DNA of 64,000 nt from Kaiparowitsia implicata GSE-PSE-MK54-09C (lineage in GTDB: Bacteria > Cyanobacteriota > Cyanobacteriia > Elainellales > Elainellaceae). The DNA lies in NCBI GenBank assembly GCA_019359435.1, contig JAHHHI010000089.1, forward strand, positions 1 to 64,000, in the 5' to 3' direction. The notes below the pieces were generated by a model that saw nothing but the letters and a program-made list of their open reading frames with translations, was not told the origin of the DNA and did no database searches. A program made the position numbers and the translations under genes. This document shows positions 1 to 64,000 of the stretch, one piece after another; position 1 is the stretch's first letter, and the number at the start of each line of letters is the position of its first letter.

Positions 1-91
1 GAACCGGGTTGTCAGCATCCACATAATCTTCGAGACACGCCGGCAGAAAGCTCGCCTGCTGACGGTCAGCACCTTCAACGAAACCACCCAT
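1..91 (-). CDS. IS1182-type transposase, N-terminal fragment (cut by window edge)
   Basis: Only the first 30 codons lie inside the window; the rest continues past position 1. The start is ATG at 89-91, with a clear GGAGGT ribosome binding site just upstream (about 97-102). The peptide begins MGGFVEGADRQQASFLP and goes on with LEDYVDADNP. This is the typical opening of IS1182/DDE transposases, which begin with a GFVEG.DR motif, then LLP..L.D and a D.NPV motif. Whether the rest is intact cannot be judged here. Confidence 0.75.
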   Translation of the reverse strand, partial: MGGFVEGADRQQASFLPACLEDYVDADNPV

Positions 92-170
92 ATGGCACCT
101 CCGAAGCAGTGCCAGATCATAGCATAATCAGGGGTTTTCACACAGCCTCCACCCCAAGCGGACGTCAAAG
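92..170 (-). mobile_element. Presumed terminal segment of the IS1182-type element
   Basis: The stretch between the transposase start and about position 170 probably contains the outer end of the insertion sequence. GGGGTTTTCACACAGCC at about 131-147 resembles the TTTTCACACAGCC-type ends I associate with this IS group. The exact inverted repeat and target duplication cannot be set because the other end is outside the window. From about 170 to 429 I see no gene and no clear signal. Confidence 0.35.
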
Positions 171-429
171 GCCAGCGGGGGCAGAACACGGACCGATCCC
201 ACAACTTGGCGCAGTAGTCTCCAGACTAGCCCGCCGGTCCGCAAAGAGCCTCCCGGCGCCACCAATGGCGCTCGGCCAGGACTTCCAAGCGAGATGCCAA
301 CGCGGTGTACTGGTTCTCAATTATCGTCGATCCAGCCAACACGGGATGGCGGCCGTCGCGTCTTGGCGCGATGCGTGTCGTGTTCTAACTTGTTTGAGCT
401 CGTTCGAGATAGTCCGAGGAGAGTTTACG

Positions 430-1230
430 ATGGCATCCACATTCACTGTGCACGAGGCCTCTGGCTACGAGCAACTCATGGGGCGCTGGAGTCGTAAGCT
501 GGCACCGGCATTCGTCGAATTTGCGGGGCTCGCAGCCGGTGAGAAACTGCTCGACGTCGGTTGTGGTACGGGCAGCCTGACATTTGAGCTCGCAGCGCGA
601 GGCGAGCCGAGCGAGATCCGCGCCATCGACTACGCTCCGGCGTTTGTAGAGGCGGCGAGGCAGCGCAATACCGATCCCCGTGTGACGATCGAACAGGCAG
701 ACGCCACTGCATTGCCATTTGGGGATCGGACATTCGATCGAGCGATGGCGATGCTGGTCTTGCACTTTGTGCCGGACGCGCCGTTGGCCATCAGAGAAAT
801 GCGTCGGGTCGTCAGGCCAGGCGGCGTCGTTGCGGCGGTCGTGTGGGACCATCTTGGTGGCATGCCCGGAATGCGCATGATCGTGGACACTGTCGCAATG
901 CTATCGGAGGGTGGCCGACAGCTTCGCAACCGCTACGTCTTTCAGCCCATGATGCAACCCGGCGAAATGAAGCAAGCGTTCGTCGACCAAGGGCTGAGGG
1001 ACGTCGCCGACGACCAACTGATGATACGCATGGACTACCGAGACTTCGACGACCTGTGGGCACCCATCGCTGCTGGTGAAGGGCCACTTGGCAAGTTTGT
1101 TGGCCAACTCGAAGCGGGGGAACTCAATCGAGTGACCGCCGCGGTTCGCGATGCGTACGAGTGTGGCAGACCAGACGGTCCGCGTTCCTTCGCCAGTGTG
1201 GCCTGGGCTTGCCGCGGCATTGTCCCCTGA
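430..1230 (+). CDS. Class I SAM-dependent methyltransferase
   Basis: A 266-residue cytoplasmic methyltransferase of the UbiE/SmtA-like group. The Rossmann motif I (LLDVGCGTGSLTFELA) lies near residues 40-55. It is followed by the acidic motif II region (RAIDYAP), motif III (QADATALPFGD) and the late motif MRRVVRPGGVVAAVVWD, the usual order for methyltransferase domain 11. The start ATG at 430 is preceded by GAGGAG; the open frame extends upstream to 109, but that stretch has no family resemblance and no ribosome site. The substrate cannot be read from the sequence. The gene stands alone between IS DNA and the gluconate cluster. Confidence 0.85.
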   Translation: MASTFTVHEASGYEQLMGRWSRKLAPAFVEFAGLAAGEKLLDVGCGTGSLTFELAARGEPSEIRAIDYAPAFVEAARQRNTDPRVTIEQADATALPFGDRTFDRAMAMLVLHFVPDAPLAIREMRRVVRPGGVVAAVVWDHLGGMPGMRMIVDTVAMLSEGGRQLRNRYVFQPMMQPGEMKQAFVDQGLRDVADDQLMIRMDYRDFDDLWAPIAAGEGPLGKFVGQLEAGELNRVTAAVRDAYECGRPDGPRSFASVAWACRGIVP

Positions 1231-1903
1231 AGGCCTGCTGTACTTAGCACTTCCCTTTGGATGGCTCTGACGCACCGAGCCGCGCGCTCGCTCGATCCGA
1301 GCGGCTTGTGTAAATTCGGTGATGAGTACGATCATCCTCCGAATGTTGGCGATTGGCGAGGCAGATCGTTGCGAACGGCTGGTTCCGGCACACAGCGGAA
1401 GGGCAGGGTAGGGGCCGCTAACCGACAGGCGGCTTCTAGAACTTATGGTTGGATAGCTGCCGTCCTGCAGCAACTACCCGATGGCAGTTCCCCACCCACG
1501 CTCGGAGCTAAGTCGCGAATTCCTGTGAGCGGCCATCGCCCGATCATGTCTGCGCGGAAAAGCGCCCCATTCTGCAGTTGGGGTTCCGCAATCATTTGAC
1601 GGGCTGAAGTTCCATTGTCGGGCAGAAGTGGCTCTCGCTTGGCTATGGTATATCTCGCTAGGGCGGGCATTGTCTGCAGCCTATATCCCTTCCGCGATCG
1701 TCATCGCAAATGGCTATTTCGCCAGCGCGGTATCGTCTTTGCGCCCAGTCAGCGCAGCGACCATAGTTGGAACCAATGATCGCTCCCTGAGGAGGGATTG
1801 GTCCGGGCGTGGTGCAGGAAACGCACCAAAGGATATGAGCACGACGAGCCCACCGATCCATTCGTCACCCCAGTTTTGCGGGCCGAAAGGCCGAGGAGAG
1901 CCG
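1231..1903. other. Gene-poor stretch between methyltransferase and SDR genes
   Basis: About 670 bases without a supportable gene. Open frames on both strands are short, lack ribosome sites and give low-complexity, Ser/Arg/Pro-rich translations typical of GC-rich noncoding DNA. The only clear signal is the GAGGAG ribosome site at about 1893-1898 for the following gene. Confidence 0.5.
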
Positions 1904-2671
1904 ATGAACGCCAACCACTTTGACCTGACCAATCGCCTTTGCCTGGTAACGGGCTCCAGCCAGGGTATTGGACTGGCACTGGCACATGGGTTGGCTGCCT
2001 ATGGCGCACGGGTCGTGCTCAACGGCCGTGATCCTGACAAGCTGGCAATGGCAGCCGCCGAACTGCTTGCTGAGGGGGCAGATGTCGAGCTGGCGCCGTT
2101 TGACGTGACGGACCGGGATGCGGTTGCGGCAGGGGTGGATCGCGTTGAGCAGGGGCTCGGCGCGATCGACGTGCTCATCAACAATGCGGGCATGCAGTTC
2201 AGGGCACCGCTGGAGGATTTTCCGGCGGACCGCTGGGAGCAGTTGTTGACCACCAATGTTTCGAGCGTTTTCTACACCGGCCAGTCCGTAGCGCGCCACA
2301 TGATCAAGCGCGGCCGTGGCAAGATAATCAATATCGCCTCAGTCCAGGCAGAGCTGGCGCGCCCCGGTATCGCCCCCTACACGGCAACAAAGGGCGCAGT
2401 TCGTAATCTGACGCGTGGCATGTGCACGGACTGGGCAAGGCATGGGCTTCAGGTCAACGCCATTGCCCCGGGCTATTTCAAAACACCGCTCAATCAGGCC
2501 TTGGTGGACAATCCGGAGTTTTCGGCGTGGCTCGAGAAGCGCACCCCCGCCGGTCGGTGGGGCGATGTTGAGGAGCTGGTCGGCGCGGCGGTATTCCTAG
2601 CTTCGAACGCGTCCAGCTTTGTAAACGGCCAGACAATCTACGTCGACGGTGGCATCACGGTGTCGCTCTGA
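1904..2671 (+). CDS. SDR oxidoreductase, gluconate 5-dehydrogenase-like
   Basis: 255 residues, the usual length for a classical short-chain dehydrogenase. It has the TGSSQGIG cofactor motif near residue 15, NNAG near 90, a Ser then Y-T-A-T-K (YxxxK) near 155-160, and the C-terminal YVDGGITVSL ending. It resembles gluconate 5-dehydrogenase (Gno/IdnO), which interconverts 5-keto-D-gluconate and D-gluconate with NAD(P)H. Assignment rests on these motifs plus context: a gluconokinase starts one base after its stop, and an L-idonate dehydrogenase converges from the other side. ATG 1904 has GAGGAG upstream; the open frame reaching back to 1628 is not family-like. Another sugar-acid or sugar-alcohol SDR activity remains possible. 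Confidence 0.8.
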   Translation: MNANHFDLTNRLCLVTGSSQGIGLALAHGLAAYGARVVLNGRDPDKLAMAAAELLAEGADVELAPFDVTDRDAVAAGVDRVEQGLGAIDVLINNAGMQFRAPLEDFPADRWEQLLTTNVSSVFYTGQSVARHMIKRGRGKIINIASVQAELARPGIAPYTATKGAVRNLTRGMCTDWARHGLQVNAIAPGYFKTPLNQALVDNPEFSAWLEKRTPAGRWGDVEELVGAAVFLASNASSFVNGQTIYVDGGITVSL

Positions 2672-2672
2672 C

Positions 2673-3203
2673 ATGTCGCCAGAGTTTGTCGTCATGGGGG
2701 TAAGCGGCAGTGGCAAGTCGACACTTGCTCAGGCGCTCGCCCGCCGATGGGCGGTGCCCTATGTGGAAGGGGATCACCTCCATTCCCAGGACAGCATCGA
2801 CAAGATGGCGGCCGGGATTCCGCTGACTGATGACGATCGCTGGCCGTGGCTCGACCGGGTTGGGGCAGCAATCGTAGCCTCTCGCAGCAGCAATGGGGGA
2901 ACAGTCGCCAGCTGCTCTGCCCTGCGCCTGGTTTATCGCGAACGGTTGCGCCAGGCCGTGGGGCCGTCACTGCGCTTCGTGCTGATTGAGCTGCCTCGCT
3001 CTGTGCTGGAGAGTAGGATGGCCGAAAGGCCAGGGCATTTCATGCCGACGACCTTGCTGGACAGCCAACTGCGCACCTTGGAACGTCCGGCTAACGAAGC
3101 GGATGTGCTGACGGTGGACGGGCAGCAATCGCTGGATACTATAATGGACACGGTCAGCGCCTGGTATGCGCGCGGTAAGGTCGACACGCTGGGCGGTAGA
3201 TAG
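2673..3203 (+). CDS. gntK: Gluconokinase
   Basis: 176 residues, normal for the GntK/IdnK family. The P-loop GVSGSGKST sits at residues 9-17. The gluconokinase-typical EGDHLHSQDSIDKMAAGIPLTD follows, then DDRWPWL and a CSALRLVYRERLR stretch. It phosphorylates D-gluconate to 6-phosphogluconate, feeding the Entner-Doudoroff and pentose phosphate pathways. ATG 2673 begins one base after the TGA of the SDR, so the two genes are almost certainly co-transcribed. A strong GC hairpin follows the stop. Confidence 0.92.
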   Translation: MSPEFVVMGVSGSGKSTLAQALARRWAVPYVEGDHLHSQDSIDKMAAGIPLTDDDRWPWLDRVGAAIVASRSSNGGTVASCSALRLVYRERLRQAVGPSLRFVLIELPRSVLESRMAERPGHFMPTTLLDSQLRTLERPANEADVLTVDGQQSLDTIMDTVSAWYARGKVDTLGGR

Positions 3204-3207
3204 CAGA

Positions 3208-3226
3208 AGGGCCCCACCGGGGCCCT
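3208..3226 (+). terminator. Bidirectional hairpin between gntK and idnD
   Basis: Perfect inverted repeat AGGGCCCC-ACC-GGGGCCCT lying just after the gntK stop and just before the convergent idnD stop. It is followed by TGTCTTAG rather than a pure T-run, so it may act as an attenuating or shared terminator for both strands. Confidence 0.6.
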
Positions 3227-3242
3227 GTCTTAGTCGACCGAC

Positions 3243-4274
3243 TCAGGCCATTTCGATCTGGACCTTCATTGCCTGCGTCCGGTCCGAAGCCAGGTAGAAG
3301 GCGGCCTGCGCCTGTTCGATCGGCAGCGTGTGGGTGATGAGCGGTTTGACGTCGATCAGCCCGCCCTGCATCAGCCGGACAGCCGTCTCAAATTCCTCAT
3401 GGAAGCGGAACGACCCCTTGAGCGATAGCTCCTTCACGGTGATCGCCTGGACGGGTACGGTCATGTCGCCGCCCATGCCCAATTGGACTACGACACCTTT
3501 CGGTCGCATCGCGGCTATGCCCGAGGCGAGGGCGGTCGGGGCACCGGAGCACTCCAGGTGAACGTCGAAATAGCCCTTGTCAGCGGAATAGGCGGACATC
3601 GCGTCTCGATCGAAGGCCGTGTTGATGATGCGGTTCGCTCCGGCCTTTGTGGCGTGACCCAGCGTCTGGTCGGTGATGTCGGTCACGACGATTTCGGCAG
3701 CCCCGGCACGTCGCGCGGCCAACACGCAAAGGACGCCAATCGGGCCACTGCCGGTGACGAGCACCTTCTTGCCCAGGATCTCGCCAGCTTGCCGCACGGC
3801 ATGGAGGCACACGGCCAGCGGCTCCGCCACAGCGGCCTCTCCGGCACTGAGGCCGTTCGCGACGACACATTGGCTGGCGTCGGCGACGAGTTCTTCCCGG
3901 AACGCGCCCTGGATGTGGGGGAAAGGCATGGCGGAGCCGTAGAACCGCATGTTGAGGCAGTGGTTCTGCTTGCCTTCCTGGCAGTAGCGGCAGTGGCCGC
4001 AGGGCCGCGAGGGGCTTACCGCGACGAGGTCGCCGACCTGCAGGCTGGTTACAGCCTCGCCTAGATGCGTGACCCGGCCGGACACTTCATGACCGAGGAT
4101 CATCGGTTCGCGCAGCTTCACAGCGCCGAAGCCGCCATGATTGAAATAATGCAGGTCGGAACCGCAGATGCCGCCCCGCTCGATGCGAACCAGGACCTGG
4201 TTGGGGCCGACGGCATCGACTGGATGGTCCTCGATCCGGAGGTCCTTGGCGGAGTGGATGACAAGCGATCGCAT
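3243..4274 (-). CDS. idnD: L-idonate 5-dehydrogenase
   Basis: 343-residue zinc-dependent medium-chain dehydrogenase. Near the N-terminus it has GGICGSDLHYF (catalytic zinc Cys), then GHEVSGRV, the structural zinc cluster CGHCRYCQEGKQNHC, and the nucleotide-binding GSGPIGVL. These match L-idonate 5-dehydrogenases closely (HYFNHGGFG is characteristic). It oxidises L-idonate to 5-keto-D-gluconate, the substrate of the adjacent SDR. It lies 9 bases downstream of the 2-hydroxyacid dehydrogenase gene on the same strand, so the two form an operon. TAAGG upstream of ATG 4274 is the ribosome site. Confidence 0.88.
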   Translation of the reverse strand: MRSLVIHSAKDLRIEDHPVDAVGPNQVLVRIERGGICGSDLHYFNHGGFGAVKLREPMILGHEVSGRVTHLGEAVTSLQVGDLVAVSPSRPCGHCRYCQEGKQNHCLNMRFYGSAMPFPHIQGAFREELVADASQCVVANGLSAGEAAVAEPLAVCLHAVRQAGEILGKKVLVTGSGPIGVLCVLAARRAGAAEIVVTDITDQTLGHATKAGANRIINTAFDRDAMSAYSADKGYFDVHLECSGAPTALASGIAAMRPKGVVVQLGMGGDMTVPVQAITVKELSLKGSFRFHEEFETAVRLMQGGLIDVKPLITHTLPIEQAQAAFYLASDRTQAMKVQIEMA

Positions 4275-4283
4275 ATTCGCGCC

Positions 4284-5231
4284 TTACAACACAGGGGTGG
4301 GAAGGGGGCGGCCTTCAAAATGGGCCATGAGATTGTCGAGCACTAGTCGCCCCATCGCTCGTCGAGTTTCCTCGGTCGCGGAGGCCTGGTGCGGCTGTAG
4401 CAATACATTGGGCAGCATGGTGAAGCGCGGATTGAGGCGTGGTTCGCCCTCAAAGACATCAAGGGCGGCCCAGCCCAGCTTGCCCGTCTCCAACGCGTCG
4501 AGCAGTGCGTTCTCATCAATGTTGGAGGCACGCGAGACGTTGATCAGCGAGCCCGTCGGCCCCAGGGCCTCGATCACGGGCTTGTTGACGACGTGGCGTG
4601 TAGAAGGCCCACCGGTAAGGGTCACGAACAGGAAATCGCTGCGTTCGGCCAGCGCCTGCGCGTCGCTGACAAACGTCCAGTCCTTGGCAAAGTCGCGCGG
4701 GGCCACATCGCAATATGCGATGTCCATCTCAAAACCGGCGAGGCGGCGGGCGACTTCATAGCCGATCCGGCCGAGGCCCAGTATGCCTGCCTTTTTGCCA
4801 TGGACGCGACGTTGGAGGGGCATATTGCCTTCGCTCGCCCATTTGCCCGAACGGACCCAATGGTCTCCGGGCACAACGGCGCGCGATTGGGCCAACATCA
4901 TGGCAAGGGCGAGATCGGCGACATCCTTGGTCAGGACATCCGGAGTGTTGGTGACACGAATGTTGCGCGCGCGCGCAGCCTCAAGATCGACCGCGTCATA
5001 ACCGACGCCATAGACAGATATGACCTCGAGGTGGGGCAGGGAATTGATCAGATCGCGATTGGCGCCGAGCTCACCGCGGGTCGCAATGCCCCGGATTTTG
5101 TCCGCATGCTGGGCCACGAACGCGTTCTTATCCGTCGCCTCGTAGTAGCGGTGCAACTGGAAGTTTGCCTCCAAGGCTTCGACGTCCCAACTGGGATAAG
5201 CCCCCATCTGGAGAATATGGGGTTTAGTCAT
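4284..5231 (-). CDS. D-isomer 2-hydroxyacid dehydrogenase (2-ketogluconate/glyoxylate reductase type)
   Basis: 315 residues. Features of the D-2-hydroxyacid dehydrogenase family: the dinucleotide motif GLGRIGYEVARRLAGFEMDIAY near residues 150-170, the substrate Arg/Glu region INVSRASNIDENALLDAL, and the catalytic His in LLQPHQASATEETRRAM. In the idonate/gluconate setting the likeliest role is NAD(P)H reduction of 2-keto-gluconate or 2,5-diketogluconate (GhrB-like), but hydroxypyruvate or glyoxylate reduction is equally compatible. The ATG at 5231 fits the family length; the open frame continues upstream without similarity. Confidence 0.8.
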   Translation of the reverse strand: MTKPHILQMGAYPSWDVEALEANFQLHRYYEATDKNAFVAQHADKIRGIATRGELGANRDLINSLPHLEVISVYGVGYDAVDLEAARARNIRVTNTPDVLTKDVADLALAMMLAQSRAVVPGDHWVRSGKWASEGNMPLQRRVHGKKAGILGLGRIGYEVARRLAGFEMDIAYCDVAPRDFAKDWTFVSDAQALAERSDFLFVTLTGGPSTRHVVNKPVIEALGPTGSLINVSRASNIDENALLDALETGKLGWAALDVFEGEPRLNPRFTMLPNVLLQPHQASATEETRRAMGRLVLDNLMAHFEGRPLPTPVL

Positions 5232-5388
5232 GGAATGGAGCCTCACGCTGTTCGCCACTGTCCAATATGCGCAGGTCCGAAACGCCCAATGTCTGACCAG
5301 ATCGTCATCGTGGAGTTTCAGCGTCCGCCTGGATTTGGGTAACATGCGGGTCGGCGTATGCAGTGATAGAGAAAAGGTATGATCGGGG

Positions 5389-6360
5389 TCAGGCCGTCTT
5401 TCTGGCACGGGTCTGGCGCGGGATAGCCTGAACGCCCTTGGACTGATGATCTTCGGCAAATTTGTGAGCCAACTCTGCGAGCAGGTCGCTGACCACCTTT
5501 GCAGGCTCCGAAAGCGGGAGCTGGTCCGAAGTACAGATCGATACCTTCACCTGCATGGAGGGTTTGGTTATCCGGCGTACCGCCATTTCGTTGTGACCGG
5601 TCAACAGCGCATTTGCGGAAGACCACGGCAGAATTGTTGCGCCCAGCCCGGCCCATACGGCGCGGGCGATTGTGGGTACGGATTCGATTTCGGCGATCAC
5701 CCGGGCATCGACTCCGACACGGCGGAAAGTCAGATCGATGAGTTGGCGCACTGTGTGAATACGGGTCGCGAGTACAAGGTCCAGCCGCGAGACTTCCTTC
5801 ACCGAGATCTCTTCATGGTGCTCCAGGTCGTCTGGGAGCAGGTCCTTCGGTGCGACCAGGAAAAGATCTTCGGTCAAGACTGGCTCGAAATTTACACCGC
5901 GGATCTCCCCGGGATCATAGATGAAGGCGACATCCATTTTTCCGGTCATGATCATCTCGCTGATCACGCCACCGATGTTCTCGTTGATCTGCAAAATGAT
6001 GCCGGGATAACGCTCCCGGACCTCTTTGAGCAGCGGCAGTGACAGCGTGGCCGCGGTGCTGAGGGGAGCCAGGCCGACCGAAACGTGGCCAGCGATCTGC
6101 GTCCCTGCGCTCCCGATGTCGGTTTCCGCTTGTTCCAGCTGGCGCAGCATCACCTGCGCGTGTCGGTAAAGCGCACGGCCTGCATCAGTGGGAATGACGC
6201 CGCGCTTGGACCGGACCAGCAGTTGTTTTCCAAAATGGGTCTCCAGCGCGACGATCTGCTGGCTGAGGGCTGGCTGGGCGATATGGAGTATGGCCGCGGC
6301 TCGCGTCAGGCTGCCGATGTCCACGATTTTGACGAAGGCATGTAAGCGTCTTGTATCCAT
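5389..6360 (-). CDS. LysR-type transcriptional regulator (Nac-like)
   Basis: 323 residues. The N-terminal winged helix (MDTRRLHAFVKIVDIGSLT, then AAILHIAQPALSQQI) is the canonical LysR helix-turn-helix. The C-terminal part has the two-lobed effector-binding fold (VSVGLAP...ATLSLPLL...ERYPGI). The sequence is closest in feel to the Nac/CynR branch. It lies next to the hydroxyacid dehydrogenase/idonate genes on its own strand and is divergent from the TRAP genes, so it probably controls the sugar-acid module. Its ligand is unknown. Confidence 0.85.
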   Translation of the reverse strand: MDTRRLHAFVKIVDIGSLTRAAAILHIAQPALSQQIVALETHFGKQLLVRSKRGVIPTDAGRALYRHAQVMLRQLEQAETDIGSAGTQIAGHVSVGLAPLSTAATLSLPLLKEVRERYPGIILQINENIGGVISEMIMTGKMDVAFIYDPGEIRGVNFEPVLTEDLFLVAPKDLLPDDLEHHEEISVKEVSRLDLVLATRIHTVRQLIDLTFRRVGVDARVIAEIESVPTIARAVWAGLGATILPWSSANALLTGHNEMAVRRITKPSMQVKVSICTSDQLPLSEPAKVVSDLLAELAHKFAEDHQSKGVQAIPRQTRARKTA

Positions 6361-6403
6361 GAAGAGCGCCGTCCCCCCAAATTAGGCTGCGAGACCACAC
6401 ATA

Positions 6404-6414
6404 ATACGAGGTAT
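6404..6414. promoter_or_regulatory. Candidate LysR-type dyad in the lysR/TRAP divergent region
   Basis: ATAC-GAG-GTAT is a perfect short dyad 44 bases upstream of the LysR start, in the region shared with the divergent TRAP operon. LysR proteins often bind ATAC...GTAT-type dyads near their own promoter, although usually with a wider spacer. The rest of 6361-6649 shows only the purine-rich ribosome site for the TRAP gene. Confidence 0.25.
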
Positions 6415-6649
6415 CCATCCTACTCTACGCTTCTGGCGAAACATAACAAAACCCGATCACGTCAGACGCAGGTGCTCTTTGCTCACGATGACAGGGCGGC
6501 TGTAGCGTAACAAACCTTCATAAATCCAGCGGTCGATCAAAGCGAGATCAATCGGACCGAGGGATGGAAGATAGGGCGCGGAGTGTCCGCTCGACGGCAT
6601 GGCTGAGGGAAGTAGCACTGCCGAAGGACGTAAAGGGAAAGGACCCATC

Positions 6650-7642
6650 ATGAAACTCAATCGGCGATCCATAGTAACGGCGGCGCTTGCAGGCGCTGCC
6701 ATCTTTGCCTGCAGCGTGCCTGCGTTCGCGCAGACCACGCTCAACCTGTCGGACGTGCTGCCGGAAACCAACTTCATGGTGACCAATGCTATCAAGTTCG
6801 CCGACGAGGTCAGCGCAGCCACCGATGGTCAGGTCAATATCTCGGTCAAAGCCGGCGGCTCGCTGGGCTTCAAGGGCCCTGATCAGTTGACCGCTGTTCG
6901 CGATGGCCTGGTCGAAATGGCCGACATCAACATCAGCCAGCAGGTGGGCGTGAACCCACTGTTCGGTGTTGAGGGCGTGCCCTTCCTCATCAGCTCGATG
7001 GAAGAGCTCAAGGCCTACCATGCCTTTGTCCGGCCGGCTTTCGAAGCTCTCGCCACCGAGAACAACCAGAAGATCCTCTATCTGGTGCCTTCGCCGGCCC
7101 AGTATGTCTATCTCAAGGTTGAAGTTGACGGCATTGAAGACTTCGCCGGCATTCCGGTGCGTGGTGCCGACAAGAACACCGTCGACATCGTCAGTGCCAT
7201 GGGCATGGCGGGCGTGGCCATGCCATGGGGCGAACTGATCCCGGCGCTGGCCTCGGGTCGTGTCGAGGGCGTGGCGACTTCGGCCACCTCGGGCGTCGAT
7301 GGCAAGTTCTGGGAGTTCATGAAGTATATCTACCCCACCAACCACACTTGGGGTTCCAACATGGTCACCATCAACCTTGATGCCTGGAACAAGCTCAGCC
7401 CCGAGCAGCAGGCCGCCGTTGAGGAAGTTGCTGCCCGGCTCGAGCCCGAATTCTGGGAGGTCTCCCGCCAGGGTGACATCGCCAGCATCAAAACCATGAC
7501 CGAGAACGGCATGGAGCTGCGCGAGATTTCGCCCGAGCTCAAGGCCGCCATGGTCGAACGTGCCCTGGCCCTGCAGGCGGACTTCATCGCCCGCGTACCC
7601 GAAGCCGGCCCGATCGTCGAGCAGTACAAGGCATCGCTGTAA
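6650..7642 (+). CDS. TRAP transporter substrate-binding protein (DctP family)
   Basis: 330 residues with a Sec signal peptide: MKLNRRS, a hydrophobic core, and a probable cut after PAFAQ near residue 26. The DctP-family periplasmic fold is recognisable from DVLPETNFMVTNAIKFADEV near the start, GVNPLFGVEGVPFLI, GIPVRGADKNTVDIVSAMGMAGVAMPWGELIPALASGRVEGV, and the KYIYPTNHTWGSN stretch. It binds a carboxylate solute in the periplasm and delivers it to the DctQM membrane subunits. The ATG at 6650 is preceded by AAAGGGAAAGGA. Its stop overlaps the next start by one base (TAATG). Context suggests a sugar acid such as idonate or a keto-gluconate; this is inference. Confidence 0.9.
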   Translation: MKLNRRSIVTAALAGAAIFACSVPAFAQTTLNLSDVLPETNFMVTNAIKFADEVSAATDGQVNISVKAGGSLGFKGPDQLTAVRDGLVEMADINISQQVGVNPLFGVEGVPFLISSMEELKAYHAFVRPAFEALATENNQKILYLVPSPAQYVYLKVEVDGIEDFAGIPVRGADKNTVDIVSAMGMAGVAMPWGELIPALASGRVEGVATSATSGVDGKFWEFMKYIYPTNHTWGSNMVTINLDAWNKLSPEQQAAVEEVAARLEPEFWEVSRQGDIASIKTMTENGMELREISPELKAAMVERALALQADFIARVPEAGPIVEQYKASL

Positions 7643-8232
7643 TGGCGCCGTCGTCGTCATCCCTTGACGGCGCCGGTGCAAATGGGCCGCTCGCGTTGCT
7701 GGAAAGCATCGCGGACGGTCTGTCCCTGGCCGCTGCGTTCCTCGCAGCGGCCTGCATTGTGGCGTTGACCGGGCTTATTTTGACAGAAATTGTCGTGGCT
7801 TTCGTGGCCCGGTTCTTCCCGGGCATGCCAGCCGGGATCGGCATCGGCTGGGAATACAGCGCCTACCTAATGGGCGGGGCTTTCATGCTTGGATCCGGAA
7901 TGACCCTGCGCGCAGGGCAGCAGATCCGGGTCGAACTGCTGCTTCGCGCCAAGGGTGGCCGCTATGCCAGGGGGCTCGAAATCGCGTCCTGTGTTCTGGG
8001 CTCGGCGACCACAGTGTACCTCGCGCTGACCCTGATAGCATTTACTTGGCGCACCTACTCGTTTGGCGAGGTGTCGCAGGACAGCTTCACGCCACTCTGG
8101 ATTCCGCAGGTCGTGCTGTGTGTTGGCGCAGTGATCCTGGCGATCCAGATGCTTGTGCGAACGCTGGCCAGCATCATTGGCACACCGGTTGACCGCCCCG
8201 AGCTCGGCGCCGCAACCGCTATCGAAGGGTGA
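7642..8232 (+). CDS. TRAP transporter small permease (DctQ family)
   Basis: 196 residues with four predicted membrane helices, including LSLAAAFLAAACIVALTGLI, a second near WEYSAYLMGGAFMLGSGM, and two more near 110-130 and 150-170. The conserved E-Y/W...A..F..G motif and the charged loop RAGQQIRVELLL are DctQ hallmarks. It docks the binding protein and scaffolds DctM. The start overlaps the dctP stop, so it is translationally coupled. Confidence 0.88.
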   Translation: MAPSSSSLDGAGANGPLALLESIADGLSLAAAFLAAACIVALTGLILTEIVVAFVARFFPGMPAGIGIGWEYSAYLMGGAFMLGSGMTLRAGQQIRVELLLRAKGGRYARGLEIASCVLGSATTVYLALTLIAFTWRTYSFGEVSQDSFTPLWIPQVVLCVGAVILAIQMLVRTLASIIGTPVDRPELGAATAIEG

Positions 8233-8278
8233 CCCACCTGATGCAAACCTCCGACACCTGTTTTGGAAGGACGCCGCG

Positions 8279-9586
8279 GTGACCGCAATTCTCACCGGCC
8301 TGTTCGGCCTGCTCTTCGGCTTTCTCTCGGTCGGCCTGTGGATCGGCATAGCGCTTCTCGCCACCGCCATTGGCCTGGGCATGCTGTTCACCACTATCCC
8401 GATAGACCGCTTGCTGCCCCAATATGTCTTCAACGTGCTGACGACGCCGGACCTCGTCGCCCTGCCGCTTTTCGTGCTGATGGGGGAGTTCCTGTTTCGC
8501 ACCAAGCTGTCGGCGGCGCTGTTCTCGGGCCTCGCCCCTTGGGCCGGGCTGCTTCCCGGACGCCTGCTGCATGTCAATGTCATCGGCTGCTCGATCTTCG
8601 CCGCTATCTCAGGGTCTTCGGCAGCGACGACGCAAGTCGTCGGTCGCATGACTCTCAAGGAGCTGCTCAAGCGCGGCTATTCGCCAGACGTCGCCATCGG
8701 CAGCCTCGCCGGTGCCGGTACGCTCGGCTTCCTGATACCGCCTTCGACGGTGATGATTATGTATGGCGTGCTGGCCGAAGAGTCGGTGTTGCGCCTGTTT
8801 ACCGCCGGCTTTCTGCCGGGCGTCTTGCTGGCTGCCGTGTTCAGCGGCTGGATCATGATCCACACCTCGATCAAGAAGGAGATGGTACCCGAGAGCGAAC
8901 GCGCCCTGCGCCACATGCCGTTCCGCCAGCGCGTCGCAGCGCTCAAGGATCTGTGGCCCGCTATGTTCCTGATCCTGTGCGTGCTTGGTTCCATGTATGG
9001 CGGCTTGGCTACACCGTCCGAGGCTGCAGCCCTGGGTGTCGTCGGCGCGCTGATCGTGTCGCTCAGCCAGAAAGCCCTCGACTGGAAAGCGGTCCGCGAT
9101 ATCGCCCTGGGTGCCGTGCAGACCTGTTCGGTCATGGGCATCATCATCCTAGGTGCTTCGGTACTGGGCAATATCACGGCCATCCTGGGCATTCCCGATG
9201 CGGTTGCAGGGCTCGTCGAGGGGTGGAACCTCTCGCCTATCATGCTGATCGTGGCGCTTATGGTCCTTTACCTGATCCTCGGCACGGCGCTCGAGGGCTT
9301 TTCGATGATCGCCACCACACTGCCCGTGGTGCTGCCCATCGTCGAAGCGGCAGGGTTCGACAAGGTTTGGTTCGGCATCTTCATTGTGCTCGTTGTCGAA
9401 ATGGCCCAGATAACACCGCCTGTGGCCTTCAACTTCGCAGTGATCCAGAACATCACCCAGCGCAGTACCGGCTACATTGCCAAGGTGACCTTTCCATACC
9501 TCCTGATCATGATGGGCTTCACCATCATGCTCGCTGTGTTCCCCGACATCGTCCATTTCCTCCCGCGGCTCCTGCTCGGTTCTTGA
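8279..9586 (+). CDS. TRAP transporter large permease (DctM family)
   Basis: 435 residues, the usual size, with about 11-12 membrane helices. It has the DctM signatures GSSAATTQVVGRMTLKELLKRGY and GTLGFLIPPS near residues 110-160, and the second-half repeat ALGVVGALIV...LGTALEGFSMIATTLPVVLPIV. It forms the sodium-coupled translocation path. The open frame begins at 8153, but I chose GTG 8279: GGAAGGA lies about 9 bases upstream and the protein then starts at the first helix, whereas the longer form overlaps dctQ by 80 bases with a non-family N-terminus. A strong terminator follows. Confidence 0.87.
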   Translation: MTAILTGLFGLLFGFLSVGLWIGIALLATAIGLGMLFTTIPIDRLLPQYVFNVLTTPDLVALPLFVLMGEFLFRTKLSAALFSGLAPWAGLLPGRLLHVNVIGCSIFAAISGSSAATTQVVGRMTLKELLKRGYSPDVAIGSLAGAGTLGFLIPPSTVMIMYGVLAEESVLRLFTAGFLPGVLLAAVFSGWIMIHTSIKKEMVPESERALRHMPFRQRVAALKDLWPAMFLILCVLGSMYGGLATPSEAAALGVVGALIVSLSQKALDWKAVRDIALGAVQTCSVMGIIILGASVLGNITAILGIPDAVAGLVEGWNLSPIMLIVALMVLYLILGTALEGFSMIATTLPVVLPIVEAAGFDKVWFGIFIVLVVEMAQITPPVAFNFAVIQNITQRSTGYIAKVTFPYLLIMMGFTIMLAVFPDIVHFLPRLLLGS

Positions 9587-9604
9587 CCGTGCAGCACTCC
9601 ACTC

Positions 9605-9632
9605 AAGGGCGGCCCTAGGGCCGCCCTTTTTT
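9605..9632 (+). terminator. Rho-independent terminator of the TRAP operon
   Basis: Stem AAGGGCGGCCC/GGGCCGCCCTT with a TA loop, followed by a T-run at 9627-9632. It lies 18 bases after the dctM stop. Confidence 0.88.
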
Positions 9633-9646
9633 CTTTGGCCAAAGGA

Positions 9647-9675
9647 GTGGGGCGTTCCTTGCGGAACGCCCCCAC
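9647..9675 (-). terminator. Hairpin terminator for the convergent RraA-family gene
   Basis: GTGGGGCGTTCC-TTGC-GGAACGCCCCCAC pairs over 12 bases with one bulged C. It is downstream of the minus-strand stop at 9698. The minus strand continues with TCCTTTGG, a weak T-tract, so termination efficiency is uncertain. Confidence 0.6.
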
Positions 9676-9697
9676 TTGGTCGCTGCGAGATGCCGGA

Positions 9698-10372
9698 CTA
9701 TTCGTCGGTAGTCAGGCCCTTGGCTGCCAGTACGCCAGCGAGATTGGAAACCTCGATGACGCTCTTGCCGGCCTTGTAGGCGGCGATGTAGCCAGCCTCC
9801 GCTGCTTCGCGTTCCTTCGATTTCTCGGCTGCATAGGCTGCGTGTTCGCGGCGGACGACGACCAAACCATCAGCATCGCCTCGGATGATGTCGCCGGGAT
9901 AGATCAGCTCATCACCTACGATCACGGGATCATTGACCTGACCGATGGTCTCCTTGACGGTACCCTTGATGCAGGTGCTGAGCGAGAAGACCGGGAAGCC
10001 CAGCTTGATCAGCTCGGCCGTGTCCCGCACGCCAGTATCTGTGACGAGGCCGGCGATGCCCTTGGCAAGGCAAGCATTGGCCAGCACGTCGCCAAACGAG
10101 CCGGCTTCTTCATACTCGCCGGCGGAGACGACGATCACGTCGCCGGCCTTGGCGTAGGAGATGGCGACCTGCAGCATGATGTTGTCGCGCGGCGCGCATT
10201 TGACGGTGAAGGCCGGGCCACAGAGCGACATTGCGCGGTCGACCGGCTTGAGGCGCGAGCTCAGGGCGCCGAGACGGCCCTGCGCTTCATGGATGGTCGC
10301 TGTGCCATACTTGGCCAGTTCGGCAATGAGTGCGGGATCGGCGCGTTCGATTTTGGTCTTGACGTGAACCAT
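9698..10372 (-). CDS. RraA-family aldolase (4-hydroxy-4-methyl/4-carboxy-4-hydroxy-2-oxo acid aldolase type)
   Basis: 224 residues, typical for the HMG/CHA aldolase branch of the RraA-like superfamily. Markers are GTATIHEAQGRLG (residues about 23-35), the phosphate/pyruvate loop region VSAGEYEEAGSFGDVLANACLAKGIAGLVTDTGVRD, and GDIIRGDADGLVVV. The GD...G(x)20R-D arrangement that binds the divalent metal and substrate (GSFGD, then VRD) is present. Such enzymes cleave 4-hydroxy-2-oxo-dicarboxylates to pyruvate plus pyruvate or oxaloacetate. The ribosome site GGAGGAA precedes ATG 10372. The gene lies 15 bases downstream of an aminotransferase gene in the same operon, suggesting that the aminotransferase makes its oxo-acid substrate. 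Confidence 0.82.
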   Translation of the reverse strand: MVHVKTKIERADPALIAELAKYGTATIHEAQGRLGALSSRLKPVDRAMSLCGPAFTVKCAPRDNIMLQVAISYAKAGDVIVVSAGEYEEAGSFGDVLANACLAKGIAGLVTDTGVRDTAELIKLGFPVFSLSTCIKGTVKETIGQVNDPVIVGDELIYPGDIIRGDADGLVVVRREHAAYAAEKSKEREAAEAGYIAAYKAGKSVIEVSNLAGVLAAKGLTTDE

Positions 10373-10387
10373 GGTTCCTCCGGTGGT

Positions 10388-11593
<1,206 letters not shown>

Positions 11594-11834
11594 TGTACAA
11601 TCCTGGCTGGGCGCGTTGCGCCTTCACACCGCGGCATGGCCGCACTGTGCCAACCATAGGGCAATCGCGTGCGCGCCCGCCAAAAGCGGTTTGCTCTGGT
11701 GCGATAGGGAACGACGATGATCCCGAGCCATCGCGCAATCATCTGACCCCATCGCTCGACTGTCATGCTAGCAAATATAGCTAAGACGCCGCCCTTGTCG
11801 GCCCGCCCGCAACCTGTTTAGCGACAAGCAGAAT

Positions 11835-12224
11835 ATGGACCTGGACCGCCTCAAGAAAATCCTCGACTGGATGGCGCGTTCGCCCTTGAGCGAGCTCGAG
11901 GTGACCGATGGCGAGTTCAAGGTGCACTTAGTCCGCAACGGGGCCGGTCATTTGACCGAGGCATCGTCCCCCTTGTCTGCGGCTCCCGGCGGCCATGACG
12001 TTCTGGCGCCCACCTATGGCGTCGTCCATCTTTCCCCCGATTCCGCCAGTCCACCCTTCGTCGTGGTGGGGCAGGCGGTGGCCGTCGGACAGCCGCTCTG
12101 CATCATCGAGGCGATGAAGGTCTTCAGCACCATCGAGGCGGAAGTGCCCGGCACGATCGCCGAAATTCTCGTGGCCCCGGGGGCCGAAGTGGCTACGAGC
12201 CAGCCGCTCTTTCGCGTGGAATAG
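11835..12224 (+). CDS. Biotin carboxyl carrier protein (AccB-like)
   Basis: 129 residues. The N-terminal 30 residues (MDLDRLKKILDWM, then LSELEVTDGEFKVHL) form the small AccB-like helical part. The C-terminal 80 residues are a biotinyl domain with the EAMKV motif, the biotin-accepting lysine being residue 95, flanked by CIIEAMK and EVPGTIAEI. It carries carboxybiotin between the biotin carboxylase encoded 3 bases downstream and a carboxyltransferase. Since PxpB/PxpC are in the same operon and no AccA/AccD is, it likely serves a dedicated carboxylase rather than fatty-acid synthesis. No strong ribosome site precedes ATG 11835. Confidence 0.87.
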   Translation: MDLDRLKKILDWMARSPLSELEVTDGEFKVHLVRNGAGHLTEASSPLSAAPGGHDVLAPTYGVVHLSPDSASPPFVVVGQAVAVGQPLCIIEAMKVFSTIEAEVPGTIAEILVAPGAEVATSQPLFRVE

Positions 12225-12227
12225 CCA

Positions 12228-13580
12228 ATGTTCGATACGCTCCTTATCGCCAATCGCGGTGAAATCGCGCTGCGCATCCAGAAGGCAGCAAAAGGCCTGG
12301 GCCTGCGAACCGTCTGTGTTTACTCCGAAGCCGATGCGGCCGCGCCCTATCTCGAAACCGCTGACCAAGCCGTCTGCATCGGCCCCTCCGCCTCCAAGGA
12401 CAGCTACCTCAACGCCGATGCCATCATCCTGGCGGCCCTGCAAACCGGGGCGGGCGCGATCCATCCCGGTTACGGCTTTCTGTCCGAGAATACCGCCTTC
12501 GCCCAGGCCGTGGTCGATGCAGGGCTCGTCTTCGTCGGTCCCGATGCCGCCTGCATCCGCGCCATGGGCGACAAGGTGGCGGCCAAGAAGGCCATGATCG
12601 CTGCAGGCGTACCCTGCGTGCCCGGGCCGGACAGTGCCCTGCCATATGACTTCATCGAAATCCGGCGGATTGCCACCGAAATCGGCTATCCCGTTATCCT
12701 CAAGGCGGCCGGCGGCGGCGGTGGCAGGGGCATGCGGGTCGTACGAACCGAGGAGGAGCTGGCTAAGGCTGTCGCGGTGACCCGCGAGGAGGCCGAACGG
12801 TTCTTCAGCAATCCCGATATCTACATCGAGAAATTCCTCGAGAACCCCCGCCACGTTGAGATCCAGATGATCTGTGACAGCCATGGCAATGCTCTGTGGT
12901 TGGGCGACCGCGATTGCTCCATGCAGCGGCGGCACCAGAAGGTGATCGAAGAGGCGCCGGCACCGGGTATCGACCGCGTGCTGATCGCCGAAGTCGGCGA
13001 ACGCTGTGCCCGCGCCTGTCGCCAGATCGGCTATGTCGGCGCCGGCACTTTCGAGTTCCTCTACGAAGATGGCCAGTTCTACTTCATCGAGATGAATACC
13101 CGCGTCCAGGTCGAGCACCCTGTAACGGAAATGGTGACCGGCCTCGACATTGTGGCCATGCAGTTGCGGGCTGCGCGGGGGGAGGCTTTCGATGTGGTGC
13201 AGTCTGAGATTTCAACCGCTGGCCACGCCATAGAATGCCGCATCAATGCCGAGGACCCTTACAGTTTTGCGCCGTCACCGGGCAAACTGACCGAGGTCGT
13301 ATTGCCAGAGGGGGAGGGCGTTCGGGTCGATACTCATATCCGCGCCGGCTACGTCATTCCCACTCACTATGATTCCATGATCGCCAAGCTGATCGTGCAC
13401 GGCAGAGACCGCGGAGAGGCGCTGGCGCGCATGCGCGCTGCCCTGGATGGTTTTCACATTGGGGGCGTTGTCACCAACATACCATTGCAGGCGGCCCTCA
13501 TGGACGAGCCGGGATTTGTCGAGGGCGGAATGAACATCCATCACCTGGAACATTGGCTTGCCGAAAGGTCGTCGCAATGA
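12228..13580 (+). CDS. Biotin carboxylase subunit (AccC-like)
   Basis: 450 residues, the standard length of AccC. It begins MFDTLLIANRGEIALRI, has HPGYGFLSEN, the glycine-rich ATP lid KAAGGGGGRGMR, the EKFLENPRHVEIQ stretch, the RDCSMQRRHQKVIEEAPAP motif and FIEMNTRVQVEHPVTE (catalytic Arg/Glu). It carboxylates biotin on the carrier with ATP and bicarbonate. It is close to housekeeping AccC but sits in an operon with PxpB/C/A-type genes. The stop overlaps the next start (ATGA). Confidence 0.92.
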   Translation: MFDTLLIANRGEIALRIQKAAKGLGLRTVCVYSEADAAAPYLETADQAVCIGPSASKDSYLNADAIILAALQTGAGAIHPGYGFLSENTAFAQAVVDAGLVFVGPDAACIRAMGDKVAAKKAMIAAGVPCVPGPDSALPYDFIEIRRIATEIGYPVILKAAGGGGGRGMRVVRTEEELAKAVAVTREEAERFFSNPDIYIEKFLENPRHVEIQMICDSHGNALWLGDRDCSMQRRHQKVIEEAPAPGIDRVLIAEVGERCARACRQIGYVGAGTFEFLYEDGQFYFIEMNTRVQVEHPVTEMVTGLDIVAMQLRAARGEAFDVVQSEISTAGHAIECRINAEDPYSFAPSPGKLTEVVLPEGEGVRVDTHIRAGYVIPTHYDSMIAKLIVHGRDRGEALARMRAALDGFHIGGVVTNIPLQAALMDEPGFVEGGMNIHHLEHWLAERSSQ

Positions 13581-14254
13581 ACGATCACGTCTCGTTGCGG
13601 GGGGAGGGGCCGCAGATCAGCCTGCTCGGGACAACCGGCCTTGTCTTCGAGGCGCCCGGAGCCTTTGATCTCGGCAACCAGCAGCGCATCTGGGGCATGG
13701 CCGATGCCTTGGGCAGTTGGGCCGAGGTGCGCGAGGCCGTGCCCGGCATGACCAACCTGACCATTCTTTTCGAACAACCGCCGCATGACTTCAGGGCATT
13801 CCGCGACCGCCTGACTTCGCTCTGGGCGAGCGGCATCAGTAAGACGGTCGCTGGTCGAACCATCGACCTGCCCATTGTCTACGGCGGAACCGGCGGTCCG
13901 CACCTGCTTGAAGTTGCCGAATTGACCGGGCTGTCCGTCGATGAGGTCGTGTCGATCCATTCCGCGCCCGTCTACACCGTTTACGCTGTGGGCAGTCACG
14001 CCGGCTATTGCTATCTGGGGGGGCTCGATCCGCGCTTGTTCGTACCGCGGCGCGCCGTACCGCTCCTGTCAATTCCGGCCGGTTCGCTGTCGATTGCGGG
14101 TGCGCAGACCGGGGTTTCGGCATCGGCCGGCCCGAGCGGCTGGCACACCATCGGTTCGGCTGAAGTTACCTTCTTTGATCCCGCCCGCAACCCGCCTTCT
14201 TTGCTCGGGCCAGGCGACAGCATTCGGTTCCTGCCGGAAAAGGTGGTGTCATGA
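13577..14254 (+). CDS. pxpB: PxpB / KipI / allophanate hydrolase subunit 1 family protein
   Basis: 225 residues of the AHS1 (carboxyltransferase domain C/D) family. Recognisable pieces are the early G...LGTTGLVFEA, the middle YGGTGGPHLLEVAELTGLSVDEVVSIHSAPVYTVYAVG, then GYCYLGGLDPRLFVPRR and the SIAGAQTGVSASAGPSGWHTIG stretch, which is the strong AHS1 signature. In known systems the protein is 5-oxoprolinase subunit B, the Bacillus kinase inhibitor KipI, or half of the urea-carboxylase carboxyltransferase. It overlaps the biotin carboxylase gene upstream and pxpC downstream by 4 bases each, which implies a stoichiometric complex. Confidence 0.88.
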   Translation: MNDHVSLRGEGPQISLLGTTGLVFEAPGAFDLGNQQRIWGMADALGSWAEVREAVPGMTNLTILFEQPPHDFRAFRDRLTSLWASGISKTVAGRTIDLPIVYGGTGGPHLLEVAELTGLSVDEVVSIHSAPVYTVYAVGSHAGYCYLGGLDPRLFVPRRAVPLLSIPAGSLSIAGAQTGVSASAGPSGWHTIGSAEVTFFDPARNPPSLLGPGDSIRFLPEKVVS

Positions 14255-15237
14255 TCGAGGTGCTCAGCAATTCCGCGCTCGCCACCATTCAGGATGGTGG
14301 CCGTCACGGATATTACCGCGACGGCGTCAGCCGATCCGGCGCCATGGACGGAGTTGCCGTTGCAGTGGGTAATGCACTGCTCGGAAACGACCGCGATGCC
14401 GCCGGCATCGAGATACCCATGTTGCCCTTTTCGGTTCGTTTCGACACCGGCCTCGACATAGCGCTGACCGGAGCCGACTGCGCTGCGCACCTTGATGACG
14501 TCGCGCTGCAGCCCGATTGGGCAATCCGGGTCCATGCCAGTCAGGTGCTGAAACTGTCAGCGCCCAAAAGCGGCTGCAGGGCTTATCTGTGCGTCGGCGG
14601 TGGGGTGGATGTCCCGACAGTCCTGGGGTCGCGCAGCACGCAGCTCCGCGAGGGTTTTGGGGGGCACGAGGGACGCATGCTGCAGAAGGGCGACAGGCTT
14701 GCCGCTCGACGCACGGAGTCCGTACTGCCCGAAGGAGGGATGGGTGCGATGCCCGTTGCCGCCTTGATGCCGGAGCTGGGGCAGGGCGCCAACGTGACCG
14801 TGCGCGTTCTCCCGGCGGCCGAGTATGAACTGTTCCGGCCGGAGGCGCATGATGCACTCTGGTCTGGGGATTGGGCGGTCACCCCGCAAAGCAATCGCGC
14901 TGGCTATCGTCTCGCCGGGCCCGAATTGCAGCTGATCACGCCCATCGAGCTTCGCTCGCACGGCGTCGTTCCCGGCGTTATTCAGGTGCCGCCCGGGGGC
15001 CAGCCGATCATCCAACTGGCCGACGCCGCAACCATGGGCGGGTACCCCAAGATCGGCACCGTCATCGAGGCCGACCTCTGGCGCCTTGCCCAAGCGCGGC
15101 CGGGTGAGAAACTCAATTTTCAGCAGGTCAGCTATGAGGATGCGCTGGCCGCGCGGCACGAGCTCGATCGTTGCCTGGCATCGATCGAGGCAATGGCGAT
15201 GCGGGTGCGCGCCGCCGCCAAAGGATGGTCCAGATGA
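14251..15237 (+). CDS. pxpC: PxpC / biotin-dependent carboxyltransferase (AHS2) family protein
   Basis: 328 residues of the AHS2 family. It starts IEVLSNSALATIQDGGRHGYYRDGVSRSGAMD, the family opening (IQD.GR.G....GV..SGAMD), then IEIPMLPFSVRF, the middle YLCVGGGVDVPTVLGSRST, WAVTPQSNRAGYRLAGP, and the end PGVIQVPPGGQPIIQLADAATMGGYPKIGTV. PxpC pairs with PxpB in 5-oxoprolinase; homologous domains form the carboxyltransferase of urea carboxylase. The start is coupled to pxpB (ATGA overlap) and the stop to the next gene (ATGA). Assignment to the family is firm; the substrate is not. Confidence 0.9.
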   Translation: MIEVLSNSALATIQDGGRHGYYRDGVSRSGAMDGVAVAVGNALLGNDRDAAGIEIPMLPFSVRFDTGLDIALTGADCAAHLDDVALQPDWAIRVHASQVLKLSAPKSGCRAYLCVGGGVDVPTVLGSRSTQLREGFGGHEGRMLQKGDRLAARRTESVLPEGGMGAMPVAALMPELGQGANVTVRVLPAAEYELFRPEAHDALWSGDWAVTPQSNRAGYRLAGPELQLITPIELRSHGVVPGVIQVPPGGQPIIQLADAATMGGYPKIGTVIEADLWRLAQARPGEKLNFQQVSYEDALAARHELDRCLASIEAMAMRVRAAAKGWSR

Positions 15238-15614
15238 TTTCCATCGACGATCTCGACCGCGTTCTTGGTTGGATGCTCAAGGATCAGTTGCAGGCGCTGG
15301 AGGTCAGCGAGGGCAATGCACGCATTCGCCTCAAAATGGCAGATCGTCCCGGCATGCCCGCCCCTCGGGTTGAAGCGAAGGTCCTGGCCAGGGGCCTGGG
15401 TCGTTTTCTGGTTGCGCATCCAAGGTCTGGAGAACCCGCGCTCAAGGTTGGAGACCAAGTGGTCGCCGGAGGCATTGTCGGCTTCATCCAGAACGACGCA
15501 GTCCTGCTGCCGATTGTCTCCGCTCATGCCGGCCAAGTCAGCGAGGTCCACGTCGCGGCAGGCAGCCTGCTCGGGTTTGGCGCGCCGGTTTTAACTTTGA
15601 TGGTGGAGCCCTGA
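15234..15614 (+). CDS. Biotin-carrier-like protein lacking the biotinyl lysine
   Basis: 126 residues, clearly paralogous to the carrier at 11835. The N-terminal SIDDLDRVLGWMLKDQLQALEVSEG mirrors LDRLKKILDWM..SPLSELEVTDG, and the C-terminal half is biotinyl-like with GDQVVAGGIVGFI and a final VSEVHVAAGSLLGFGAPVLTL. In the position of EAMKV it has QNDAV, so alanine 89 replaces the biotin-accepting lysine, and the Met is lost too. The ATG at 15234 overlaps the pxpC stop (ATGA). It cannot be biotinylated at the normal place; it may be a structural or regulatory subunit. The reading frame shows no sign of decay. Confidence 0.8.
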   Translation: MISIDDLDRVLGWMLKDQLQALEVSEGNARIRLKMADRPGMPAPRVEAKVLARGLGRFLVAHPRSGEPALKVGDQVVAGGIVGFIQNDAVLLPIVSAHAGQVSEVHVAAGSLLGFGAPVLTLMVEP

Positions 15615-15617
15615 GCC

Positions 15618-16391
15618 ATGAGTATCGATATCAATTCGGACCTGGGCGAGGCCTTCGGCCCCTACGTGATCGCCGACGACGAAGCGCTCATGGGGGTGAT
15701 CACATCCGCCAATGTGGCCTGCGGCTATCACGCCGGCGATCCTGTGGTGATGGACCGAACCATTCGTCTGGCCAAGGAGCATGGCGTGGATCTGGGTGCC
15801 CATATCGGCTACCCCGACCGCATGGGGTTCGGTCGCCGGCACATCCAGATGGAACTAAGCGAACTCGAAAAGCACGTCCTCTACCAGTTGGGGGCCCTCG
15901 ACGGACTGGCCCGGCCGGCAGGTCATCGCATCACCCATATGAACCCGCATGGCGCCCTGGGCAACCTGGCCTGCGCCGACCGGGCGGTTGCCGATGCACT
16001 TGTCCGCGCCACCAGGGATTTCGACCCGGACATCGCGCTCCTGGTGTTGACCGGGACGCAATTGGAATTCGCCGCCCGCGATGCTGGCATGCGGACCGTC
16101 AACCTGTTTTTGGCCGACCGTGCCTATACCATCGACGGGCAACTGGCATCCCGTTCCGTGCCTGGAGCCGTCATCAAGGACGAGGCGAGCGTCTATGCTC
16201 GGGTCACCCGATTGCTCAATGATGGAACAGTGCTGACAATCGACGGGCAGATTCTGTCGGTCGAGGTGCAGTCGATCCTCGTGCATTCCGACACCCCCCA
16301 TTCCCTCGAAGTGGCGCGCGGTATCCGCCAGGCGATCGGCGCTGCCGGGAGTGCCGTCCGCGCCATTTCTGCTCACCAGGCGGGGAGTTAG
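15618..16391 (+). CDS. pxpA: PxpA / LamB-YcsF family 5-oxoprolinase subunit
   Basis: 257 residues of the LamB/YcsF family. It opens with SIDINSDLGEAFGPY, then SANVACGYHAGDPVVM, a GAHIGYPDRMGFGRR stretch, HMNPHGALGN, and the late FLADRAYTIDGQLASRS and VHSDTPHSLEVARGIR. This protein is 5-oxoprolinase subunit A in known PxpABC enzymes, which open 5-oxoproline (pyroglutamate) to glutamate with ATP. It begins 3 bases after the lysine-less carrier gene. The presence of biotin carboxylase and carrier genes in the same operon leaves open whether the substrate is 5-oxoproline or another lactam or amide. Confidence 0.9.
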   Translation: MSIDINSDLGEAFGPYVIADDEALMGVITSANVACGYHAGDPVVMDRTIRLAKEHGVDLGAHIGYPDRMGFGRRHIQMELSELEKHVLYQLGALDGLARPAGHRITHMNPHGALGNLACADRAVADALVRATRDFDPDIALLVLTGTQLEFAARDAGMRTVNLFLADRAYTIDGQLASRSVPGAVIKDEASVYARVTRLLNDGTVLTIDGQILSVEVQSILVHSDTPHSLEVARGIRQAIGAAGSAVRAISAHQAGS

Positions 16392-16514
16392 CTGCCGGAC
16401 ACCGTTGGCTGCCGGTCATCGGGAACCACTATCTCGTCAGAGCCACACAATCTTGGCCCTGATCTGTCCAAGCCGGTTAACCTCCGCCCAGCAATTGATT
16501 TCGAAGGATCGACC

Positions 16515-17279
16515 ATGCCATTTTCCGACTACAAGACCGCTCTGGTCACGGGCGCCTCCACCGGCATGGGCTACGCCATCGCCGAGCGATTGGCACGCGA
16601 AGGTCTGATCGTCCACGGCATCGGCCGGAACGAAATTGGCCTCAAGGCGCTGGCTGAAAGCACGGGCGTGATCACCCACGTGCTTGACGTGACCGATACC
16701 GCCGCTTTGACTGAACTTGTTGGCGGCCTCGAAATCGACGTCGTGGTCAACAATGCGGGCGTGTCTCGATCCGGCAATATCCTCAGCTCAGACGAATTCG
16801 ACATCGATGAGCAAATCGACGTCAATCTGCGGGCGGCGCTGCATCTGTCGCGCCTCACTCTACCCAAGATGATCGAGCGCAATCGCGGTCATATCGTCAA
16901 CATCACCTCGATCGCGGGCTTGTACGAATTCGGGGGGCACACCGTCTACCACGCGACGAAGGCGGCAATGCACACGGTCTCACGGCAACTGCGGATCGAC
17001 GCCTATGGCAGCGATGTCCGCGTCACCGAGATCTGCCCTGGGCGGGTCGAAACCGACATTTTCGCCCGTGTGCAAAAGATCGACGCGGCCGAAGCCCACA
17101 AGCGCTTCTTCGAGGACTTCGAATGCCCCAAGCCCGTCGACATCGCCGATACGATCGCCTTTGCCATCGCTGCTCCGCACTATGTCAACATCGGCATGAT
17201 CGAAATCATGCCAACCCTGCAAGTACCCGGCGGACTGCGAACCGGAACCCGGACGGAATTTCCATCGACGCGAACTTGA
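16515..17279 (+). CDS. SDR family oxidoreductase
   Basis: 254 residues. TGASTGMGYAIA (cofactor motif) near residue 12, NNAGVSRSG near 80, a Ser-X12-Tyr-X3-Lys active site seen in NITSIAG...YHATKAAMHTVS, and CPGRVETDIF after it. It resembles the SDR group annotated as NADP-dependent 3-hydroxy acid/serine dehydrogenases (YdfG-like). A 123-base gap separates it from pxpA; AAGGATC is a possible ribosome site before ATG 16515. It may be the last gene of the carrier/Pxp operon or have its own promoter. The substrate is unknown. Confidence 0.85.
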   Translation: MPFSDYKTALVTGASTGMGYAIAERLAREGLIVHGIGRNEIGLKALAESTGVITHVLDVTDTAALTELVGGLEIDVVVNNAGVSRSGNILSSDEFDIDEQIDVNLRAALHLSRLTLPKMIERNRGHIVNITSIAGLYEFGGHTVYHATKAAMHTVSRQLRIDAYGSDVRVTEICPGRVETDIFARVQKIDAAEAHKRFFEDFECPKPVDIADTIAFAIAAPHYVNIGMIEIMPTLQVPGGLRTGTRTEFPSTRT

Positions 17280-17606
17280 CGACCCACGCTTGAAATAGAG
17301 TCATTGTTATTGACGAGGCACTTTCCGACGGTTGCTCGCAATGGCTATGTTATCTACGCTCTCGCTACCTGAACGCCCGATGCTTCTCTTGAAATGAGAC
17401 TGAACGACGGCTGTCGGCCCTAACCTTGCCAGAGCAACAAAGTCTGCGTTCCGTGACGCAACCTGAGGGGACGGGCACCTCCCCACACCTTAAGCCGTTC
17501 AGTCGGGCGAAGTCGAATGGCAGCTACTGGGTGTCGGCCGAGGCTGTCTGAACGGCTGACATGGGGCGCAGTGCTGACATCATTAGCGTTTCGGGGCCAC
17601 TTCGCA
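17280..17606. other. Convergent intergenic stretch, nothing recognised
   Basis: About 330 bases between the ends of the SDR and lyase genes. I see no open frame with a ribosome site and no T-tailed hairpin. A short GGGGCC/GGCCCC pair (17593-17598 with 17610-17615) straddles the lyase stop and might help terminate the minus-strand operon. Confidence 0.4.
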
Positions 17607-18977
17607 TCAGGCCCCAGTTTCCTGCAATTTGACGGCATCACCTTGGGGACGGAAGGAGACGGTGTCCAGCACTTGTTCAATCATTTCCTGCGCGGCTTCC
17701 ACCTGAAGATCGAAGTCAAGGACCTGGGACGGAAGAGCCATGCCGGTTTCTTCCTGCAGTGCGGTCTCCAGGTCGGCGCCGGTTTGAATCACCCGATGTG
17801 ACACGTTGTGGAGGACGCGATGTGCCTCAATCCGGCCAATCCGATCCGAGAGATGGATCATCATCGCCTCGGTGTAGACAAGCCCGTTGGTCAGGTTCAG
17901 GTTTTGAGCCATGCGGCTCGTGTCCACCTCCAGCCCTGCCAGCAGTTCTTCGGTCAGGGAGACAGCGCCGGACAGCTGGAGCACGGAATCGCTAAGCGCT
18001 GCGCGCTCGCTATACCCATGCCCGATGCCGCGCTCATGTTCCTGAAGCATCGCACCGAGCAGGATGCCCGGCACGTGCTGAATGCCGCGTGCCGCCTCGA
18101 TGATCGCTTCGCAGATCACCGGGTTCCGCTTTTGCGGCATGGTTGACGAACTGCCCCTGCCTGCGGCGGCAGGCTCGCGAAGTTCCCCGACCTCAGTGGA
18201 CATGAGATGCGCAACATCGACTGCAATCTTAGCGAGAGCGCCCAGCAAAGCTGCGACGGAGCCGGCCAGTGCGACCATCCGGTCACGGCTAGCATGCCAG
18301 GAAATATCCGGCTCGGAGAGGGACAGGCGCCAGGCCAGCCGACGGCGCACGCCCATACCATGGTTCCGTAGCGAAGCCAGCGTTCCGACCGCGCCACCGA
18401 ATTGCAACACCGATGCCTCGTCAAGCGCGCGCGCAAGGCCGGTGCGCGTCCGGAAAACCTGGTCGAGCCAGACGGCGATCTTGTAGCCGAACGAGATCGG
18501 TACGCCGTGCTGCAACTTGGAACGACCCACCATGGGAGTCCGCCGGTGTAGGTCACATAGCCTGCCCAGCAGCAGTTCGATCCTGGCCGTATCCACCAAG
18601 GTGGCCGTCAGAGCCTCGCGCAGTTGCAGCACCTGGGCGGTGTCCATGACATCCTGTGTCGTGGTGCCGAAATGCACCCATTGGCCGCTCTCGCCCGCCC
18701 GGTTCGCCAGCATGGAGACCAGCGGCACAATAGGATAGCCCACGATAGCGGCGGCCGTTCGCAACTCGTCCATGTCGATGGCGTCGCGGCGGCAGGCGGC
18801 GACAATAGGGGCGACCGCCTCGGGTGGGATCACACCCAAGTCACCCTCCACCTCGGCCAAGGCCGCCTCGACAGCAAGATAGGCATCGACCGTTCCGACC
18901 TCGCCGAAGACATCGGCGGCGCGCTTGTAGCCGATGGTTTGGGTCAGCAGACCCGGAGCAGTCGACGCTAGGCTCAT
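17607..18977 (-). CDS. Fumarase/adenylosuccinate lyase superfamily enzyme (3-carboxymuconate cycloisomerase-like)
   Basis: 456 residues. The superfamily signature GSSSTMPQKRNP is present (residues about 275-286), along with HFGTTTQDVMDT and KLQHGVPISFGYK, the regions carrying the substrate-binding and catalytic His/Ser residues. The overall layout and length match PcaB-type 3-carboxy-cis,cis-muconate lactonizing enzymes and related lyases on methylaspartate or N-substituted aspartates. No other protocatechuate-pathway genes are nearby, so PcaB function proper is doubtful. It lies upstream... downstream of the tct transporter genes on the same strand and probably processes the solute they import. 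Confidence 0.8.
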   Translation of the reverse strand: MSLASTAPGLLTQTIGYKRAADVFGEVGTVDAYLAVEAALAEVEGDLGVIPPEAVAPIVAACRRDAIDMDELRTAAAIVGYPIVPLVSMLANRAGESGQWVHFGTTTQDVMDTAQVLQLREALTATLVDTARIELLLGRLCDLHRRTPMVGRSKLQHGVPISFGYKIAVWLDQVFRTRTGLARALDEASVLQFGGAVGTLASLRNHGMGVRRRLAWRLSLSEPDISWHASRDRMVALAGSVAALLGALAKIAVDVAHLMSTEVGELREPAAAGRGSSSTMPQKRNPVICEAIIEAARGIQHVPGILLGAMLQEHERGIGHGYSERAALSDSVLQLSGAVSLTEELLAGLEVDTSRMAQNLNLTNGLVYTEAMMIHLSDRIGRIEAHRVLHNVSHRVIQTGADLETALQEETGMALPSQVLDFDLQVEAAQEMIEQVLDTVSFRPQGDAVKLQETGA

Positions 18978-19029
18978 GGCATCTCACTCGTGCGGAACGC
19001 TTGCGGTTGGCCGGTTCGCATCTGCCGGT

Positions 19030-20529
19030 TCACTCTTCCTGGAAGGCCACTTCACGGCTGGCGCGGATGCTGGGCAGAAGCACCATGACGAGCAAAGCGA
19101 CTGCGGCGATCAGCAGCGCGCAACTGATCGGCCGCGTGAACAGCACGCTGGCGTCGCCGCGGTTGATCATCAGCGCCCGGCGCAGGTTTTCCTCCATCAT
19201 CGGACCGAGGATGAACCCCAGCAGCAGCGGTGCCGGTTCGCAATCGAGCTTGCGCAGCACGTATCCGACCACCCCGAATAGGGCGAGCAGGAAGACATCG
19301 AACGTCGAATTATTCAGGCTGAAGGCACCGATGGCGCAGAAGACGAGGATGGCAGGGAACAGGAAATGGTACGGAATACCGATCATGCGCACCCACAGTC
19401 CGATCATCGGCAGGTTCAGCACCAGCAACATAAGGTTGCCGATCCACATCGAGACTATGACACCCCAGAACAAGGCCGGCTGCTCAATCATGACGGACGG
19501 TCCGGGCTGGATGCCCTGGATGATCATCGCCCCGATGATCAGCGCCATGATGGAGTTGGACGGCACGCCCAGGGTGAGCATCGGAATAAAGGCCGTCTGA
19601 GCGCCGGCATTGTTTGCGGCCTCGGGTCCGGCAACGCCCTCGATAGCCCCCTTGCCGAATTCATCGGGAAATTTGGACAGCTTCTTCTCAACCGTATAGG
19701 AGGCAAACGACGCCAGCATGGCGCCCCCACCTGGCAGTATGCCCAGCAGCGAGCCCAGCGCCGTGCCCCGGACGATGGGCGCGGCCATGCGCTGGAAGTC
19801 AGCGCGGCTGGGCAGCATCCTGCTGATCGTGCCGGACAGCGAACGTCCGCTCTCATCGCCCAGATTTGCGACAATTTCTCCGAGCCCGAAAACGCCCATA
19901 GCGACGATGACGAAGCTGATGCCGTCCTGCATGCCGGTTATGCCGAAGGTGAAGCGTTGCACGCCTGAATTCACATCCGGCCCGATCAGGCCAAGCAGCA
20001 GGCCCACGATGACGGTGCCGAAGGCCTGCAGCAGCGAGCCATGCGCCAGCACTAATGCGGCCACAAGCCCGAGACTCAGCAAGGAAAAGTATTCCGCGGG
20101 TCCGAACTTCAGCGCCACTTCGCCCAGGATCGGCGCGAACAGCGCGATCAGCATCGTGGCAATGGTCCCGGCGACGAAGGAGCTGATAGCAGCGGTCGAC
20201 AGGGCCACGCCGGCACGGCCCTTGCGCGCCATCTGGTAGCCATCGATCGCGGTAACGACGGAGGAAGGCTCACCGGGCAGGTTGACCAGGATCGCCGTGG
20301 TCGAACCGCCATACTGGGCGCCATAGTAGATGCCCGCCAGCATGATCAGGGCGTTTTCCGGTCCCATGGTGAAGGTGATCGGCAGCAGGATGGCGATAGT
20401 GGCGGTTGGCCCCAGGCCGGGCAGGACGCCGATGGCCGTGCCGAGGAAGACCCCGACGAAGCAATAGAGCAGGTTGGTAAGGCTTCCCGCGGTTTGCAGG
20501 CCGAGCAGGAGATTGGCGAGAATATCCAT
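19030..20529 (-). CDS. tctA: Tripartite tricarboxylate transporter large permease (TctA)
   Basis: 499 residues with about 10-12 membrane helices. Family signatures: [28 protein letters not shown] near residues 27-55, [40 protein letters not shown] near 68-105, and [20 protein letters not shown]. TctA is the transport channel of the sodium- or proton-coupled TTT system. GGAGG precedes ATG 20529. It lies 3 bases downstream of tctB. Confidence 0.92.
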
Positions 20530-20532
20530 GGG

Positions 20533-21048
20533 TCAGCCTCCGAATGCCGAGCCGAGCAGGGGCATGGGCACCCCAAGCCCGATGACGAAGACCAGAACGG
20601 TAGAGGTGCTGAGCAGCAGCATGCCGATGATGGCGCGCAACTCGAGGCGGAAATGGCGGCTGGCCGCTGCCCCCACCAGCATCAGGACCGGAAGGGCAAT
20701 AAGCACACCGGCATACGGCAGCAGCAGACCGAACAGCACCGTCGATACAGCGACCAACGCCAGCGCCTTCCAGTTAATAAATCCCAGCCGCACGTCTGGG
20801 CCGACTGTGTTCCTCGCAAAGACACGAACGGCGATAACGCAGCCGATGAGAACAAGGATCGTGCTGAGAATGATCGGGAAGAAGCCTGGGCCCATATTGG
20901 ACGGGCTGCCGAACTCATAGCGCAGCGAAGCGATGATCGTGCCCAGGCCGAGCCCGACGTAAAGGATCGCCGACCAGAAATCCTTGCGCTGCAGGATGTC
21001 GCTGCTGAAAGCGCCACCACCTTGCTTGTAATCTGCTCTATCGGACAT
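20533..21048 (-). CDS. tctB: Tripartite tricarboxylate transporter small permease (TctB)
   Basis: 171 residues with four predicted helices: AILYVGLGLGTIIA, FFPIILSTILVLIGCVIAV, LVAVSTVLFGLLLPYAGVLIAL, and a C-terminal hydrophobic stretch. The G-x-G-FFP motif (GPGFFPII) after the first loop is a TctB hallmark. ATG 21048 is chosen from family length; the frame extends to 21102 without similarity. It lies between tctC and tctA in the same operon. Confidence 0.85.
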   Translation of the reverse strand: MSDRADYKQGGGAFSSDILQRKDFWSAILYVGLGLGTIIASLRYEFGSPSNMGPGFFPIILSTILVLIGCVIAVRVFARNTVGPDVRLGFINWKALALVAVSTVLFGLLLPYAGVLIALPVLMLVGAAASRHFRLELRAIIGMLLLSTSTVLVFVIGLGVPMPLLGSAFGG

Positions 21049-21174
21049 GGGAGGGCCTTTCGGAAGGCGTCTTGGGCGGACGGCTGCGCCATCCCGGCAC
21101 AACCGTCGCGTGGCATTTCCAGGAGGCGACAGGCGAGTCGAACGGAGATGCCCGATCGCCTCGCGTCAGCCCGA

Positions 21175-22143
21175 TCAGTCAGCGTGGATGCCGTTTTCGC
21201 GGATGATCTGGCCCCACTTCTCGGTCTCGGCCGCCACGAAGGCGGTGAACTCGGCGCGCGACGGACCTCCGGCCGTGACGCCGTCCTTGCCAAAGCGCTC
21301 CTGGACGTCCGGCTGCTCGAGTGCGGCCTGCACCTGGTCGTGGATGGTGTCGAGGAGTTCGACATCGGTCTCGCCCGGCGCGAACATGGCGAACCAGTTG
21401 ACCACTTCAAAATTGCCGTAGCCGAGCTCGCTCACAGTGGGTACGTCCGGCAATGCGTCACTGCGATACGCACCCGACACCGCAAGTGCGCGGATGCGGC
21501 CGGCCTCGATCTGCGGCATGGCCGAGCTGGGATTGTCCCACATCGAATCCACATGACCCGACAGCGTGTCAGTAGCGGCGGCGCTGCCACCCTTGTAGGG
21601 CACGTGGATGAGATCCGTGCCCGTAGCGAGTGCCGTCAGCGCTTCGGCCATATGCGACAGCGTGCCGTTGCCGCCCGATGCCATTGTCAGCTGGCCGGGA
21701 TTGGACTTGGCGTAGTCGACCAGGCCGACGAAATCGGGAAAGGGCTTGTCGGCGGCCGTCACCAGCACGAGCGGATTGGAAACGACCAGGCCGACCGGCG
21801 TCAGGTCTGTATCCGTGTCATAGGGCAGCTCGTCAAACAGTGCAGGATTGGTGGCGTAGCCGGCCCCGGTGATCAGCAGCGTATGGCCATCGGGCTTGGC
21901 CCGGGCAACCTCTGCGGTACCGATTTGCGTGCTGGCGCCGGGCTTGTTCTCGACGATGAATGACTGGCCGGTGCTTTCCTGGAGCTTCTGGGCCACGATT
22001 CGGGCCGCGATGTCGGTGATATTGCCCGGTGTATATGGGACGATGATCGTCACGGTGCCGGTCGGCCACTCGGCGGCAATTGCCGGCTGGCTGATGGTAA
22101 GGACAGCGACTGCAGCGCAAAGCGCAGTGTGCAAGCGAAACAT
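21175..22143 (-). CDS. tctC: Tripartite tricarboxylate transporter substrate-binding protein (TctC/Bug family)
   Basis: 322 residues with a signal peptide (MFRLHTALCAAVAVLTISQPAIA, cut near residue 23). Bug-family motifs follow: WPTGTVTIIVPYTPGNITDIAAR near the mature N-terminus, VENKPGASTQIGTAEVARAKPDGHTLL, and GRIRALAVSG...PTVSELGYGNFE near the C-terminal third. The binding pocket usually holds a carboxylate group of the ligand. GGGAGGAA precedes ATG 22143. It is the first gene after lysR on this strand. Confidence 0.9.
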   Translation of the reverse strand: MFRLHTALCAAVAVLTISQPAIAAEWPTGTVTIIVPYTPGNITDIAARIVAQKLQESTGQSFIVENKPGASTQIGTAEVARAKPDGHTLLITGAGYATNPALFDELPYDTDTDLTPVGLVVSNPLVLVTAADKPFPDFVGLVDYAKSNPGQLTMASGGNGTLSHMAEALTALATGTDLIHVPYKGGSAAATDTLSGHVDSMWDNPSSAMPQIEAGRIRALAVSGAYRSDALPDVPTVSELGYGNFEVVNWFAMFAPGETDVELLDTIHDQVQAALEQPDVQERFGKDGVTAGGPSRAEFTAFVAAETEKWGQIIRENGIHAD

Positions 22144-22238
22144 TGATTTCCTCCCTTGGTAATCCACCAACCCTTAGCAACCCACCATCCAGACAGGGCA
22201 GCGAAAACTGGTCGGCAATCCATTCCAATGTGGAATAG

Positions 22239-23105
22239 TCAGGCTTGCGTGTCCGCTATCTCCTTTAGCCAAGTGAAGAACTTGCGGGACACCGACAGCT
22301 TTTCATGGCGTACAAGCTGGTAATAGTAGCCCATTCCTGGGAAGTCGATTTCCGCTCCAATCTGCTTCAGCTGGCCTGACTGTACGGCCTCGCGGACCAG
22401 GAAACGCGGCACCAGGGCGATGCCCAGCTTTTGCAGGGCCGCGTCGATGATAAGGCCGTATTGCTCATAGTGGTGAAACCGCGTGGCAGCGAGGCTGATC
22501 TCCTGGCGCTCGGCGAGTTGGAACCATGCGGTTTCCACCTTCACATGCTGTAGCAGCGGATGCTGGACGATATCCTTCAGCGCGAGGCCGGCGGCCATCG
22601 AGGGATGGGCGACGACCCAGAAACGATCTCCGATCAGCCATTGCGCGGTTGGCGGCGGACTGCCGCCGCCATTGAAGAATATCTCCGCGTCGGTATCGGC
22701 ATAGCGCTGCCCGGGCGCCGTCCGCACCCGGAACACCAGCTCCTGGTCCGGATGCCGGGCCACTAGGTCATGGTGAAATGGAATGAGGAAGCGCTGGGCG
22801 ATGATGGGTGGCGCCACGATCCTCAGCGTTCCTGAACCATGCGAACCGACGAATGCCTCGACCGCCGCGTCGATGGTGCCGATGCCCTCCGCCAGGCGTG
22901 ACAGAAAGATTCTGGCATTGTCGTGGGGAATGACGCCGCCCTTGCTCCGCTGGAACAGTGGCGCGCCCAGTTGCGCTTCGACTTGCTGCACATTCTTGCT
23001 GACCGCGCTTTGCGTCATATTCAGGGCCTGGGCGGCCGCCGTCAGATTCTGGCGACGTAGCACCTCAAGGCAGATACGCAGGCTGGAAAGTCGAATGTCT
23101 CGCAT
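22239..23105 (-). CDS. LysR-type transcriptional regulator
   Basis: 288 residues. The helix-turn-helix is clear (LSSLRICLEVLRRQNLT, then AAQALNMTQSAVSKNVQQVEAQLG), followed by LFQRSKGGVIP and the effector-binding half (GTLRIVAPPIIAQRFLIPF). ATG 23105 has AAGAGGTGG upstream; the frame reaching to 23168 is not family-like. It lies 95 bases upstream of tctC on the same strand, so it may be co-transcribed with, and control, the TTT/lyase genes. The ligand is unknown. Confidence 0.85.
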   Translation of the reverse strand: MRDIRLSSLRICLEVLRRQNLTAAAQALNMTQSAVSKNVQQVEAQLGAPLFQRSKGGVIPHDNARIFLSRLAEGIGTIDAAVEAFVGSHGSGTLRIVAPPIIAQRFLIPFHHDLVARHPDQELVFRVRTAPGQRYADTDAEIFFNGGGSPPPTAQWLIGDRFWVVAHPSMAAGLALKDIVQHPLLQHVKVETAWFQLAERQEISLAATRFHHYEQYGLIIDAALQKLGIALVPRFLVREAVQSGQLKQIGAEIDFPGMGYYYQLVRHEKLSVSRKFFTWLKEIADTQA

Positions 23106-23711
23106 GACCACCTCTTGTGCGGTGCCGCGGCGGTCCGCACCTCCGCGCTTTTGCAATGGCAATGCCAACCATAGCCAGTTTTCTAGTCTCTGCGAGCGCG
23201 GATCTGATCGTTGGCTGGGTTGTAAAGGGATGTCGGCTTTTAGGAACTAGAAGTTGGGGTTCGAAATGGGGCGCAAAGCGGAAGGGTAGGGGCTGTGAGC
23301 GGACGGTTGGCTCTGGAAAATAGGCAATCTAGAGAGGCAGCTTTCGCTCTGTAACCTCGCAAAGGGGACATGCCTTCGCGGACCTGGTGCAAGCTCAGCA
23401 CGGGGCGGCACGTACGGTCTCTGGTCATTTTGTCGTCTGTCGAAGCAGTCATGGGGTAGGCAACCGCGTCGCAGCTTGCCGTCACGATGTCCCCACTCCA
23501 TCACGCATAAGGCGCGCCGTCTACGCGCCTAGCCCGAGCGCTTAAGACACCGCACTGGCCTGCTATCGCTCGTCACCCTCCAAGAATTAGACGCAGCGAC
23601 AGAGGCTGGGAAACCATGAGAAACGTGAAGGAACGTTAACGCCGCGTAACCATTAGCGCTGCGCCAGAGGGTGGCTAGCATGGTCCCCCCTTTCTAAGCA
23701 GGAGCCGAGGA
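23106..23711. other. Regulatory/gene-poor stretch upstream of the glycan operon
   Basis: About 600 bases with no supportable gene. It must contain the promoter of the large plus-strand polysaccharide operon and, near its left end, that of the minus-strand lysR gene. No clear -35/-10 pair or operator could be picked out. The right end (23700-23704) carries the AGGAG ribosome site for the first gene. Confidence 0.45.
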
Positions 23712-24863
23712 TTGTCTGACGGTGGTGGATCTCTCAGCAATGCGGTCGTTGTTGTTAGCGATTTCGTTGAGACGAACGCTCAAATTCCGACCAATTCCGT
23801 TGTCCCCACGCCCAAAGCATCTTCGGGACCTCTTGAAGTTTCAGGTGGATATCTAGAGCGGCTCCCTCTCGCGTCTGTCAGAAGTGGATTGGCTGATCTG
23901 GGTGAAATATGGCACCACCACCTACCTGGTCCCGGAATTGGTACGGTGCTAGGTGAGGACGGCCTTACGCGTCGGTCCTTCCCAGGCGGTAGCGTGGCGC
24001 CGTTCCATTCCGATGCGATGATCGAATTCGTCAGACGGCATGGTGCGCCACGTATCCTCTGCGTCTGGGGACTCGGCGTGTCGGAGGCTGTCCTCGCGGC
24101 CTGCGCGGACAGCATCATCGTTTACAATTCCATCGACGTGCCTGCCCTGCGGGTGCCTCCAGAAGTTAGCCGCCACTTCGATCTGGTGCTGACAGGTGCG
24201 CAATGGCAGAGCGATGCCGTAGCGGAACGTCATGCGGGGATGCCAACTTACATCCTGCCTATCGGTCCCGACTTTGCCTCACCGGAAACATTCTTCCCCA
24301 TCGTCGGGATCGAGAAGCGCTACGACGTCGTCTATGTCGCGGCGGCGCAGCGTTACAAGCGGCACGACCTGTTGTTCGACGCGCTGGAGCGTTCGAAAAC
24401 CCCGCTGCGGGCTATCTGCGTCATGGGCTATGGCGAGGACGGCGAACGCCTGCGTCAGGATGCAGCGGCACGGGGTCTCGACGTTGATTTCGTCGGCCCG
24501 CCGGGCGTGTCCCATGCCGAGGTCAACCGGCTGATCAATCAGGCGCGGGTGGGGGTGGTGTGCGGGGTCGACGACGGCGCCCCGGCCATCCTCACTGAGT
24601 ATATGCTGGCCGGGCTACCGGTGGTCGCCAATGCAGAACTCCGCTGCGGCTTGCAGTATATCCTGCCCGAGACCGGCATCGTGGCGCCCGCCGAGCGAAT
24701 TGAGCTCGCCATTGTCGATGCGCTGCAACGCACTGACTTCCGCCCGCGTGAGACGGTGCTGGACCGCTGGGCCTGGCCCAATTCCATTTCCAAGTTTGCT
24801 GCCCTGATCGCATCGCTCGAGGCGGAACGAGCCGATCGCCAAGCTGTCCCCAAGTTTGGGTGA
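23712..24863 (+). CDS. Glycosyltransferase (GT4-like)
   Basis: 383 residues. The C-terminal half has the GT-B nucleotide-sugar site: YDVVYVAAAQRYKRHDLLFDALE, then GPPGVSHAEVNRLINQARVGVVCGVDDGAPAILTEYMLAGLPVVAN, the E-x7-E-like donor motif of GT4 enzymes. The start is TTG 23712 with AGGAG 7 bases upstream; no better ATG exists near the family start. It opens a six-gene polysaccharide operon and ends 7 bases before the next gene. It transfers a sugar in the cytoplasm; donor and acceptor cannot be read. Confidence 0.8.
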   Translation: MSDGGGSLSNAVVVVSDFVETNAQIPTNSVVPTPKASSGPLEVSGGYLERLPLASVRSGLADLGEIWHHHLPGPGIGTVLGEDGLTRRSFPGGSVAPFHSDAMIEFVRRHGAPRILCVWGLGVSEAVLAACADSIIVYNSIDVPALRVPPEVSRHFDLVLTGAQWQSDAVAERHAGMPTYILPIGPDFASPETFFPIVGIEKRYDVVYVAAAQRYKRHDLLFDALERSKTPLRAICVMGYGEDGERLRQDAAARGLDVDFVGPPGVSHAEVNRLINQARVGVVCGVDDGAPAILTEYMLAGLPVVANAELRCGLQYILPETGIVAPAERIELAIVDALQRTDFRPRETVLDRWAWPNSISKFAALIASLEAERADRQAVPKFG

Positions 24864-24870
24864 GGTTGAC

Positions 24871-27189
24871 ATGAACGAGCATATTCTAAACACCCTGGCC
24901 GCCAGCGGCGGCACTGCATCGGTGATTTGCTTTTCGCACCTGCGCTGGGATTTTGTCCTGCAGCGGCCTCAGCACCTGATGAACCGCTTTGGCCGCACCC
25001 GGCAGATCTATTTCTTCGAAGAATTTATCCCGACCGACCACCACTCGCCCTATCTCGAGACCCACCCCTACGTGGGCACCGGCATCGTCTCGATCCGGCC
25101 GCGCCTCCCGGCGCATTGGGATGAGGCGCGCCGTCAAGCGGGCCTGCGGCAACTGCTCGACCTGCTGCTGCGCCTCAACGGTATCGTCAAGCCATTGCTC
25201 TGGTTTTATAGCCCGCTGATGTACGAGTTTGCGCGGCATGTCGATGCCGCCGCGGTCGTCTATGACTGCATGGACGAGCTGGCCAATTTTCGGTTCGCGC
25301 CCCCCAACCTCCGCGAGGTCGAGGCCGAGCTGATGGAGCGCGCCGATCTAGTGCTGGCCGGGGGCTCCAGCCTATTCGACAGTCGAAAGGGCAAGCACGA
25401 CAACATCCATCTCTTTCCATCGGGCGTCGAGATTGAACATTTTGCCAGGGCGCGCAGCGCCGTCGAGCCCGCTTCAGATATGGCTGCGCTGCCCGGTAAG
25501 AAGCTGGGCTTCTACGGTGTCATAGACGAACGCATCGACCTGCCGTTGCTGGCAACCTTGGCGAGATCGCATTCGGAATGGTCGATTGTCATGGTTGGAC
25601 CGCTCGCCAAGCTTTCCCCGCATGAACTTCCTCAGGCCCCCAACCTTCATTTCATGGGGCCGCGTCCCTATTCGGAACTGCCAGCGTGCCTGGCCGCATG
25701 GGATGTTGCGCTGATGCCCTTTGCCATTAATGACGCAACACGCTTTATCAGTCCCACCAAGACGCCTGAGTATCTGGCGGCCGGTCTACCAGTGGTGTCG
25801 ACGCCGATCGTAGATGTAGTGGCCACCTATGGTGACAGCGAGGGCGCAGTACGGATTGCCGACACCCCAGAAGCTTTTGTGGCGGCCTGCGAAGCCGCGC
25901 TGTCCGCCGATCCGGCTGCCTTCCTACCCCAAATCGACCTGCGTCTAGCCGCGATGAGCTGGGATGAGACTTTTCGGCGCATCAACGCCCTGGTAGACCA
26001 GGCCCTGACGTTCCCGCAAGGGTCGCCCGCCGCGCCGGCAATTTTGCGACCGGTGCGTGGCTCTCCATACGACTACCTGATCGTCGGCGCCGGCTTTGCC
26101 GGCAGTGTGCTGGCAGAACGGTTGGCTGCCGGATCGGGCAAGCGCGTACTGCTCTGCGATCGTCGGCCCCATGTGGGTGGCAATGCCTACGATCACCGCA
26201 ACGCGGCGGGTATCCTGGTGCATAAATACGGGCCGCATATCTTCCACACCAATAGCGAGGACATCGTCAGCTACCTCTCCCGCTTTACCGCGTGGCGCCC
26301 CTACGAGCATCGGGTGCTGGCCTCGGTCGGCGACAAGTTGCTGCCCATGCCGATCAACCGCACCACGCTCAATGGGCTTTATGGGCTCGACCTCAAGACC
26401 GATGATGAGACTGAGGAATTCCTCCGCTCCCGGGCTGAGCCGGTCGACCACATCACCAGCGCCCGCGACGTGGTGATCAATCAGGTCGGCAGCGCGCTCT
26501 ATCGCACCTTCTTCGAGGGCTATTCGCGCAAGCAGTGGGGTGTCGATCCTGGCCAGCTCGACAAGGCCGTCACCGCCCGCGTCCCCACCCGCTCCAGCGC
26601 CGACGACCGCTATTTCCTTGATCGCTTCCAAGCCCTGCCGCTGCACGGCTATACCGCCATGTTCGAGAACATGGTCGACCACGACAATATCGAGCTGGCG
26701 CTGGGTGTCGATTACCACGACCTGCGCGCGGACCAACTGGCGCCAAAGATCATCTATACCGGGCCGATCGACGAATATTTCGATCACCGCTTCGGCCCGC
26801 TGCCCTATCGCAGCCTGCGGTTCCAGCACGAGACCCTCGACCAGCGCCGTTTCCAGCCAGTTGCCGTGGTCAACTACCCGGCGCCTGACACGCCCTATAC
26901 CCGCATCACCGAATACAAGCACCTGACCGGCCAGATACATCGCCAGACCAGCATCACCTACGAGTTCCCGCAGGATGACGGGGACCCCTACTACCCCGTC
27001 CCGCGTCCGGAAAACGCTGCGCTCTACAAGCAATACGCAGCTCTGGCGCATAAGCATGTGAACGTCACCTTCGTTGGCCGCTTGGGCAGCTATCGCTATT
27101 ACAACATGGACCAAGTCGTAGGGCAGGCACTGGCTACCTATCGCCGCATCACGGCTGGCGTCGAGCTGGACACAGGGGTGTCGGCTTGA
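24871..27189 (+). CDS. Fusion: glycosyltransferase plus UDP-galactopyranose mutase
   Basis: 772 residues in one frame. Residues 1 to about 390 are a GT-B glycosyltransferase (CFSHLRWDFVLQRPQHLMNRF at the start, YDCMDELANF, and FISPTKTPEYLAAGLPVVSTP near residue 300). From residue 400 the FAD-binding motif YDYLIVGAGFAGSVLAERLA begins a complete Glf: RPHVGGNAYDH, KYGPHIFHTN, FFEGYSRKQWGVDP, ARVPTRSSADDRYF and the C-terminal GRLGSYRYYNMDQVVGQAL. Glf converts UDP-Galp to UDP-Galf, so the protein may make and use, or channel, galactofuranose. ATG 24871 has GAGG upstream; the stop overlaps the next start (TTGA). Confidence 0.9.
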   Translation: MNEHILNTLAASGGTASVICFSHLRWDFVLQRPQHLMNRFGRTRQIYFFEEFIPTDHHSPYLETHPYVGTGIVSIRPRLPAHWDEARRQAGLRQLLDLLLRLNGIVKPLLWFYSPLMYEFARHVDAAAVVYDCMDELANFRFAPPNLREVEAELMERADLVLAGGSSLFDSRKGKHDNIHLFPSGVEIEHFARARSAVEPASDMAALPGKKLGFYGVIDERIDLPLLATLARSHSEWSIVMVGPLAKLSPHELPQAPNLHFMGPRPYSELPACLAAWDVALMPFAINDATRFISPTKTPEYLAAGLPVVSTPIVDVVATYGDSEGAVRIADTPEAFVAACEAALSADPAAFLPQIDLRLAAMSWDETFRRINALVDQALTFPQGSPAAPAILRPVRGSPYDYLIVGAGFAGSVLAERLAAGSGKRVLLCDRRPHVGGNAYDHRNAAGILVHKYGPHIFHTNSEDIVSYLSRFTAWRPYEHRVLASVGDKLLPMPINRTTLNGLYGLDLKTDDETEEFLRSRAEPVDHITSARDVVINQVGSALYRTFFEGYSRKQWGVDPGQLDKAVTARVPTRSSADDRYFLDRFQALPLHGYTAMFENMVDHDNIELALGVDYHDLRADQLAPKIIYTGPIDEYFDHRFGPLPYRSLRFQHETLDQRRFQPVAVVNYPAPDTPYTRITEYKHLTGQIHRQTSITYEFPQDDGDPYYPVPRPENAALYKQYAALAHKHVNVTFVGRLGSYRYYNMDQVVGQALATYRRITAGVELDTGVSA

Positions 27190-28289
27190 AACAGCGCATC
27201 ATTCTGGTCACGGACAGCGAGGAGCCCTCCGGCGTCGGCGAGCACATGCTGACCCTGGGTTCGGGTTTGGCGGATACCTATGATGTGGTGCTGGCCGCAC
27301 CTGATCACGAAGCCGGCACCTCGCTGCTGCACCGCGCCGCCGCGTCTGGGCTGGGTGTCAAGGCGCTTGACCTGCTCAATCCACGCCAGGTTCGAGGCTG
27401 GCTCGCGGACCAGGCGCCAACTCTTCTGCACGTTCATGCCGGCATCGGCTGGGAGGGGCACGACCTGGTCCGCTATGGTAAGGCAGCCGGTCTGGCCATC
27501 GTGCGGACCGAGCATTTGCCATACCTGTTGACCAGTCCCATCCAGCAGGCCGCCTACCGGGCCATGCTGCTCAGCGTCGATGGCCGCATCGCTGTGTCGC
27601 AGGCGGTCTACGATTCCCACAAAGATCGCAGCAGTGCGCGGCTAGTGTTGATCCACAACGGCGTCACGCATCGCCCCCCGACCGTTTCCCGCGAGCAAAT
27701 GCGACAAGCGCTGGCCGTGGCTCCGGATGATCGATTGCTGCTGACTGTGGCGCGACTGTCGCCCCAGAAGGGTCACGCCGTGCTAGTCGACGCTGCGCCC
27801 GCAATTTTGGCGCGCTTTGCCAACGCCAAGTTCGTGCTTGTCGGCACGGGGCCGGAACGGGACAAAATTTCCGCCTCCATTTCACAGGCAGGTTTGCAGC
27901 AAAATGTCGTCATGCTTGGTCATCGCACCGACGTCCCTGACCTGCTCGCCGCTGCCGATCTGTTCATCCTGCCGTCGCTATTTGAGGGCCTGCCGCTCGC
28001 TTTACTCGAAGCCATGGCGTCGAAACTTCCGGTCGTAGCTACCACGGCCGGTGGCTCGATCGAAGCCATCGGCAGCGATCATCCCTACCTTGCCACCCAG
28101 GGCGACGCCGCAAGCCTGGGCGACGCGATCATCGCTGCCCTCGACCAGCCAGACCAGGCCAAAGCAGAAGGAGACAAGGCTTTTCGCCGTTACAACGAGC
28201 GGTTCTCGACGGCCCGTATGGCAGCCGAAACTGCCAATTTCTATCAGTCGATCCTGCATAAGCAGGGCGCGCGAGGTACCAATTCATGA
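27186..28289 (+). CDS. Glycosyltransferase family 4 protein
   Basis: 367 residues. A GT4 enzyme with HVHAGIGWEGHDL and VRTEHLPYLL in the N-lobe, then LLTVARLSPQKGHAVLVDAAPAI, FVLVGTGPERDKI, MLGHRTDVPDLLAAADLFILPSLFEGLPLALLEAMASKLPVVAT in the C-lobe, including the donor-binding E-x7-E. The start is TTG 27186, overlapping the previous stop by four bases, so it depends on coupling. It is the third gene of the operon. Sugar specificity is unknown. Confidence 0.87.
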   Translation: MKQRIILVTDSEEPSGVGEHMLTLGSGLADTYDVVLAAPDHEAGTSLLHRAAASGLGVKALDLLNPRQVRGWLADQAPTLLHVHAGIGWEGHDLVRYGKAAGLAIVRTEHLPYLLTSPIQQAAYRAMLLSVDGRIAVSQAVYDSHKDRSSARLVLIHNGVTHRPPTVSREQMRQALAVAPDDRLLLTVARLSPQKGHAVLVDAAPAILARFANAKFVLVGTGPERDKISASISQAGLQQNVVMLGHRTDVPDLLAAADLFILPSLFEGLPLALLEAMASKLPVVATTAGGSIEAIGSDHPYLATQGDAASLGDAIIAALDQPDQAKAEGDKAFRRYNERFSTARMAAETANFYQSILHKQGARGTNS

Positions 28290-29257
28290 GCAAGACCCGC
28301 ATCGGCTTCATCGGCGTGGGCGGCATCGCCAACCGCCATCTGGCGGTGCTCGAACAGTTTCCGGACGTCGAACTCGCCGGCTTTGCCGACCCCGACTTCA
28401 ATCGTGCCGTAGACGCCGCCAGCCGCTTCGGCGCCCGCGCCTATTCCGATCACCAGAGCCTGCTCGACGATCCCACGCTCGACGCCGTCTACATCTGCAT
28501 CCCACCCTTTGCCCATGGTGACGCGGAACGCGCCGTCATCGCGCGGGGACTGCCGTTCTTTGTCGAGAAGCCAATATCGCTCGATCTTGGGGTGGCCGAA
28601 GAGTTGGCCCTCGCCGTCGAACAAGCTGGCCTCGTAACCGGGGTCGGTTATCACTGGCGTTATAAAGACACCGTCGAGGAAGCCCGGCAGCGCCTCGCGG
28701 AACGTCCGGCCCAGCTGGTTTCTGGCTACTGGCTCGACTCTACACCGCCCCCGCAATGGTGGTGGCGCATGGATCGCTCCGGCGGCCAGATGGTGGAGCA
28801 GACCACCCATATCATCGATCTGGCCCGCTATCTGGTGAGCGAGGTGACCCAGGTCTTCGGGCTGGCCAGCCACCTCGATCGCGAAGCCTTTCCCGGCCTC
28901 GACGTCCCCACGGCCAGCACCGCCAGCCTGCGCTTTGCCTCGGGCGCCGTCGGCAACCTGGCCTCGACGAGCCTCCTCAACTGGAGCCATCGAGTGGGAC
29001 TCCATCTCTTCGGCGACGGCATCGCGCTCGAATTATCGGACCACGACATCATGGTCGATGTTGGCGCGGGCCGTCCTGTGCTGCACGCCCAGAGCGACCC
29101 CGTGTTCAAGGAAGATCGCGACTTCATTGACGCGGTGCGGGGCGAAACCAACAGCATCCGCTGTTCCTATGACGAAGCGCTCAAGACCCACCGGGTAGCG
29201 CTCGCGATCAACCAGTCCATCCGCGAGGGCAGGGCCATCAATATGAGTGGTGGTTAG
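28286..29257 (+). CDS. Gfo/Idh/MocA family oxidoreductase
   Basis: 323 residues. The N-terminal Rossmann motif is GFIGVGGIANRHLAVLEQ; VYICIPPFAHGD and FFVEKPISLDL (the EKP motif with the catalytic Lys) follow; the C-terminal alpha/beta part has GGQMVEQTTHIIDLARYL. Enzymes of this family oxidise or reduce sugars or nucleotide sugars with NAD(P). Coupled by ATGA overlap to the glycosyltransferase gene and followed 5 bases later by a medium-chain dehydrogenase, it probably builds a modified sugar for the glycan. Exact reaction unknown. Confidence 0.85.
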   Translation: MSKTRIGFIGVGGIANRHLAVLEQFPDVELAGFADPDFNRAVDAASRFGARAYSDHQSLLDDPTLDAVYICIPPFAHGDAERAVIARGLPFFVEKPISLDLGVAEELALAVEQAGLVTGVGYHWRYKDTVEEARQRLAERPAQLVSGYWLDSTPPPQWWWRMDRSGGQMVEQTTHIIDLARYLVSEVTQVFGLASHLDREAFPGLDVPTASTASLRFASGAVGNLASTSLLNWSHRVGLHLFGDGIALELSDHDIMVDVGAGRPVLHAQSDPVFKEDRDFIDAVRGETNSIRCSYDEALKTHRVALAINQSIREGRAINMSGG

Positions 29258-29262
29258 GTACT

Positions 29263-30357
29263 ATGTCAGAACGGCAGATCCGCTCCCTCGGTATTGAACG
29301 CGAAGGCGAGGCCTATACCTTCCCTTATGGCGAGGGCGATCCGCCCGACGGCTATGTGCGGCTGGAGACGCTCTATACCGGCTTTTCGGCCGGTACCGAA
29401 CTGACCTTCATGAAGCACACTAACCCTTATTTCCATTCCCGTTGGGACGCGGATCGTGGGGTGTTCATCGCCGGTGAGCCGAGCCTTGATTATCCCGTGC
29501 CGTTCCTCGGCTATATGGAAGTGGCGCGGGTGACGGAGAGCCGCACGCCGTCTTTCGGGCGCGGGCAGATCGTCGCAACTACCTTCGGCCACAAAACGGG
29601 CCACACCGCCGACCCGGCGCGCGACGTGCTGATCCCCATGCCAGCCGATCTTGATCCGATCCTCGGCATCTTCGTTGCCCAGATGGGGCCGATCGCCGCC
29701 AACGGCATTCTTCATTCCGACGCCGAACATTTTGGCCCCAACGTCGCCCGGCTGGGCCAGTCGCTGACCGACAAGCCCGTGCTGGTCATCGGCGCCGGCA
29801 GCGTTGGGCTCATGACAGCCCTCTTTGCGCGCCGCGCTGGAGCATCGGAAATCGTCGTTGCCGATCCCTCTTCCTTCCGTCGCGCGCGGCTCGAAGCGAT
29901 GGGCCTTGTCGCCATGGAGGAAGAGCAGGCCTGGCAGCATGTTCGCACACAGTGGCATAGCGGCGGTGAGCGCGGTGCTGATGTCGTATTCCAGACGCGC
30001 GCTCATGCCGGCAGCCTTCACACGGCTTTGCGCGCCCTGCGGCCGCAAGGCACCGTCATCGACCTTGCCTTCTACCAGGGCGGGGCCGAGGCGCTCAGGC
30101 TCGGCGAAGAGTTCCACCACAATGGACTCGCTATCCGCTGCGCACAGATCAACCGGGTGCCGCGCGGCATGGCGCATCTCTGGGACCGCAAGCGCCTAGC
30201 GCTGGAAACGGTGGACCTGCTGCGACAGGAAGCCCCGGCCTTGCTGCGCGAGACCATCACCCACATCGTCCCCTTCAATGATGCCCCGGCTTTCCTCTCG
30301 CAACTGGTCAAGGAGCGCCCAGACTTCATGCAGATCGTCATCCAGGTGGCCGAGTGA
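29263..30357 (+). CDS. Medium-chain dehydrogenase (zinc-free type, glycan cluster)
   Basis: 364 residues. The nucleotide-binding motif VLVIGAGSVGLMTALFARRAGASEIVV lies near residues 170-195. The N-terminal half has the GroES-like region (LYTGFSAGTELTFMKHTNP) but lacks the Cys and His zinc ligands of alcohol dehydrogenases. Homologous domains occur fused to Gfo/Idh domains in polysaccharide clusters (the so-called bi-domain oxidoreductases); here the two are adjacent separate genes. It probably works with the preceding protein on a nucleotide sugar or glycan intermediate. The stop overlaps the following GTG start (GTGA). Confidence 0.75.
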   Translation: MSERQIRSLGIEREGEAYTFPYGEGDPPDGYVRLETLYTGFSAGTELTFMKHTNPYFHSRWDADRGVFIAGEPSLDYPVPFLGYMEVARVTESRTPSFGRGQIVATTFGHKTGHTADPARDVLIPMPADLDPILGIFVAQMGPIAANGILHSDAEHFGPNVARLGQSLTDKPVLVIGAGSVGLMTALFARRAGASEIVVADPSSFRRARLEAMGLVAMEEEQAWQHVRTQWHSGGERGADVVFQTRAHAGSLHTALRALRPQGTVIDLAFYQGGAEALRLGEEFHHNGLAIRCAQINRVPRGMAHLWDRKRLALETVDLLRQEAPALLRETITHIVPFNDAPAFLSQLVKERPDFMQIVIQVAE

Positions 30358-32591
30358 GCGAGCCGACGCAAATATTATTCGTCTTCGCCTGGCTGGTGGT
30401 AGGCGGGGAAGAAACTGAGGTACGCCTGCTGGCCCAGCATCTCGATCCGTCGCGCTACCGCATCGAGGTCGTGGCCTGTTTCCATAAGCCCGGCATGCCT
30501 GAGCAGACCCACGCTCAACTACGCCAGCTGGGGGTAAACGTCGATACCGTGCCCTACGCCCTGTCCTTTGAGGATACCGTGGCCTATCTGGCGCGCAAGG
30601 TCGCGGCCTACGACATCGTCGTTTCCTGCCAAAACGTCGCCGACATCTATCCGGCGCTGGAACGCTCACATCTTCGTCCGCCGCTGATTGAGCATGGCGG
30701 ACTGGTGTCCGAGGCCCTCGCCGGGCCCAAGCATTTCACCAACCGCTATGTCGGCGTGTGCCGGTCCATCCGCGACGCCGCTGCCGGCAAAATGGCCGGC
30801 CGCGAGCATCACGCGCTCGAAATTCCCTCAATGGTCGATCTCGGGGAGTTTCGCGACGTTGACCGCGCCAGGATTCGCGCCGAACTTGGGATCACGGACG
30901 GAGAGCCGCTGATTGGCTGGGTCGGTCGGCTGGACAGCAAGAAGCGCGTGGAGGATTTTATCGAAGCCGCTGCGCTGGTGCACCAGAAGCGGCCAGGGGT
31001 GCAATTCGTTGTCGTTGGCGGTCCCGATGCCTTCATGCCCGAATATGCAGAGCGCCTCAAGGTCCTGGCCAGGTCGCGCCAGCTCGGCACCGCGCTGCGT
31101 TTTTTGGGCGACCGCCACGACGTGCCGGCCATCTGCGCGGCGCTGGACATCTTTGCCTGGCTGTCGCGCGGCGAGGGTATGCCCCACGTGATCGCCGAAG
31201 CCGGTGCCGCCGGCTTGCCCATTATAGCCACACCCGATAACGGCGCAAAACAGCAGATCGAGGACCGAGTCTCGGGCCTCTTCGTCCCCCACGAAGATCC
31301 CGCCGCCGTTGCTGCCGCCATGATTTGCCTGCTCGATGACGCCGGCTTGCGGGAGCGCCTCGGCGTGGCTGCACGGCGCTCAGTCGAAACCCACTATAGC
31401 ATCCAGGCCGTCATTCCGCAGTGGCAGGCCCTTTTCGATGAGGTAATGGCCGAACGTCAGCCCGCGCCACCGCCCAGCATTTTCACGTCATACTGGCAGG
31501 GTGGCTTTGAGTGCTCGACGCACCGCCTGCGCAACGGTCGGCGGCTCGACATAATCCAGTCGAGCGATCACGACCAATACACCGAAGCCGACTACCGGCA
31601 ACTCGCGGGTCTGGGTATCACCACGGTCCGCGACGGCTTTCGCTGGCACTTGATCGAGGCCGTGCCCGGCGTCTTCGACTGGTTTAGCATTGATCCGATG
31701 CTCACCGCCGCGAAGCGCACCGGCACACAGGTCATCTGGGATCTGTTCCACTATGGCTGGCCCGATGACATCGACATCTGGCGCCCCGAATTCGTTGCCC
31801 GCTTCGCGCTGTTTGCCCGGGCGGCGGCGCAACGCGTGCGGGACGCCTCCGATGAGGTGCCCTTCTACTGCCCGGTCAACGAGGTTTCCTTTTCCGCCTG
31901 GGGCGGCGGCGAGGCCGGCTATCTCAACCCCTTCGCCAATGGGCGTGGTTACGAACTTAAGGTGCAACTGGTACGGGCGGCGATTGCAGCGATGCATGCT
32001 ATCCGCGACGTCGACCCCCGCGCCCGCTTCGTGCATTCGGACCCGGCCATCAATGTCGTAAACGATCCGGGGCGCCACCACGAATTCTGGGCCGCCGAAG
32101 GCCATCGCCAGGCGCAGTACCAGTCCTGGGACATGATCGCGGGCATGGCATGGCCGCAGCTGGGCGGGTCACCGGACCTGCTCGATATCGTCGGGGTCAA
32201 CTACTACTTCAACAACCAGTGGATACATGGCGGACCACCCATCGATATGGGTCACCCACAATATCGCCCATTGCACCGCCTACTCATGGAAATCCAGGGC
32301 CGTTATGGCCGCCCCATATTGCTTGCAGAGACCGGCATCGAGTTCGACCGACGCCCGGCATGGCTCGCTTATGTGGCAAACGAACTGGAATTGGCGCGTG
32401 CCAAGGGTGTTCGTATGGAGGGACTGTGCCTTTATCCCGTGCTGAACCACTTTGGCTGGGACGACGACCGCCCTTGCCAGAACGGATTGCTAGAACATAA
32501 GTGGGCTGATGGTCGACGGTCTGTTTATGAACCGCTAGCACGCGAGTTAGCCCTGGCCCAGGCCCGCGCCAATCACGGGCTTTTTTCGTAG
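30354..32591 (+). CDS. Fusion: GT4 glycosyltransferase plus GH1-like glycoside hydrolase
   Basis: 745 residues. Residues 1 to about 370 form a GT4 enzyme: WLVVGGEETEVRLLAQHL, IGWVGRLDSKKRVEDFIEAA, CAALDIFAWLSRGEGMPHVIAEAGAAGLPIIATP with the donor E-x7-E. From about residue 375 a TIM-barrel hydrolase follows (FTSYWQGGFECSTHR, then DGFRWHLIE near 430). It has N509-E510 (PVNEVSF) as probable acid/base and E659 (AETGIEF) as probable nucleophile, the GH1/clan A spacing. The start is GTG 30354 overlapping the previous stop. The hydrolase half has no signal peptide, so it would act in the cytoplasm unless processed. A terminator lies inside the last codons. Confidence 0.82.
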   Translation: MSEPTQILFVFAWLVVGGEETEVRLLAQHLDPSRYRIEVVACFHKPGMPEQTHAQLRQLGVNVDTVPYALSFEDTVAYLARKVAAYDIVVSCQNVADIYPALERSHLRPPLIEHGGLVSEALAGPKHFTNRYVGVCRSIRDAAAGKMAGREHHALEIPSMVDLGEFRDVDRARIRAELGITDGEPLIGWVGRLDSKKRVEDFIEAAALVHQKRPGVQFVVVGGPDAFMPEYAERLKVLARSRQLGTALRFLGDRHDVPAICAALDIFAWLSRGEGMPHVIAEAGAAGLPIIATPDNGAKQQIEDRVSGLFVPHEDPAAVAAAMICLLDDAGLRERLGVAARRSVETHYSIQAVIPQWQALFDEVMAERQPAPPPSIFTSYWQGGFECSTHRLRNGRRLDIIQSSDHDQYTEADYRQLAGLGITTVRDGFRWHLIEAVPGVFDWFSIDPMLTAAKRTGTQVIWDLFHYGWPDDIDIWRPEFVARFALFARAAAQRVRDASDEVPFYCPVNEVSFSAWGGGEAGYLNPFANGRGYELKVQLVRAAIAAMHAIRDVDPRARFVHSDPAINVVNDPGRHHEFWAAEGHRQAQYQSWDMIAGMAWPQLGGSPDLLDIVGVNYYFNNQWIHGGPPIDMGHPQYRPLHRLLMEIQGRYGRPILLAETGIEFDRRPAWLAYVANELELARAKGVRMEGLCLYPVLNHFGWDDDRPCQNGLLEHKWADGRRSVYEPLARELALAQARANHGLFS
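32562..32586 (+). terminator. Rho-independent terminator overlapping the end of the GT-GH fusion gene
   Basis: GCCCG-(9-base loop)-CGGGC followed by six Ts at 32581-32586. It sits within the last ten codons, before the TAG at 32589-32591, so the coding end doubles as terminator. Confidence 0.7.
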
Positions 32592-32858
32592 GCCGTGCCC
32601 TTCTTCAGGGGATTCCCGGGAGGGCCGATCTTTAGGTGGGAGTTGGTTGAACCGTGGTTGCAATCCCCAGCGAGCGCCTTCAGCAAAAACTTCACTTCGA
32701 ACACACCGAACAAGGACACTTTCTATAGTGAGGGAAAGGCCATACCGACTACCCTGGGGCGCGCTGCCGCTAAACAGTTTCCGACCTTGTGTTGGCCTTA
32801 GCGCTCTGCCCGCGATCACCTCTTTTGCGTCAAGCGCAAGCAGTCCCGGCAGCCTACC

Positions 32859-33344
32859 TCACTCCAACCACCGTTCCAGCCCACCCAACGTTTGTAGCCC
32901 ATATTCCACTGCACCGAAGGCCACCACCGCCCGCCGCCGTTCGCGGCTGGGGTGCAGCTGGCGCATCGTTAGCACGGTCTTGCCGTCGGCCTGCTCGTCG
33001 AACGCCACCACCATGTAGAAGCCGTTGGGGTCGCCATCATCTCCTCCGTAGTCGATAACAATCCGCTCATTGGGAACGATCTCGATGAACCGCATCAGGT
33101 TAGCAAAGCGCTGCTCTTTACCTTCGAACACCCCCACCATGTCGAAGCGCCAGAACCCGCCCTCGCGTATGTCGGCCTCATGGCTTTCGATGCTAAGCCC
33201 GTCCGGACCATACCATTGGCTCAGCGCCGCCGGGTCCAGCCACGCCGAGAACACCTTGTTGCGCGGGTGCTTCAGCACCTTCACCAAAACGATCTCGCGG
33301 TCCATCGACCAGGTTTCAAGCAACTTCTCGAAAAGCAGCGTCAC
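32859..33344 (-). CDS. SRPBCC / AHSA1-like protein
   Basis: 161 residues of the START/SRPBCC (AHSA1) fold. Motifs: VLKHPRNKVFSAWLDPAALSQWYGPDG near the N-terminus, GGFWRFDMVG, IVPNERIVIDY, then FDEQADGKTVLTMRQ. Such proteins bind hydrophobic ligands and are commonly paired with ArsR regulators, as here. I chose GTG 33344, which overlaps the arsR stop (GTGA) and has AAGGGA upstream, over the internal ATG at 33305. The ligand is unknown. 32592-32858, beyond its stop, holds no gene. Confidence 0.82.
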   Translation of the reverse strand: MTLLFEKLLETWSMDREIVLVKVLKHPRNKVFSAWLDPAALSQWYGPDGLSIESHEADIREGGFWRFDMVGVFEGKEQRFANLMRFIEIVPNERIVIDYGGDDGDPNGFYMVVAFDEQADGKTVLTMRQLHPSRERRRAVVAFGAVEYGLQTLGGLERWLE

Positions 33345-33676
33345 GGCGTTCCCTTCACGCGGTCTAGATAGCGTTCCAGCCGATCGAGCCGCTCGGCGGC
33401 GCGTCGCCGCTCAGTTTCCATCCAGTCTGCCGCCGCGTCGAACCGCTCCGGCACTAGCCGGCACCACCGGCTACGCCCACGTTTCTCGCTTATAACCAGG
33501 CCGCACTCTTCCAGCACCTTGAGGTGCTGCGAAAACGAGGGAAGGGCCATGTCGAACGGCGCTGCCAGCGCACTTACCGGCAATTCTCCCTCGCGCAGTC
33601 GCGACACCACCGCGCGCCGCGTCGGGTCGCTCAGGGCGTGGAAGGCTAGGTCCAGCGGGCTCGAGTGATAAGGCAT
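33341..33676 (-). CDS. ArsR/SmtB family transcriptional regulator
   Basis: 111 residues. The winged helix begins LDLAFHALSDPTRRAVVSRLREGELPVSALAAPFDMALPSFSQHLKVLEECGLVISEKRGR, the standard ArsR helix-turn-helix. There is no cysteine-rich metal site, so it is of the SdpR-like, non-metal type. ATG 33676 is preferred; a TTG at 33682 is possible. It is coupled to the SRPBCC gene and divergent from the DHFR-like gene, with two operator-like repeats between them. Confidence 0.87.
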   Translation of the reverse strand: MPYHSSPLDLAFHALSDPTRRAVVSRLREGELPVSALAAPFDMALPSFSQHLKVLEECGLVISEKRGRSRWCRLVPERFDAAADWMETERRRAAERLDRLERYLDRVKGTP

Positions 33677-33717
33677 GCCCAAGGCCTAGCGCCGACCTGC
33701 CGCTCACGTCAATAAAA

Positions 33718-33735
33718 AAGGTACTTGCCTTACTA
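33718..33735 (+). promoter_or_regulatory. Operator-like repeat 1 (ArsR divergon)
   Basis: AAGGTACTTGCCTTACTA. It contains an inverted AAGG...CCTT pair and recurs 34 bases downstream with two changes. It lies 42 bases upstream of the arsR start. Likely ArsR binding site; inference from position and repeat structure. Confidence 0.6.
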
Positions 33736-33751
33736 TGCGCGCTTCCATATG

Positions 33752-33769
33752 AAGGTACTCACCTTACTA
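33752..33769 (+). promoter_or_regulatory. Operator-like repeat 2 (ArsR divergon)
   Basis: AAGGTACTCACCTTACTA, 16 of 18 bases identical to repeat 1 and in the same orientation, about three helical turns away. It lies 24 bases before the DHFR-like start and overlaps the AT-rich stretch TAATAATT that could be its -10 region, a position suited to repression. Confidence 0.6.
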
Positions 33770-33793
33770 ATAATTGTACAGCTGGAGCCCGCC

Positions 33794-34435
33794 ATGCCCG
33801 TTCGCGTCGACCTGCTGATTTCTCTTGATGGCTTTGCCACCACCACCGACATCACCCCTGAAAAGCCATTCGGCGACGATTGGGGGCGCCTCACCGCTGC
33901 CTATGTCGCCACCCGCACCTTCCGTGAGCGTGTATTCCACGACAATTCGGGTGCTGGCACCACCGGCCTCGACGAAGCCTACGCCCGCGCGTACTTCGAG
34001 AACATTGGCGCTGAAGTGATGGGCGCCGGCAAGTTCGGCCTCCACAACTTCCCCGACGATCCGAACTGGAAGGGCTGGTGGGGCGATGAGCCGCCATTCC
34101 ACTGCCCGGTCTTCGTCCTCACCCACAGCCCGCGCCCTACGCTGGCAGTCTCCGACACCACCTTCCACTTCATCGACACCAGCATCGAAGATGCACTCGC
34201 GCGCGCCACAGCCGCCGCCGGCGGCAAGGATGTCCGCATCGGCGGTGGCCCCACAACCGTGCGCGCTTATCTCGAAGCCGACCTTGTCGATTACCTGCAT
34301 GTCGCCATCGTGCCCATCATCCTCAGCGGCGGCGTTCGCCTGTGGGACAACCAGCGCGGCCTCGAAGCCCGCCTGCCAAAAGTCAAATCCGAGACCGCCG
34401 AAAGCGGCACCATCCACCTAACCTTTGCCCGCTGA
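33794..34435 (+). CDS. Dihydrofolate reductase-like (RibD C-terminal) family protein
   Basis: 213 residues. It begins VRVDLLISLDGFATT, the usual start of the RibD_C/DHFR-like family, and has EVMGAGKFG, PVFVLTHSPRP, GGKDVRIGGGPTTVRAYLEADLVDYLHVAIVPIILSGGVRLW. These are small NADPH-dependent reductases of unknown physiological substrate, often next to ArsR and SRPBCC genes, exactly as here. ATG 33794 has GGAG upstream; the frame reaches back into the operator region to 33725 but that is not family-like. Confidence 0.85.
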   Translation: MPVRVDLLISLDGFATTTDITPEKPFGDDWGRLTAAYVATRTFRERVFHDNSGAGTTGLDEAYARAYFENIGAEVMGAGKFGLHNFPDDPNWKGWWGDEPPFHCPVFVLTHSPRPTLAVSDTTFHFIDTSIEDALARATAAAGGKDVRIGGGPTTVRAYLEADLVDYLHVAIVPIILSGGVRLWDNQRGLEARLPKVKSETAESGTIHLTFAR

Positions 34436-34549
34436 GGTCACCGGCGGGGCGAACAGACTGCCTTCTGCGTTGACAGTGATTTTGAACCGATCACCTGAAC
34501 TTCCGCTGAACCACCATGGATCTGGCACGGATATTGGGTCGGCCGGGGG

Positions 34550-34672
34550 CGTACTGATTTTGGTCGGCACCAGATCGCGGCCTGCAAGCTCGCTATCGAT
34601 CGCGAGGTCGAAGAGCGCAGGGTCTCTCATCCGGCCTTCCCGGTCGAGAAAGAAGGATCGACCAAAACCTGT
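34550..34672 (-). pseudogene. Tyrosine recombinase/integrase remnant
   Basis: On the minus strand the stretch reads FFLDREGRMRDPALFDLAI, then DSELAGRDLVPTKI. This closely matches the early part of a short rhizobial-type site-specific integrase family (FxLDREGRxRDxALFDLAIDSxLRGCDLVxxxI). Similarity stops abruptly on both sides: there is no start region and no catalytic RHRY part. It is a fragment about 40 codons long, evidence of a past insertion between the DHFR-like and antiporter genes. The rest of 34436-35078 holds no gene I can support. Confidence 0.6.
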
Positions 34673-35078
34673 CTGACCTTCATGGCGCGCTGGCGCCCAC
34701 CCTGCGTGCAGACGTTCCAGGCAGGCTTTCCTGCTGCAGCAGGGTCATGCTGTGATACACACATTACATGTCTTTTGGAGCCGAAGCGGCCTCAGAACAA
34801 ACGACCCAGACGTGGTCTCGGGTGGCCGGTGCCGATGACCCGACTGCAATTCCGCTACCAGTACTGGCGCCTGTTTTCAGCCATTTCTATAGCTTCCTCT
34901 GATAGAACCAAAGCGACCTTGTTTACCGGAAAACGCACACGTCAGCGGCCAGCGCCCGTTGTGTACCCGACCATGGCAGTCTGCACCGAGAAGATGCCAG
35001 AGCAGAAGACGCCAGAGCCTTTGTCATGGAGCGCAGCGGTGCATCACGCATTATGTGCTAGCAACAGGGAAACCGCAC

Positions 35079-36374
35079 ATGATTGACTGGTCGCCTGATC
35101 CCTACATCGTCGTGCTGACCGGAGCAGGCTTCTTAATAGCCCTGGTTGCCTGGCTGCCTCTGGCGCTCCGTCGATTGCCGATATCACTTCCCATCGTCTG
35201 CATCATCATTGGCGCGATTATTTTCGGCATGCAACATGGGGGCGTTGACCCTTCTCCTGGAGCCCATCCTTACATAACCGAGCGTTTGACCGAGTTTGTC
35301 GTGATTATCGCGCTGATGGGCGCGGGCCTCAAGATAGATCGGATTTTCTCGTTCAAGCAGTGGGGCATGACCTGGCGGCTGCTACTCATTACCATGCCCT
35401 TGAGCATTGTTGCGATCATGGGCGTCGGCCTGTGGGTCCTGGGCATTGGGCTATTGGCGTCTCTGCTCCTGGCTGCAAGCCTCGCACCAACCGATCCTGT
35501 ACTTGCCGCCGATGTTCAGGTTGGGGCACCCTCGGAAGGCGGTGAAGATACGGTGCGCTTTGCGCTCACCTCAGAAGCAGGCCTAAATGATGGCCTTGCC
35601 TTTCCCTTCGTCCATCTGGCGGTTGCCATAAGCCTGGCTGCCACTACGGGCGAAGATTGGTTCGTTCGTTGGCTGAGCTTTAATGTCGTATGGGAGATCG
35701 TTGCAGGCATTTGCTGCGGCTGGCTAATTGGCCGTCTGTTCGGCTGGCTGACCTTCAAAATGCCCGGTGATACTTTGGCGAAGACCGGAGACGGTTTGAT
35801 CGCCATAGCGGCCACATTCATATCGTATGGGGTATCGGAACTGATCCATTGCTATGGCTTCTTCGCTGTGTTCGTTACTGCCCTGACACTGCGCAGTGCC
35901 CATCGAGATCACGAGTTTCAGCGCGACATGCATGACATCACCGAGCAGGTCGAGCGCATCGCCATGATGGTGCTGTTGCTAGCCTTTGGCGGTTCTCTCG
36001 TGACGGGTCTGCCAGCGCCTGTCGGCTGGACCGAGCTTCTCGCAGCGGTTCTTATTCTCTTTGTCGTTCGTCCGGTTGCTGGCCTTATCGGTATGATCGG
36101 CGCCCCAGCCACGCTTGGCGAGAAATTTGCCATTGCCTTTTTTGGCATCCGCGGCGTGGGCTCGTTCTACTATCTGGCCTACGGCCTCAACCATGGAGAG
36201 TTTGAGCACGCGGACCGCCTTTGGACCATCCTATCGGTGGTGGTCATCATGTCTGTTGTTATGCACGGACTTACCGTCACCCCGGTGATGCGCTGGCTTG
36301 ACAGGCGCCTGGGTCGTGATCCGGAAAAGGATGGGGTGCCACCTCCAGGGCTGCAGGGACCGGCAGAAACATAG
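35079..36374 (+). CDS. Na+/H+ (cation/proton) antiporter, CPA1 type
   Basis: 431 residues with about 12 membrane helices. LTEFVVIIALMGAGLKID is the fourth-helix region, ASLAPTDPVLAADVQVG carries the TDP motif typical of CPA1 cation/proton exchangers, and TSEAGLNDGLAFPFVHLA has the conserved E..LND ion-binding segment. FFGIRGVGSFYYL near the C-terminus is also conserved. It exchanges Na+ or K+ for protons across the inner membrane. ATG 35079 follows AGGGAAA; the frame extends upstream but without similarity. Confidence 0.87.
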   Translation: MIDWSPDPYIVVLTGAGFLIALVAWLPLALRRLPISLPIVCIIIGAIIFGMQHGGVDPSPGAHPYITERLTEFVVIIALMGAGLKIDRIFSFKQWGMTWRLLLITMPLSIVAIMGVGLWVLGIGLLASLLLAASLAPTDPVLAADVQVGAPSEGGEDTVRFALTSEAGLNDGLAFPFVHLAVAISLAATTGEDWFVRWLSFNVVWEIVAGICCGWLIGRLFGWLTFKMPGDTLAKTGDGLIAIAATFISYGVSELIHCYGFFAVFVTALTLRSAHRDHEFQRDMHDITEQVERIAMMVLLLAFGGSLVTGLPAPVGWTELLAAVLILFVVRPVAGLIGMIGAPATLGEKFAIAFFGIRGVGSFYYLAYGLNHGEFEHADRLWTILSVVVIMSVVMHGLTVTPVMRWLDRRLGRDPEKDGVPPPGLQGPAET

Positions 36375-36540
36375 AAATTGTTAATCCCGGTCCTCAACCC
36401 TTCGCAACCCACACTGGAAAGCTGAACCATCCGCAAACCTACCTACGGTATAAGCACCATCAGCTTTCGAACCCTTTTCGACATCCCACGATGCCAACCA
36501 ACTCCTGAAAGCGGCCACACTGGTCCTCCTACAGGACAGC
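36375..36540. other. Convergent gap, no gene recognised (continues to 36755)
   Basis: The 380 bases between the antiporter and GGDEF/EAL stops contain no supportable gene. A minus-strand frame at 36381-36683 has no ribosome site, and its translation crosses a simple repeat. The repeat itself is listed separately. Confidence 0.4.
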
Positions 36541-36565
36541 GCTGGGCTGGGCTGGGCTGGGCTGG
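36541..36565 (+). repeat. Five tandem copies of GCTGG
   Basis: Perfect 5-base unit repeated five times, in noncoding DNA. Such short tandem arrays can change length by slippage; no gene depends on it visibly. Confidence 0.85.
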
Positions 36566-36755
36566 GGATAATGACGTTTCGTAGCCACCTGCGTCTTGGG
36601 CTGTTGATGTCGGTCCACTCCCCATCAGCAACGGCCTCGATCATGGCGAAAAACTCAGCGGTGGTAGCCTCCCCGCAATGCAATGGCAGGAGCGGTAAGA
36701 AAGGTGTTCTAGGTAGCTATTCTCCAGGCAGCAGCTTTCCCGCTAAGAGTGTCCC

Positions 36756-38870
36756 TCAATACTTACGATTACGGTCGCATCCAGGCCCTCCAGGCGGATA
36801 AGGAGATATTCTGCCGAGCAATTGATCCAAAGGTTCTGGACGGTGCATTGCAAAGCCCTGTCCTAGACTAACCCCCAAATCCGCCAGTATGGGCAGGGTT
36901 TCGAGGTGTTCTATGCGCTCGGCGACAACCACAAGTCCCAGGCTTTTGCCAATCCCGCAGATCGAGCGGACGACCTCCCGATCAAACTGGCTGGTGGCAA
37001 TGTTTTCGATAAAGGATCCGTCAATCTTGATACTGTCGACCGGAAAGCGTCGGAGGTAAGAAAAGGAGCTCATCCCGGCGCCGAAGTCATCCAGGCTGAC
37101 GCGACAGCCCTTTTCTCTGGCCTTGCGAACGAAGCGCTCCGCCGCCTCGACATTGGTCAAGGCCGCCGTTTCCGTGATCTCAAAAACCAAATGACGCAAG
37201 GAAGCACCAGACTCTCCTGCTGATAGCTCCACGAACTCCCAAAGCAAGGGATCACTCAGCGTGTGTGCTGAGAGGTTTATGCCAAGCGTAATTTCCAGGC
37301 TCCCCCCGGGTCGATTACCGATCTGTTTCAACGCCAGGCGAATGATGTGACGATCAAGAACAGCGGCCATGCCGAAGCGCTCGGCTGCAGGAATGAACTC
37401 AGCCGGGGAGATGAGTTTGCCAGCTGGAGATACCAATCGAGCCAGTACCTCGACACGGCCAGTTGGTACCTCTGGCTGATCCAGGGAGCGGATCTCCTGC
37501 CCGAATAGCTGCACGCGCCCTTCGTCCATCGCAATCGCCAGATTTGCGACGAGGCGCCCTGCGGTTAAGCCAGAGCCCTGCGAGATGTCCCTCTCCAACA
37601 TCCAGCGGTTCCGGCCGCCTGACTTGGCGGCATAGGAGGCATCGTCGGCCCGCGCCAATGCGTCTGCGGGTTCTATTTTTTCAGAAGCAATCACAGCAAC
37701 ACCGATGCTTGCTCCAAGTGGATGATAGGCCCCGACCCCGAGCTGTGTCACTTGCCTAACTGCCCCCAGCATGGTTCCCGCTGCGCGTGAGGGCTCGGCG
37801 TCTGAAAGGGCGAGGGCGACCGCGAACTCGTCGCCACCCAGGCGAGCCAAAAGCGCCTTGGGGAAAGCTTCGCGAAAGCTGGCCGCAATCTGCTTGAGTG
37901 CGGCATCGCCAGCGGCGTGACCCTGCGAGTCGTTCAGTGCCTTGAAGTAATCAAGATCGATGTAGTAAAGGGCGAAAGGCTCGGAGCCAGCGCAACTGAT
38001 CTTTTTACTCAGTTCGACCCCAAAGGCTGAGCGATTCAGTAGCCCAGTGAGGCTGTCCTGGCTTGCTGCTAGCGCGAGCTTTCTTTGCTCCTCAACTTCA
38101 TCGGTTGTGTCACGCGTGGTGCCAACGAGCCGCCCAGAGGTCCCGGACACCTGCAGGAAAATGCAGAGGGTCTCAACATGGCGGACCGTCCCATCTCGCC
38201 GTGTGATGCGGTAGCTGACCTTGCTTGGGAGATGGGTAGTCAGCGGAAGGTTGTGTTCACGCTCAGCGCGCTGTTTGTCCTCTGGATGCAAGAAGTTCTG
38301 CCACGTCCCCCGTGGCACCACTCCGGCATCGGGCTCCAGGCCGAAAATCTCTCTCGTTCGGGTGTCCCAGAAGCTAAGTTGCGTGTCGACGTCGAAATGC
38401 CAACTTCCTAGGCCGCTTGCCTCCAGAGCCAAGCGGTTCTGTTCGTTCGCTTGCGCCAGCTCGCCTTCAATTTCTTTCTGCCTGGTGATATCAGTCTGAA
38501 CGCCGACAGCGCGCACTGGACGCCCTTCGCTGTCCCATTCGATCACTCCCCCTCGATCAAGAACCCAGATCCAGCTTCCGCACTTGTGTCTCAGCCTCAG
38601 CTCGGTTTCGATATTGCTGACAGCACCGGACAGGTGGCCTTCGCCACTGCGGATGGCCCGTTCCCTATCGTCAGGGTGCGTGAGGTTTAGCCACAGATCA
38701 CTGGTTTGGGCCAACTCGCCTTCGGCATAGCCCAGCATTTCAAACCAGCTTGCTGAATAGTAGCAGTGATCTGTTCGCAGGTCCCAGTCCCACAACCCCA
38801 GCTTGGCTCGCTCGATCGCATGTCGCCAGACATCCTCCTTGGGGGCTTCTGGGGTGGTCTGCTTTCCCAT
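36756..38870 (-). CDS. PAS-PAS-GGDEF-EAL cyclic-di-GMP protein
   Basis: 704 residues, no membrane segment seen. PAS 1 (residues about 12-135) and PAS 2 (about 145-265) precede a GGDEF domain with an intact GGDEF at 345-349 and no RxxD inhibitory site nine residues before it. The EAL domain follows: the signature is EVLAR at 474-478, with N532, E564/E567, DDFGAG at 594-599, K615 and QGF at 671-673. The later motif reads AERIE (650-654) where AEGVE is usual. It could be a cyclase, a phosphodiesterase or both, controlled by the PAS domains. It is a single-gene unit. Confidence 0.9.
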   Translation of the reverse strand: MGKQTTPEAPKEDVWRHAIERAKLGLWDWDLRTDHCYYSASWFEMLGYAEGELAQTSDLWLNLTHPDDRERAIRSGEGHLSGAVSNIETELRLRHKCGSWIWVLDRGGVIEWDSEGRPVRAVGVQTDITRQKEIEGELAQANEQNRLALEASGLGSWHFDVDTQLSFWDTRTREIFGLEPDAGVVPRGTWQNFLHPEDKQRAEREHNLPLTTHLPSKVSYRITRRDGTVRHVETLCIFLQVSGTSGRLVGTTRDTTDEVEEQRKLALAASQDSLTGLLNRSAFGVELSKKISCAGSEPFALYYIDLDYFKALNDSQGHAAGDAALKQIAASFREAFPKALLARLGGDEFAVALALSDAEPSRAAGTMLGAVRQVTQLGVGAYHPLGASIGVAVIASEKIEPADALARADDASYAAKSGGRNRWMLERDISQGSGLTAGRLVANLAIAMDEGRVQLFGQEIRSLDQPEVPTGRVEVLARLVSPAGKLISPAEFIPAAERFGMAAVLDRHIIRLALKQIGNRPGGSLEITLGINLSAHTLSDPLLWEFVELSAGESGASLRHLVFEITETAALTNVEAAERFVRKAREKGCRVSLDDFGAGMSSFSYLRRFPVDSIKIDGSFIENIATSQFDREVVRSICGIGKSLGLVVVAERIEHLETLPILADLGVSLGQGFAMHRPEPLDQLLGRISPYPPGGPGCDRNRKY

Positions 38871-39277
38871 TCGTGAACTTGTCCATCTCCGACGTTCATT
38901 GTGAGCGCACGGTCACAATGAGTCATTAACTTGGAACATCAACCTGCGCATGATGAGCCCACATTGCGACCATGACCTTATCACCGTTTCGGGCGGGCTG
39001 ACCGGGAGACTCAGCCTTGAAATGTTCGGTGAAAAAACCCCGAGGCTCCGACCCCACTGTTGACGTTGGGCGCTGGCGAGGCAGCGAGACGGCGACAGAC
39101 TATGAACATATATCAAAGGCCAAGGCGACCCACCACTGCCCAGTGGCAAAGGACGCCATCGCCATTCACAGCGCAGGGAAGAATTCCTGTATCAGACGTG
39201 GGCAGCATTATCCTCGACGGGTGATGAAGGATGCAAATAGGGCTTGGCCATTACCGACGCATCCCGGGATCCGAGCG
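38871..39277. other. Gene-poor stretch between the GGDEF/EAL and PBP genes
   Basis: About 400 bases, presumably with the promoter of the GGDEF/EAL gene and the 3' end of the PBP transcript. Frames here lack ribosome sites and family features. No T-tailed hairpin was seen. Confidence 0.4.
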
Positions 39278-41569
39278 TCATTTTTCACAGATGCGCCGCG
39301 GGCCTGAATAGGGCTGGAATGTGCAATCTGACGCCCTGAAGGACCGGTAGGACTGGGCACAAAGTTGTATGTTGCAGTGCGGTGCGTTCAAATCAGACGC
39401 TTGGTTTGCACCTTCTTCCGGGGCCAGCGTCAACGTCGATCCAGCGGGAGGTACTGCATCGGTCATGAAGGCGCGCCAGATCATGGCGGGCAACTGGCCG
39501 CCGGTGACCTCATCCATGGGGGTTCCATCGTCGTTGCCCACCCAAACCCCCACCGTGTAGTTGCCGTCGAAACCGATAAACCATGCGTCGCGATAATCCT
39601 GGCTGGTGCCGGTCTTGCCCCCCGCCGGACGATCAAGAAGGGCTGCTTGCCCTGTACCTCTTTCCACGACCAGCTGGAGCAAAGAAAACATAGGCGCCTG
39701 AACCGCTCCCAGCGGGAGCGCCGCTCTTACGGGCGGGCCGATAGTAAAGGGCCGACCGTTAGGGGCTTCGAATGTTGCTATCCCGTAGGCTTCGATAGGT
39801 GCAATCCCTGCCCGTACCGATGCATACGCACCAGTAATGTCCAGAAGACTGACCTCGGATGCGCCAAGAATAAGGCTAGGAGTTTCCTGCAAGGGGGCGT
39901 CAATCCCCAATTCCCGCGCGGCGGCAATAACGTTAGGCAGGCCTACTTCCATGCCCAAGCCTACCGTCGCTACATTCAACGATCGGGCAAAGGCTTCGGC
40001 CATGCTGACCCGTCCAGCGTACTCGCCATCAAAATTCTGTGGTGCCCACCCATCGATCTCAATGGGAGTATCGTCCAGTCGGCTGTCGGGCGTCGCACCC
40101 AGCTTGAGCGCTGCATAATAGGTGAAGAGCTTGAAGGTAGAGCCTGGCTGTCGCATCGCCAGCGCGCGGTTGAACTCACTGTCCGCATAGTCCAACCCGC
40201 CAACCATGGCGACGACGGCTCCGTCCGGAGCCAGGACCACCATAGCCGCCTGGGTGGCGCCCGAGGCGACGGCATTGTCTCTCATCACCGAGCGGACCGA
40301 TTGCTCGGCAATATACTGCAGGTCGGGCGCAAGTGTGGTCGTGACCTTGACGCTGCCGAGGAATTGACCAGATGTCTCCTGTGCTTCCTGCATCACCCAA
40401 TCGGCAAACCATGTTCCGGTGCCCAGTTCGGGTCGTTGCGGCTGAAGCTGCGCCGAGTTAAGTTGAGCTTGCATTGCGGCATCTTCGTCAAGGAAGCCTG
40501 CATCCTGCATCGCCTGTAGTACAACTGCGGCCCGATCGCGGGCACCATCGAGGTTCTTGATCGGGTTCAGCGAGGAAGGCGATGCAATGAGGCCGGCGAG
40601 CAGAGCGCTCTCGGCAATCGTGAGGTCTCCCACTGCCTTATTGAAGTAGACACGGGCAGCGGCCGGCATTCCGGTCGCACCCGCGCCCAGATAGATATTG
40701 TTTAGGTACAACGTGAGAATTTCGTCCTTGGAAAGTCGGCTCTCCAGCCACAGGGACAAGAACAATTCCTGGACCTTGCGTCTAAGTGTCCGTTCCTGGT
40801 CCAAGTACAGTATTTTGAGCAGTTGCTGGGTGATCGTACTGCCGCCCTCAAGCACCTGGCCCGCCGATACGTTGCGCCCCAAAGCGCGAGCGATGCCGAA
40901 AACGTCTATGCCCCAATGCTCGGTGAACCTGCGGTCCTCGATTGCAAGGACCGCTTCGACCAACGCATCGGGAAATTCGTCCCTCGGCGCAGCCGCCTCC
41001 TGATAGGGGCCGCGTTGGATGAGCGGTTGGCCGTCGTTTGTCGTCAATGCGATAACCTTGTTGTCCGCATGGCCCGATGCGATCCGCTCGAAGGGCACAT
41101 CGTGGAGGGCCCAGACCATAAGCGAGGCAAGCGCCACGACGGCAAGCAAACCGACCAGTGCACCGCTCAGCAATAGTTTTTGGCGCAGCCCGGCGCGGTC
41201 TTCGGGTCTGCTGGTAACGAGATTGTCGCCACTTGTCCGGTTGCCGGCTTGAGCCTGGGGCAGGTGCGAGGTCGCGTCCTCGCGGCTTCGGTTGCGGAAT
41301 TTTGCCCGAGCCACGCTGATGCCCGACGTCATCAAGTTCCGCAACTTAACCAGTGCCGAGCGCAGTGTCGGGGCTAAACATGCAAAGAGCTTGCGCGTAT
41401 CCCGACCAATGGCCCTGATGAGCTCCAACAGGGCACGGCGCGTATCGACTACAGGTGCATCCGCGGGTGCTTCGCCGTTGACCAGCGGCTTGTCAGGTAA
41501 GCCAGTATTGCCCTGATCAGGCGCGTTCGGCCGCTGGACAACCTCAACTCTGGGTGGACGCTTAGCCAT
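39278..41569 (-). CDS. Class A penicillin-binding protein (transglycosylase/transpeptidase) with BA14K-like tail
   Basis: 763 residues: a 125-residue cytoplasmic N-terminus, one membrane helix (131-154), then a GT51 transglycosylase (E211-D212 in AIEDRRF, EGGSTITQQ at 241-249). The transpeptidase has S477-x-x-K480 (PGSTFK), SLN at 530-532 and KTG at 652-654. It polymerises and crosslinks peptidoglycan in the periplasm. Residues 731-761 (HCNIQLCAQSYRSFRASDC, then PYSGPRRIC) resemble the BA14K cysteine motif of Hyphomicrobiales surface proteins. The start codon is part of an inverted repeat and has no good ribosome site. It is close to PBP1A in layout. Confidence 0.9.
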   Translation of the reverse strand: MAKRPPRVEVVQRPNAPDQGNTGLPDKPLVNGEAPADAPVVDTRRALLELIRAIGRDTRKLFACLAPTLRSALVKLRNLMTSGISVARAKFRNRSREDATSHLPQAQAGNRTSGDNLVTSRPEDRAGLRQKLLLSGALVGLLAVVALASLMVWALHDVPFERIASGHADNKVIALTTNDGQPLIQRGPYQEAAAPRDEFPDALVEAVLAIEDRRFTEHWGIDVFGIARALGRNVSAGQVLEGGSTITQQLLKILYLDQERTLRRKVQELFLSLWLESRLSKDEILTLYLNNIYLGAGATGMPAAARVYFNKAVGDLTIAESALLAGLIASPSSLNPIKNLDGARDRAAVVLQAMQDAGFLDEDAAMQAQLNSAQLQPQRPELGTGTWFADWVMQEAQETSGQFLGSVKVTTTLAPDLQYIAEQSVRSVMRDNAVASGATQAAMVVLAPDGAVVAMVGGLDYADSEFNRALAMRQPGSTFKLFTYYAALKLGATPDSRLDDTPIEIDGWAPQNFDGEYAGRVSMAEAFARSLNVATVGLGMEVGLPNVIAAARELGIDAPLQETPSLILGASEVSLLDITGAYASVRAGIAPIEAYGIATFEAPNGRPFTIGPPVRAALPLGAVQAPMFSLLQLVVERGTGQAALLDRPAGGKTGTSQDYRDAWFIGFDGNYTVGVWVGNDDGTPMDEVTGGQLPAMIWRAFMTDAVPPAGSTLTLAPEEGANQASDLNAPHCNIQLCAQSYRSFRASDCTFQPYSGPRRICEK

Positions 41570-41602
41570 TAAAGGGCCCGATTGTGTAAGGCTGCCCTTT
41601 AA
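41569..41602. promoter_or_regulatory. Inverted repeat spanning the start codon of the PBP gene
   Basis: TTAAAGGGC at 41569-41577 and GCCCTTTAA at 41594-41602 are perfect 9-base arms separated by 16 bases. One arm includes the first base of the start codon and the region where a ribosome site should be. It could be an operator or an RNA hairpin limiting translation. Confidence 0.45.
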
Positions 41603-42144
41603 CGGTTGGCGGCATCATCCGTTTCAATGGCAGAATGACTTTCCCCTACCATGTATACGCAGCGGCGTAAGCGTGAAGCTGGCATGCTTGCCGGTTCGGA
41701 TGGGTATCGTTGAGAAATGCAGGTTGAAAGCAACGCCCATTTTCCGGCATCACCCGGCAATGACTTCGTCGCGGCCGGATTATAGCTCGTTTCCAGCCCG
41801 GTGCGCAAATTAGCAGCGTAGCCAGTTAAGTGAGACAGGGTCGGTACGATGCTCTGACGCAGCAAATTGTTGGAGGGAGAGGCATCAGGGCACACCCAGC
41901 TGCTGGAGATTGCCGATCGCCTCCCCGCTATCCACTGTTGCAGGAGCCCTAAGAGCAACTTGGGGGCCGTTTGCTGTCAGTCCGGTTTCTGGGTAGTAAC
42001 CTAAGAAGGCCTCCGTTCAGGATCCGACCCCGCTCCGGAGCTGAACTTCGCTGTCATCGATCCCGTGAGCGCCCGCAGTTCGTGGAGCGCCCTGGTTGAT
42101 TGGCTCGCAATCATGTGGAAATGAGACTTGTTCCGCGATCCGCT
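41603..42144. other. Gene-poor stretch upstream of the PBP gene
   Basis: About 540 bases, probably with the PBP promoter. The longest frame (minus, 41599-41958) begins with TTG, overlaps the inverted repeat and has no family features. Nothing else was recognised. Confidence 0.4.
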
Positions 42145-42530
42145 TTAGGCCCACGGAATGCCGGCTTTGACAAGGCCCTCGACTAGAAAGCCAGTGTGGG
42201 GTGGCCTCTGGTTGCGTCCAAAAAACTCCGCAATCGTCGTCCGGCCGTGCAGCCGTCACGATCCGCAGTGCATCTTTCGCTTCATCGACGGCCAAGATGG
42301 GCAAAGGCGGCTGCGAGGGTGGTCTGTGTCCATTCCAAGCCATCATGGTCGTCGCGCGCGCGCAGCGCCCAGACGAGGGCCTGTTCAAAGCGAGCGGCAG
42401 ACAAATGCGCCACAGCGATGGCGGTATAGCACCAGATCACTTCCGGCGCTCCGGGCATAAAGCCTAGTACCCGCATATGGCAGACGACGGCCTCGTCGAA
42501 GTTGCCGTGCTGCCGATGGGAACCCGGCAA
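42145..42530 (-). pseudogene. Frameshifted C-terminal remnant of a winged-helix/TPR regulator
   Basis: Three minus-strand frames together spell the end of a TPR regulator of the winged-helix plus TPR (adenylate-cyclase-like) family. The first is FDEAVVCHMRVLGFMPGAP then AVAHLSAARFEQALVWA and AAAFAHLGR; after a one-base shift near 42285 comes DEAKDALRIVTAARPD; after a second shift near 42230 comes TIAEFF then GFLVEGLVKAGIPWA and stop at 42145-42147. Intact relatives end ...DGLRKAGLPE. The N-terminal DNA-binding half is missing. An intact family member lies at 50045-51562. Confidence 0.65.
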
Positions 42531-42702
42531 AAATTAGCGACCTGACCGCAGATGGGTTATACCATCAATTACCCGCCGAACTAATCGAGAGCTGACAGAA
42601 GTGGGCATTTGCGCACGGACCGATGCTGGCTTTCGTATGCGGGTTTGATGTCTGAGCCGTGGCAAGCTATAGAGCCTGCACCTGTCATACTTCTGTGGAC
42701 CT

Positions 42703-43161
42703 ATGCCGCCTTTCAAGCATGTTCTTGCTGGACACAAAATATCGGACTCGAGGCTCGACCCCTCAGTACAAGCTCTGACGCTGTCGGATATTCGCGCGCC
42801 GGACGCTCCACTTGTCTACGTGAACCGCGGCTTTGAGAAGATGACCGGTTATGAGCGGGCCGACGTCATCGGGCGCAATTGCCGTTTTCTGCAAGGGCCC
42901 GACACTAGCCGCGACGCAGTCATGCAAATGAGGGCTGCAATCGCAAATGGCGAATATCTTCTCCTTGACATGATCAACTATCGCAAGAATGGAACGTCGT
43001 TCTGGAATCGGCTTTCTCTTACCCCTGTGAAGGATCCATCAGGAGAAGTAACGCATTACATCGGCCTTCAAAGTGACATTACTCGAATGCGCTTTCTGCA
43101 AGAGCGTCTTCGGTCAATTGCACTTGCCCTTGTGGGCGCCGAGAAGCAAGTGCCTGACTGA
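42703..43161 (+). CDS. Short LOV (blue-light) photosensor protein
   Basis: 152 residues. A PAS fold with the LOV signature GRNCRFLQG at residues 57-65: Cys60 is the residue that forms the flavin adduct in blue light. The flavin-contacting stretch MINYRKNGTSFWNRLSL and the closing VTHYIGLQSDIT are also canonical. About 25 residues remain after the core (FLQERLRSIALALVGAE), enough for one J-alpha-like helix and no effector domain. It is therefore a short LOV protein that would signal through dimerisation or a partner. ATG 42703 has no strong ribosome site. Neighbours do not reveal the partner. Confidence 0.85.
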   Translation: MPPFKHVLAGHKISDSRLDPSVQALTLSDIRAPDAPLVYVNRGFEKMTGYERADVIGRNCRFLQGPDTSRDAVMQMRAAIANGEYLLLDMINYRKNGTSFWNRLSLTPVKDPSGEVTHYIGLQSDITRMRFLQERLRSIALALVGAEKQVPD

Positions 43162-43441
43162 GCCCGCTGACCCTCGCCACCCGCTCGGTGAAATTTCCGA
43201 CGTCCGAGGGGCTGAAGGGAGATGGAATTGTTCAGACATCTCAACGGCAAGTCGGTCTCGCAAGCTGCATTAGTGGCGAAAGGCTGATAAAGGGTATGTG
43301 GGCCGTAAACCGTTCGCAGCAACGCCGGACACGCATATTCGGGTCGGCCAGCCGAATAAGCATTTTGCAGGCGCCCTGAAGAGGATGCGGCCGGCGTTGC
43401 AGTGGATTGGAACGGACTGGGTTTTTGGAAGTTAACTGAGC
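43162..43441. other. Gap between LOV gene and the C-tract
   Basis: About 280 bases with no supportable gene, leading into a simple-sequence region (AAACC repeats and C-tract) listed separately. Confidence 0.4.
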
Positions 43442-43469
43442 AAACCAAACCAAACCTACCCCCCCCCCC
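43442..43469 (+). repeat. Three AAACC repeats followed by an 11-base C tract
   Basis: AAACC x3 at 43442-43456 and C11 at 43459-43469. The C tract ends 9 bases before the ATG of a small membrane-peptide frame, a place where length change could alter translation initiation or promoter spacing. Confidence 0.8.
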
Positions 43470-43478
43470 GAGTGACCC

Positions 43479-43601
43479 ATGACCGCAATTCTGATCGTTT
43501 GCGCACTACTTTGCCTGAGCTTGCCTGCTGCACTGCTAGCCGCCCTGGTCCACAATGACCGCGATGCGCGTCGCGCTGAGCACGGAGACAAGATCCGCTA
43601 A
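43479..43601 (+). CDS. Possible 40-residue single-pass membrane peptide
   Basis: ATG 43479 to TAA 43601 encodes a hydrophobic segment (AILIVCALLCLSLPAALLAALV) followed by a short charged tail (HNDRDARRAEHGDKIR). The layout fits a small inner-membrane peptide with its tail in the cytoplasm. The only ribosome-site candidate is GAGTGA just upstream, next to the C tract. I do not recognise a family; it may be a chance frame. Confidence 0.35.
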   Translation: MTAILIVCALLCLSLPAALLAALVHNDRDARRAEHGDKIR

Positions 43602-43961
43602 TTGGATATTTGCGCGTCTACTCCGCATTCCAGGCCTCATCCCCTGAGAGCTACGACATTTGAAAGTGAACTGCGCCTAAAGGAGTGGTTCACGCCGGCG
43701 TTAAATTGGCTTGGCTAATAGGTCCTCATCAAAACAGCGCATCGCAACGAGGACCATCCAACGACGAAGACCTTCTCCCTTCCCGTCACTATGGCCGTCG
43801 CCGTACTCGGCCTTTGCAACAGTCACTGCTCCTGCCCAGGCAGCGACCCGCCTGATGAGTAGCTCGCTGGAGGCTTCGAACACCGCTGTGAGACCCTGCG
43901 CCCGCCGGGCCTGGGAAAGATGTCGAAGGCGTTGGCGCGAACCAGACCGCCGAGTTCGTAG
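43602..43961. other. Gap downstream of the winged-helix/membrane regulator
   Basis: About 360 bases with no supportable gene; a minus frame at 43701-43883 starts with GTG, lacks a ribosome site and shows no family features. Confidence 0.35.
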
Positions 43962-45662
43962 TCAGAATGGAACCTCTTCATGCGTGGCGCGTCGAAACAG
44001 GGCCGCAGCCACGAGCCATAACAAGGTGAAAAACCCGGTAGCAGAGATGAGACGCAGGATTGTGGTGGCTTGGATGATCCCCGCCCCAGCAATCAGCGCA
44101 ATTGCGGCAACGGCGATCTGGCCGGCTGCTACAACCAACAATGCTCGCACCATACCCTCGGGCGCGAACCGTGCTTGCGCTGATACTAGTGCGCCCCCGC
44201 CCAAAGTGGCAAAATAAAGCAGATTGAAGCTGTTGCCCTCACTGCCGATCACGCCGACTGCCGCGATCACCCAGATCAGCAGGAAGCTGGTTCCCAGTGC
44301 AACCACTAGGCCCGCGCGGTAAAATAGGCTGGCGTTCCACGTGAGCGCGACTTCGAACATTAATCCAAAGCTGGTTAGCATGGCGGCCAGCCACAAGAAA
44401 TCCTCAGCGCCCCAGTTCATCTCATCGGATAGTTGCATGGCTAGAAAGGGCAGCAGCAGCACCAGCGCCGCTGCTAGCCAGCGAGCCATCCGCCAACGAT
44501 ATCGTACAAGCCAACCTGCTATCTCTGTCGCCATAATGGTCCTCCATGGGACAGTATCTGGCAGACTTATCGCGTGGGTGCCGATGCTGGCATGATGAAA
44601 ATGTGAGTGTTGTGTGAGATGGCGCGTTTTTCTCCAGCCGCACAGCCCGGCCGCGAGGCCGGCGCCAAACACCAGCCCTTCCACCGCGGCAAGCATCAAT
44701 TCTGCGGAAAGTGGCAGCCGGTCTAGCGGCACGAAAGGGCGCAGCCGACCCAGTGGGAGGTCGGACGCAAGCAGCGCGGCTGCCAGGCTGTCGAGACTGC
44801 CCGCCATCATCTGACCACCGACTGAGACAATCAGCACCGAAGCCACGGCACAGGCGATTGCAGTCCGGCCAATCTGGTGGATGGCAGGTCCGCCGAAAAT
44901 AAGTGCCTGTCCGATGGCACCGCCCAACACCACCCCCTCCCATGCGCCCGTAATCCTCTCCGGTGCAACCCCTAGCACCAAGGCGAAAGCATCATGTCCG
45001 ATGAGGTTGGACAGGCTGCCCACGATTAGCCCGCCTGCGGTCGCGCCCATCACCGCCTGCCACGGGTGCGAGATCCGGCCGCCCAGCGCTAGACCGATGC
45101 TGACAAACAGGCCCCCCAGGCTCCCGACCAGCACGCACAGCATCACAACAGAGACAAGGACCAGCACCGCCCCCGTCGCTGGGGTAGCCCGCGCAAGGGC
45201 TAAGGCGTAGCCATAGATTAGCCCACCAAGGAGGCCGGCGCCCGCTCCGCCGATCATTCCTGCCAGTGCGATTTCCACCGTTGGCAGGAAGCCCGTCTGC
45301 GTCTGTAGTTGCCGTTGTGCCGCGGCGGTCTCGCCGCGCCCGGCGTCGCCAGCCGAGACCGGGGCTATAAATCGATAACCATGCTTGGGCACTGTTACGA
45401 TGAAACGCGGCTGGCGGACGTCATCACCCAGCACTCGCCGGAGTGTCTTAATGCACTGCGTCAGCGCTTCGTCGCCGACTACCACGCCGTTCCAGACTAT
45501 TTCGAAGAAGTCGTCCTTGCTGACCAACTGCCCTTGCTTGTTCAGCAGCAGCACAAGTACGTCGAAATACCGTGGGTTGAGCTTGATCACTGTACCGTTA
45601 CGCCGCAATTGACGTTGATCAAGGTTCAGCTGAAATTCCTCGAATTCGAAAGTCCGCGACAT
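43962..45662 (-). CDS. Winged-helix (OmpR/ToxR-type) regulator fused to a large polytopic membrane domain
   Basis: 566 residues. Residues 1-100 are an OmpR-type winged helix (FEFEEFQLNLDQRQLRRNG, LNPRYFDVLVLLLN, DEALTQCIKTLRRVLGDD, ending FIVTVPKHGYRFIAP). From about residue 120 come some 6 membrane helices rich in Gly/Ala (MIGGAGAGLLGGLIYGY, LVSVVMLCVLVGSLGGLFVSIG). A second block of about 5 helices begins at residue 377 (MATEIAGWLVRYRWRM). GGGGGAGGT precedes ATG 45662. An in-frame internal ATG at 44534 has its own GGAGGA, suggesting a separate product of 190 residues. A ToxR-like one-component membrane sensor is likely; the signal is unknown. Confidence 0.8.
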   Translation of the reverse strand: MSRTFEFEEFQLNLDQRQLRRNGTVIKLNPRYFDVLVLLLNKQGQLVSKDDFFEIVWNGVVVGDEALTQCIKTLRRVLGDDVRQPRFIVTVPKHGYRFIAPVSAGDAGRGETAAAQRQLQTQTGFLPTVEIALAGMIGGAGAGLLGGLIYGYALALARATPATGAVLVLVSVVMLCVLVGSLGGLFVSIGLALGGRISHPWQAVMGATAGGLIVGSLSNLIGHDAFALVLGVAPERITGAWEGVVLGGAIGQALIFGGPAIHQIGRTAIACAVASVLIVSVGGQMMAGSLDSLAAALLASDLPLGRLRPFVPLDRLPLSAELMLAAVEGLVFGAGLAAGLCGWRKTRHLTQHSHFHHASIGTHAISLPDTVPWRTIMATEIAGWLVRYRWRMARWLAAALVLLLPFLAMQLSDEMNWGAEDFLWLAAMLTSFGLMFEVALTWNASLFYRAGLVVALGTSFLLIWVIAAVGVIGSEGNSFNLLYFATLGGGALVSAQARFAPEGMVRALLVVAAGQIAVAAIALIAGAGIIQATTILRLISATGFFTLLWLVAAALFRRATHEEVPF

Positions 45663-45762
45663 ACCTCCCCCGTTCGTCGAGCTCACGGATAAATACTCCA
45701 CCCCGCAAACGGATACAGCGTCACCAGACCTAACGTCGGATTCTGCATCTCCGCAATGAAAC

Positions 45763-45778
45763 CACTCCGCGCGGAGTG
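45763..45778. promoter_or_regulatory. Perfect 16-base palindrome upstream of the winged-helix membrane regulator
   Basis: CACTCCGCGCGGAGTG lies about 100 bases upstream of the regulator's start codon. Candidate operator, possibly autoregulatory. The rest of 45663-46075 shows no gene. Confidence 0.45.
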
Positions 45779-46075
45779 ACAGAAAACGCCAACCTTCATC
45801 GAAGTGCTATCTCATTCGAGTGAGGTCGGCACAATTATAGAAAATCCCATTACGGTCCAGAACCGACGGTTTCTAGCTAGGGTGGGGCTAGGGCCTTGGG
45901 GCTGCGTTATGCATCATCTTGGCACAGCACAATCAGCCTCCAGGCGTCGGGGAAAGGAAGGTGCTGTGCCAAAAGCATGCACTGAGAGCGCTGATCAGGT
46001 GCCGGGATCAAGCAATCACTGAGCTTGGTGCCCATTTTCGGCGCAAGGGCTATTTAATTCAGTTGGGGCGTGGGC

Positions 46076-46456
46076 CTATGGCGGGGAAAACGTCGCCAAA
46101 TATGCGATGACGTTGGCAACGTCATCGGGGTTCCGCAACCCCGTGAAGGCCATATTCGAGCCATTGACTACGCTGCGCGGCTTGGTGATGAATTTGCTGA
46201 GCGTTTCGATATCCCAGACCACCCCAGCCTCCCCAGCCTCGATCATACCGTCAGAATACTGGAATCCATCCAACGAAGCGGCTTGGCGACCAATTAGGTT
46301 GTTCAGATGAGGGCCGCTCTTGATCCCCTCGCCCACTACATGACAGCTAACGCACCTGTCGTTAAACATCTGCTCTCCCAGCGCCACGTCGCCCTGAGCT
46401 GCGGTTGCCCCGGCATTTGCGAGAACTGCTGCAATAGCAATCGCTGTTCGTTTCAT
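46076..46456 (-). CDS. Class I c-type cytochrome
   Basis: 126 residues with a signal peptide (MKRTAIAIAAVLANAGATAAQG, cut near residue 20-21). The heme motif is C35-V-S-C38-H39, followed by GPHLNNLIGRQAASLDGFQYS, and the probable axial Met102 lies in GSNMAFTGL. The C-terminal DDVANVIAYLATF helix is typical of mitochondrial-like cytochromes c2/c550. It is a periplasmic electron carrier. AAGGAGGT precedes ATG 46456, an excellent ribosome site; the longer frame to 46648 is ignored. Confidence 0.92.
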   Translation of the reverse strand: MKRTAIAIAAVLANAGATAAQGDVALGEQMFNDRCVSCHVVGEGIKSGPHLNNLIGRQAASLDGFQYSDGMIEAGEAGVVWDIETLSKFITKPRSVVNGSNMAFTGLRNPDDVANVIAYLATFSPP

Positions 46457-46572
46457 TTGAGACCTCCTTAGATCGCCCTCACGACCGGGTGGCAAAGTTG
46501 CGCGACCCTCACTTTTGAACCATGGTTGGCTCAGTGCTGCGCAAGATAGGAAGACGCCCCGATCCTGGTCTA

Positions 46573-46755
46573 TCATCCTGCAGGCGCCGGAGTAGGGGCT
46601 TGTACTAAGAGATAGCCGTCGCGATGGAGAAGCTCGTCCACCACCCAAGGCGATCCACCGATCAGCTCATCACCTGAAACGGTGGTGATAAAATACTGCC
46701 AGCCCAATGCGCGCAGGTGCTTTGGAATGGCCATCTGCGGCTTATCGTCAGGCAC
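46573..46755 (-). CDS. Hypothetical small protein or fragment
   Basis: A 60-residue frame from GTG 46755 (PDDKPQMAIPKHLRALGWQ, then VSGDELIGGSPWVVDELLHRDGYLL). The composition looks protein-like, and the frame continues upstream in a protein-like way (NAFYAGNDSRPTLLLV) to a stop near 46813, with no ATG. It may be a small gene starting at GTG or a truncated remnant. No family recognised. The remaining parts of 46457-47135 hold nothing I can support. Confidence 0.3.
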   Translation of the reverse strand: MPDDKPQMAIPKHLRALGWQYFITTVSGDELIGGSPWVVDELLHRDGYLLVQAPTPAPAG

Positions 46756-47135
46756 CAGCAGCAGCGTCGGTCGGGAGTCGTTGCCGGCATAGAACGCATT
46801 GGCCGGACGTTAGGAGAACCCAATCGTTCTGGAGAAATTACTTCCGCTACGCAGGTTCGCCAACGGACCATGGTCCAGTGTCGGCACTGGTCTATCGATC
46901 AAGAGGATGAGCCGCAGCGCTGCTGAGAGCCGCTTATTCTCTGTTCGCTCCATGAGTGCAGCTTTAGCTGAGCGAGAAGCGGCAGCCGGGCTTTTGGGGG
47001 CCTTATCAGCCCTGAAGTGGACTATTGGTCCCATTTTCGGGGGACCTTGGTCGATACCCCTGCTTGGCGCCCCCAGTTAGTTTGATTTGCCGAGTTGAAT
47101 CCGTGGGGGACATCTCGGGGTCAGGGGAGGGGCAA

Positions 47136-48410
47136 GTGGATTATCGAGCAATTTTCCAAGACGCCGTCGACACACTCCGGCAAGAAAAGCGGTACCGGGT
47201 CTTTGCCGATCTTGAGCGCATTGCCGGACGCTTCCCGCGCGCCATCTATCGGGACGCCGCGGACAATGCGCGGGAGATCACGATCTGGTGCTCCAACGAC
47301 TATCTGGGGATGGGCCAGAACGAGAAGGTTATCTCGGCCATGCAAGAAGCGGCCGGGCGCCTGGGCGTCGGAGCAGGTGGTACCCGCAATATCTCGGGGA
47401 CCAACCGCCCGCTGGTCGAGCTCGAGCGTTCGCTTGCCGACTTGCACCGCAAGGAAGCCGCGCTTGTTTTCACCTCAGGCTTTGTTTCCAACGAGGCAGC
47501 CATTTCGACCATCGCGCGGCTCCTTCCTGGCTGCATCATTTTTTCCGACCAGCTCAATCATGCCTCGATGATACAGGGCGTGCGCCAATCTGGTGCACAA
47601 AAGCAGGTCTTTCGGCATAACGACCTTGCGCATCTGCGTGAGCTTCTGCTGCGTGCTGCCTCCGACCGCCCCAAGCTTATCTGCTTTGAGTCCGTCTACT
47701 CGATGGATGGCGACGTGGCGCCGATTGCCGCTATTTGCGATCTGGCCGAAGAGTTCGGTGCCCTCACCTACATCGACGAAGTTCACGCCGTCGGAATGTA
47801 TGGTCCTCGCGGCGCTGGCATTGCCGAGCGCGACGGGCAGATGGACCGGATCGACATCGTGGAGGGCACCCTTGCCAAGGGCTTTGGCGTCATGGGCGGC
47901 TACATTACGGGCAACAGCGCCCTCATCGATGCGGTGCGCTCGTATGCACCAGAGTTTATTTTTACCACGGCCCTGCCGCCCGCGCTGTGCGCTGCGGCAC
48001 GGACTGCAATCGAGCATCTGAAAGTCTCCACGGTGGAGCGCACGCAACATCAGCGACAAGCGCAGCTGACAAAAAACGCCCTTATCGATGCTGGGCTCCC
48101 GGTGATGCCCACCAGCACCCATATTGTACCACTGATGGTTGGCGATGCACGGCGCTGCAAGACAGCGAGCGATATGCTGCTGGAAAAGCATGGCATATAC
48201 ATTCAACCGATCAACTACCCCGCGGTCCCTAAGGGCGCCGAACGGCTTCGCATAACGCCTTCCCCGCTGCACGATGATACCATGGTAGCCACCCTGCGCC
48301 ATGCCTTAGTACAGGTGTGGGATGCTCTGGAACTGCGTCGCGAGATCCCTGTGGATCACATTCCAGCGCGCGCGGTTGGCGCTGTCCCGCTTGCAATCGC
48401 CGGCGGTTAG
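47136..48410 (+). CDS. hemA: 5-aminolevulinate synthase
   Basis: 424 residues, the alphaproteobacterial (Shemin) ALAS. It has [80 protein letters not shown] and the PLP lysine K248 in EGTLAKGFG. It condenses glycine and succinyl-CoA to 5-aminolevulinate for heme. I chose GTG 47136 with GGGGAGGGG upstream, since the protein then begins [15 protein letters not shown] as in the family; the frame upstream to 47025 is not family-like. A small gene follows 8 bases after the stop. A cytochrome c gene is nearby but divergent. Confidence 0.93.
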
Positions 48411-48418
48411 GAGGTGCG

Positions 48419-48688
48419 ATGGTCCGGGACAGGTTTCTTGTGACGCCTTTAGCGTGTGGCTGGCAGGTGATCCATCAGAGCAAAACTCATGGTCGATATG
48501 CCACCCATTGCGAGGCGGCGCTGGCGGCGATGCTTCTGGCACAAATGGCAAGCGAGGTTGGCATATACGCCGAGGTAGTGATCGAAGCAGGTAACGGAAC
48601 ACAGCGGGGCTGGCCGATCCCCACCCACCCAAGAGCAGAGGCATCGCTCGCGGCACAGATCGTGGTTGTTGACCCCGCCGGCAGATAA
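48419..48688 (+). CDS. Small conserved-looking protein co-transcribed with hemA
   Basis: 89 residues starting ATG 48419 with a perfect AGGAGGT ribosome site, 8 bases after the hemA stop. The sequence RFLVTPLACGWQVIHQSKTHGRYATHCEAALAAMLLAQ, then AEVVIEAGNGTQRGWP is reminiscent of small DUF2188-like two-strand/helix proteins (a Trp-rich strand followed by an Ala-rich helix), but I do not assign a family. Coupling to hemA is the main clue to function. Confidence 0.65.
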   Translation: MVRDRFLVTPLACGWQVIHQSKTHGRYATHCEAALAAMLLAQMASEVGIYAEVVIEAGNGTQRGWPIPTHPRAEASLAAQIVVVDPAGR

Positions 48689-49382
48689 CCCTTATCCGGA
48701 TCGATGTTGTAGACGCGCTCGAAGACAATGCCTTTCAGGTGAATGAAGCAGACAGTGCACTGGAAAAGCTGTTCGGCATGCCTGCATCCAATGCTTGGTG
48801 ACCCTCTGGGCACTGGACGGTCTGCGTTTGGGTTCGTCAGTGCACGACAAGTGTTCCGAACATTTGCACCATCGTCGTCTCCGGCAAGAGCGCGGGTCAT
48901 GCCGACGTGCGCCCCGCCAAGTTCTCATTCAACCTTACAATTTCGGGAGAATTGCTGACACGACTTGCGAGCTCGTCGTCTCGGCGTAAGACATCCAAGC
49001 ACGATGGTTGGTTGGTGAACGTTCCCATATGCCGGCACCGGGGCGGAGTGTTGGTCGCAGTGCCAGAAGGCTGGCCCGAGCATCAGAGGTGATCTCCAAC
49101 TTATCGGGCGACGGTTCTTTGCTGGATCAATATCGAGCATGGTGGGACCGGCGACAAAAGTGCTGATCTTGATCTTCACACCGGCAGAACACGAGCACTG
49201 TTTTACCCCGACCCAAGAGAGGCCAGATTGCTGCCGGCCCAAGCCTTGCCCACGACGTTCACGTCAGCCGAAGCATTCTGGAAGCGGACAGGCGGCTTGC
49301 CCCGCCGGGTTCGCCATTGAATTGTGGACTTGGAACGGCCGCTTTGAGTAGCGACCGTCTCCCTGCTGAACGGCCTACATCT
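48689..49382. other. Long gene-poor stretch
   Basis: About 690 bases without a supportable gene on either strand. Frames of 60-137 codons exist but overlap each other, lack ribosome sites and have odd compositions rich in His, Cys and Arg. It may be a decayed locus; I could not identify the parent. Confidence 0.4.
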
Positions 49383-49407
49383 CTCAGGCGAGCGACTATC
49401 GCCTGAG
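49383..49407 (-). terminator. Hairpin after the AhpD-like gene
   Basis: CTCAGGCGA-(7-base loop)-TCGCCTGAG, a perfect 9-base stem located 6-30 bases beyond the minus-strand stop at 49413. No T-run follows, so intrinsic termination is unproven. Confidence 0.4.
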
Positions 49408-49412
49408 CGTGG

Positions 49413-49955
49413 CTATTCCCCGCAGAAACCTTGAAGGTGGACCGTGGCTGCCACAAGGCGCTGACAGAACCCGGCAGACGGGCTGCGCGACGCCACCGTC
49501 GACGCGTCGCCCCACAGAACAAGATCTGTAGTCCGTCGGAATTCCATCGACGCTACCTGAGCGGTTGAAATACCTGCATGAACTTGCCCAGTAGCCTGGG
49601 CCACTGCGATGGCCATCAGGATGTCGCCCTCAGAGGCGCCGTTGGCCAACGCGGCGGCAATATGGAAATAGAGACAGGAAGGGCAGGGGCCCTGTGCAGC
49701 GACGGCAACACCAATGAGTTCCCGGAGGTCGCCCTTTATTGCCAGATCAGGGTTCATCTGGTGAGCCGTAAAGGCTCCCCATACATTGGCGAGTTCTTCG
49801 CGCGGGAACTGCGAGAAAAAGGAAGGCATGAAGCCATAGGTTTCGCCGATGTCCTGGTATGCGATATGGGCGTCCTCCCCCATGGCCATTATGGGCACTG
49901 CGCAAAACGCGAGCGTGGTGGCCAAGGTGATGGCTAGGCGGGAACGGTTTGTCAT
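49413..49955 (-). CDS. Periplasmic AhpD-like (carboxymuconolactone decarboxylase family) protein
   Basis: 180 residues with a signal peptide (MTNRSRLAITLATTLAFCAVPIMA, cut near 24-26). The CMD/AhpD core follows: PDLAIKGDLRELIGVAVAAQGPCPSCLYFHIAAALANGASEGDILMAI with the redox C-x-x-C and the downstream His. Most AhpD-like proteins are cytoplasmic peroxidase partners; an exported one is less usual. AGAGGAGA precedes ATG 49955. The last 40 residues (after STAQVASMEF) look unlike the family and may reflect a shifted end. It is divergent from a winged-helix/TPR regulator. Confidence 0.8.
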   Translation of the reverse strand: MTNRSRLAITLATTLAFCAVPIMAMGEDAHIAYQDIGETYGFMPSFFSQFPREELANVWGAFTAHQMNPDLAIKGDLRELIGVAVAAQGPCPSCLYFHIAAALANGASEGDILMAIAVAQATGQVHAGISTAQVASMEFRRTTDLVLWGDASTVASRSPSAGFCQRLVAATVHLQGFCGE

Positions 49956-50044
49956 CGAAGTCTCCTCTGGTTTCGGTGCAGGAGCCTTCCAGCCATCGGG
50001 GGTTCGAGTCTTTTGAAGGAGTCGAATTCTTCCGAAAACGGATT

Positions 50045-51562
50045 ATGCTCAGGCCCATGCGCGCAACCTCGGGACCATTCACGCTGGACCATGATCGCCG
50101 TCAACTGACGCGCGATGGACGCACGCTCCCGATCGGCCAGCGGGGATTTGTCTTGTTCGCGGCCTTGGTTGAAGCAAAGGGTGAGGCCGTCAGCAAGGAC
50201 AAGCTGATGGAATGCGCTTGGCCTGGCCTAATTGTCGAAGAGAGCAACTTAAGTGTGCAGATATCGGCGCTGCGCCGGGCCTTGGGCGATGATGGTGATA
50301 GTTTCATCATCACTGTCCCTCGCGTCGGCTACCGCCTCGTTGCTAGAGCAGCACCCGTGCTTTTGCGTGGGCCGCCTCTGATCGCAGTACTCCCCGTCAC
50401 CAATCACGACAGTGGGGCCGAAAGCACATCGTTCGCGGACGGTATGGTTGATGATCTCATCGTTGCCCTCTCGCGCTTTCGGACCTTTGGTGTGCTCTCC
50501 CGCAGCGCAAGCTTTGCGCTGAGGGACAGAGGAAGCGATGCACTCGCAGCTGCGCGCGAGCTGGGCATACGCTATGCCCTCGAAGGTAGCGTTACGCGCG
50601 AGGCAAACCGGCTACGTGTAACGGCCAAGTTGCTCGATGCCGAGACGGGTACACCGCTCTGGGCGGAGAAATATGACGGCGACGTCACTGAGGTTTTCAC
50701 CTTCCAGGATCGCATCACCGAAGCTGTGGTTGGGTTGGTCGAACCCAAGATCCGCGTTGCGGAGATCGAGAGGGTGCGCCGCAAACCACCCGAAAGCCTA
50801 GATGCCTATGAATACTATCTCAAGGCTCTGCCTCTGATTTATGCTCCATCTCCGCAAGGGCATGAGCAAGCCCTGGCATTGCTGGAAAAATCGGTCGAAC
50901 TTGACCCAGGTTTTGGCCTGGCTGCGGCCTATGCAGCCTGGGTCTATGAGAAGCGGATCTCCAGTCGACTTCCATCCCTTGGCAACAGTGATCGAGACAA
51001 CTGCATTGCATTGGCCTATGCGGCTCTAAAAGCGAATAGCGATGATCCGCTGCTGCGTGCCATCTGCAGTTTCGTGCTCTATCGGGTGGAACGCAACGTA
51101 GCCATGCTCGAGGGTTTGCGTGAGGCCGTTCGGGCAAATCCGAACAGTGTAGTCATCCTAAATCTTTGCGGCATTGGTTATCAGATGAGCGGAGATGCAG
51201 ACGAAGCCCTTCGGTTTCGAACGCGCGCCTATGAGCTTGGTCCCAGTGCTCCTGACGCCTATGTGAGCCTGCACGGCATGGGCGCGGCCGAAATGATGCG
51301 GGGTAATCTCGAGACGGCAGTGCAATGGTGCCTGAGATCGCTTGCGACCTTCAACGAATGGCCCTTCACCTATATGACTCTCGCGACATGCTACGAGCGT
51401 CTAGGCCGAAGGGAGGACGCTAAAGCTATGGTCCAGCGGCTTCGCGAGTTGAACCCAACCCTAACACTATCTGCTCTGGAGGAGGGCGTTGACCGGTGCG
51501 ACGATGCCTACGGAGTCGCTGTTATCCCTAGCCTCCGGGCCGCCGGCCTACCTGAGCGATAG
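50045..51562 (+). CDS. Winged-helix/TPR transcriptional regulator (CadC/adenylate-cyclase-like family)
   Basis: 505 residues. An OmpR-type winged helix lies in the first 90 residues (GPFTLDHDRRQLTRDGRTL, NLSVQISALRRALGDDGD, FIITVPRVGYRLVA). It is followed by the domain IAVLPVTNHDSGAESTSFADGMVDDLIVALSRFRTFGVLSR, common in TPR-type cyclase-like regulators, and TPR repeats to the end (EQALALLEKSVELDPGFGLA, DEALRFRTRAYELG, then LRAAGLPER). No membrane helix or cyclase domain. The start is uncertain: ATG 50045 or 50057; GAAGGAG lies 24 bases upstream. It is divergent from the AhpD-like gene, its probable target. Confidence 0.82.
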   Translation: MLRPMRATSGPFTLDHDRRQLTRDGRTLPIGQRGFVLFAALVEAKGEAVSKDKLMECAWPGLIVEESNLSVQISALRRALGDDGDSFIITVPRVGYRLVARAAPVLLRGPPLIAVLPVTNHDSGAESTSFADGMVDDLIVALSRFRTFGVLSRSASFALRDRGSDALAAARELGIRYALEGSVTREANRLRVTAKLLDAETGTPLWAEKYDGDVTEVFTFQDRITEAVVGLVEPKIRVAEIERVRRKPPESLDAYEYYLKALPLIYAPSPQGHEQALALLEKSVELDPGFGLAAAYAAWVYEKRISSRLPSLGNSDRDNCIALAYAALKANSDDPLLRAICSFVLYRVERNVAMLEGLREAVRANPNSVVILNLCGIGYQMSGDADEALRFRTRAYELGPSAPDAYVSLHGMGAAEMMRGNLETAVQWCLRSLATFNEWPFTYMTLATCYERLGRREDAKAMVQRLRELNPTLTLSALEEGVDRCDDAYGVAVIPSLRAAGLPER

Positions 51563-51679
51563 TCCTATTGCAAACAGACCCCTAAGAGTTCGCCTACGCT
51601 ACTGATACGGCTGCTTTGGACTTTCGCAAAACCTGTCCCACGGGACGGAATGGTCCGACTACTGACCAAGTGTGCCGCA

Positions 51680-52360
51680 CTACAACTGCATCGCGCGGGC
51701 GCGGGCGCTCGCGATGTGGGCCTCCATGGCGGCAATTGCGCCGTTCACGTCGCGTCGCATTGCGGCTTCAAGGAAGGGAATGTGCTCAGCCATGACCGAA
51801 TTCACCAGCTCCGGCAGCATGCGCACGCGTTCGAAGCCGATGAGCCGGATCTTTATGGAATTGACGCGATAAGCATTGGAAATAATCTCATTGCCCAACC
51901 GGTCTATCATCAGGTCGTGCAATCGCCAGTCCATGGTCTGCGCCCGTTGCAGCAGGGCGGGCGTTACCTTCTTCCTGGCTTCGGAAGCAATCTCAAGGTG
52001 TTGCCTGTGCTCATCGGCAATCAGGTCATGGGGTGCCGAGCGAGCAAATTCGGCGACAGCCTCCCGCTCCATCATGAGGCGGAATTGGAAGGCGTTGCGG
52101 ATCAAATCGAGGTCCACATGGGCCACCTGCATGCCGCGCTTGGGCACAGTCTTGATCAGCCCGTCGGCCTCGAGCCGCGGCACCAGTTCGCGGATGGCGC
52201 CGAGCGGCATTCCGGTCATCGCCACCAATTCCCGCTGCGAAATGAACTGGCCGGGGCGGATGTCGCGTGACATCAGCCGATCGGTGAAGTTCCGATAGGC
52301 CAAATCGCGCATGGGGCGCGAAGGGCCATCAGAGAGCTCCGATTCCGGCCGTTCGTTCAT
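51680..52360 (-). CDS. GntR family transcriptional regulator (FCD type)
   Basis: 226 residues. The winged helix MRDLAYRNFTDRLMSRDIRPGQFISQRELVAMTGMPLGAIRELVPRLEADGLIKTVPKRGMQV is standard GntR. The C-terminal helical FCD ligand domain follows (LDLIRNAFQFRLMMEREAVAEFARSA, then RLHDLMIDRLGNEI and MAEHIPFLEAAMRRD). It shares a 4-base overlap (ATGA) with the aldolase gene upstream and probably senses the compound imported by the divergent TRAP transporter. Confidence 0.88.
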   Translation of the reverse strand: MNERPESELSDGPSRPMRDLAYRNFTDRLMSRDIRPGQFISQRELVAMTGMPLGAIRELVPRLEADGLIKTVPKRGMQVAHVDLDLIRNAFQFRLMMEREAVAEFARSAPHDLIADEHRQHLEIASEARKKVTPALLQRAQTMDWRLHDLMIDRLGNEIISNAYRVNSIKIRLIGFERVRMLPELVNSVMAEHIPFLEAAMRRDVNGAIAAMEAHIASARARAMQL

Positions 52361-53247
52361 GCGGATACCTTGGCAAAGAGTTCATCATAGCGGCGGCCCA
52401 AAAGCTCAGCCTCGGCATCGGAGAGTGGGCGCAGAGGGGCCCGCACGCGCTGCCATTCGGTATCGCCGCTGAGATGGCCGACAAGAGCCTTCACTGCCGG
52501 AGTAGCCGGATACTCCACGATGGCTTCAACCAGGGGGGCAAGCGCGGCACTGGCCGGCTTGCCGACCAACACGTCATTGAGCAGGTCAACGCGGAAATTG
52601 GCAACGCCGCTGATCGCGCCGGATGCTCCAAGCCCGACGCCCTTGTCAAGGACGCGCTCGTCGCCGATCAGGATGTGCAGATCGGGAAAAGACTGCAACA
52701 TGCTCAGGGCGTTATCCCAGTCGCCGGATGAATCCTTGACCCCGACAATCCGCCCTGGAAAGCGCGTACTGAGCGCTGCAATGGTCTCCCCCGTGACCTT
52801 CACACCGGTCACTTGCGGGATGTTGTAGAGGATATAGCCGGGACCATCGGCGGCTGTCTTTCCCAAAAGCGCCGCGTACCACTCAGTGACCTCGGCCGAA
52901 CCGACCCCCTTATAGAAGATCGGCGGCGTCACCAGCAATGCATGGCAACCGAATTCGGCTGCCACCTGTGCATGGGTGGCCGCATCGTCTACGGCCGACA
53001 CGGCGATCCCGGGCACGATCTGCGCACCATCAATCCCGCCCGCCCGCAGCGCCTCAAGCACCAAACGTCGCTCAGCGGTGCCGATCGAGGGGCCTTCGCC
53101 CGTAGTGCCGAATGTCGAAATGCCGGCGCAACCAGCGGCGATACAGGCGCGGGCATGGGGCACCAGCTTACCTATGTCGATGGCGCCATCCACGCCAAAC
53201 GGCGTCGTCATGGCTGCGAAAATGCCGAACTGCTTGTCCTTGCCCAT
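52357..53247 (-). CDS. DapA/NanA superfamily aldolase (dihydrodipicolinate synthase family)
   Basis: 296 residues, the standard family length. Motifs: FAAMTTPFGVDGAIDIGKL, GISTFGTTGEGPSIG (substrate loop GTTGE), GYILYNIPQVTGVKV with the catalytic Tyr, and IVGVKDSSGDWDN with the Schiff-base Lys. Housekeeping dapA would not normally sit with a GntR regulator and TRAP genes, so this is more likely a catabolic 2-oxo acid aldolase or dehydratase. The KDSSGD form differs from that of sialic acid lyases. ATG 53247 was chosen from family alignment. Confidence 0.85.
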   Translation of the reverse strand: MGKDKQFGIFAAMTTPFGVDGAIDIGKLVPHARACIAAGCAGISTFGTTGEGPSIGTAERRLVLEALRAGGIDGAQIVPGIAVSAVDDAATHAQVAAEFGCHALLVTPPIFYKGVGSAEVTEWYAALLGKTAADGPGYILYNIPQVTGVKVTGETIAALSTRFPGRIVGVKDSSGDWDNALSMLQSFPDLHILIGDERVLDKGVGLGASGAISGVANFRVDLLNDVLVGKPASAALAPLVEAIVEYPATPAVKALVGHLSGDTEWQRVRAPLRPLSDAEAELLGRRYDELFAKVSA

Positions 53248-53301
53248 ATCGAAGTACCTGCGCTGAGAGAGAAAAACGACCTTGTCGAACTCTACTACTA
53301 T

Positions 53302-53317
53302 CGGTAACATGTCACCG
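53302..53317. promoter_or_regulatory. Candidate GntR operator in the divergent aldolase/TRAP promoter
   Basis: CGGTAACATGTCACCG is a palindrome with one mismatched pair position on each side (14 of 16 bases symmetric). It lies 55 bases upstream of the aldolase start and 107 bases upstream of the TRAP binding-protein start. GntR/FCD regulators bind GGT...ACC-type palindromes in such positions. Confidence 0.5.
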
Positions 53318-53423
53318 TGTACTCACACAAGCCATCGAAGGCGTCTTCGTACACTGCGGGCCGAAAATGGCGGTCCCGCGCAAGTTTTGGTCGGCGTGTC
53401 GTCGACATCATGGGAGGAACCAA

Positions 53424-54422
53424 ATGCAACGCTTCACACGCCGTACCCTTGTGGCGCTCGCCGCCGTCTTGGGGCTAGCGACCATCATGCCGACATTCGC
53501 AGCCGATCCGGTCAAGATCAGGATCTCCACTCCTGCCGTCGAATCCGACTGGCACGCCCAGATGCTGACTGTCTTCAAGGACGCGCTCGAAGCGAGTGCC
53601 CCTGGCGAGTTCGACGTCGAGATTCATCTCAATGGCACGCTGTTCAAGCAGGGCACCGAGCCAGTGGCGATGCAGCGCGGCAATCTCGAAATGGCAATGA
53701 TCTCCGCCCAGGATATTGCCAACCAAATTCCGGCCTGGTCAGTTTTCACCGCCGGTTACCTAATCCGCGATCCCGCCCACCAGATCGCTGTGTTTGACGG
53801 CGAGATCGGGCAGGAATTCTTCGGCATGGTCGAACAGGACATGGGCATCAAGATCCTGACCGCCGCGTATCTCGGCACACGCCAGCTCAACCTGCGCATC
53901 GAGAAGGACATCCAGACTCCGGCAGACCTCGCTGGCGTCAAGCTGCGCATGCCGGGTTCGGACACCTGGCTGTTCCTGGGTGAAGCGCTGGGCGCCAATC
54001 CTCTCCCCGTCGCGTTCGGCGAAATCTATACCGCGCTCCAGACCGGGGCCATTGACGGCCAGGACAACCCGCTGCCGACCGTGCGGGCTGCCAAGTTCTA
54101 CGAAGTGACCAAGCAGATCGTCTTGACCAGCCACCTGGTCGACGGAATATTCCTGGCCATGGCAAACAGCACCTGGGCCGAGCTCTCAGATGAGCAGAAG
54201 GAAAAGGTCCTCGCGGCAGCTGCGGAAGCCCGTGACTTTAACAACGAGAACCGCATTGCCGATGAGGCCGCATTGGTCGGGTTCCTCGAAGAGCAGGGTC
54301 TCACCGTCTCGACTCCCGACGTCGAAGCGTTCCGCAGCACCGTGCAGAAGGCCTACCTCGAGTCAGAGTGGTCAGCATCCTGGCCGGCGGGTATTGTCGA
54401 CCGCATCAACGCAGTCGAGTAG
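53424..54422 (+). CDS. TRAP transporter substrate-binding protein (DctP family)
   Basis: 332 residues with signal peptide MQRFTRRTLVALAAVLGLATIMPTFAADP (twin Arg-Arg but Sec-like; cut after TFA). DctP features: KIRISTPAVESDWHAQMLTVFKDALE, then LEMAMISAQDIANQIPAWSVFTAGYLI, QTPADLAGVKLRMPGSDTWLFLGEALGANPLPVAFGEIYTALQTGAIDGQDNP, the strong family signature with the ligand Arg in KLRMPG. GGGAGGAA precedes ATG 53424. It supplies solute to the DctQM pair encoded just downstream. Confidence 0.92.
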   Translation: MQRFTRRTLVALAAVLGLATIMPTFAADPVKIRISTPAVESDWHAQMLTVFKDALEASAPGEFDVEIHLNGTLFKQGTEPVAMQRGNLEMAMISAQDIANQIPAWSVFTAGYLIRDPAHQIAVFDGEIGQEFFGMVEQDMGIKILTAAYLGTRQLNLRIEKDIQTPADLAGVKLRMPGSDTWLFLGEALGANPLPVAFGEIYTALQTGAIDGQDNPLPTVRAAKFYEVTKQIVLTSHLVDGIFLAMANSTWAELSDEQKEKVLAAAAEARDFNNENRIADEAALVGFLEEQGLTVSTPDVEAFRSTVQKAYLESEWSASWPAGIVDRINAVE

Positions 54423-54427
54423 CCGAT

Positions 54428-54946
54428 ATGCTAAGGCACCTCGCGGCGCATATGCGGCGAGGTGCCGAACTGGTGGCGGCAGTGATGTTTGCCGCGCTGT
54501 TCGGCACCTTCCTGATCCAGATATTCACCCGTTACGTGCTCAACAATCCCACGGCATGGACGCAGGAACTCACCTTAGTCCTCTATATCTGGGTGGTGTT
54601 CTGGACGTGCTCGTTCATTCTGCACGAGCGCGATCACATCGCTTTTGACCTGATTTCGGGGAGCCTGCCGCTACGCGGTCGCCGAGTTCTCGCCCTGGCT
54701 TCCACTGCTTTGACCATTGTCGCCTTTGCCATAGCGCTCAGCCCGTCCTTCGATTTCATCAGCTTCATGAGGATAGTTCGCACCCCGGTGCTGCGCCTGC
54801 CGTTCGACATTGTTTATGCCATCTTTCTCATCTTTCTCGTCTCAGCCATTGCCGCCGGCATCTGGCGGATTGCCAGGCTCTGCAGCGCCCATTGGCGCGA
54901 TGAGGTGAATCCGCCCTCGCCTGGTGAATCGGAGAGCATTCTGTGA
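54428..54946 (+). CDS. TRAP transporter small permease (DctQ family)
   Basis: 172 residues with four helices. Family marks: FLIQIFTRYVLNNPTAWTQELTLVLYIWVVFWTCSFILHERDHIAFDLI, where R-Y-x(6)-W-x-E-E/L is the DctQ signature. It starts 5 bases after the dctP stop at ATG 54428 and its stop overlaps the dctM GTG start (GTGA). Confidence 0.9.
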   Translation: MLRHLAAHMRRGAELVAAVMFAALFGTFLIQIFTRYVLNNPTAWTQELTLVLYIWVVFWTCSFILHERDHIAFDLISGSLPLRGRRVLALASTALTIVAFAIALSPSFDFISFMRIVRTPVLRLPFDIVYAIFLIFLVSAIAAGIWRIARLCSAHWRDEVNPPSPGESESIL

Positions 54947-56238
54947 GCCTCCCGTTTGTCCTCCTGCTGGCCGGCTTTTTCGGGCTGGCCGCATTCGGCG
55001 TGCCTGTGGCCTATGCCATGTTCATCGCCTCGATCGGGTACCTGCTGTTTACCGGTGCCGATATCGGGCTGCTCGCCGAACAAATGCTTAACGGCATGTT
55101 CGATAGCTTCGTGCTGCTGGCGGTCCCGCTGTTCATCCTTGCCGCCAATCTGATGAATGCCGGTGGGGTAACCGACCGGCTGCTGGCCTTCTGCCAAGCC
55201 CTAGTTGGCCGGCTTAAGGGCGGCCTCGCACAGGTGGACATTCTCGTCAGCATCGTCTTTGCCGGGATGAGCGGCTCTGCGGTGGCAGACGCCGCGGGGC
55301 CGGGCAAACTCGTCACCATGATGATGGTGAAGACCGGCCGCTATCCACCCGGCTTTGCCGCGGCAGTGGCCAGTGCCTCGGCCGTTATCGGCCCGATCAT
55401 CCCGCCTTCGATTCCATTGGTGATCTATGCGCTGATCTCCGACACTTCGGTGGGTTATCTCTTTCTCGGCGGGGTGGCGCCCGGGCTGATGCTGGGCGTC
55501 GCTCTGATGGTGCTCGTTGCCTTCGTCAGCGAGAAACGTGATTTTCCGCGGGGCGAGATCGTCCCGTTGCGCCAGTTCCCGCGCGTGACCCTGCAGGCTC
55601 TACCAGCCCTGATGCTGCCGGTCATTCTGCTTTGGGGAATCTATGGCGGGGCCACGACTCCCACCGAAGCGGCCGCCCTGGCCGCGGTCTATGCGCTGGC
55701 GCTGGCCAGCTTTTACTATCGAACGGTGGGTTTCCGCGACCTTGTCGAGACGCTCATCGCCTCCTCGCGTTCCACGGCCGTGGTCGCGGTGTTGATCGCC
55801 GGCGCCTTCATCTTCAACTATATCATCGCCACTGAGGGCGTCCCGGCAGCCGTCGCCAGCCTGCTGGACGGCACACAGCTTTCGCCCGTCGTCTTCCTCC
55901 TGATCGTCAACTTGATCTTTCTTGTTCTTGGCTGTTTCTTTGATGCCACGACGCTGCTGCTCGTCGTCGTACCCCTATTCATTCCTGCCTGCCGGGCGCT
56001 GGAGATCGATCTGGTGCATTTCGGCATTGTGGTCACCGTCAACATCATGATCGGTCTTGTCACTCCACCTTATGGCGTGCTGCTTTTCGTTATGAATGCG
56101 GTAACGGGCATTCCGGTGAAGGATATCATCCGTGAAATCTGGCCTTTCGTGGCCGTGCTGCTGTTCGCCCTGCTCATCCTGATCCTAGTGCCCGAGACCG
56201 TACTTTGGATGCCTCGGCAATTCGGATATGTAGGGTAA
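54943..56238 (+). CDS. TRAP transporter large permease (DctM family)
   Basis: 431 residues, about 12 helices. Signatures: FAGMSGSAVADAAGPGKLVTMMMVKTGRYPPGFAAAVASASAVIGPIIPPSIPLVIYALIS and the second repeat VNLIFLVLGCFFDATTLLLVVVPLFIPACRALEIDLVHFGIVVTVNIMIGLVTPPYG. It begins at GTG 54943, overlapping dctQ. It completes the second TRAP system of the window. Confidence 0.92.
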   Translation: MSLPFVLLLAGFFGLAAFGVPVAYAMFIASIGYLLFTGADIGLLAEQMLNGMFDSFVLLAVPLFILAANLMNAGGVTDRLLAFCQALVGRLKGGLAQVDILVSIVFAGMSGSAVADAAGPGKLVTMMMVKTGRYPPGFAAAVASASAVIGPIIPPSIPLVIYALISDTSVGYLFLGGVAPGLMLGVALMVLVAFVSEKRDFPRGEIVPLRQFPRVTLQALPALMLPVILLWGIYGGATTPTEAAALAAVYALALASFYYRTVGFRDLVETLIASSRSTAVVAVLIAGAFIFNYIIATEGVPAAVASLLDGTQLSPVVFLLIVNLIFLVLGCFFDATTLLLVVVPLFIPACRALEIDLVHFGIVVTVNIMIGLVTPPYGVLLFVMNAVTGIPVKDIIREIWPFVAVLLFALLILILVPETVLWMPRQFGYVG

Positions 56239-56680
56239 TCAGCGCGGGTCGCGGGCAATCAAGATATCCAAGTCGTAGGGCTAACAGCGCCCGGACGGGC
56301 AACTGTCATCTCACCCATGCTCGGCGACCATCTCGGCACGGATAATCTTAAGACACGCTCAACCTGTCGCCTTCGACGCCGTTCGGCCCTCGGTTCCCTT
56401 TAGAGGCTTCTCGTTTTGTGGCCGGACGCCGACCCTAGTCGTCAACGCCGTGCCGCTCTCGAACGCGTTGCCACGCTCAATCCTGACGGTTCTGGCGGCA
56501 CGCGATGGCGGACAGCGGCAACTTTCGGGACATTTATGGCGGCCCAATGGCCGAACTGGCGCGCATTGCCGATCGGCGGCTGTCGCCGAGACTTCCGCTA
56601 CGCGGGTTGTCCGGCGCCTCGGAGGAACGGACTGGTACCCCAGGACATTGAAGGAACGTCCCCTTGCCCTGGAGGAAAAG
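56239..56680. other. Gap after the second TRAP operon
   Basis: About 440 bases with no supportable gene and no strong terminator. It probably holds the promoter of the following secreted-protein gene. Confidence 0.4.
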
Positions 56681-57181
56681 ATGTTCCGATTGGCTGCGTT
56701 GGTCTTTTTGGCTTCCTCGATGAGCGTAACGCCGGCCGCGTTGGCGCAGACCAGCGGCGGATGGCAGCCCTACCTGGACCGCGCCTATGGTTTCTCTGCA
56801 GCACTACCACTGGGTGCGTTCGAGATCGTCGATGCGGAAGAGACACCGGGAATCGCTCTTAGCGAGATCGGCGGAGAGGCCACCATCAACCTCTACGGTG
56901 GCCCCGCGCAAGGAATGACCCGCGAGGCCCTCGAAGAACGGCTAGAAACCGGTGCGCAACTCAGCACCACTACCTATAGAGCAGGGGGTGATTCCTGGTT
57001 TGTCCTTTCGGGTTTCTATGGCGGGGAGAGGAAGGACACCATCTTTTATACGAAGGTTTTGTTCTCGCCCGATCACCAGACCTTCTCGGCCTTCGAGATC
57101 ACGTTTCCTGCAAGGGACAAACCACGTTTCGAAGCGATGGTGGAGCATTTCGAGGACAATTTTACCCGTCCCAGGCCTTAG
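56681..57181 (+). CDS. Secreted/periplasmic hypothetical protein
   Basis: 166 residues with a signal peptide (MFRLAALVFLASSMSVTPAALAQ, cut near residue 22-23). The mature part (GGWQPYLDRAYGFSAALPLGAFEI, GGEATINLYGG, GGDSWFVLSGFYGGERKDTIFYTKVLF, ITFPARDKPRFEAMVEHFEDNF) has the beta-rich pattern of small envelope proteins that begin with an FS..LP strand. I do not recognise a named family. GGAGGAAAAG precedes ATG 56681, so the start is firm and the longer frame to 56450 is rejected. Confidence 0.75.
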   Translation: MFRLAALVFLASSMSVTPAALAQTSGGWQPYLDRAYGFSAALPLGAFEIVDAEETPGIALSEIGGEATINLYGGPAQGMTREALEERLETGAQLSTTTYRAGGDSWFVLSGFYGGERKDTIFYTKVLFSPDHQTFSAFEITFPARDKPRFEAMVEHFEDNFTRPRP

Positions 57182-57249
57182 CCAGCCCGGCGCGACCAAC
57201 AGATCAGTATCGCGATAAGCGCTCTTAATACTGCGCCTTGACCCCCCAT

Positions 57250-57272
57250 AAGGCTGCCGCGATGGCAGCCTT
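57250..57272 (+). terminator. Hairpin after the secreted-protein gene
   Basis: AAGGCTGCC-GCGAT-GGCAGCCTT, a perfect 9-base stem 68 bases past the stop, without a long T-run. Weak candidate terminator. The rest of 57182-57503 shows no gene. Confidence 0.4.
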
Positions 57273-57503
57273 GGCCCATCGTTGCCAAAGGCCGCCTGTC
57301 TGTTTTCACCCTATCAAAGCCTCTGCCACCATAACGCGATGCCGACAGTGACCTAAACCAGAAGGGGCCGCTCAGCTTGCGGTTCGTAAAGGTTTTGGCA
57401 TAGTTGAGTCGTTGCGTAACTGGCGAACGAGATGGGCAACCATCGGGAAGCGCAACCTTGTGGTGCCGCTCGCCTGGGCAACTCCATCAATTGGATGATG
57501 CCC

Positions 57504-58184
57504 ATGCACGTGACCATGCTCCTCTATCCACGCCTAACGCAGCTTGACCTTACCGGCCCGTTTGAGGTCTTCGCTCACGTTCCCGGCGTGACGATCGATT
57601 TGGTCTGGAAGGAACGCGGGGGGCTTGTAGACGCTTCAGGCCTGCACCTGTTTGCCACTCATGCTTTTCACGATGCGCCGCCGACTGACGTACTTTTTGT
57701 GCCCGGCGGGCCGGGGCAACTGGCATTGATGGACGACGCAGAAACGCTCACCTTCCTCCGCAAAAGGGCAGAGCAGGCCAAATTCGTTACATCCGTCTGC
57801 ACGGGATCCCTCGTTCTGGCGGCCGCTGGATTGTTGCAGGGCTATCGGGCGACCTGCCACTGGATGTCACTGTCTCAGCTTGAAGTGCTGGGATCAGTAC
57901 CGGTTCAGGAACGTGTAGTCGTGGATCGCAATCGCGTAACGGGGGCGGGGGTGACGTCGGGGATCGATTTTGCCCTTGCATTGGTGGCTACAATTTTCGG
58001 CGAAGAACGTGCACGGCTCATCCAGTTGTCTATGGAATACGATCCCCAGCCGCCGTTCCTGGGTGGTTCTGTTTCCAAGGCCGACCCGACGCATGTCGAG
58101 CAATTGCAAACGATGGCCGCGGGCTTTCAGAAAAAGCGTGAGTTCGCGGCGAGGATGGCGAGCAAGGCCCTCAGATTAGTCTAA
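57504..58184 (+). CDS. DJ-1/PfpI family protein, isonitrile hydratase-like
   Basis: 226 residues. LLYPRLTQLDLTGPFEVFAHVPGV is the start of the isonitrile hydratase/GATase-1 like group, with the conserved Glu in GPFEVF. FVPGGPGQLALMDD and the nucleophile elbow TSVCTGSLVLAAAGLL (Cys99) follow, then RATCHWMS and the RVTGAGVTSGIDFALALVATIFGEERARLIQLSMEYDPQPPF ending typical of the family. It could hydrate isonitriles to N-formamides or act otherwise on small molecules. The start is uncertain: ATGs at 57432, 57495, 57498 and 57504 are in frame; I took the one matching family length. Confidence 0.82.
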   Translation: MHVTMLLYPRLTQLDLTGPFEVFAHVPGVTIDLVWKERGGLVDASGLHLFATHAFHDAPPTDVLFVPGGPGQLALMDDAETLTFLRKRAEQAKFVTSVCTGSLVLAAAGLLQGYRATCHWMSLSQLEVLGSVPVQERVVVDRNRVTGAGVTSGIDFALALVATIFGEERARLIQLSMEYDPQPPFLGGSVSKADPTHVEQLQTMAAGFQKKREFAARMASKALRLV

Positions 58185-58544
58185 TACGAGAAGGGGATTG
58201 CCGATCTCACCGCACTTACGGCCTAGCAACAGGCGAGCCCATGGCGGCCTGTAAGGACAGGCGCAGGAATACTCCGACAGCAACAATCTGACCCAGCGAC
58301 ATTGGCTCTGTGCGTCGTCAAACGTGGCACCGCACCGGACCCGGACAGGCCATCAATCTCTCGTCAATGTCCAGCATGCCTCTCGCTTGGACACAGCCCG
58401 ACGCCCCGACGTCTATCGCGACACTTGAGCATGGTCTGAAATCCGCTATCTTGCCGCTCTGTTGCTTGTGCAAGGTCGGTGAACATCAGAAGGAGTTCAC
58501 ACTGCGATCTCGCTACGCTGTAATGCAAATGTCAGGGATAACTC
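58185..58544. other. Upstream region of the cold-shock gene
   Basis: About 360 bases without a gene. It includes a small GCCTGT-AAGG-ACAGGC hairpin (58247-58262) shortly after the preceding gene. A long untranslated leader for the cold-shock mRNA is likely here but no specific thermosensor structure could be defined by eye. Confidence 0.35.
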
Positions 58545-58757
58545 ATGGCCATCAAGGGCATCGTCAAGTTTTTCAACACCACTAAGGGCTTCGGCTTCAT
58601 CTCACCAGAAGGGGGCGGCAAGGACGCGTTTGTCCATATTTCGGCGGTGCAGCGCTCTGGCCTGGAAGGCCTATATGAAAACGATAAGGTCGAGTACGAA
58701 CTCGAAACCGGCCGCGATGGCAAGGAATCTGCGACTAACCTGAAACTTCTGGACTAA
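58545..58757 (+). CDS. Cold-shock domain protein (CspA family)
   Basis: 70 residues, the size of CspA. RNA-binding motifs KGFGFI (RNP1) and DAFVHIS (RNP2) are both present: GIVKFFNTTKGFGFISPEGGGKDAFVHISAVQRSGL. It binds single-stranded RNA and DNA as an RNA chaperone. The gene has no neighbour in operon range; a strong terminator lies about 190 bases downstream. Confidence 0.95.
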   Translation: MAIKGIVKFFNTTKGFGFISPEGGGKDAFVHISAVQRSGLEGLYENDKVEYELETGRDGKESATNLKLLD

Positions 58758-58949
58758 AAAACCGGTGCGCTGCGGACAAGCCGCTGCGCCCATTTCCCTC
58801 CGCTTTGCTGCCCGAACACCTACTCCAGCAAGGCCCTCTCCAACCATGCCTAGCGGCAGCAACAGGCGCAACGGCTAAGCTCACGAACCGCGGACACGAC
58901 CCTTGAGGTTGGCAGGTTTTCGGCGCAAACTGCCCAAGTTGACTCAACT

Positions 58950-58978
58950 GGCCCAGGGCTACCCCTGGGCCTATTTTT
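58950..58978 (+). terminator. Strong rho-independent terminator downstream of the cold-shock gene
   Basis: GGCCCAGGG-CTAC-CCCTGGGCC, a perfect 9-base stem followed by TATTTTT. It faces plus-strand transcription. The nearest plus-strand gene is the cold-shock gene, whose stop is 193 bases upstream. The region 58979-59278 beyond it holds no gene I can support. Confidence 0.85.
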
Positions 58979-59278
58979 CTGGGGCTTTCGGGGCCACACG
59001 GATTACCCGGTGGTCTTCGGGGGCTTTGTCCGGCTTTCTGATACTACCAGTTCCCCCGCACACTTTCGCCACGCCGTTTAGTTTGCCAGAGCTGATGGTC
59101 GCAGCGTAATTGGAGCCACTGTCCTGATTCAAGGCTAGGCCTGCCCCTGCTCGATACTCAGGTGCATCAATGCCGAGACCGTTGAAATTTGCTCCTTCGA
59201 TTTGAACTTCTTCCTGCCGTTCGAGCAGATCCATGCCAGATGCGTGTTGGTTGGGCCGCTCGCGCTGTCGCCATGGAC

Positions 59279-60085
59279 TTATGATATCTCATAGGTCGTG
59301 ACGGAAAAGCTCGCCAGCGCAGCCGGACCAAACTGGGTAGAAATGGCCACGTCGGTTGCATCGCGACCTATACCCATCAGGATCCTGCCAATGCGGGGCT
59401 CGTTGTGCCGAGCGTCTGCAGTATACCAGTGCCCCCCCAAATACACCTCAAACCATCCCGAGAAGTCCATTGGATCCGGATTGGCCGGCACTCCAATGTC
59501 TCCTAAGTATCCGGTGCAATACCTGGCCGGGATGTTCATGCACCGACAGAACGTTAGGGCCAAATGCGCGAAGTCTCGGCAAACGCCGGTCCTTTCGATA
59601 TAGCTCCCAAATGCGGTTCGGGTTGCATCCGCCTTCTGATAATCAAAGACGATATGCTGATGCACGAAGTCCAGAATGGCTTGAACGCGGGGCCATCCAG
59701 GCGGTGTGCTCCCGAAGAGCTCCCATGCGACGTTGGTCAACCGGTCTGTCTCGCAGTACCGGGAGCCCAAGAGGAAGATAAGTGTATCGTCGGGAAGGTC
59801 ACGGACGCCATGCTGCCAGGCATCTATCGGGATCAGGTCTGGAAGGCCCGCATCATAGATCTCAAACATGGTAGATACCGTCAGCGAGCCTGTCGGTGCG
59901 GTAATCCTGGTACAAACGTTGCCATAGACATCCAGGTATTCCCACGGATCCACCACCGGTGAGAAGCTAACGACCTGGGGAGTAAGAAGATCAGGTCGAC
60001 GTGTTGGGTGGATGTTCAAGGTCAGCAGCATGGGGGTCGGCTGAGGACAATCGTAGGTCAGCGAATATCCAGCCTTGATCTGCAT
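59279..60085 (-). CDS. Transglutaminase-like protein
   Basis: 268 residues. The core has the Cys of the transglutaminase fold in RTGVCRDFAHLALTFCR (C169), then MNIPARYCTGYL and MDFSGWFEVYLGGHWYTADARHN with the Asp of the triad. The usual HAW before the strand reads SGW here, so the normal His position is altered, as in some relatives. The N-terminal 140 residues are the beta-rich part of this bacterial family (YSLTYDCPQPTPMLLTLNIH). Probable cysteine peptidase or amidase acting on peptide bonds; substrate unknown. No strong ribosome site precedes ATG 60085. Confidence 0.85.
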   Translation of the reverse strand: MQIKAGYSLTYDCPQPTPMLLTLNIHPTRRPDLLTPQVVSFSPVVDPWEYLDVYGNVCTRITAPTGSLTVSTMFEIYDAGLPDLIPIDAWQHGVRDLPDDTLIFLLGSRYCETDRLTNVAWELFGSTPPGWPRVQAILDFVHQHIVFDYQKADATRTAFGSYIERTGVCRDFAHLALTFCRCMNIPARYCTGYLGDIGVPANPDPMDFSGWFEVYLGGHWYTADARHNEPRIGRILMGIGRDATDVAISTQFGPAALASFSVTTYEIS

Positions 60086-60370
60086 TGTGGGTCAACTCGC
60101 GATCTTGCTGCGCATTTAGGGAGGTCAACTCAGTTGGTATCCTGATAAAACTGGGGAAGGCCTAGGGCAGTTCCATAGCCGGGGCTGGCGCATCCGCTGG
60201 AAATAGCCGCATCGAGCGCCGGCTGGCAGATCCAGGGAAGCCGAGCGTCACCTAAACGGGATGTGGCACTTGAGTCCGGCGGCTAGCCACCCCACAACCG
60301 CAAAGGTTGATCACCGCTTGCCCGCAGCTCTGCCAAAGGCCTGGCCCCAGCTGACGGTCTGTTTTGCCGA

Positions 60371-60700
60371 TCACCCAGGGGGCAGGGTGGGTAGGCCTTC
60401 TCCCCGATCCTGACTGTCAGCAGGGCCGGCCTCCGCCGGATCGTGCGCTTCGTCCTGCACCGGTGCCGCTTTGGCCACTTCCCCCGACGTTCTCTCGAGC
60501 GCGCCCTTGACACTGCGTAGGATCTTGGCGGCCTTGGACAGCACCAGATCCTTCACCCTATCGGGGTGATCGCCTGGTTCCACTGATACCCGCAGCCGTA
60601 GGTCAATGCTGTGCTCGGCCGGCTGCCCGCCCACGACTTCCTTGAGATGCACGCGCAGGACAGCATCGACGCGGCCGCTGAGGCGCAGATGCGGAGTCAT
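60371..60700 (-). CDS. Possible hypothetical protein, 109 residues
   Basis: The first 70 residues (HLRLSGRVDAVLRVHLKEVV, DLRLRVSVEPGDHPDRVKDLVLSKAAKILRSV) have a believable alternation of charged and hydrophobic residues; the C-terminal 40 are acidic and Pro/Ala-rich. No ribosome site precedes ATG 60700 and no family is recognised. It may be real or chance. The flanks 60086-60370 and 60701-61082 show no other gene. Confidence 0.35.
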   Translation of the reverse strand: MTPHLRLSGRVDAVLRVHLKEVVGGQPAEHSIDLRLRVSVEPGDHPDRVKDLVLSKAAKILRSVKGALERTSGEVAKAAPVQDEAHDPAEAGPADSQDRGEGLPTLPPG

Positions 60701-61082
60701 GGAGATGATGGCGCAGGAAACGATGTCGATGGGAGGGCTCCGGGCGAATGGCTATCGGTATTCGGGATGAGATTTGATGCTGCCTGAGCGTTGGCGCTCT
60801 CGCGCGAAAGTAGTCGAAATTCCCCAAAATTGAAGTCTTGCCGCGCAAATGGGGCGGGCTTGTTCGCTTCCGGCGGTCCAGGCTCACAAGCTACCTGATC
60901 CAGTGCGCTAAGAGATTCAACTCACCAGTCACAGTTGGAGGTAGCCTTTCCAATAGCGTCAAGTCGCCCCGTTCGGGGGACTGAAGGCAAGCGTCAAATG
61001 GGCATCCCGTTCCGTGCCATCGCGTGCTGGAACGATGCTTGAATTAGTACGTTGCTGAACCAACAAAATGGAGGAAAGCGTC

Positions 61083-61340
61083 ATGGGTATCATCTGGACG
61101 ATTATCATCGGGTTCGTGGCCGGCATCATTGCCAAGTTCATTATGCCAGGCAGCAACGAGCCATCAGGCTTCATCATGACCACCATACTCGGCATAGTCG
61201 GGGCGTTCGTGGCTTCCTACCTGGGTCAAGCGCTCGGCTGGTACGCACCAGGAGAAGGCGCTGGCCTCATTGGCGCCGTGGTCGGCGCCATCATTGTCCT
61301 GTTCATCTGGGGCCTGATCGCCAGCCGCCGCCGCGCTTGA
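61083..61340 (+). CDS. GlsB/YeaQ/YmgE family membrane protein
   Basis: 85 residues with three hydrophobic segments: IIWTIIIGFVAGIIAKFIMPG, TTILGIVGAFVASYLGQALG and LIGAVVGAIIVLFIWGLI. The G..AG..A..+.PG and G..GA..G motifs are those of the YeaQ/YmgE (transglycosylase-associated) stress family in the inner membrane. ATG 61083 follows GGAGGAAAG. A YidB-like gene follows after 22 bases, likely in the same operon. Confidence 0.88.
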   Translation: MGIIWTIIIGFVAGIIAKFIMPGSNEPSGFIMTTILGIVGAFVASYLGQALGWYAPGEGAGLIGAVVGAIIVLFIWGLIASRRRA

Positions 61341-61362
61341 TCGGTCATAAGGAGACAACGAA

Positions 61363-61845
61363 ATGGCAAAAAGAATGCCCTCAATGGTGGCGCTGCTCGG
61401 CCTTTTGGCAGTCGCTGGCTACCAGAACCGCGAAAAGCTTGGCGGCCTGCTGGATGGCCTGGGCGGGCAATCGCGTGACCCGAATAATCCGGGCCAAACG
61501 TCCGGCGGGTTGGACAGCATTCTCAGCGGTCTTGGAGGGGCACTGGGCGGTGGCGCCGGCAGCGTTTTGAGTGGGGGCCTGGGAGACTTGGTCGATCGAT
61601 TCCGAGAGGCGGGTCGTGGCGACAAGGCCGACAGCTGGGTGAAGAACGGTGAAAATGCGCCACTTGCCCCCTCCGATCTCGAAGAGACCTTGGGCGAAGA
61701 AACGATCAGTGAACTTACGCAAAAGACCGGCCTCAGCCGAGCCGAGTTGCTCGAGCGCTTGTCGAAAACACTGCCTGAAGCGGTGGACAGCATGACGCCG
61801 GAAGCAAGGATACCAACGGAAGCGGAGGCAAGCCGCTTCGTCTAA
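61363..61845 (+). CDS. YidB-like (DUF937) family protein
   Basis: 160 residues. After a short N-terminal hydrophobic part (MVALLGLLAVAGYQN) comes a Gly-rich linker (GGLDSILSGLGGALGGGAG) and the DUF937/YidB core: LGDLVDRFREAGRGDKADSWVKNGENAPLAPSDLEETLGEETISELTQKTGLSRAELLERLSKTLPEAVDSMTPEARIP. Function is unknown in the family. AAGGAGA precedes ATG 61363. It is probably co-transcribed with the GlsB-like gene. Confidence 0.87.
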   Translation: MAKRMPSMVALLGLLAVAGYQNREKLGGLLDGLGGQSRDPNNPGQTSGGLDSILSGLGGALGGGAGSVLSGGLGDLVDRFREAGRGDKADSWVKNGENAPLAPSDLEETLGEETISELTQKTGLSRAELLERLSKTLPEAVDSMTPEARIPTEAEASRFV

Positions 61846-62097
61846 TGACAGGAGCGGTTTCACCCGCGAGACTGCCGGCGCTCTACCGAAAAGTAACCCC
61901 GGTCGGTTCGGCATCTGGCTAGGCGCTTTGCTCCGGGATTGTTCGCAAACCGGCGGGCAAGGGCTCGAAGCCGGCGCTATGCCTGCAAACATAGTTTCGA
62001 TCCCTTGTTCGTGCCCCAGGGCATTGCAAGACCAGTGCCTGCGATTGCCAGAAACGGGATTGCAACCAAATCCAGTAGCCCAGGCGAAGGTGTATCT
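61846..62097. other. Convergent gap, nothing recognised
   Basis: About 250 bases between the YidB-like and GST stops with no gene and no clear terminator. Confidence 0.35.
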
Positions 62098-62814
62098 TCA
62101 GGGCTGCATTGGTCGGTCGTTAAGTATCTTAGACATGGAGGCGCCAACCTTCCCTCCGGCATAGGCTTGTCCATAGTCCTTGCGGGCCGTTTCAGCCAAC
62201 TTGATGAGTGGAGGTAGCGCGGAGACGCGACGGCAGAGAGCTGCGGTCATTGGCGCGGTTTCCTCGAATAGGTCGTCGATTTTGCTGAAGCGCTCGGTCA
62301 TCGTAGTCCAGAGCGTAGCAGTGATCACGTCGGCAATGCCGGGCGTCCGGCCGCCAAGGATCTGGCCGCCGTCCTTATCCAGCCCATGACGTCGACCCGT
62401 GTCCTCCCAAATCCTCATCCACTTTGCGAGCCGGGGCATGAATTTCCTCCAGCGTTTTTCGGTCCACATATGATCACCGCCGTTCAAGGTGATTTCATCT
62501 ATGACATCGTTAGCGTCATTGACGATCTTGATCGTCATGGCTCGCAGTTCAGGCGTCTCCGGCATCAGGTTAAGTGTCTCACCCAGATAGAGGATGATGG
62601 CCGGCATTTCGGCGAGGGCCACGCCGGCTTTGTGGTCGATCAGCACAGGGGGGCCCATGAAGGGAACAGGCATGTCCTCTACTGGGCTGTCCATAAGCTG
62701 CGAAATCTTCGCGTCTCCGCCCTCTGTCCAAGATTTGCCAGCGAAGGTAAGGACCGCGCGCACAAACTGGCCGCGAAAGGGCGCGGACCAGTAGAGAAGC
62801 TCGTAGTCGGCCAA
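62098..62814 (-). CDS. Glutathione S-transferase family protein
   Basis: 238 residues. An N-terminal thioredoxin-like domain (YELLYWSAPFRGQFVRAVLTFAGKSW, PVLIDHKAGVALAEMPAIILYLGE with the cis-Pro/E-M-P glutathione-binding site in place of the usual E-S) and a C-terminal helical domain (GGRTPGIADVITATLWTTMTERF). It is of the size of nu/alpha-like bacterial GSTs. The start is TTG 62814 with GGAG about 9 bases upstream, since a stop in frame excludes anything longer. Confidence 0.8.
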   Translation of the reverse strand: MADYELLYWSAPFRGQFVRAVLTFAGKSWTEGGDAKISQLMDSPVEDMPVPFMGPPVLIDHKAGVALAEMPAIILYLGETLNLMPETPELRAMTIKIVNDANDVIDEITLNGGDHMWTEKRWRKFMPRLAKWMRIWEDTGRRHGLDKDGGQILGGRTPGIADVITATLWTTMTERFSKIDDLFEETAPMTAALCRRVSALPPLIKLAETARKDYGQAYAGGKVGASMSKILNDRPMQP

Positions 62815-62895
62815 AGTTCATCTCCATCGCGGGTGGTGGCGCAGGTGGACGCTACCAAGCCCTCCGGGTTGGTTCTTCGCCGATGCGTATCCGGG

Positions 62896-63789
62896 TCATC
62901 CTTTGACACCTGCAGAGAGCATGATCGCCTGGGTCACCCTGCGCTGGAAGATGAGGTAGAGCACCGCGACCAGCATGGCAGCCATCATGGCGCCGGCCAG
63001 TTCGCGAGCGTACTGGACGCCAAAGGCGTCGTTGACCTGGGTGATACCAACAGCGACGTTCATCATCTCTGGTCGGGAAACAGCCAGGAACGGCCATAGG
63101 AAGTTGTTCCAGGCACCGATGAATATGACGATCGAGAGAGCCGTGGTGACTCCCCAGTTCATCGGCAGGTAAATGCGGCTGAAAATGCGCCATTCACTGG
63201 CCGAGTCCATTTTTGCCGCCTCACGATATTCCTTGGGAACTGAGTCAAAGAAATTCTTGTAGACGATGATCACCACTGGATGGATGAGCTGGGGAAGGAT
63301 GACGCCCATCCAGGTGTTGATAAGGGACAGCTGCGCCATGAGGATGAAATGGTTCACGATCAAAGCCGTGAGCGGAACCATGAAACTGGCAAGGATCAGG
63401 AACCACAGCACGGTGCGGCCGGGGAAGCGCAACTGCGACAGGGCGTAGGCGGTTAGGGCGCTGGTCACAAGCGTGATGGCAGTCACGCCCAGCGAGGTAA
63501 CGAGGGAGTTCACATACCAGCGCCCGATCATGGTGTTGACCATGACATGCCAATAGGCCTCGAAGGACCAGGTGCGCGGCAGGAATTCCACAGTGTCGGA
63601 GATCACTTGGGATTCGGGCTTGAGCGACGTCACCATCCCCCAGTAGATCGGAAAGGCCCAGAGCACAGCGAAGATGACCGTTATCAGGGTCAGGATCAGG
63701 CCACCGATATCGAGTGACTTGATGGCGCGTGACCGGGCAGACGACGTCGCTGCCTTCGCGTCGGCGCTCTGGCTTTCGACGGCGCTCAT
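62896..63789 (-). CDS. Carbohydrate ABC transporter permease (MalG type)
   Basis: 297 residues with six membrane helices. The EAA loop EYREAAKMDSASEWRIFSRIYLPMNWGVTTALSIVIFIGAWNNFLWPFL is the MalG-type signature that contacts the ATPase. It forms one half of the channel for a sugar. The start overlaps the stop of the upstream permease gene by four bases (ATGA). The ATPase is expected either upstream beyond the window or elsewhere; none lies downstream. Confidence 0.9.
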   Translation of the reverse strand: MSAVESQSADAKAATSSARSRAIKSLDIGGLILTLITVIFAVLWAFPIYWGMVTSLKPESQVISDTVEFLPRTWSFEAYWHVMVNTMIGRWYVNSLVTSLGVTAITLVTSALTAYALSQLRFPGRTVLWFLILASFMVPLTALIVNHFILMAQLSLINTWMGVILPQLIHPVVIIVYKNFFDSVPKEYREAAKMDSASEWRIFSRIYLPMNWGVTTALSIVIFIGAWNNFLWPFLAVSRPEMMNVAVGITQVNDAFGVQYARELAGAMMAAMLVAVLYLIFQRRVTQAIMLSAGVKG

Positions 63790-64000
63790 TTTTCACCTCG
63801 GGCGCGAAGGAACTGGAACTGCAGGACGGAGAAGACGATCACAATGACAAACAGTGCCACCGAGATCGCGGCCGCATAGCCGCCTTCGTTCTTTTGGAAG
63901 GCCTGGCTGTAGATGTACTGCACCAGCACCATGGATGGATCCGGGCGGCCGCCCTGCACGAAGAGGTAGACCTGGTCGAAAATCTTGAGTTGCAGGATCA
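63786..64000 (-). CDS. Carbohydrate ABC transporter permease (MalF type), C-terminal fragment
   Basis: The last 71 codons of the gene; the rest lies beyond the right edge. The sequence LQLKIFDQVYLFVQGGRPDPSMVLVQYIYSQAFQKNEGGYAAAISVALFVIVIVFSVLQF, then LRARGEK contains the last helix and the typical FD.VY.L..GGP...T motif (here GGRP...S) of MalF-type permeases. It is paired with the MalG-type gene by ATGA overlap. Confidence 0.85.
   Translation of the reverse strand, partial: ILQLKIFDQVYLFVQGGRPDPSMVLVQYIYSQAFQKNEGGYAAAISVALFVIVIVFSVLQFQFLRARGEK

Follow-up and report, generated by a model that had tools for sequence, protein, structure and literature searches.

A naturally fused gene for a polytopic winged-helix regulator and its putative membrane partner in a Devosia-like contig

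Signal sensing by membrane-bound transcription factors is poorly understood, and the most studied of these proteins possess one membrane helix and a periplasmic domain. The stretch of DNA analyzed here (64,000 nucleotides of a contig from the Kaiparowitsia implicata GSE-PSE-MK54-09C assembly; hereafter, the window) contains a gene of a different kind, in which an OmpR-type DNA-binding domain is followed by two successive blocks of membrane helices. The question raised by this locus is whether the second block is a partner of the regulator, a target under its control or an accidental appendage, and whether the gene yields one product or two. The gene is a minus-strand ORF (45662-43962) that opens with the ATG at 45662 and encodes 566 amino acids; its features are as follows.

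43962..45662, minus strand: the fused gene, 566 aa, consisting of the winged helix, the six-helix block B1, a linker and the six-helix block B2; the ORF is continuous also in the Devosia locus L113
45369..45593, minus strand: OmpR-type winged-helix DNA-binding domain, residues 24-98 (PF00486, E 8e-16)
45285..45350, minus strand: variable linker 1 between the winged helix and the membrane, residues 105-126 (pN/pS 1.07, 23% amino acid identity to L113)
44613..45284, minus strand: membrane block B1, residues 127-350, six predicted helices, glycine-rich (from hydropathy; conserved in separate B1 genes, omega 0.22)
44535..44612, minus strand: linker 2, residues 351-376, basic and predicted to be cytoplasmic, running from B1 into B2 in an open frame (neither fused gene has an indel or a stop here)
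44541..44545, minus strand: internal Shine-Dalgarno-like GGAGG, 6 nt 5' of the ATG at 44534 (motif and spacing alike in L113)
44532..44534, minus strand: internal in-frame start codon ATG, codon 377 (TTG in L113), aligned with the point at which the separately encoded B2 of L112 and of L114 begins
43965..44534, minus strand: membrane block B2, 190 residues, six predicted helices (homologous to standalone proteins, omega 0.17)

The order of an OmpR-type winged helix and two multi-helix blocks, proposed in a preliminary description made from the sequence alone, is borne out by the match to PF00486 (Trans_reg_C; residues 24-98, E 8e-16) and by hydropathy; the helix count given there, about 11, is to be raised to 12. 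The hydropathy scan detects six hydrophobic segments on either side of residue 377, spanning residues 131-340 in B1 and 395-556 in B2, and the same 6+6 pattern is seen in L113. The 54-residue stretch between the B1 and B2 segments is basic (8 K+R vs 2 D+E), and this positive-inside pattern agrees with placement of both the linker and the winged helix in the cytoplasm; the longest predicted outside loop of the fused protein is about 34 residues. Among solved structures, the DNA-binding domains of CadC and ToxR are closest in sequence to the window winged helix. Neither membrane block matches a Pfam or NCBIfam model at the cut-off, and no solved relative was found for either; the match of B1 to NDUFA11 (E ~0.07) is too weak to use, and an AlphaFold2 model of the window protein alone does not reach a usable quality (mean pLDDT 42.6). 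The possibility that B2 is a duplicate of B1 is not supported (profile comparison probability 0.5%). B1 itself (44613-45284) may consist of two repeated three-helix halves: the half-vs-half profile comparison gives a probability of 24% vs at most 0.6% with shuffled columns, in a short, shifted register, and the BLAST and profile hints disagree on the register. At the main start, 45662 (minus strand), only 1 nt separates an SD-like GGAGG from the ATG, a spacing shorter than is normally considered workable, and an in-frame GTG is present upstream at 45701. It is thus uncertain where the protein really begins, in contrast to the internal start, whose spacing is good.

The source of the contig bears on how far the ORF itself can be trusted. 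The assembly carries genes for the photosystem II proteins CP43 and CP47 and thus comes from a cyanobacterium, but the 5-aminolevulinate synthase encoded in the window is 90% identical to those of Devosia riboflavina and a Devosia MAG. To our knowledge, cyanobacteria normally lack this enzyme. Given these observations and the contamination rating of the assembly (4.4%), the window contig (1-64000) is probably Devosia-like alphaproteobacterial contamination in a cyanobacterial assembly. A contaminant contig invites the suspicion that a sequencing or assembly error has lost a stop codon and joined two separate genes. This explanation can be dismissed, its probability being negligible, because the same continuous ORF, including the indel-free linker, is present in an independent Devosia genome (L113, Devosia G454), where it encodes 568 aa from the matching ATG with about 70% amino acid identity over the full length. 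Two other features of the window are recorded here: a ZMP/ZTP riboswitch (57406-57486, plus strand, 59.2 bits) located where a DJ-1/PfpI-like ORF (57432-58184) begins, apparently an atypical target for riboswitches of this class, and, near the fused gene, a small protein of 152 aa that is LOV-like (PAS) as judged by eye (42703-43161, plus strand).

Relatives were sought first among cyanobacteria and then around Devosia oryzisoli (G427). B1 is encoded in four of 75 genomes of the genus Devosia; no B1 relatives were found among the viral contigs searched, and a whole-protein scan of named genomes gave no match. Among the B1/B2 loci compared, the fused state is seen in the window and L113 only. 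Elsewhere, B1 and B2 are separate genes: divergent in the Devosia loci L112 and L114 and in another alphaproteobacterium (L122), and tandem, B2 then B1, in a further Devosia locus (L115). The divergent arrangement, the commonest one (tandem occurs once), also extends to two sphingomonad plasmids, both typed as conjugative. In Rhizorhabdus wittichii pSWIT01, the genes for Swit_5304 (annotated as 'transcriptional regulator, CadC') and Swit_5303 (hypothetical) are 86 bp apart, as are B1 and B2 in Sphingomonas bisphenolicum pBAR3. Swit_5304 and Swit_5303 align with B1 and B2 of the window gene, respectively, and are their homologs, but are encoded by two separate divergent genes; we found no paper that names this pair. 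The B1/B2 cassette is defined in this work by a B1 with a winged helix and a glycine-rich six-helix block and a B2 of six helices with conserved VG..G and N, and the window gene falls under this definition.

A full-length B2 was detected in 6 of the 10 genomes with B1 vs none of the 67 without B1 (Fisher p 9e-7, in a test that treats related genomes as independent). No neighbor other than B2 was common to B1 genes in 19-20 kb regions of five genomes, as judged by eye from ORF lists. The association is not strict: for five B1 homologs (L117-L119, L120-L121) there is no B2 within 1.5 kb, and no B2 at all was detected in three of these genomes, so that B2 is evidently not essential to B1 in general. 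The B2-like match of L130 (G447) is interrupted by two stops, and the short B2-like forms of L131-L135 retain no more than roughly the first 100 residues; these remnants suggest that B2 has been lost or shortened in some lineages. In two of the alphaproteobacterial loci with a B2-less B1 regulator (L120, L121), this gene is convergent with an lpxB-like gene, and the two ends share about 4 bases.

The existence of separate blocks that are genetically linked in several lineages, which the preliminary description had named as the check to be made in relatives, provides good support for a gene fusion. The fusion that it proposed therefore stands; the claim that the fusion is recent does not, because the fused state is shared with L113 at about 70% amino acid identity and dS of ~0.85. 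The window gene and L113 form a pair with 100/100 support in the B1 tree and 99/100 in the B2 tree, and the nearest B1 to this pair is that of the tandem L115 locus, with moderate support (81/85, B1 tree). A single fusion in the common ancestor of the window gene and L113 would be the simplest history.

A fusion of this age might be a non-functional or decaying read-through product, a possibility to which linker 2 lends some substance, being poorly conserved: omega is about 0.55, and pN/pS for residues 351-388 is 0.66, with a bootstrap interval of 0.41-1.24. Linker 1 is even less constrained (omega ~1.1). However, the values for the winged helix (0.16), B1 (0.22) and B2 (0.17) in the comparison of the window gene with L113 are far from neutrality, and the linker alignment runs without an indel up to one codon just past the B2 start. 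In a neutral 114-nt linker at dS of ~0.85, several indels would be expected under assumed indel rates, yet such a linker would often be stop-free by chance. On these ratios, both halves of the fused gene are under purifying selection, and a dead fusion is highly unlikely.

B2 is also found next to regulators of another family. In all six loci that encode long B2 relatives in cyanobacteria (L023-L028), a PadR-family gene lies directly 5' of B2, overlapping or abutting it, with four bases shared by the two frames in L028; PadR membership comes from PF03551 in the three proteins tested and from 82-95% identity in the others. The same order, a PadR-family gene directly before a B2 relative, occurs on Allocoleopsis franciscana pMIC7113.05. 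These pairs resemble the window gene in that a B2 homolog is paired with a winged-helix regulator and differ from it in that the regulator is of the PadR type, without membrane helices, the B2 protein has an extra N-terminal segment, and the ORFs overlap or abut rather than being fused. No regulator adjoins the B2 homolog of Sinorhizobium meliloti pSymB or the short (119-aa) cyanobacterial forms. The PadR-adjacent loci suggest that B2 repeatedly travels with winged-helix regulators; our literature search found no paper on PadR with a permease-prefix protein.

Taken together, these findings lead us to favor, with some reserve, the view that the locus encodes a polytopic two-part transcription regulator cassette, in which B2 is the partner of B1 and the two genes have been naturally fused into one chain. 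Under this model, B1 would be a membrane-embedded transcription factor with a cytoplasmic OmpR-type winged helix tethered to six membrane helices, and B2 a six-helix protein adjoining B1 in the membrane, where it may either sense a membrane or envelope condition or stabilize B1 and thereby control the action of the winged helix at its promoter. In the Devosia lineage of the window, the B1 frame runs into B2, which would give one 12-helix chain with a 1:1 ratio of the two parts and with the winged helix, the middle linker and the C-terminus all predicted to be cytoplasmic. The fusion, shared ancestry, linkage, constraint and predicted topology are read from the sequences themselves; DNA binding by the winged helix would follow from its domain family; contact between B1 and B2, sensing and target genes are what we infer. 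The combined observations suggest that B1 and B2 cooperate to switch genes on or off.

In the main rival to the partner model, B2 would be what the regulator controls, a target or effector such as a stress-response or transport protein: the neighboring regulator would simply govern its transcription, and the fusion would be accidental or autoregulatory. Divergent regulator-target pairs are common in bacteria, and PadR regulators usually control the adjoining gene; accordingly, both the divergence that is the commonest layout of separate B1 and B2 genes and the position of B2 after PadR in cyanobacteria agree with this interpretation. Yet fusion leaves the regulator no way to control transcription of the target separately from its own, and both halves nevertheless stay constrained; furthermore, the regulator B1 is itself a membrane protein. 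We regard an effector role of B2 as clearly the less probable interpretation, albeit one with a real chance of being correct.

The partner model is compatible with one gene giving two products, that is, with an internal start that yields free B2 in addition to the full fusion; the latter must arise if the gene is translated because there is no stop between B1 and the end of B2. The in-frame ATG at 44534 preceded by GGAGGA at good spacing, from which the preliminary description had derived such a second product, is indeed there: GGAGG is separated from the ATG by a 6-nt spacer, and the duplex with the anti-Shine-Dalgarno sequence is estimated at -9.3 kcal/mol. A strong Shine-Dalgarno motif precedes 10 of the 394 internal in-frame NTG codons (ATG, GTG or TTG) in 12 window genes, so that such a site is unusual without being singular; besides 44534, two of these ten fall within the fused gene itself. 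The site at 44534 stands above chance because, in the alignment, it lies where the separately encoded B2 proteins of L112 and L114 begin. In L113, GGAGG and its spacing are identical, so that a well-placed motif is present in both fused genes, but the codon is TTG instead of ATG, a weaker start. The 9-nt identical run at the motif is about what chance predicts for a 67% identical linker, as estimated from substitution counts, and is not counted as selection. This pattern would be expected whether the start is still in use or is a fossil, and the fused sequences that can be compared are just two. Two products from one gene are accordingly a tentative proposition, with the odds against it. A broader and still more doubtful variant is that B2 serves as a membrane partner for different winged-helix regulators, OmpR-type membrane proteins and PadR-type ones alike, and that an internal start kept in the gene for the 12-helix chain of Devosia still yields a certain amount of free partner, which would set the ratio of fused to free protein.

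Gene fusion is strong evidence of a functional, probably physical, partnership, and in this case it assigns a partner to a family of uncharacterized multi-helix regulators. B1-type regulators with multiple helices occur on chromosomes and conjugative plasmids, and B2 ties them to the cyanobacterial PadR systems; the B1-B2 pairing is directly testable using the separate genes.

The fused protein combines, in one chain, a predicted DNA-binding domain (PF00486) with 12 hydrophobic segments and thus belongs with the transmembrane transcription regulators, which are defined by such a domain and at least one TM region in the same protein. Among these regulators, 56% are single-pass, 17% have two TM regions and 27% have more, up to 22 (PMC10269533). 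The statement in the preliminary description that ToxR-like regulators usually have one helix holds for the best-known examples, but the 27% of transmembrane regulators with more than two TM regions should be kept in mind. With the ToxR/CadC type (PMC10269533), the window protein shares the N-terminal OmpR/PhoB-type winged helix on a membrane anchor; it differs from that type in having 12 predicted helices (6+6) instead of a single TM helix followed by a periplasmic sensor domain, and in its second, fused membrane block. VtrA/VtrC and ToxR/ToxS (PMC9214523) offer a second parallel, in that the gene for a membrane winged-helix factor is paired with a gene for a second, membrane-associated protein. 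In those co-component systems, regulator and partner form an obligate heterodimer; the partner is encoded downstream in tandem, often overlapping, and combines a single TM helix with a lipocalin-like periplasmic sensor domain, whereas B2 has six predicted helices with short loops, and the B1 and B2 genes are usually divergent, once in reverse tandem and fused in the window. The window system is therefore best read as a probable analog, rather than a member, of ToxR/ToxS or VtrA/VtrC.
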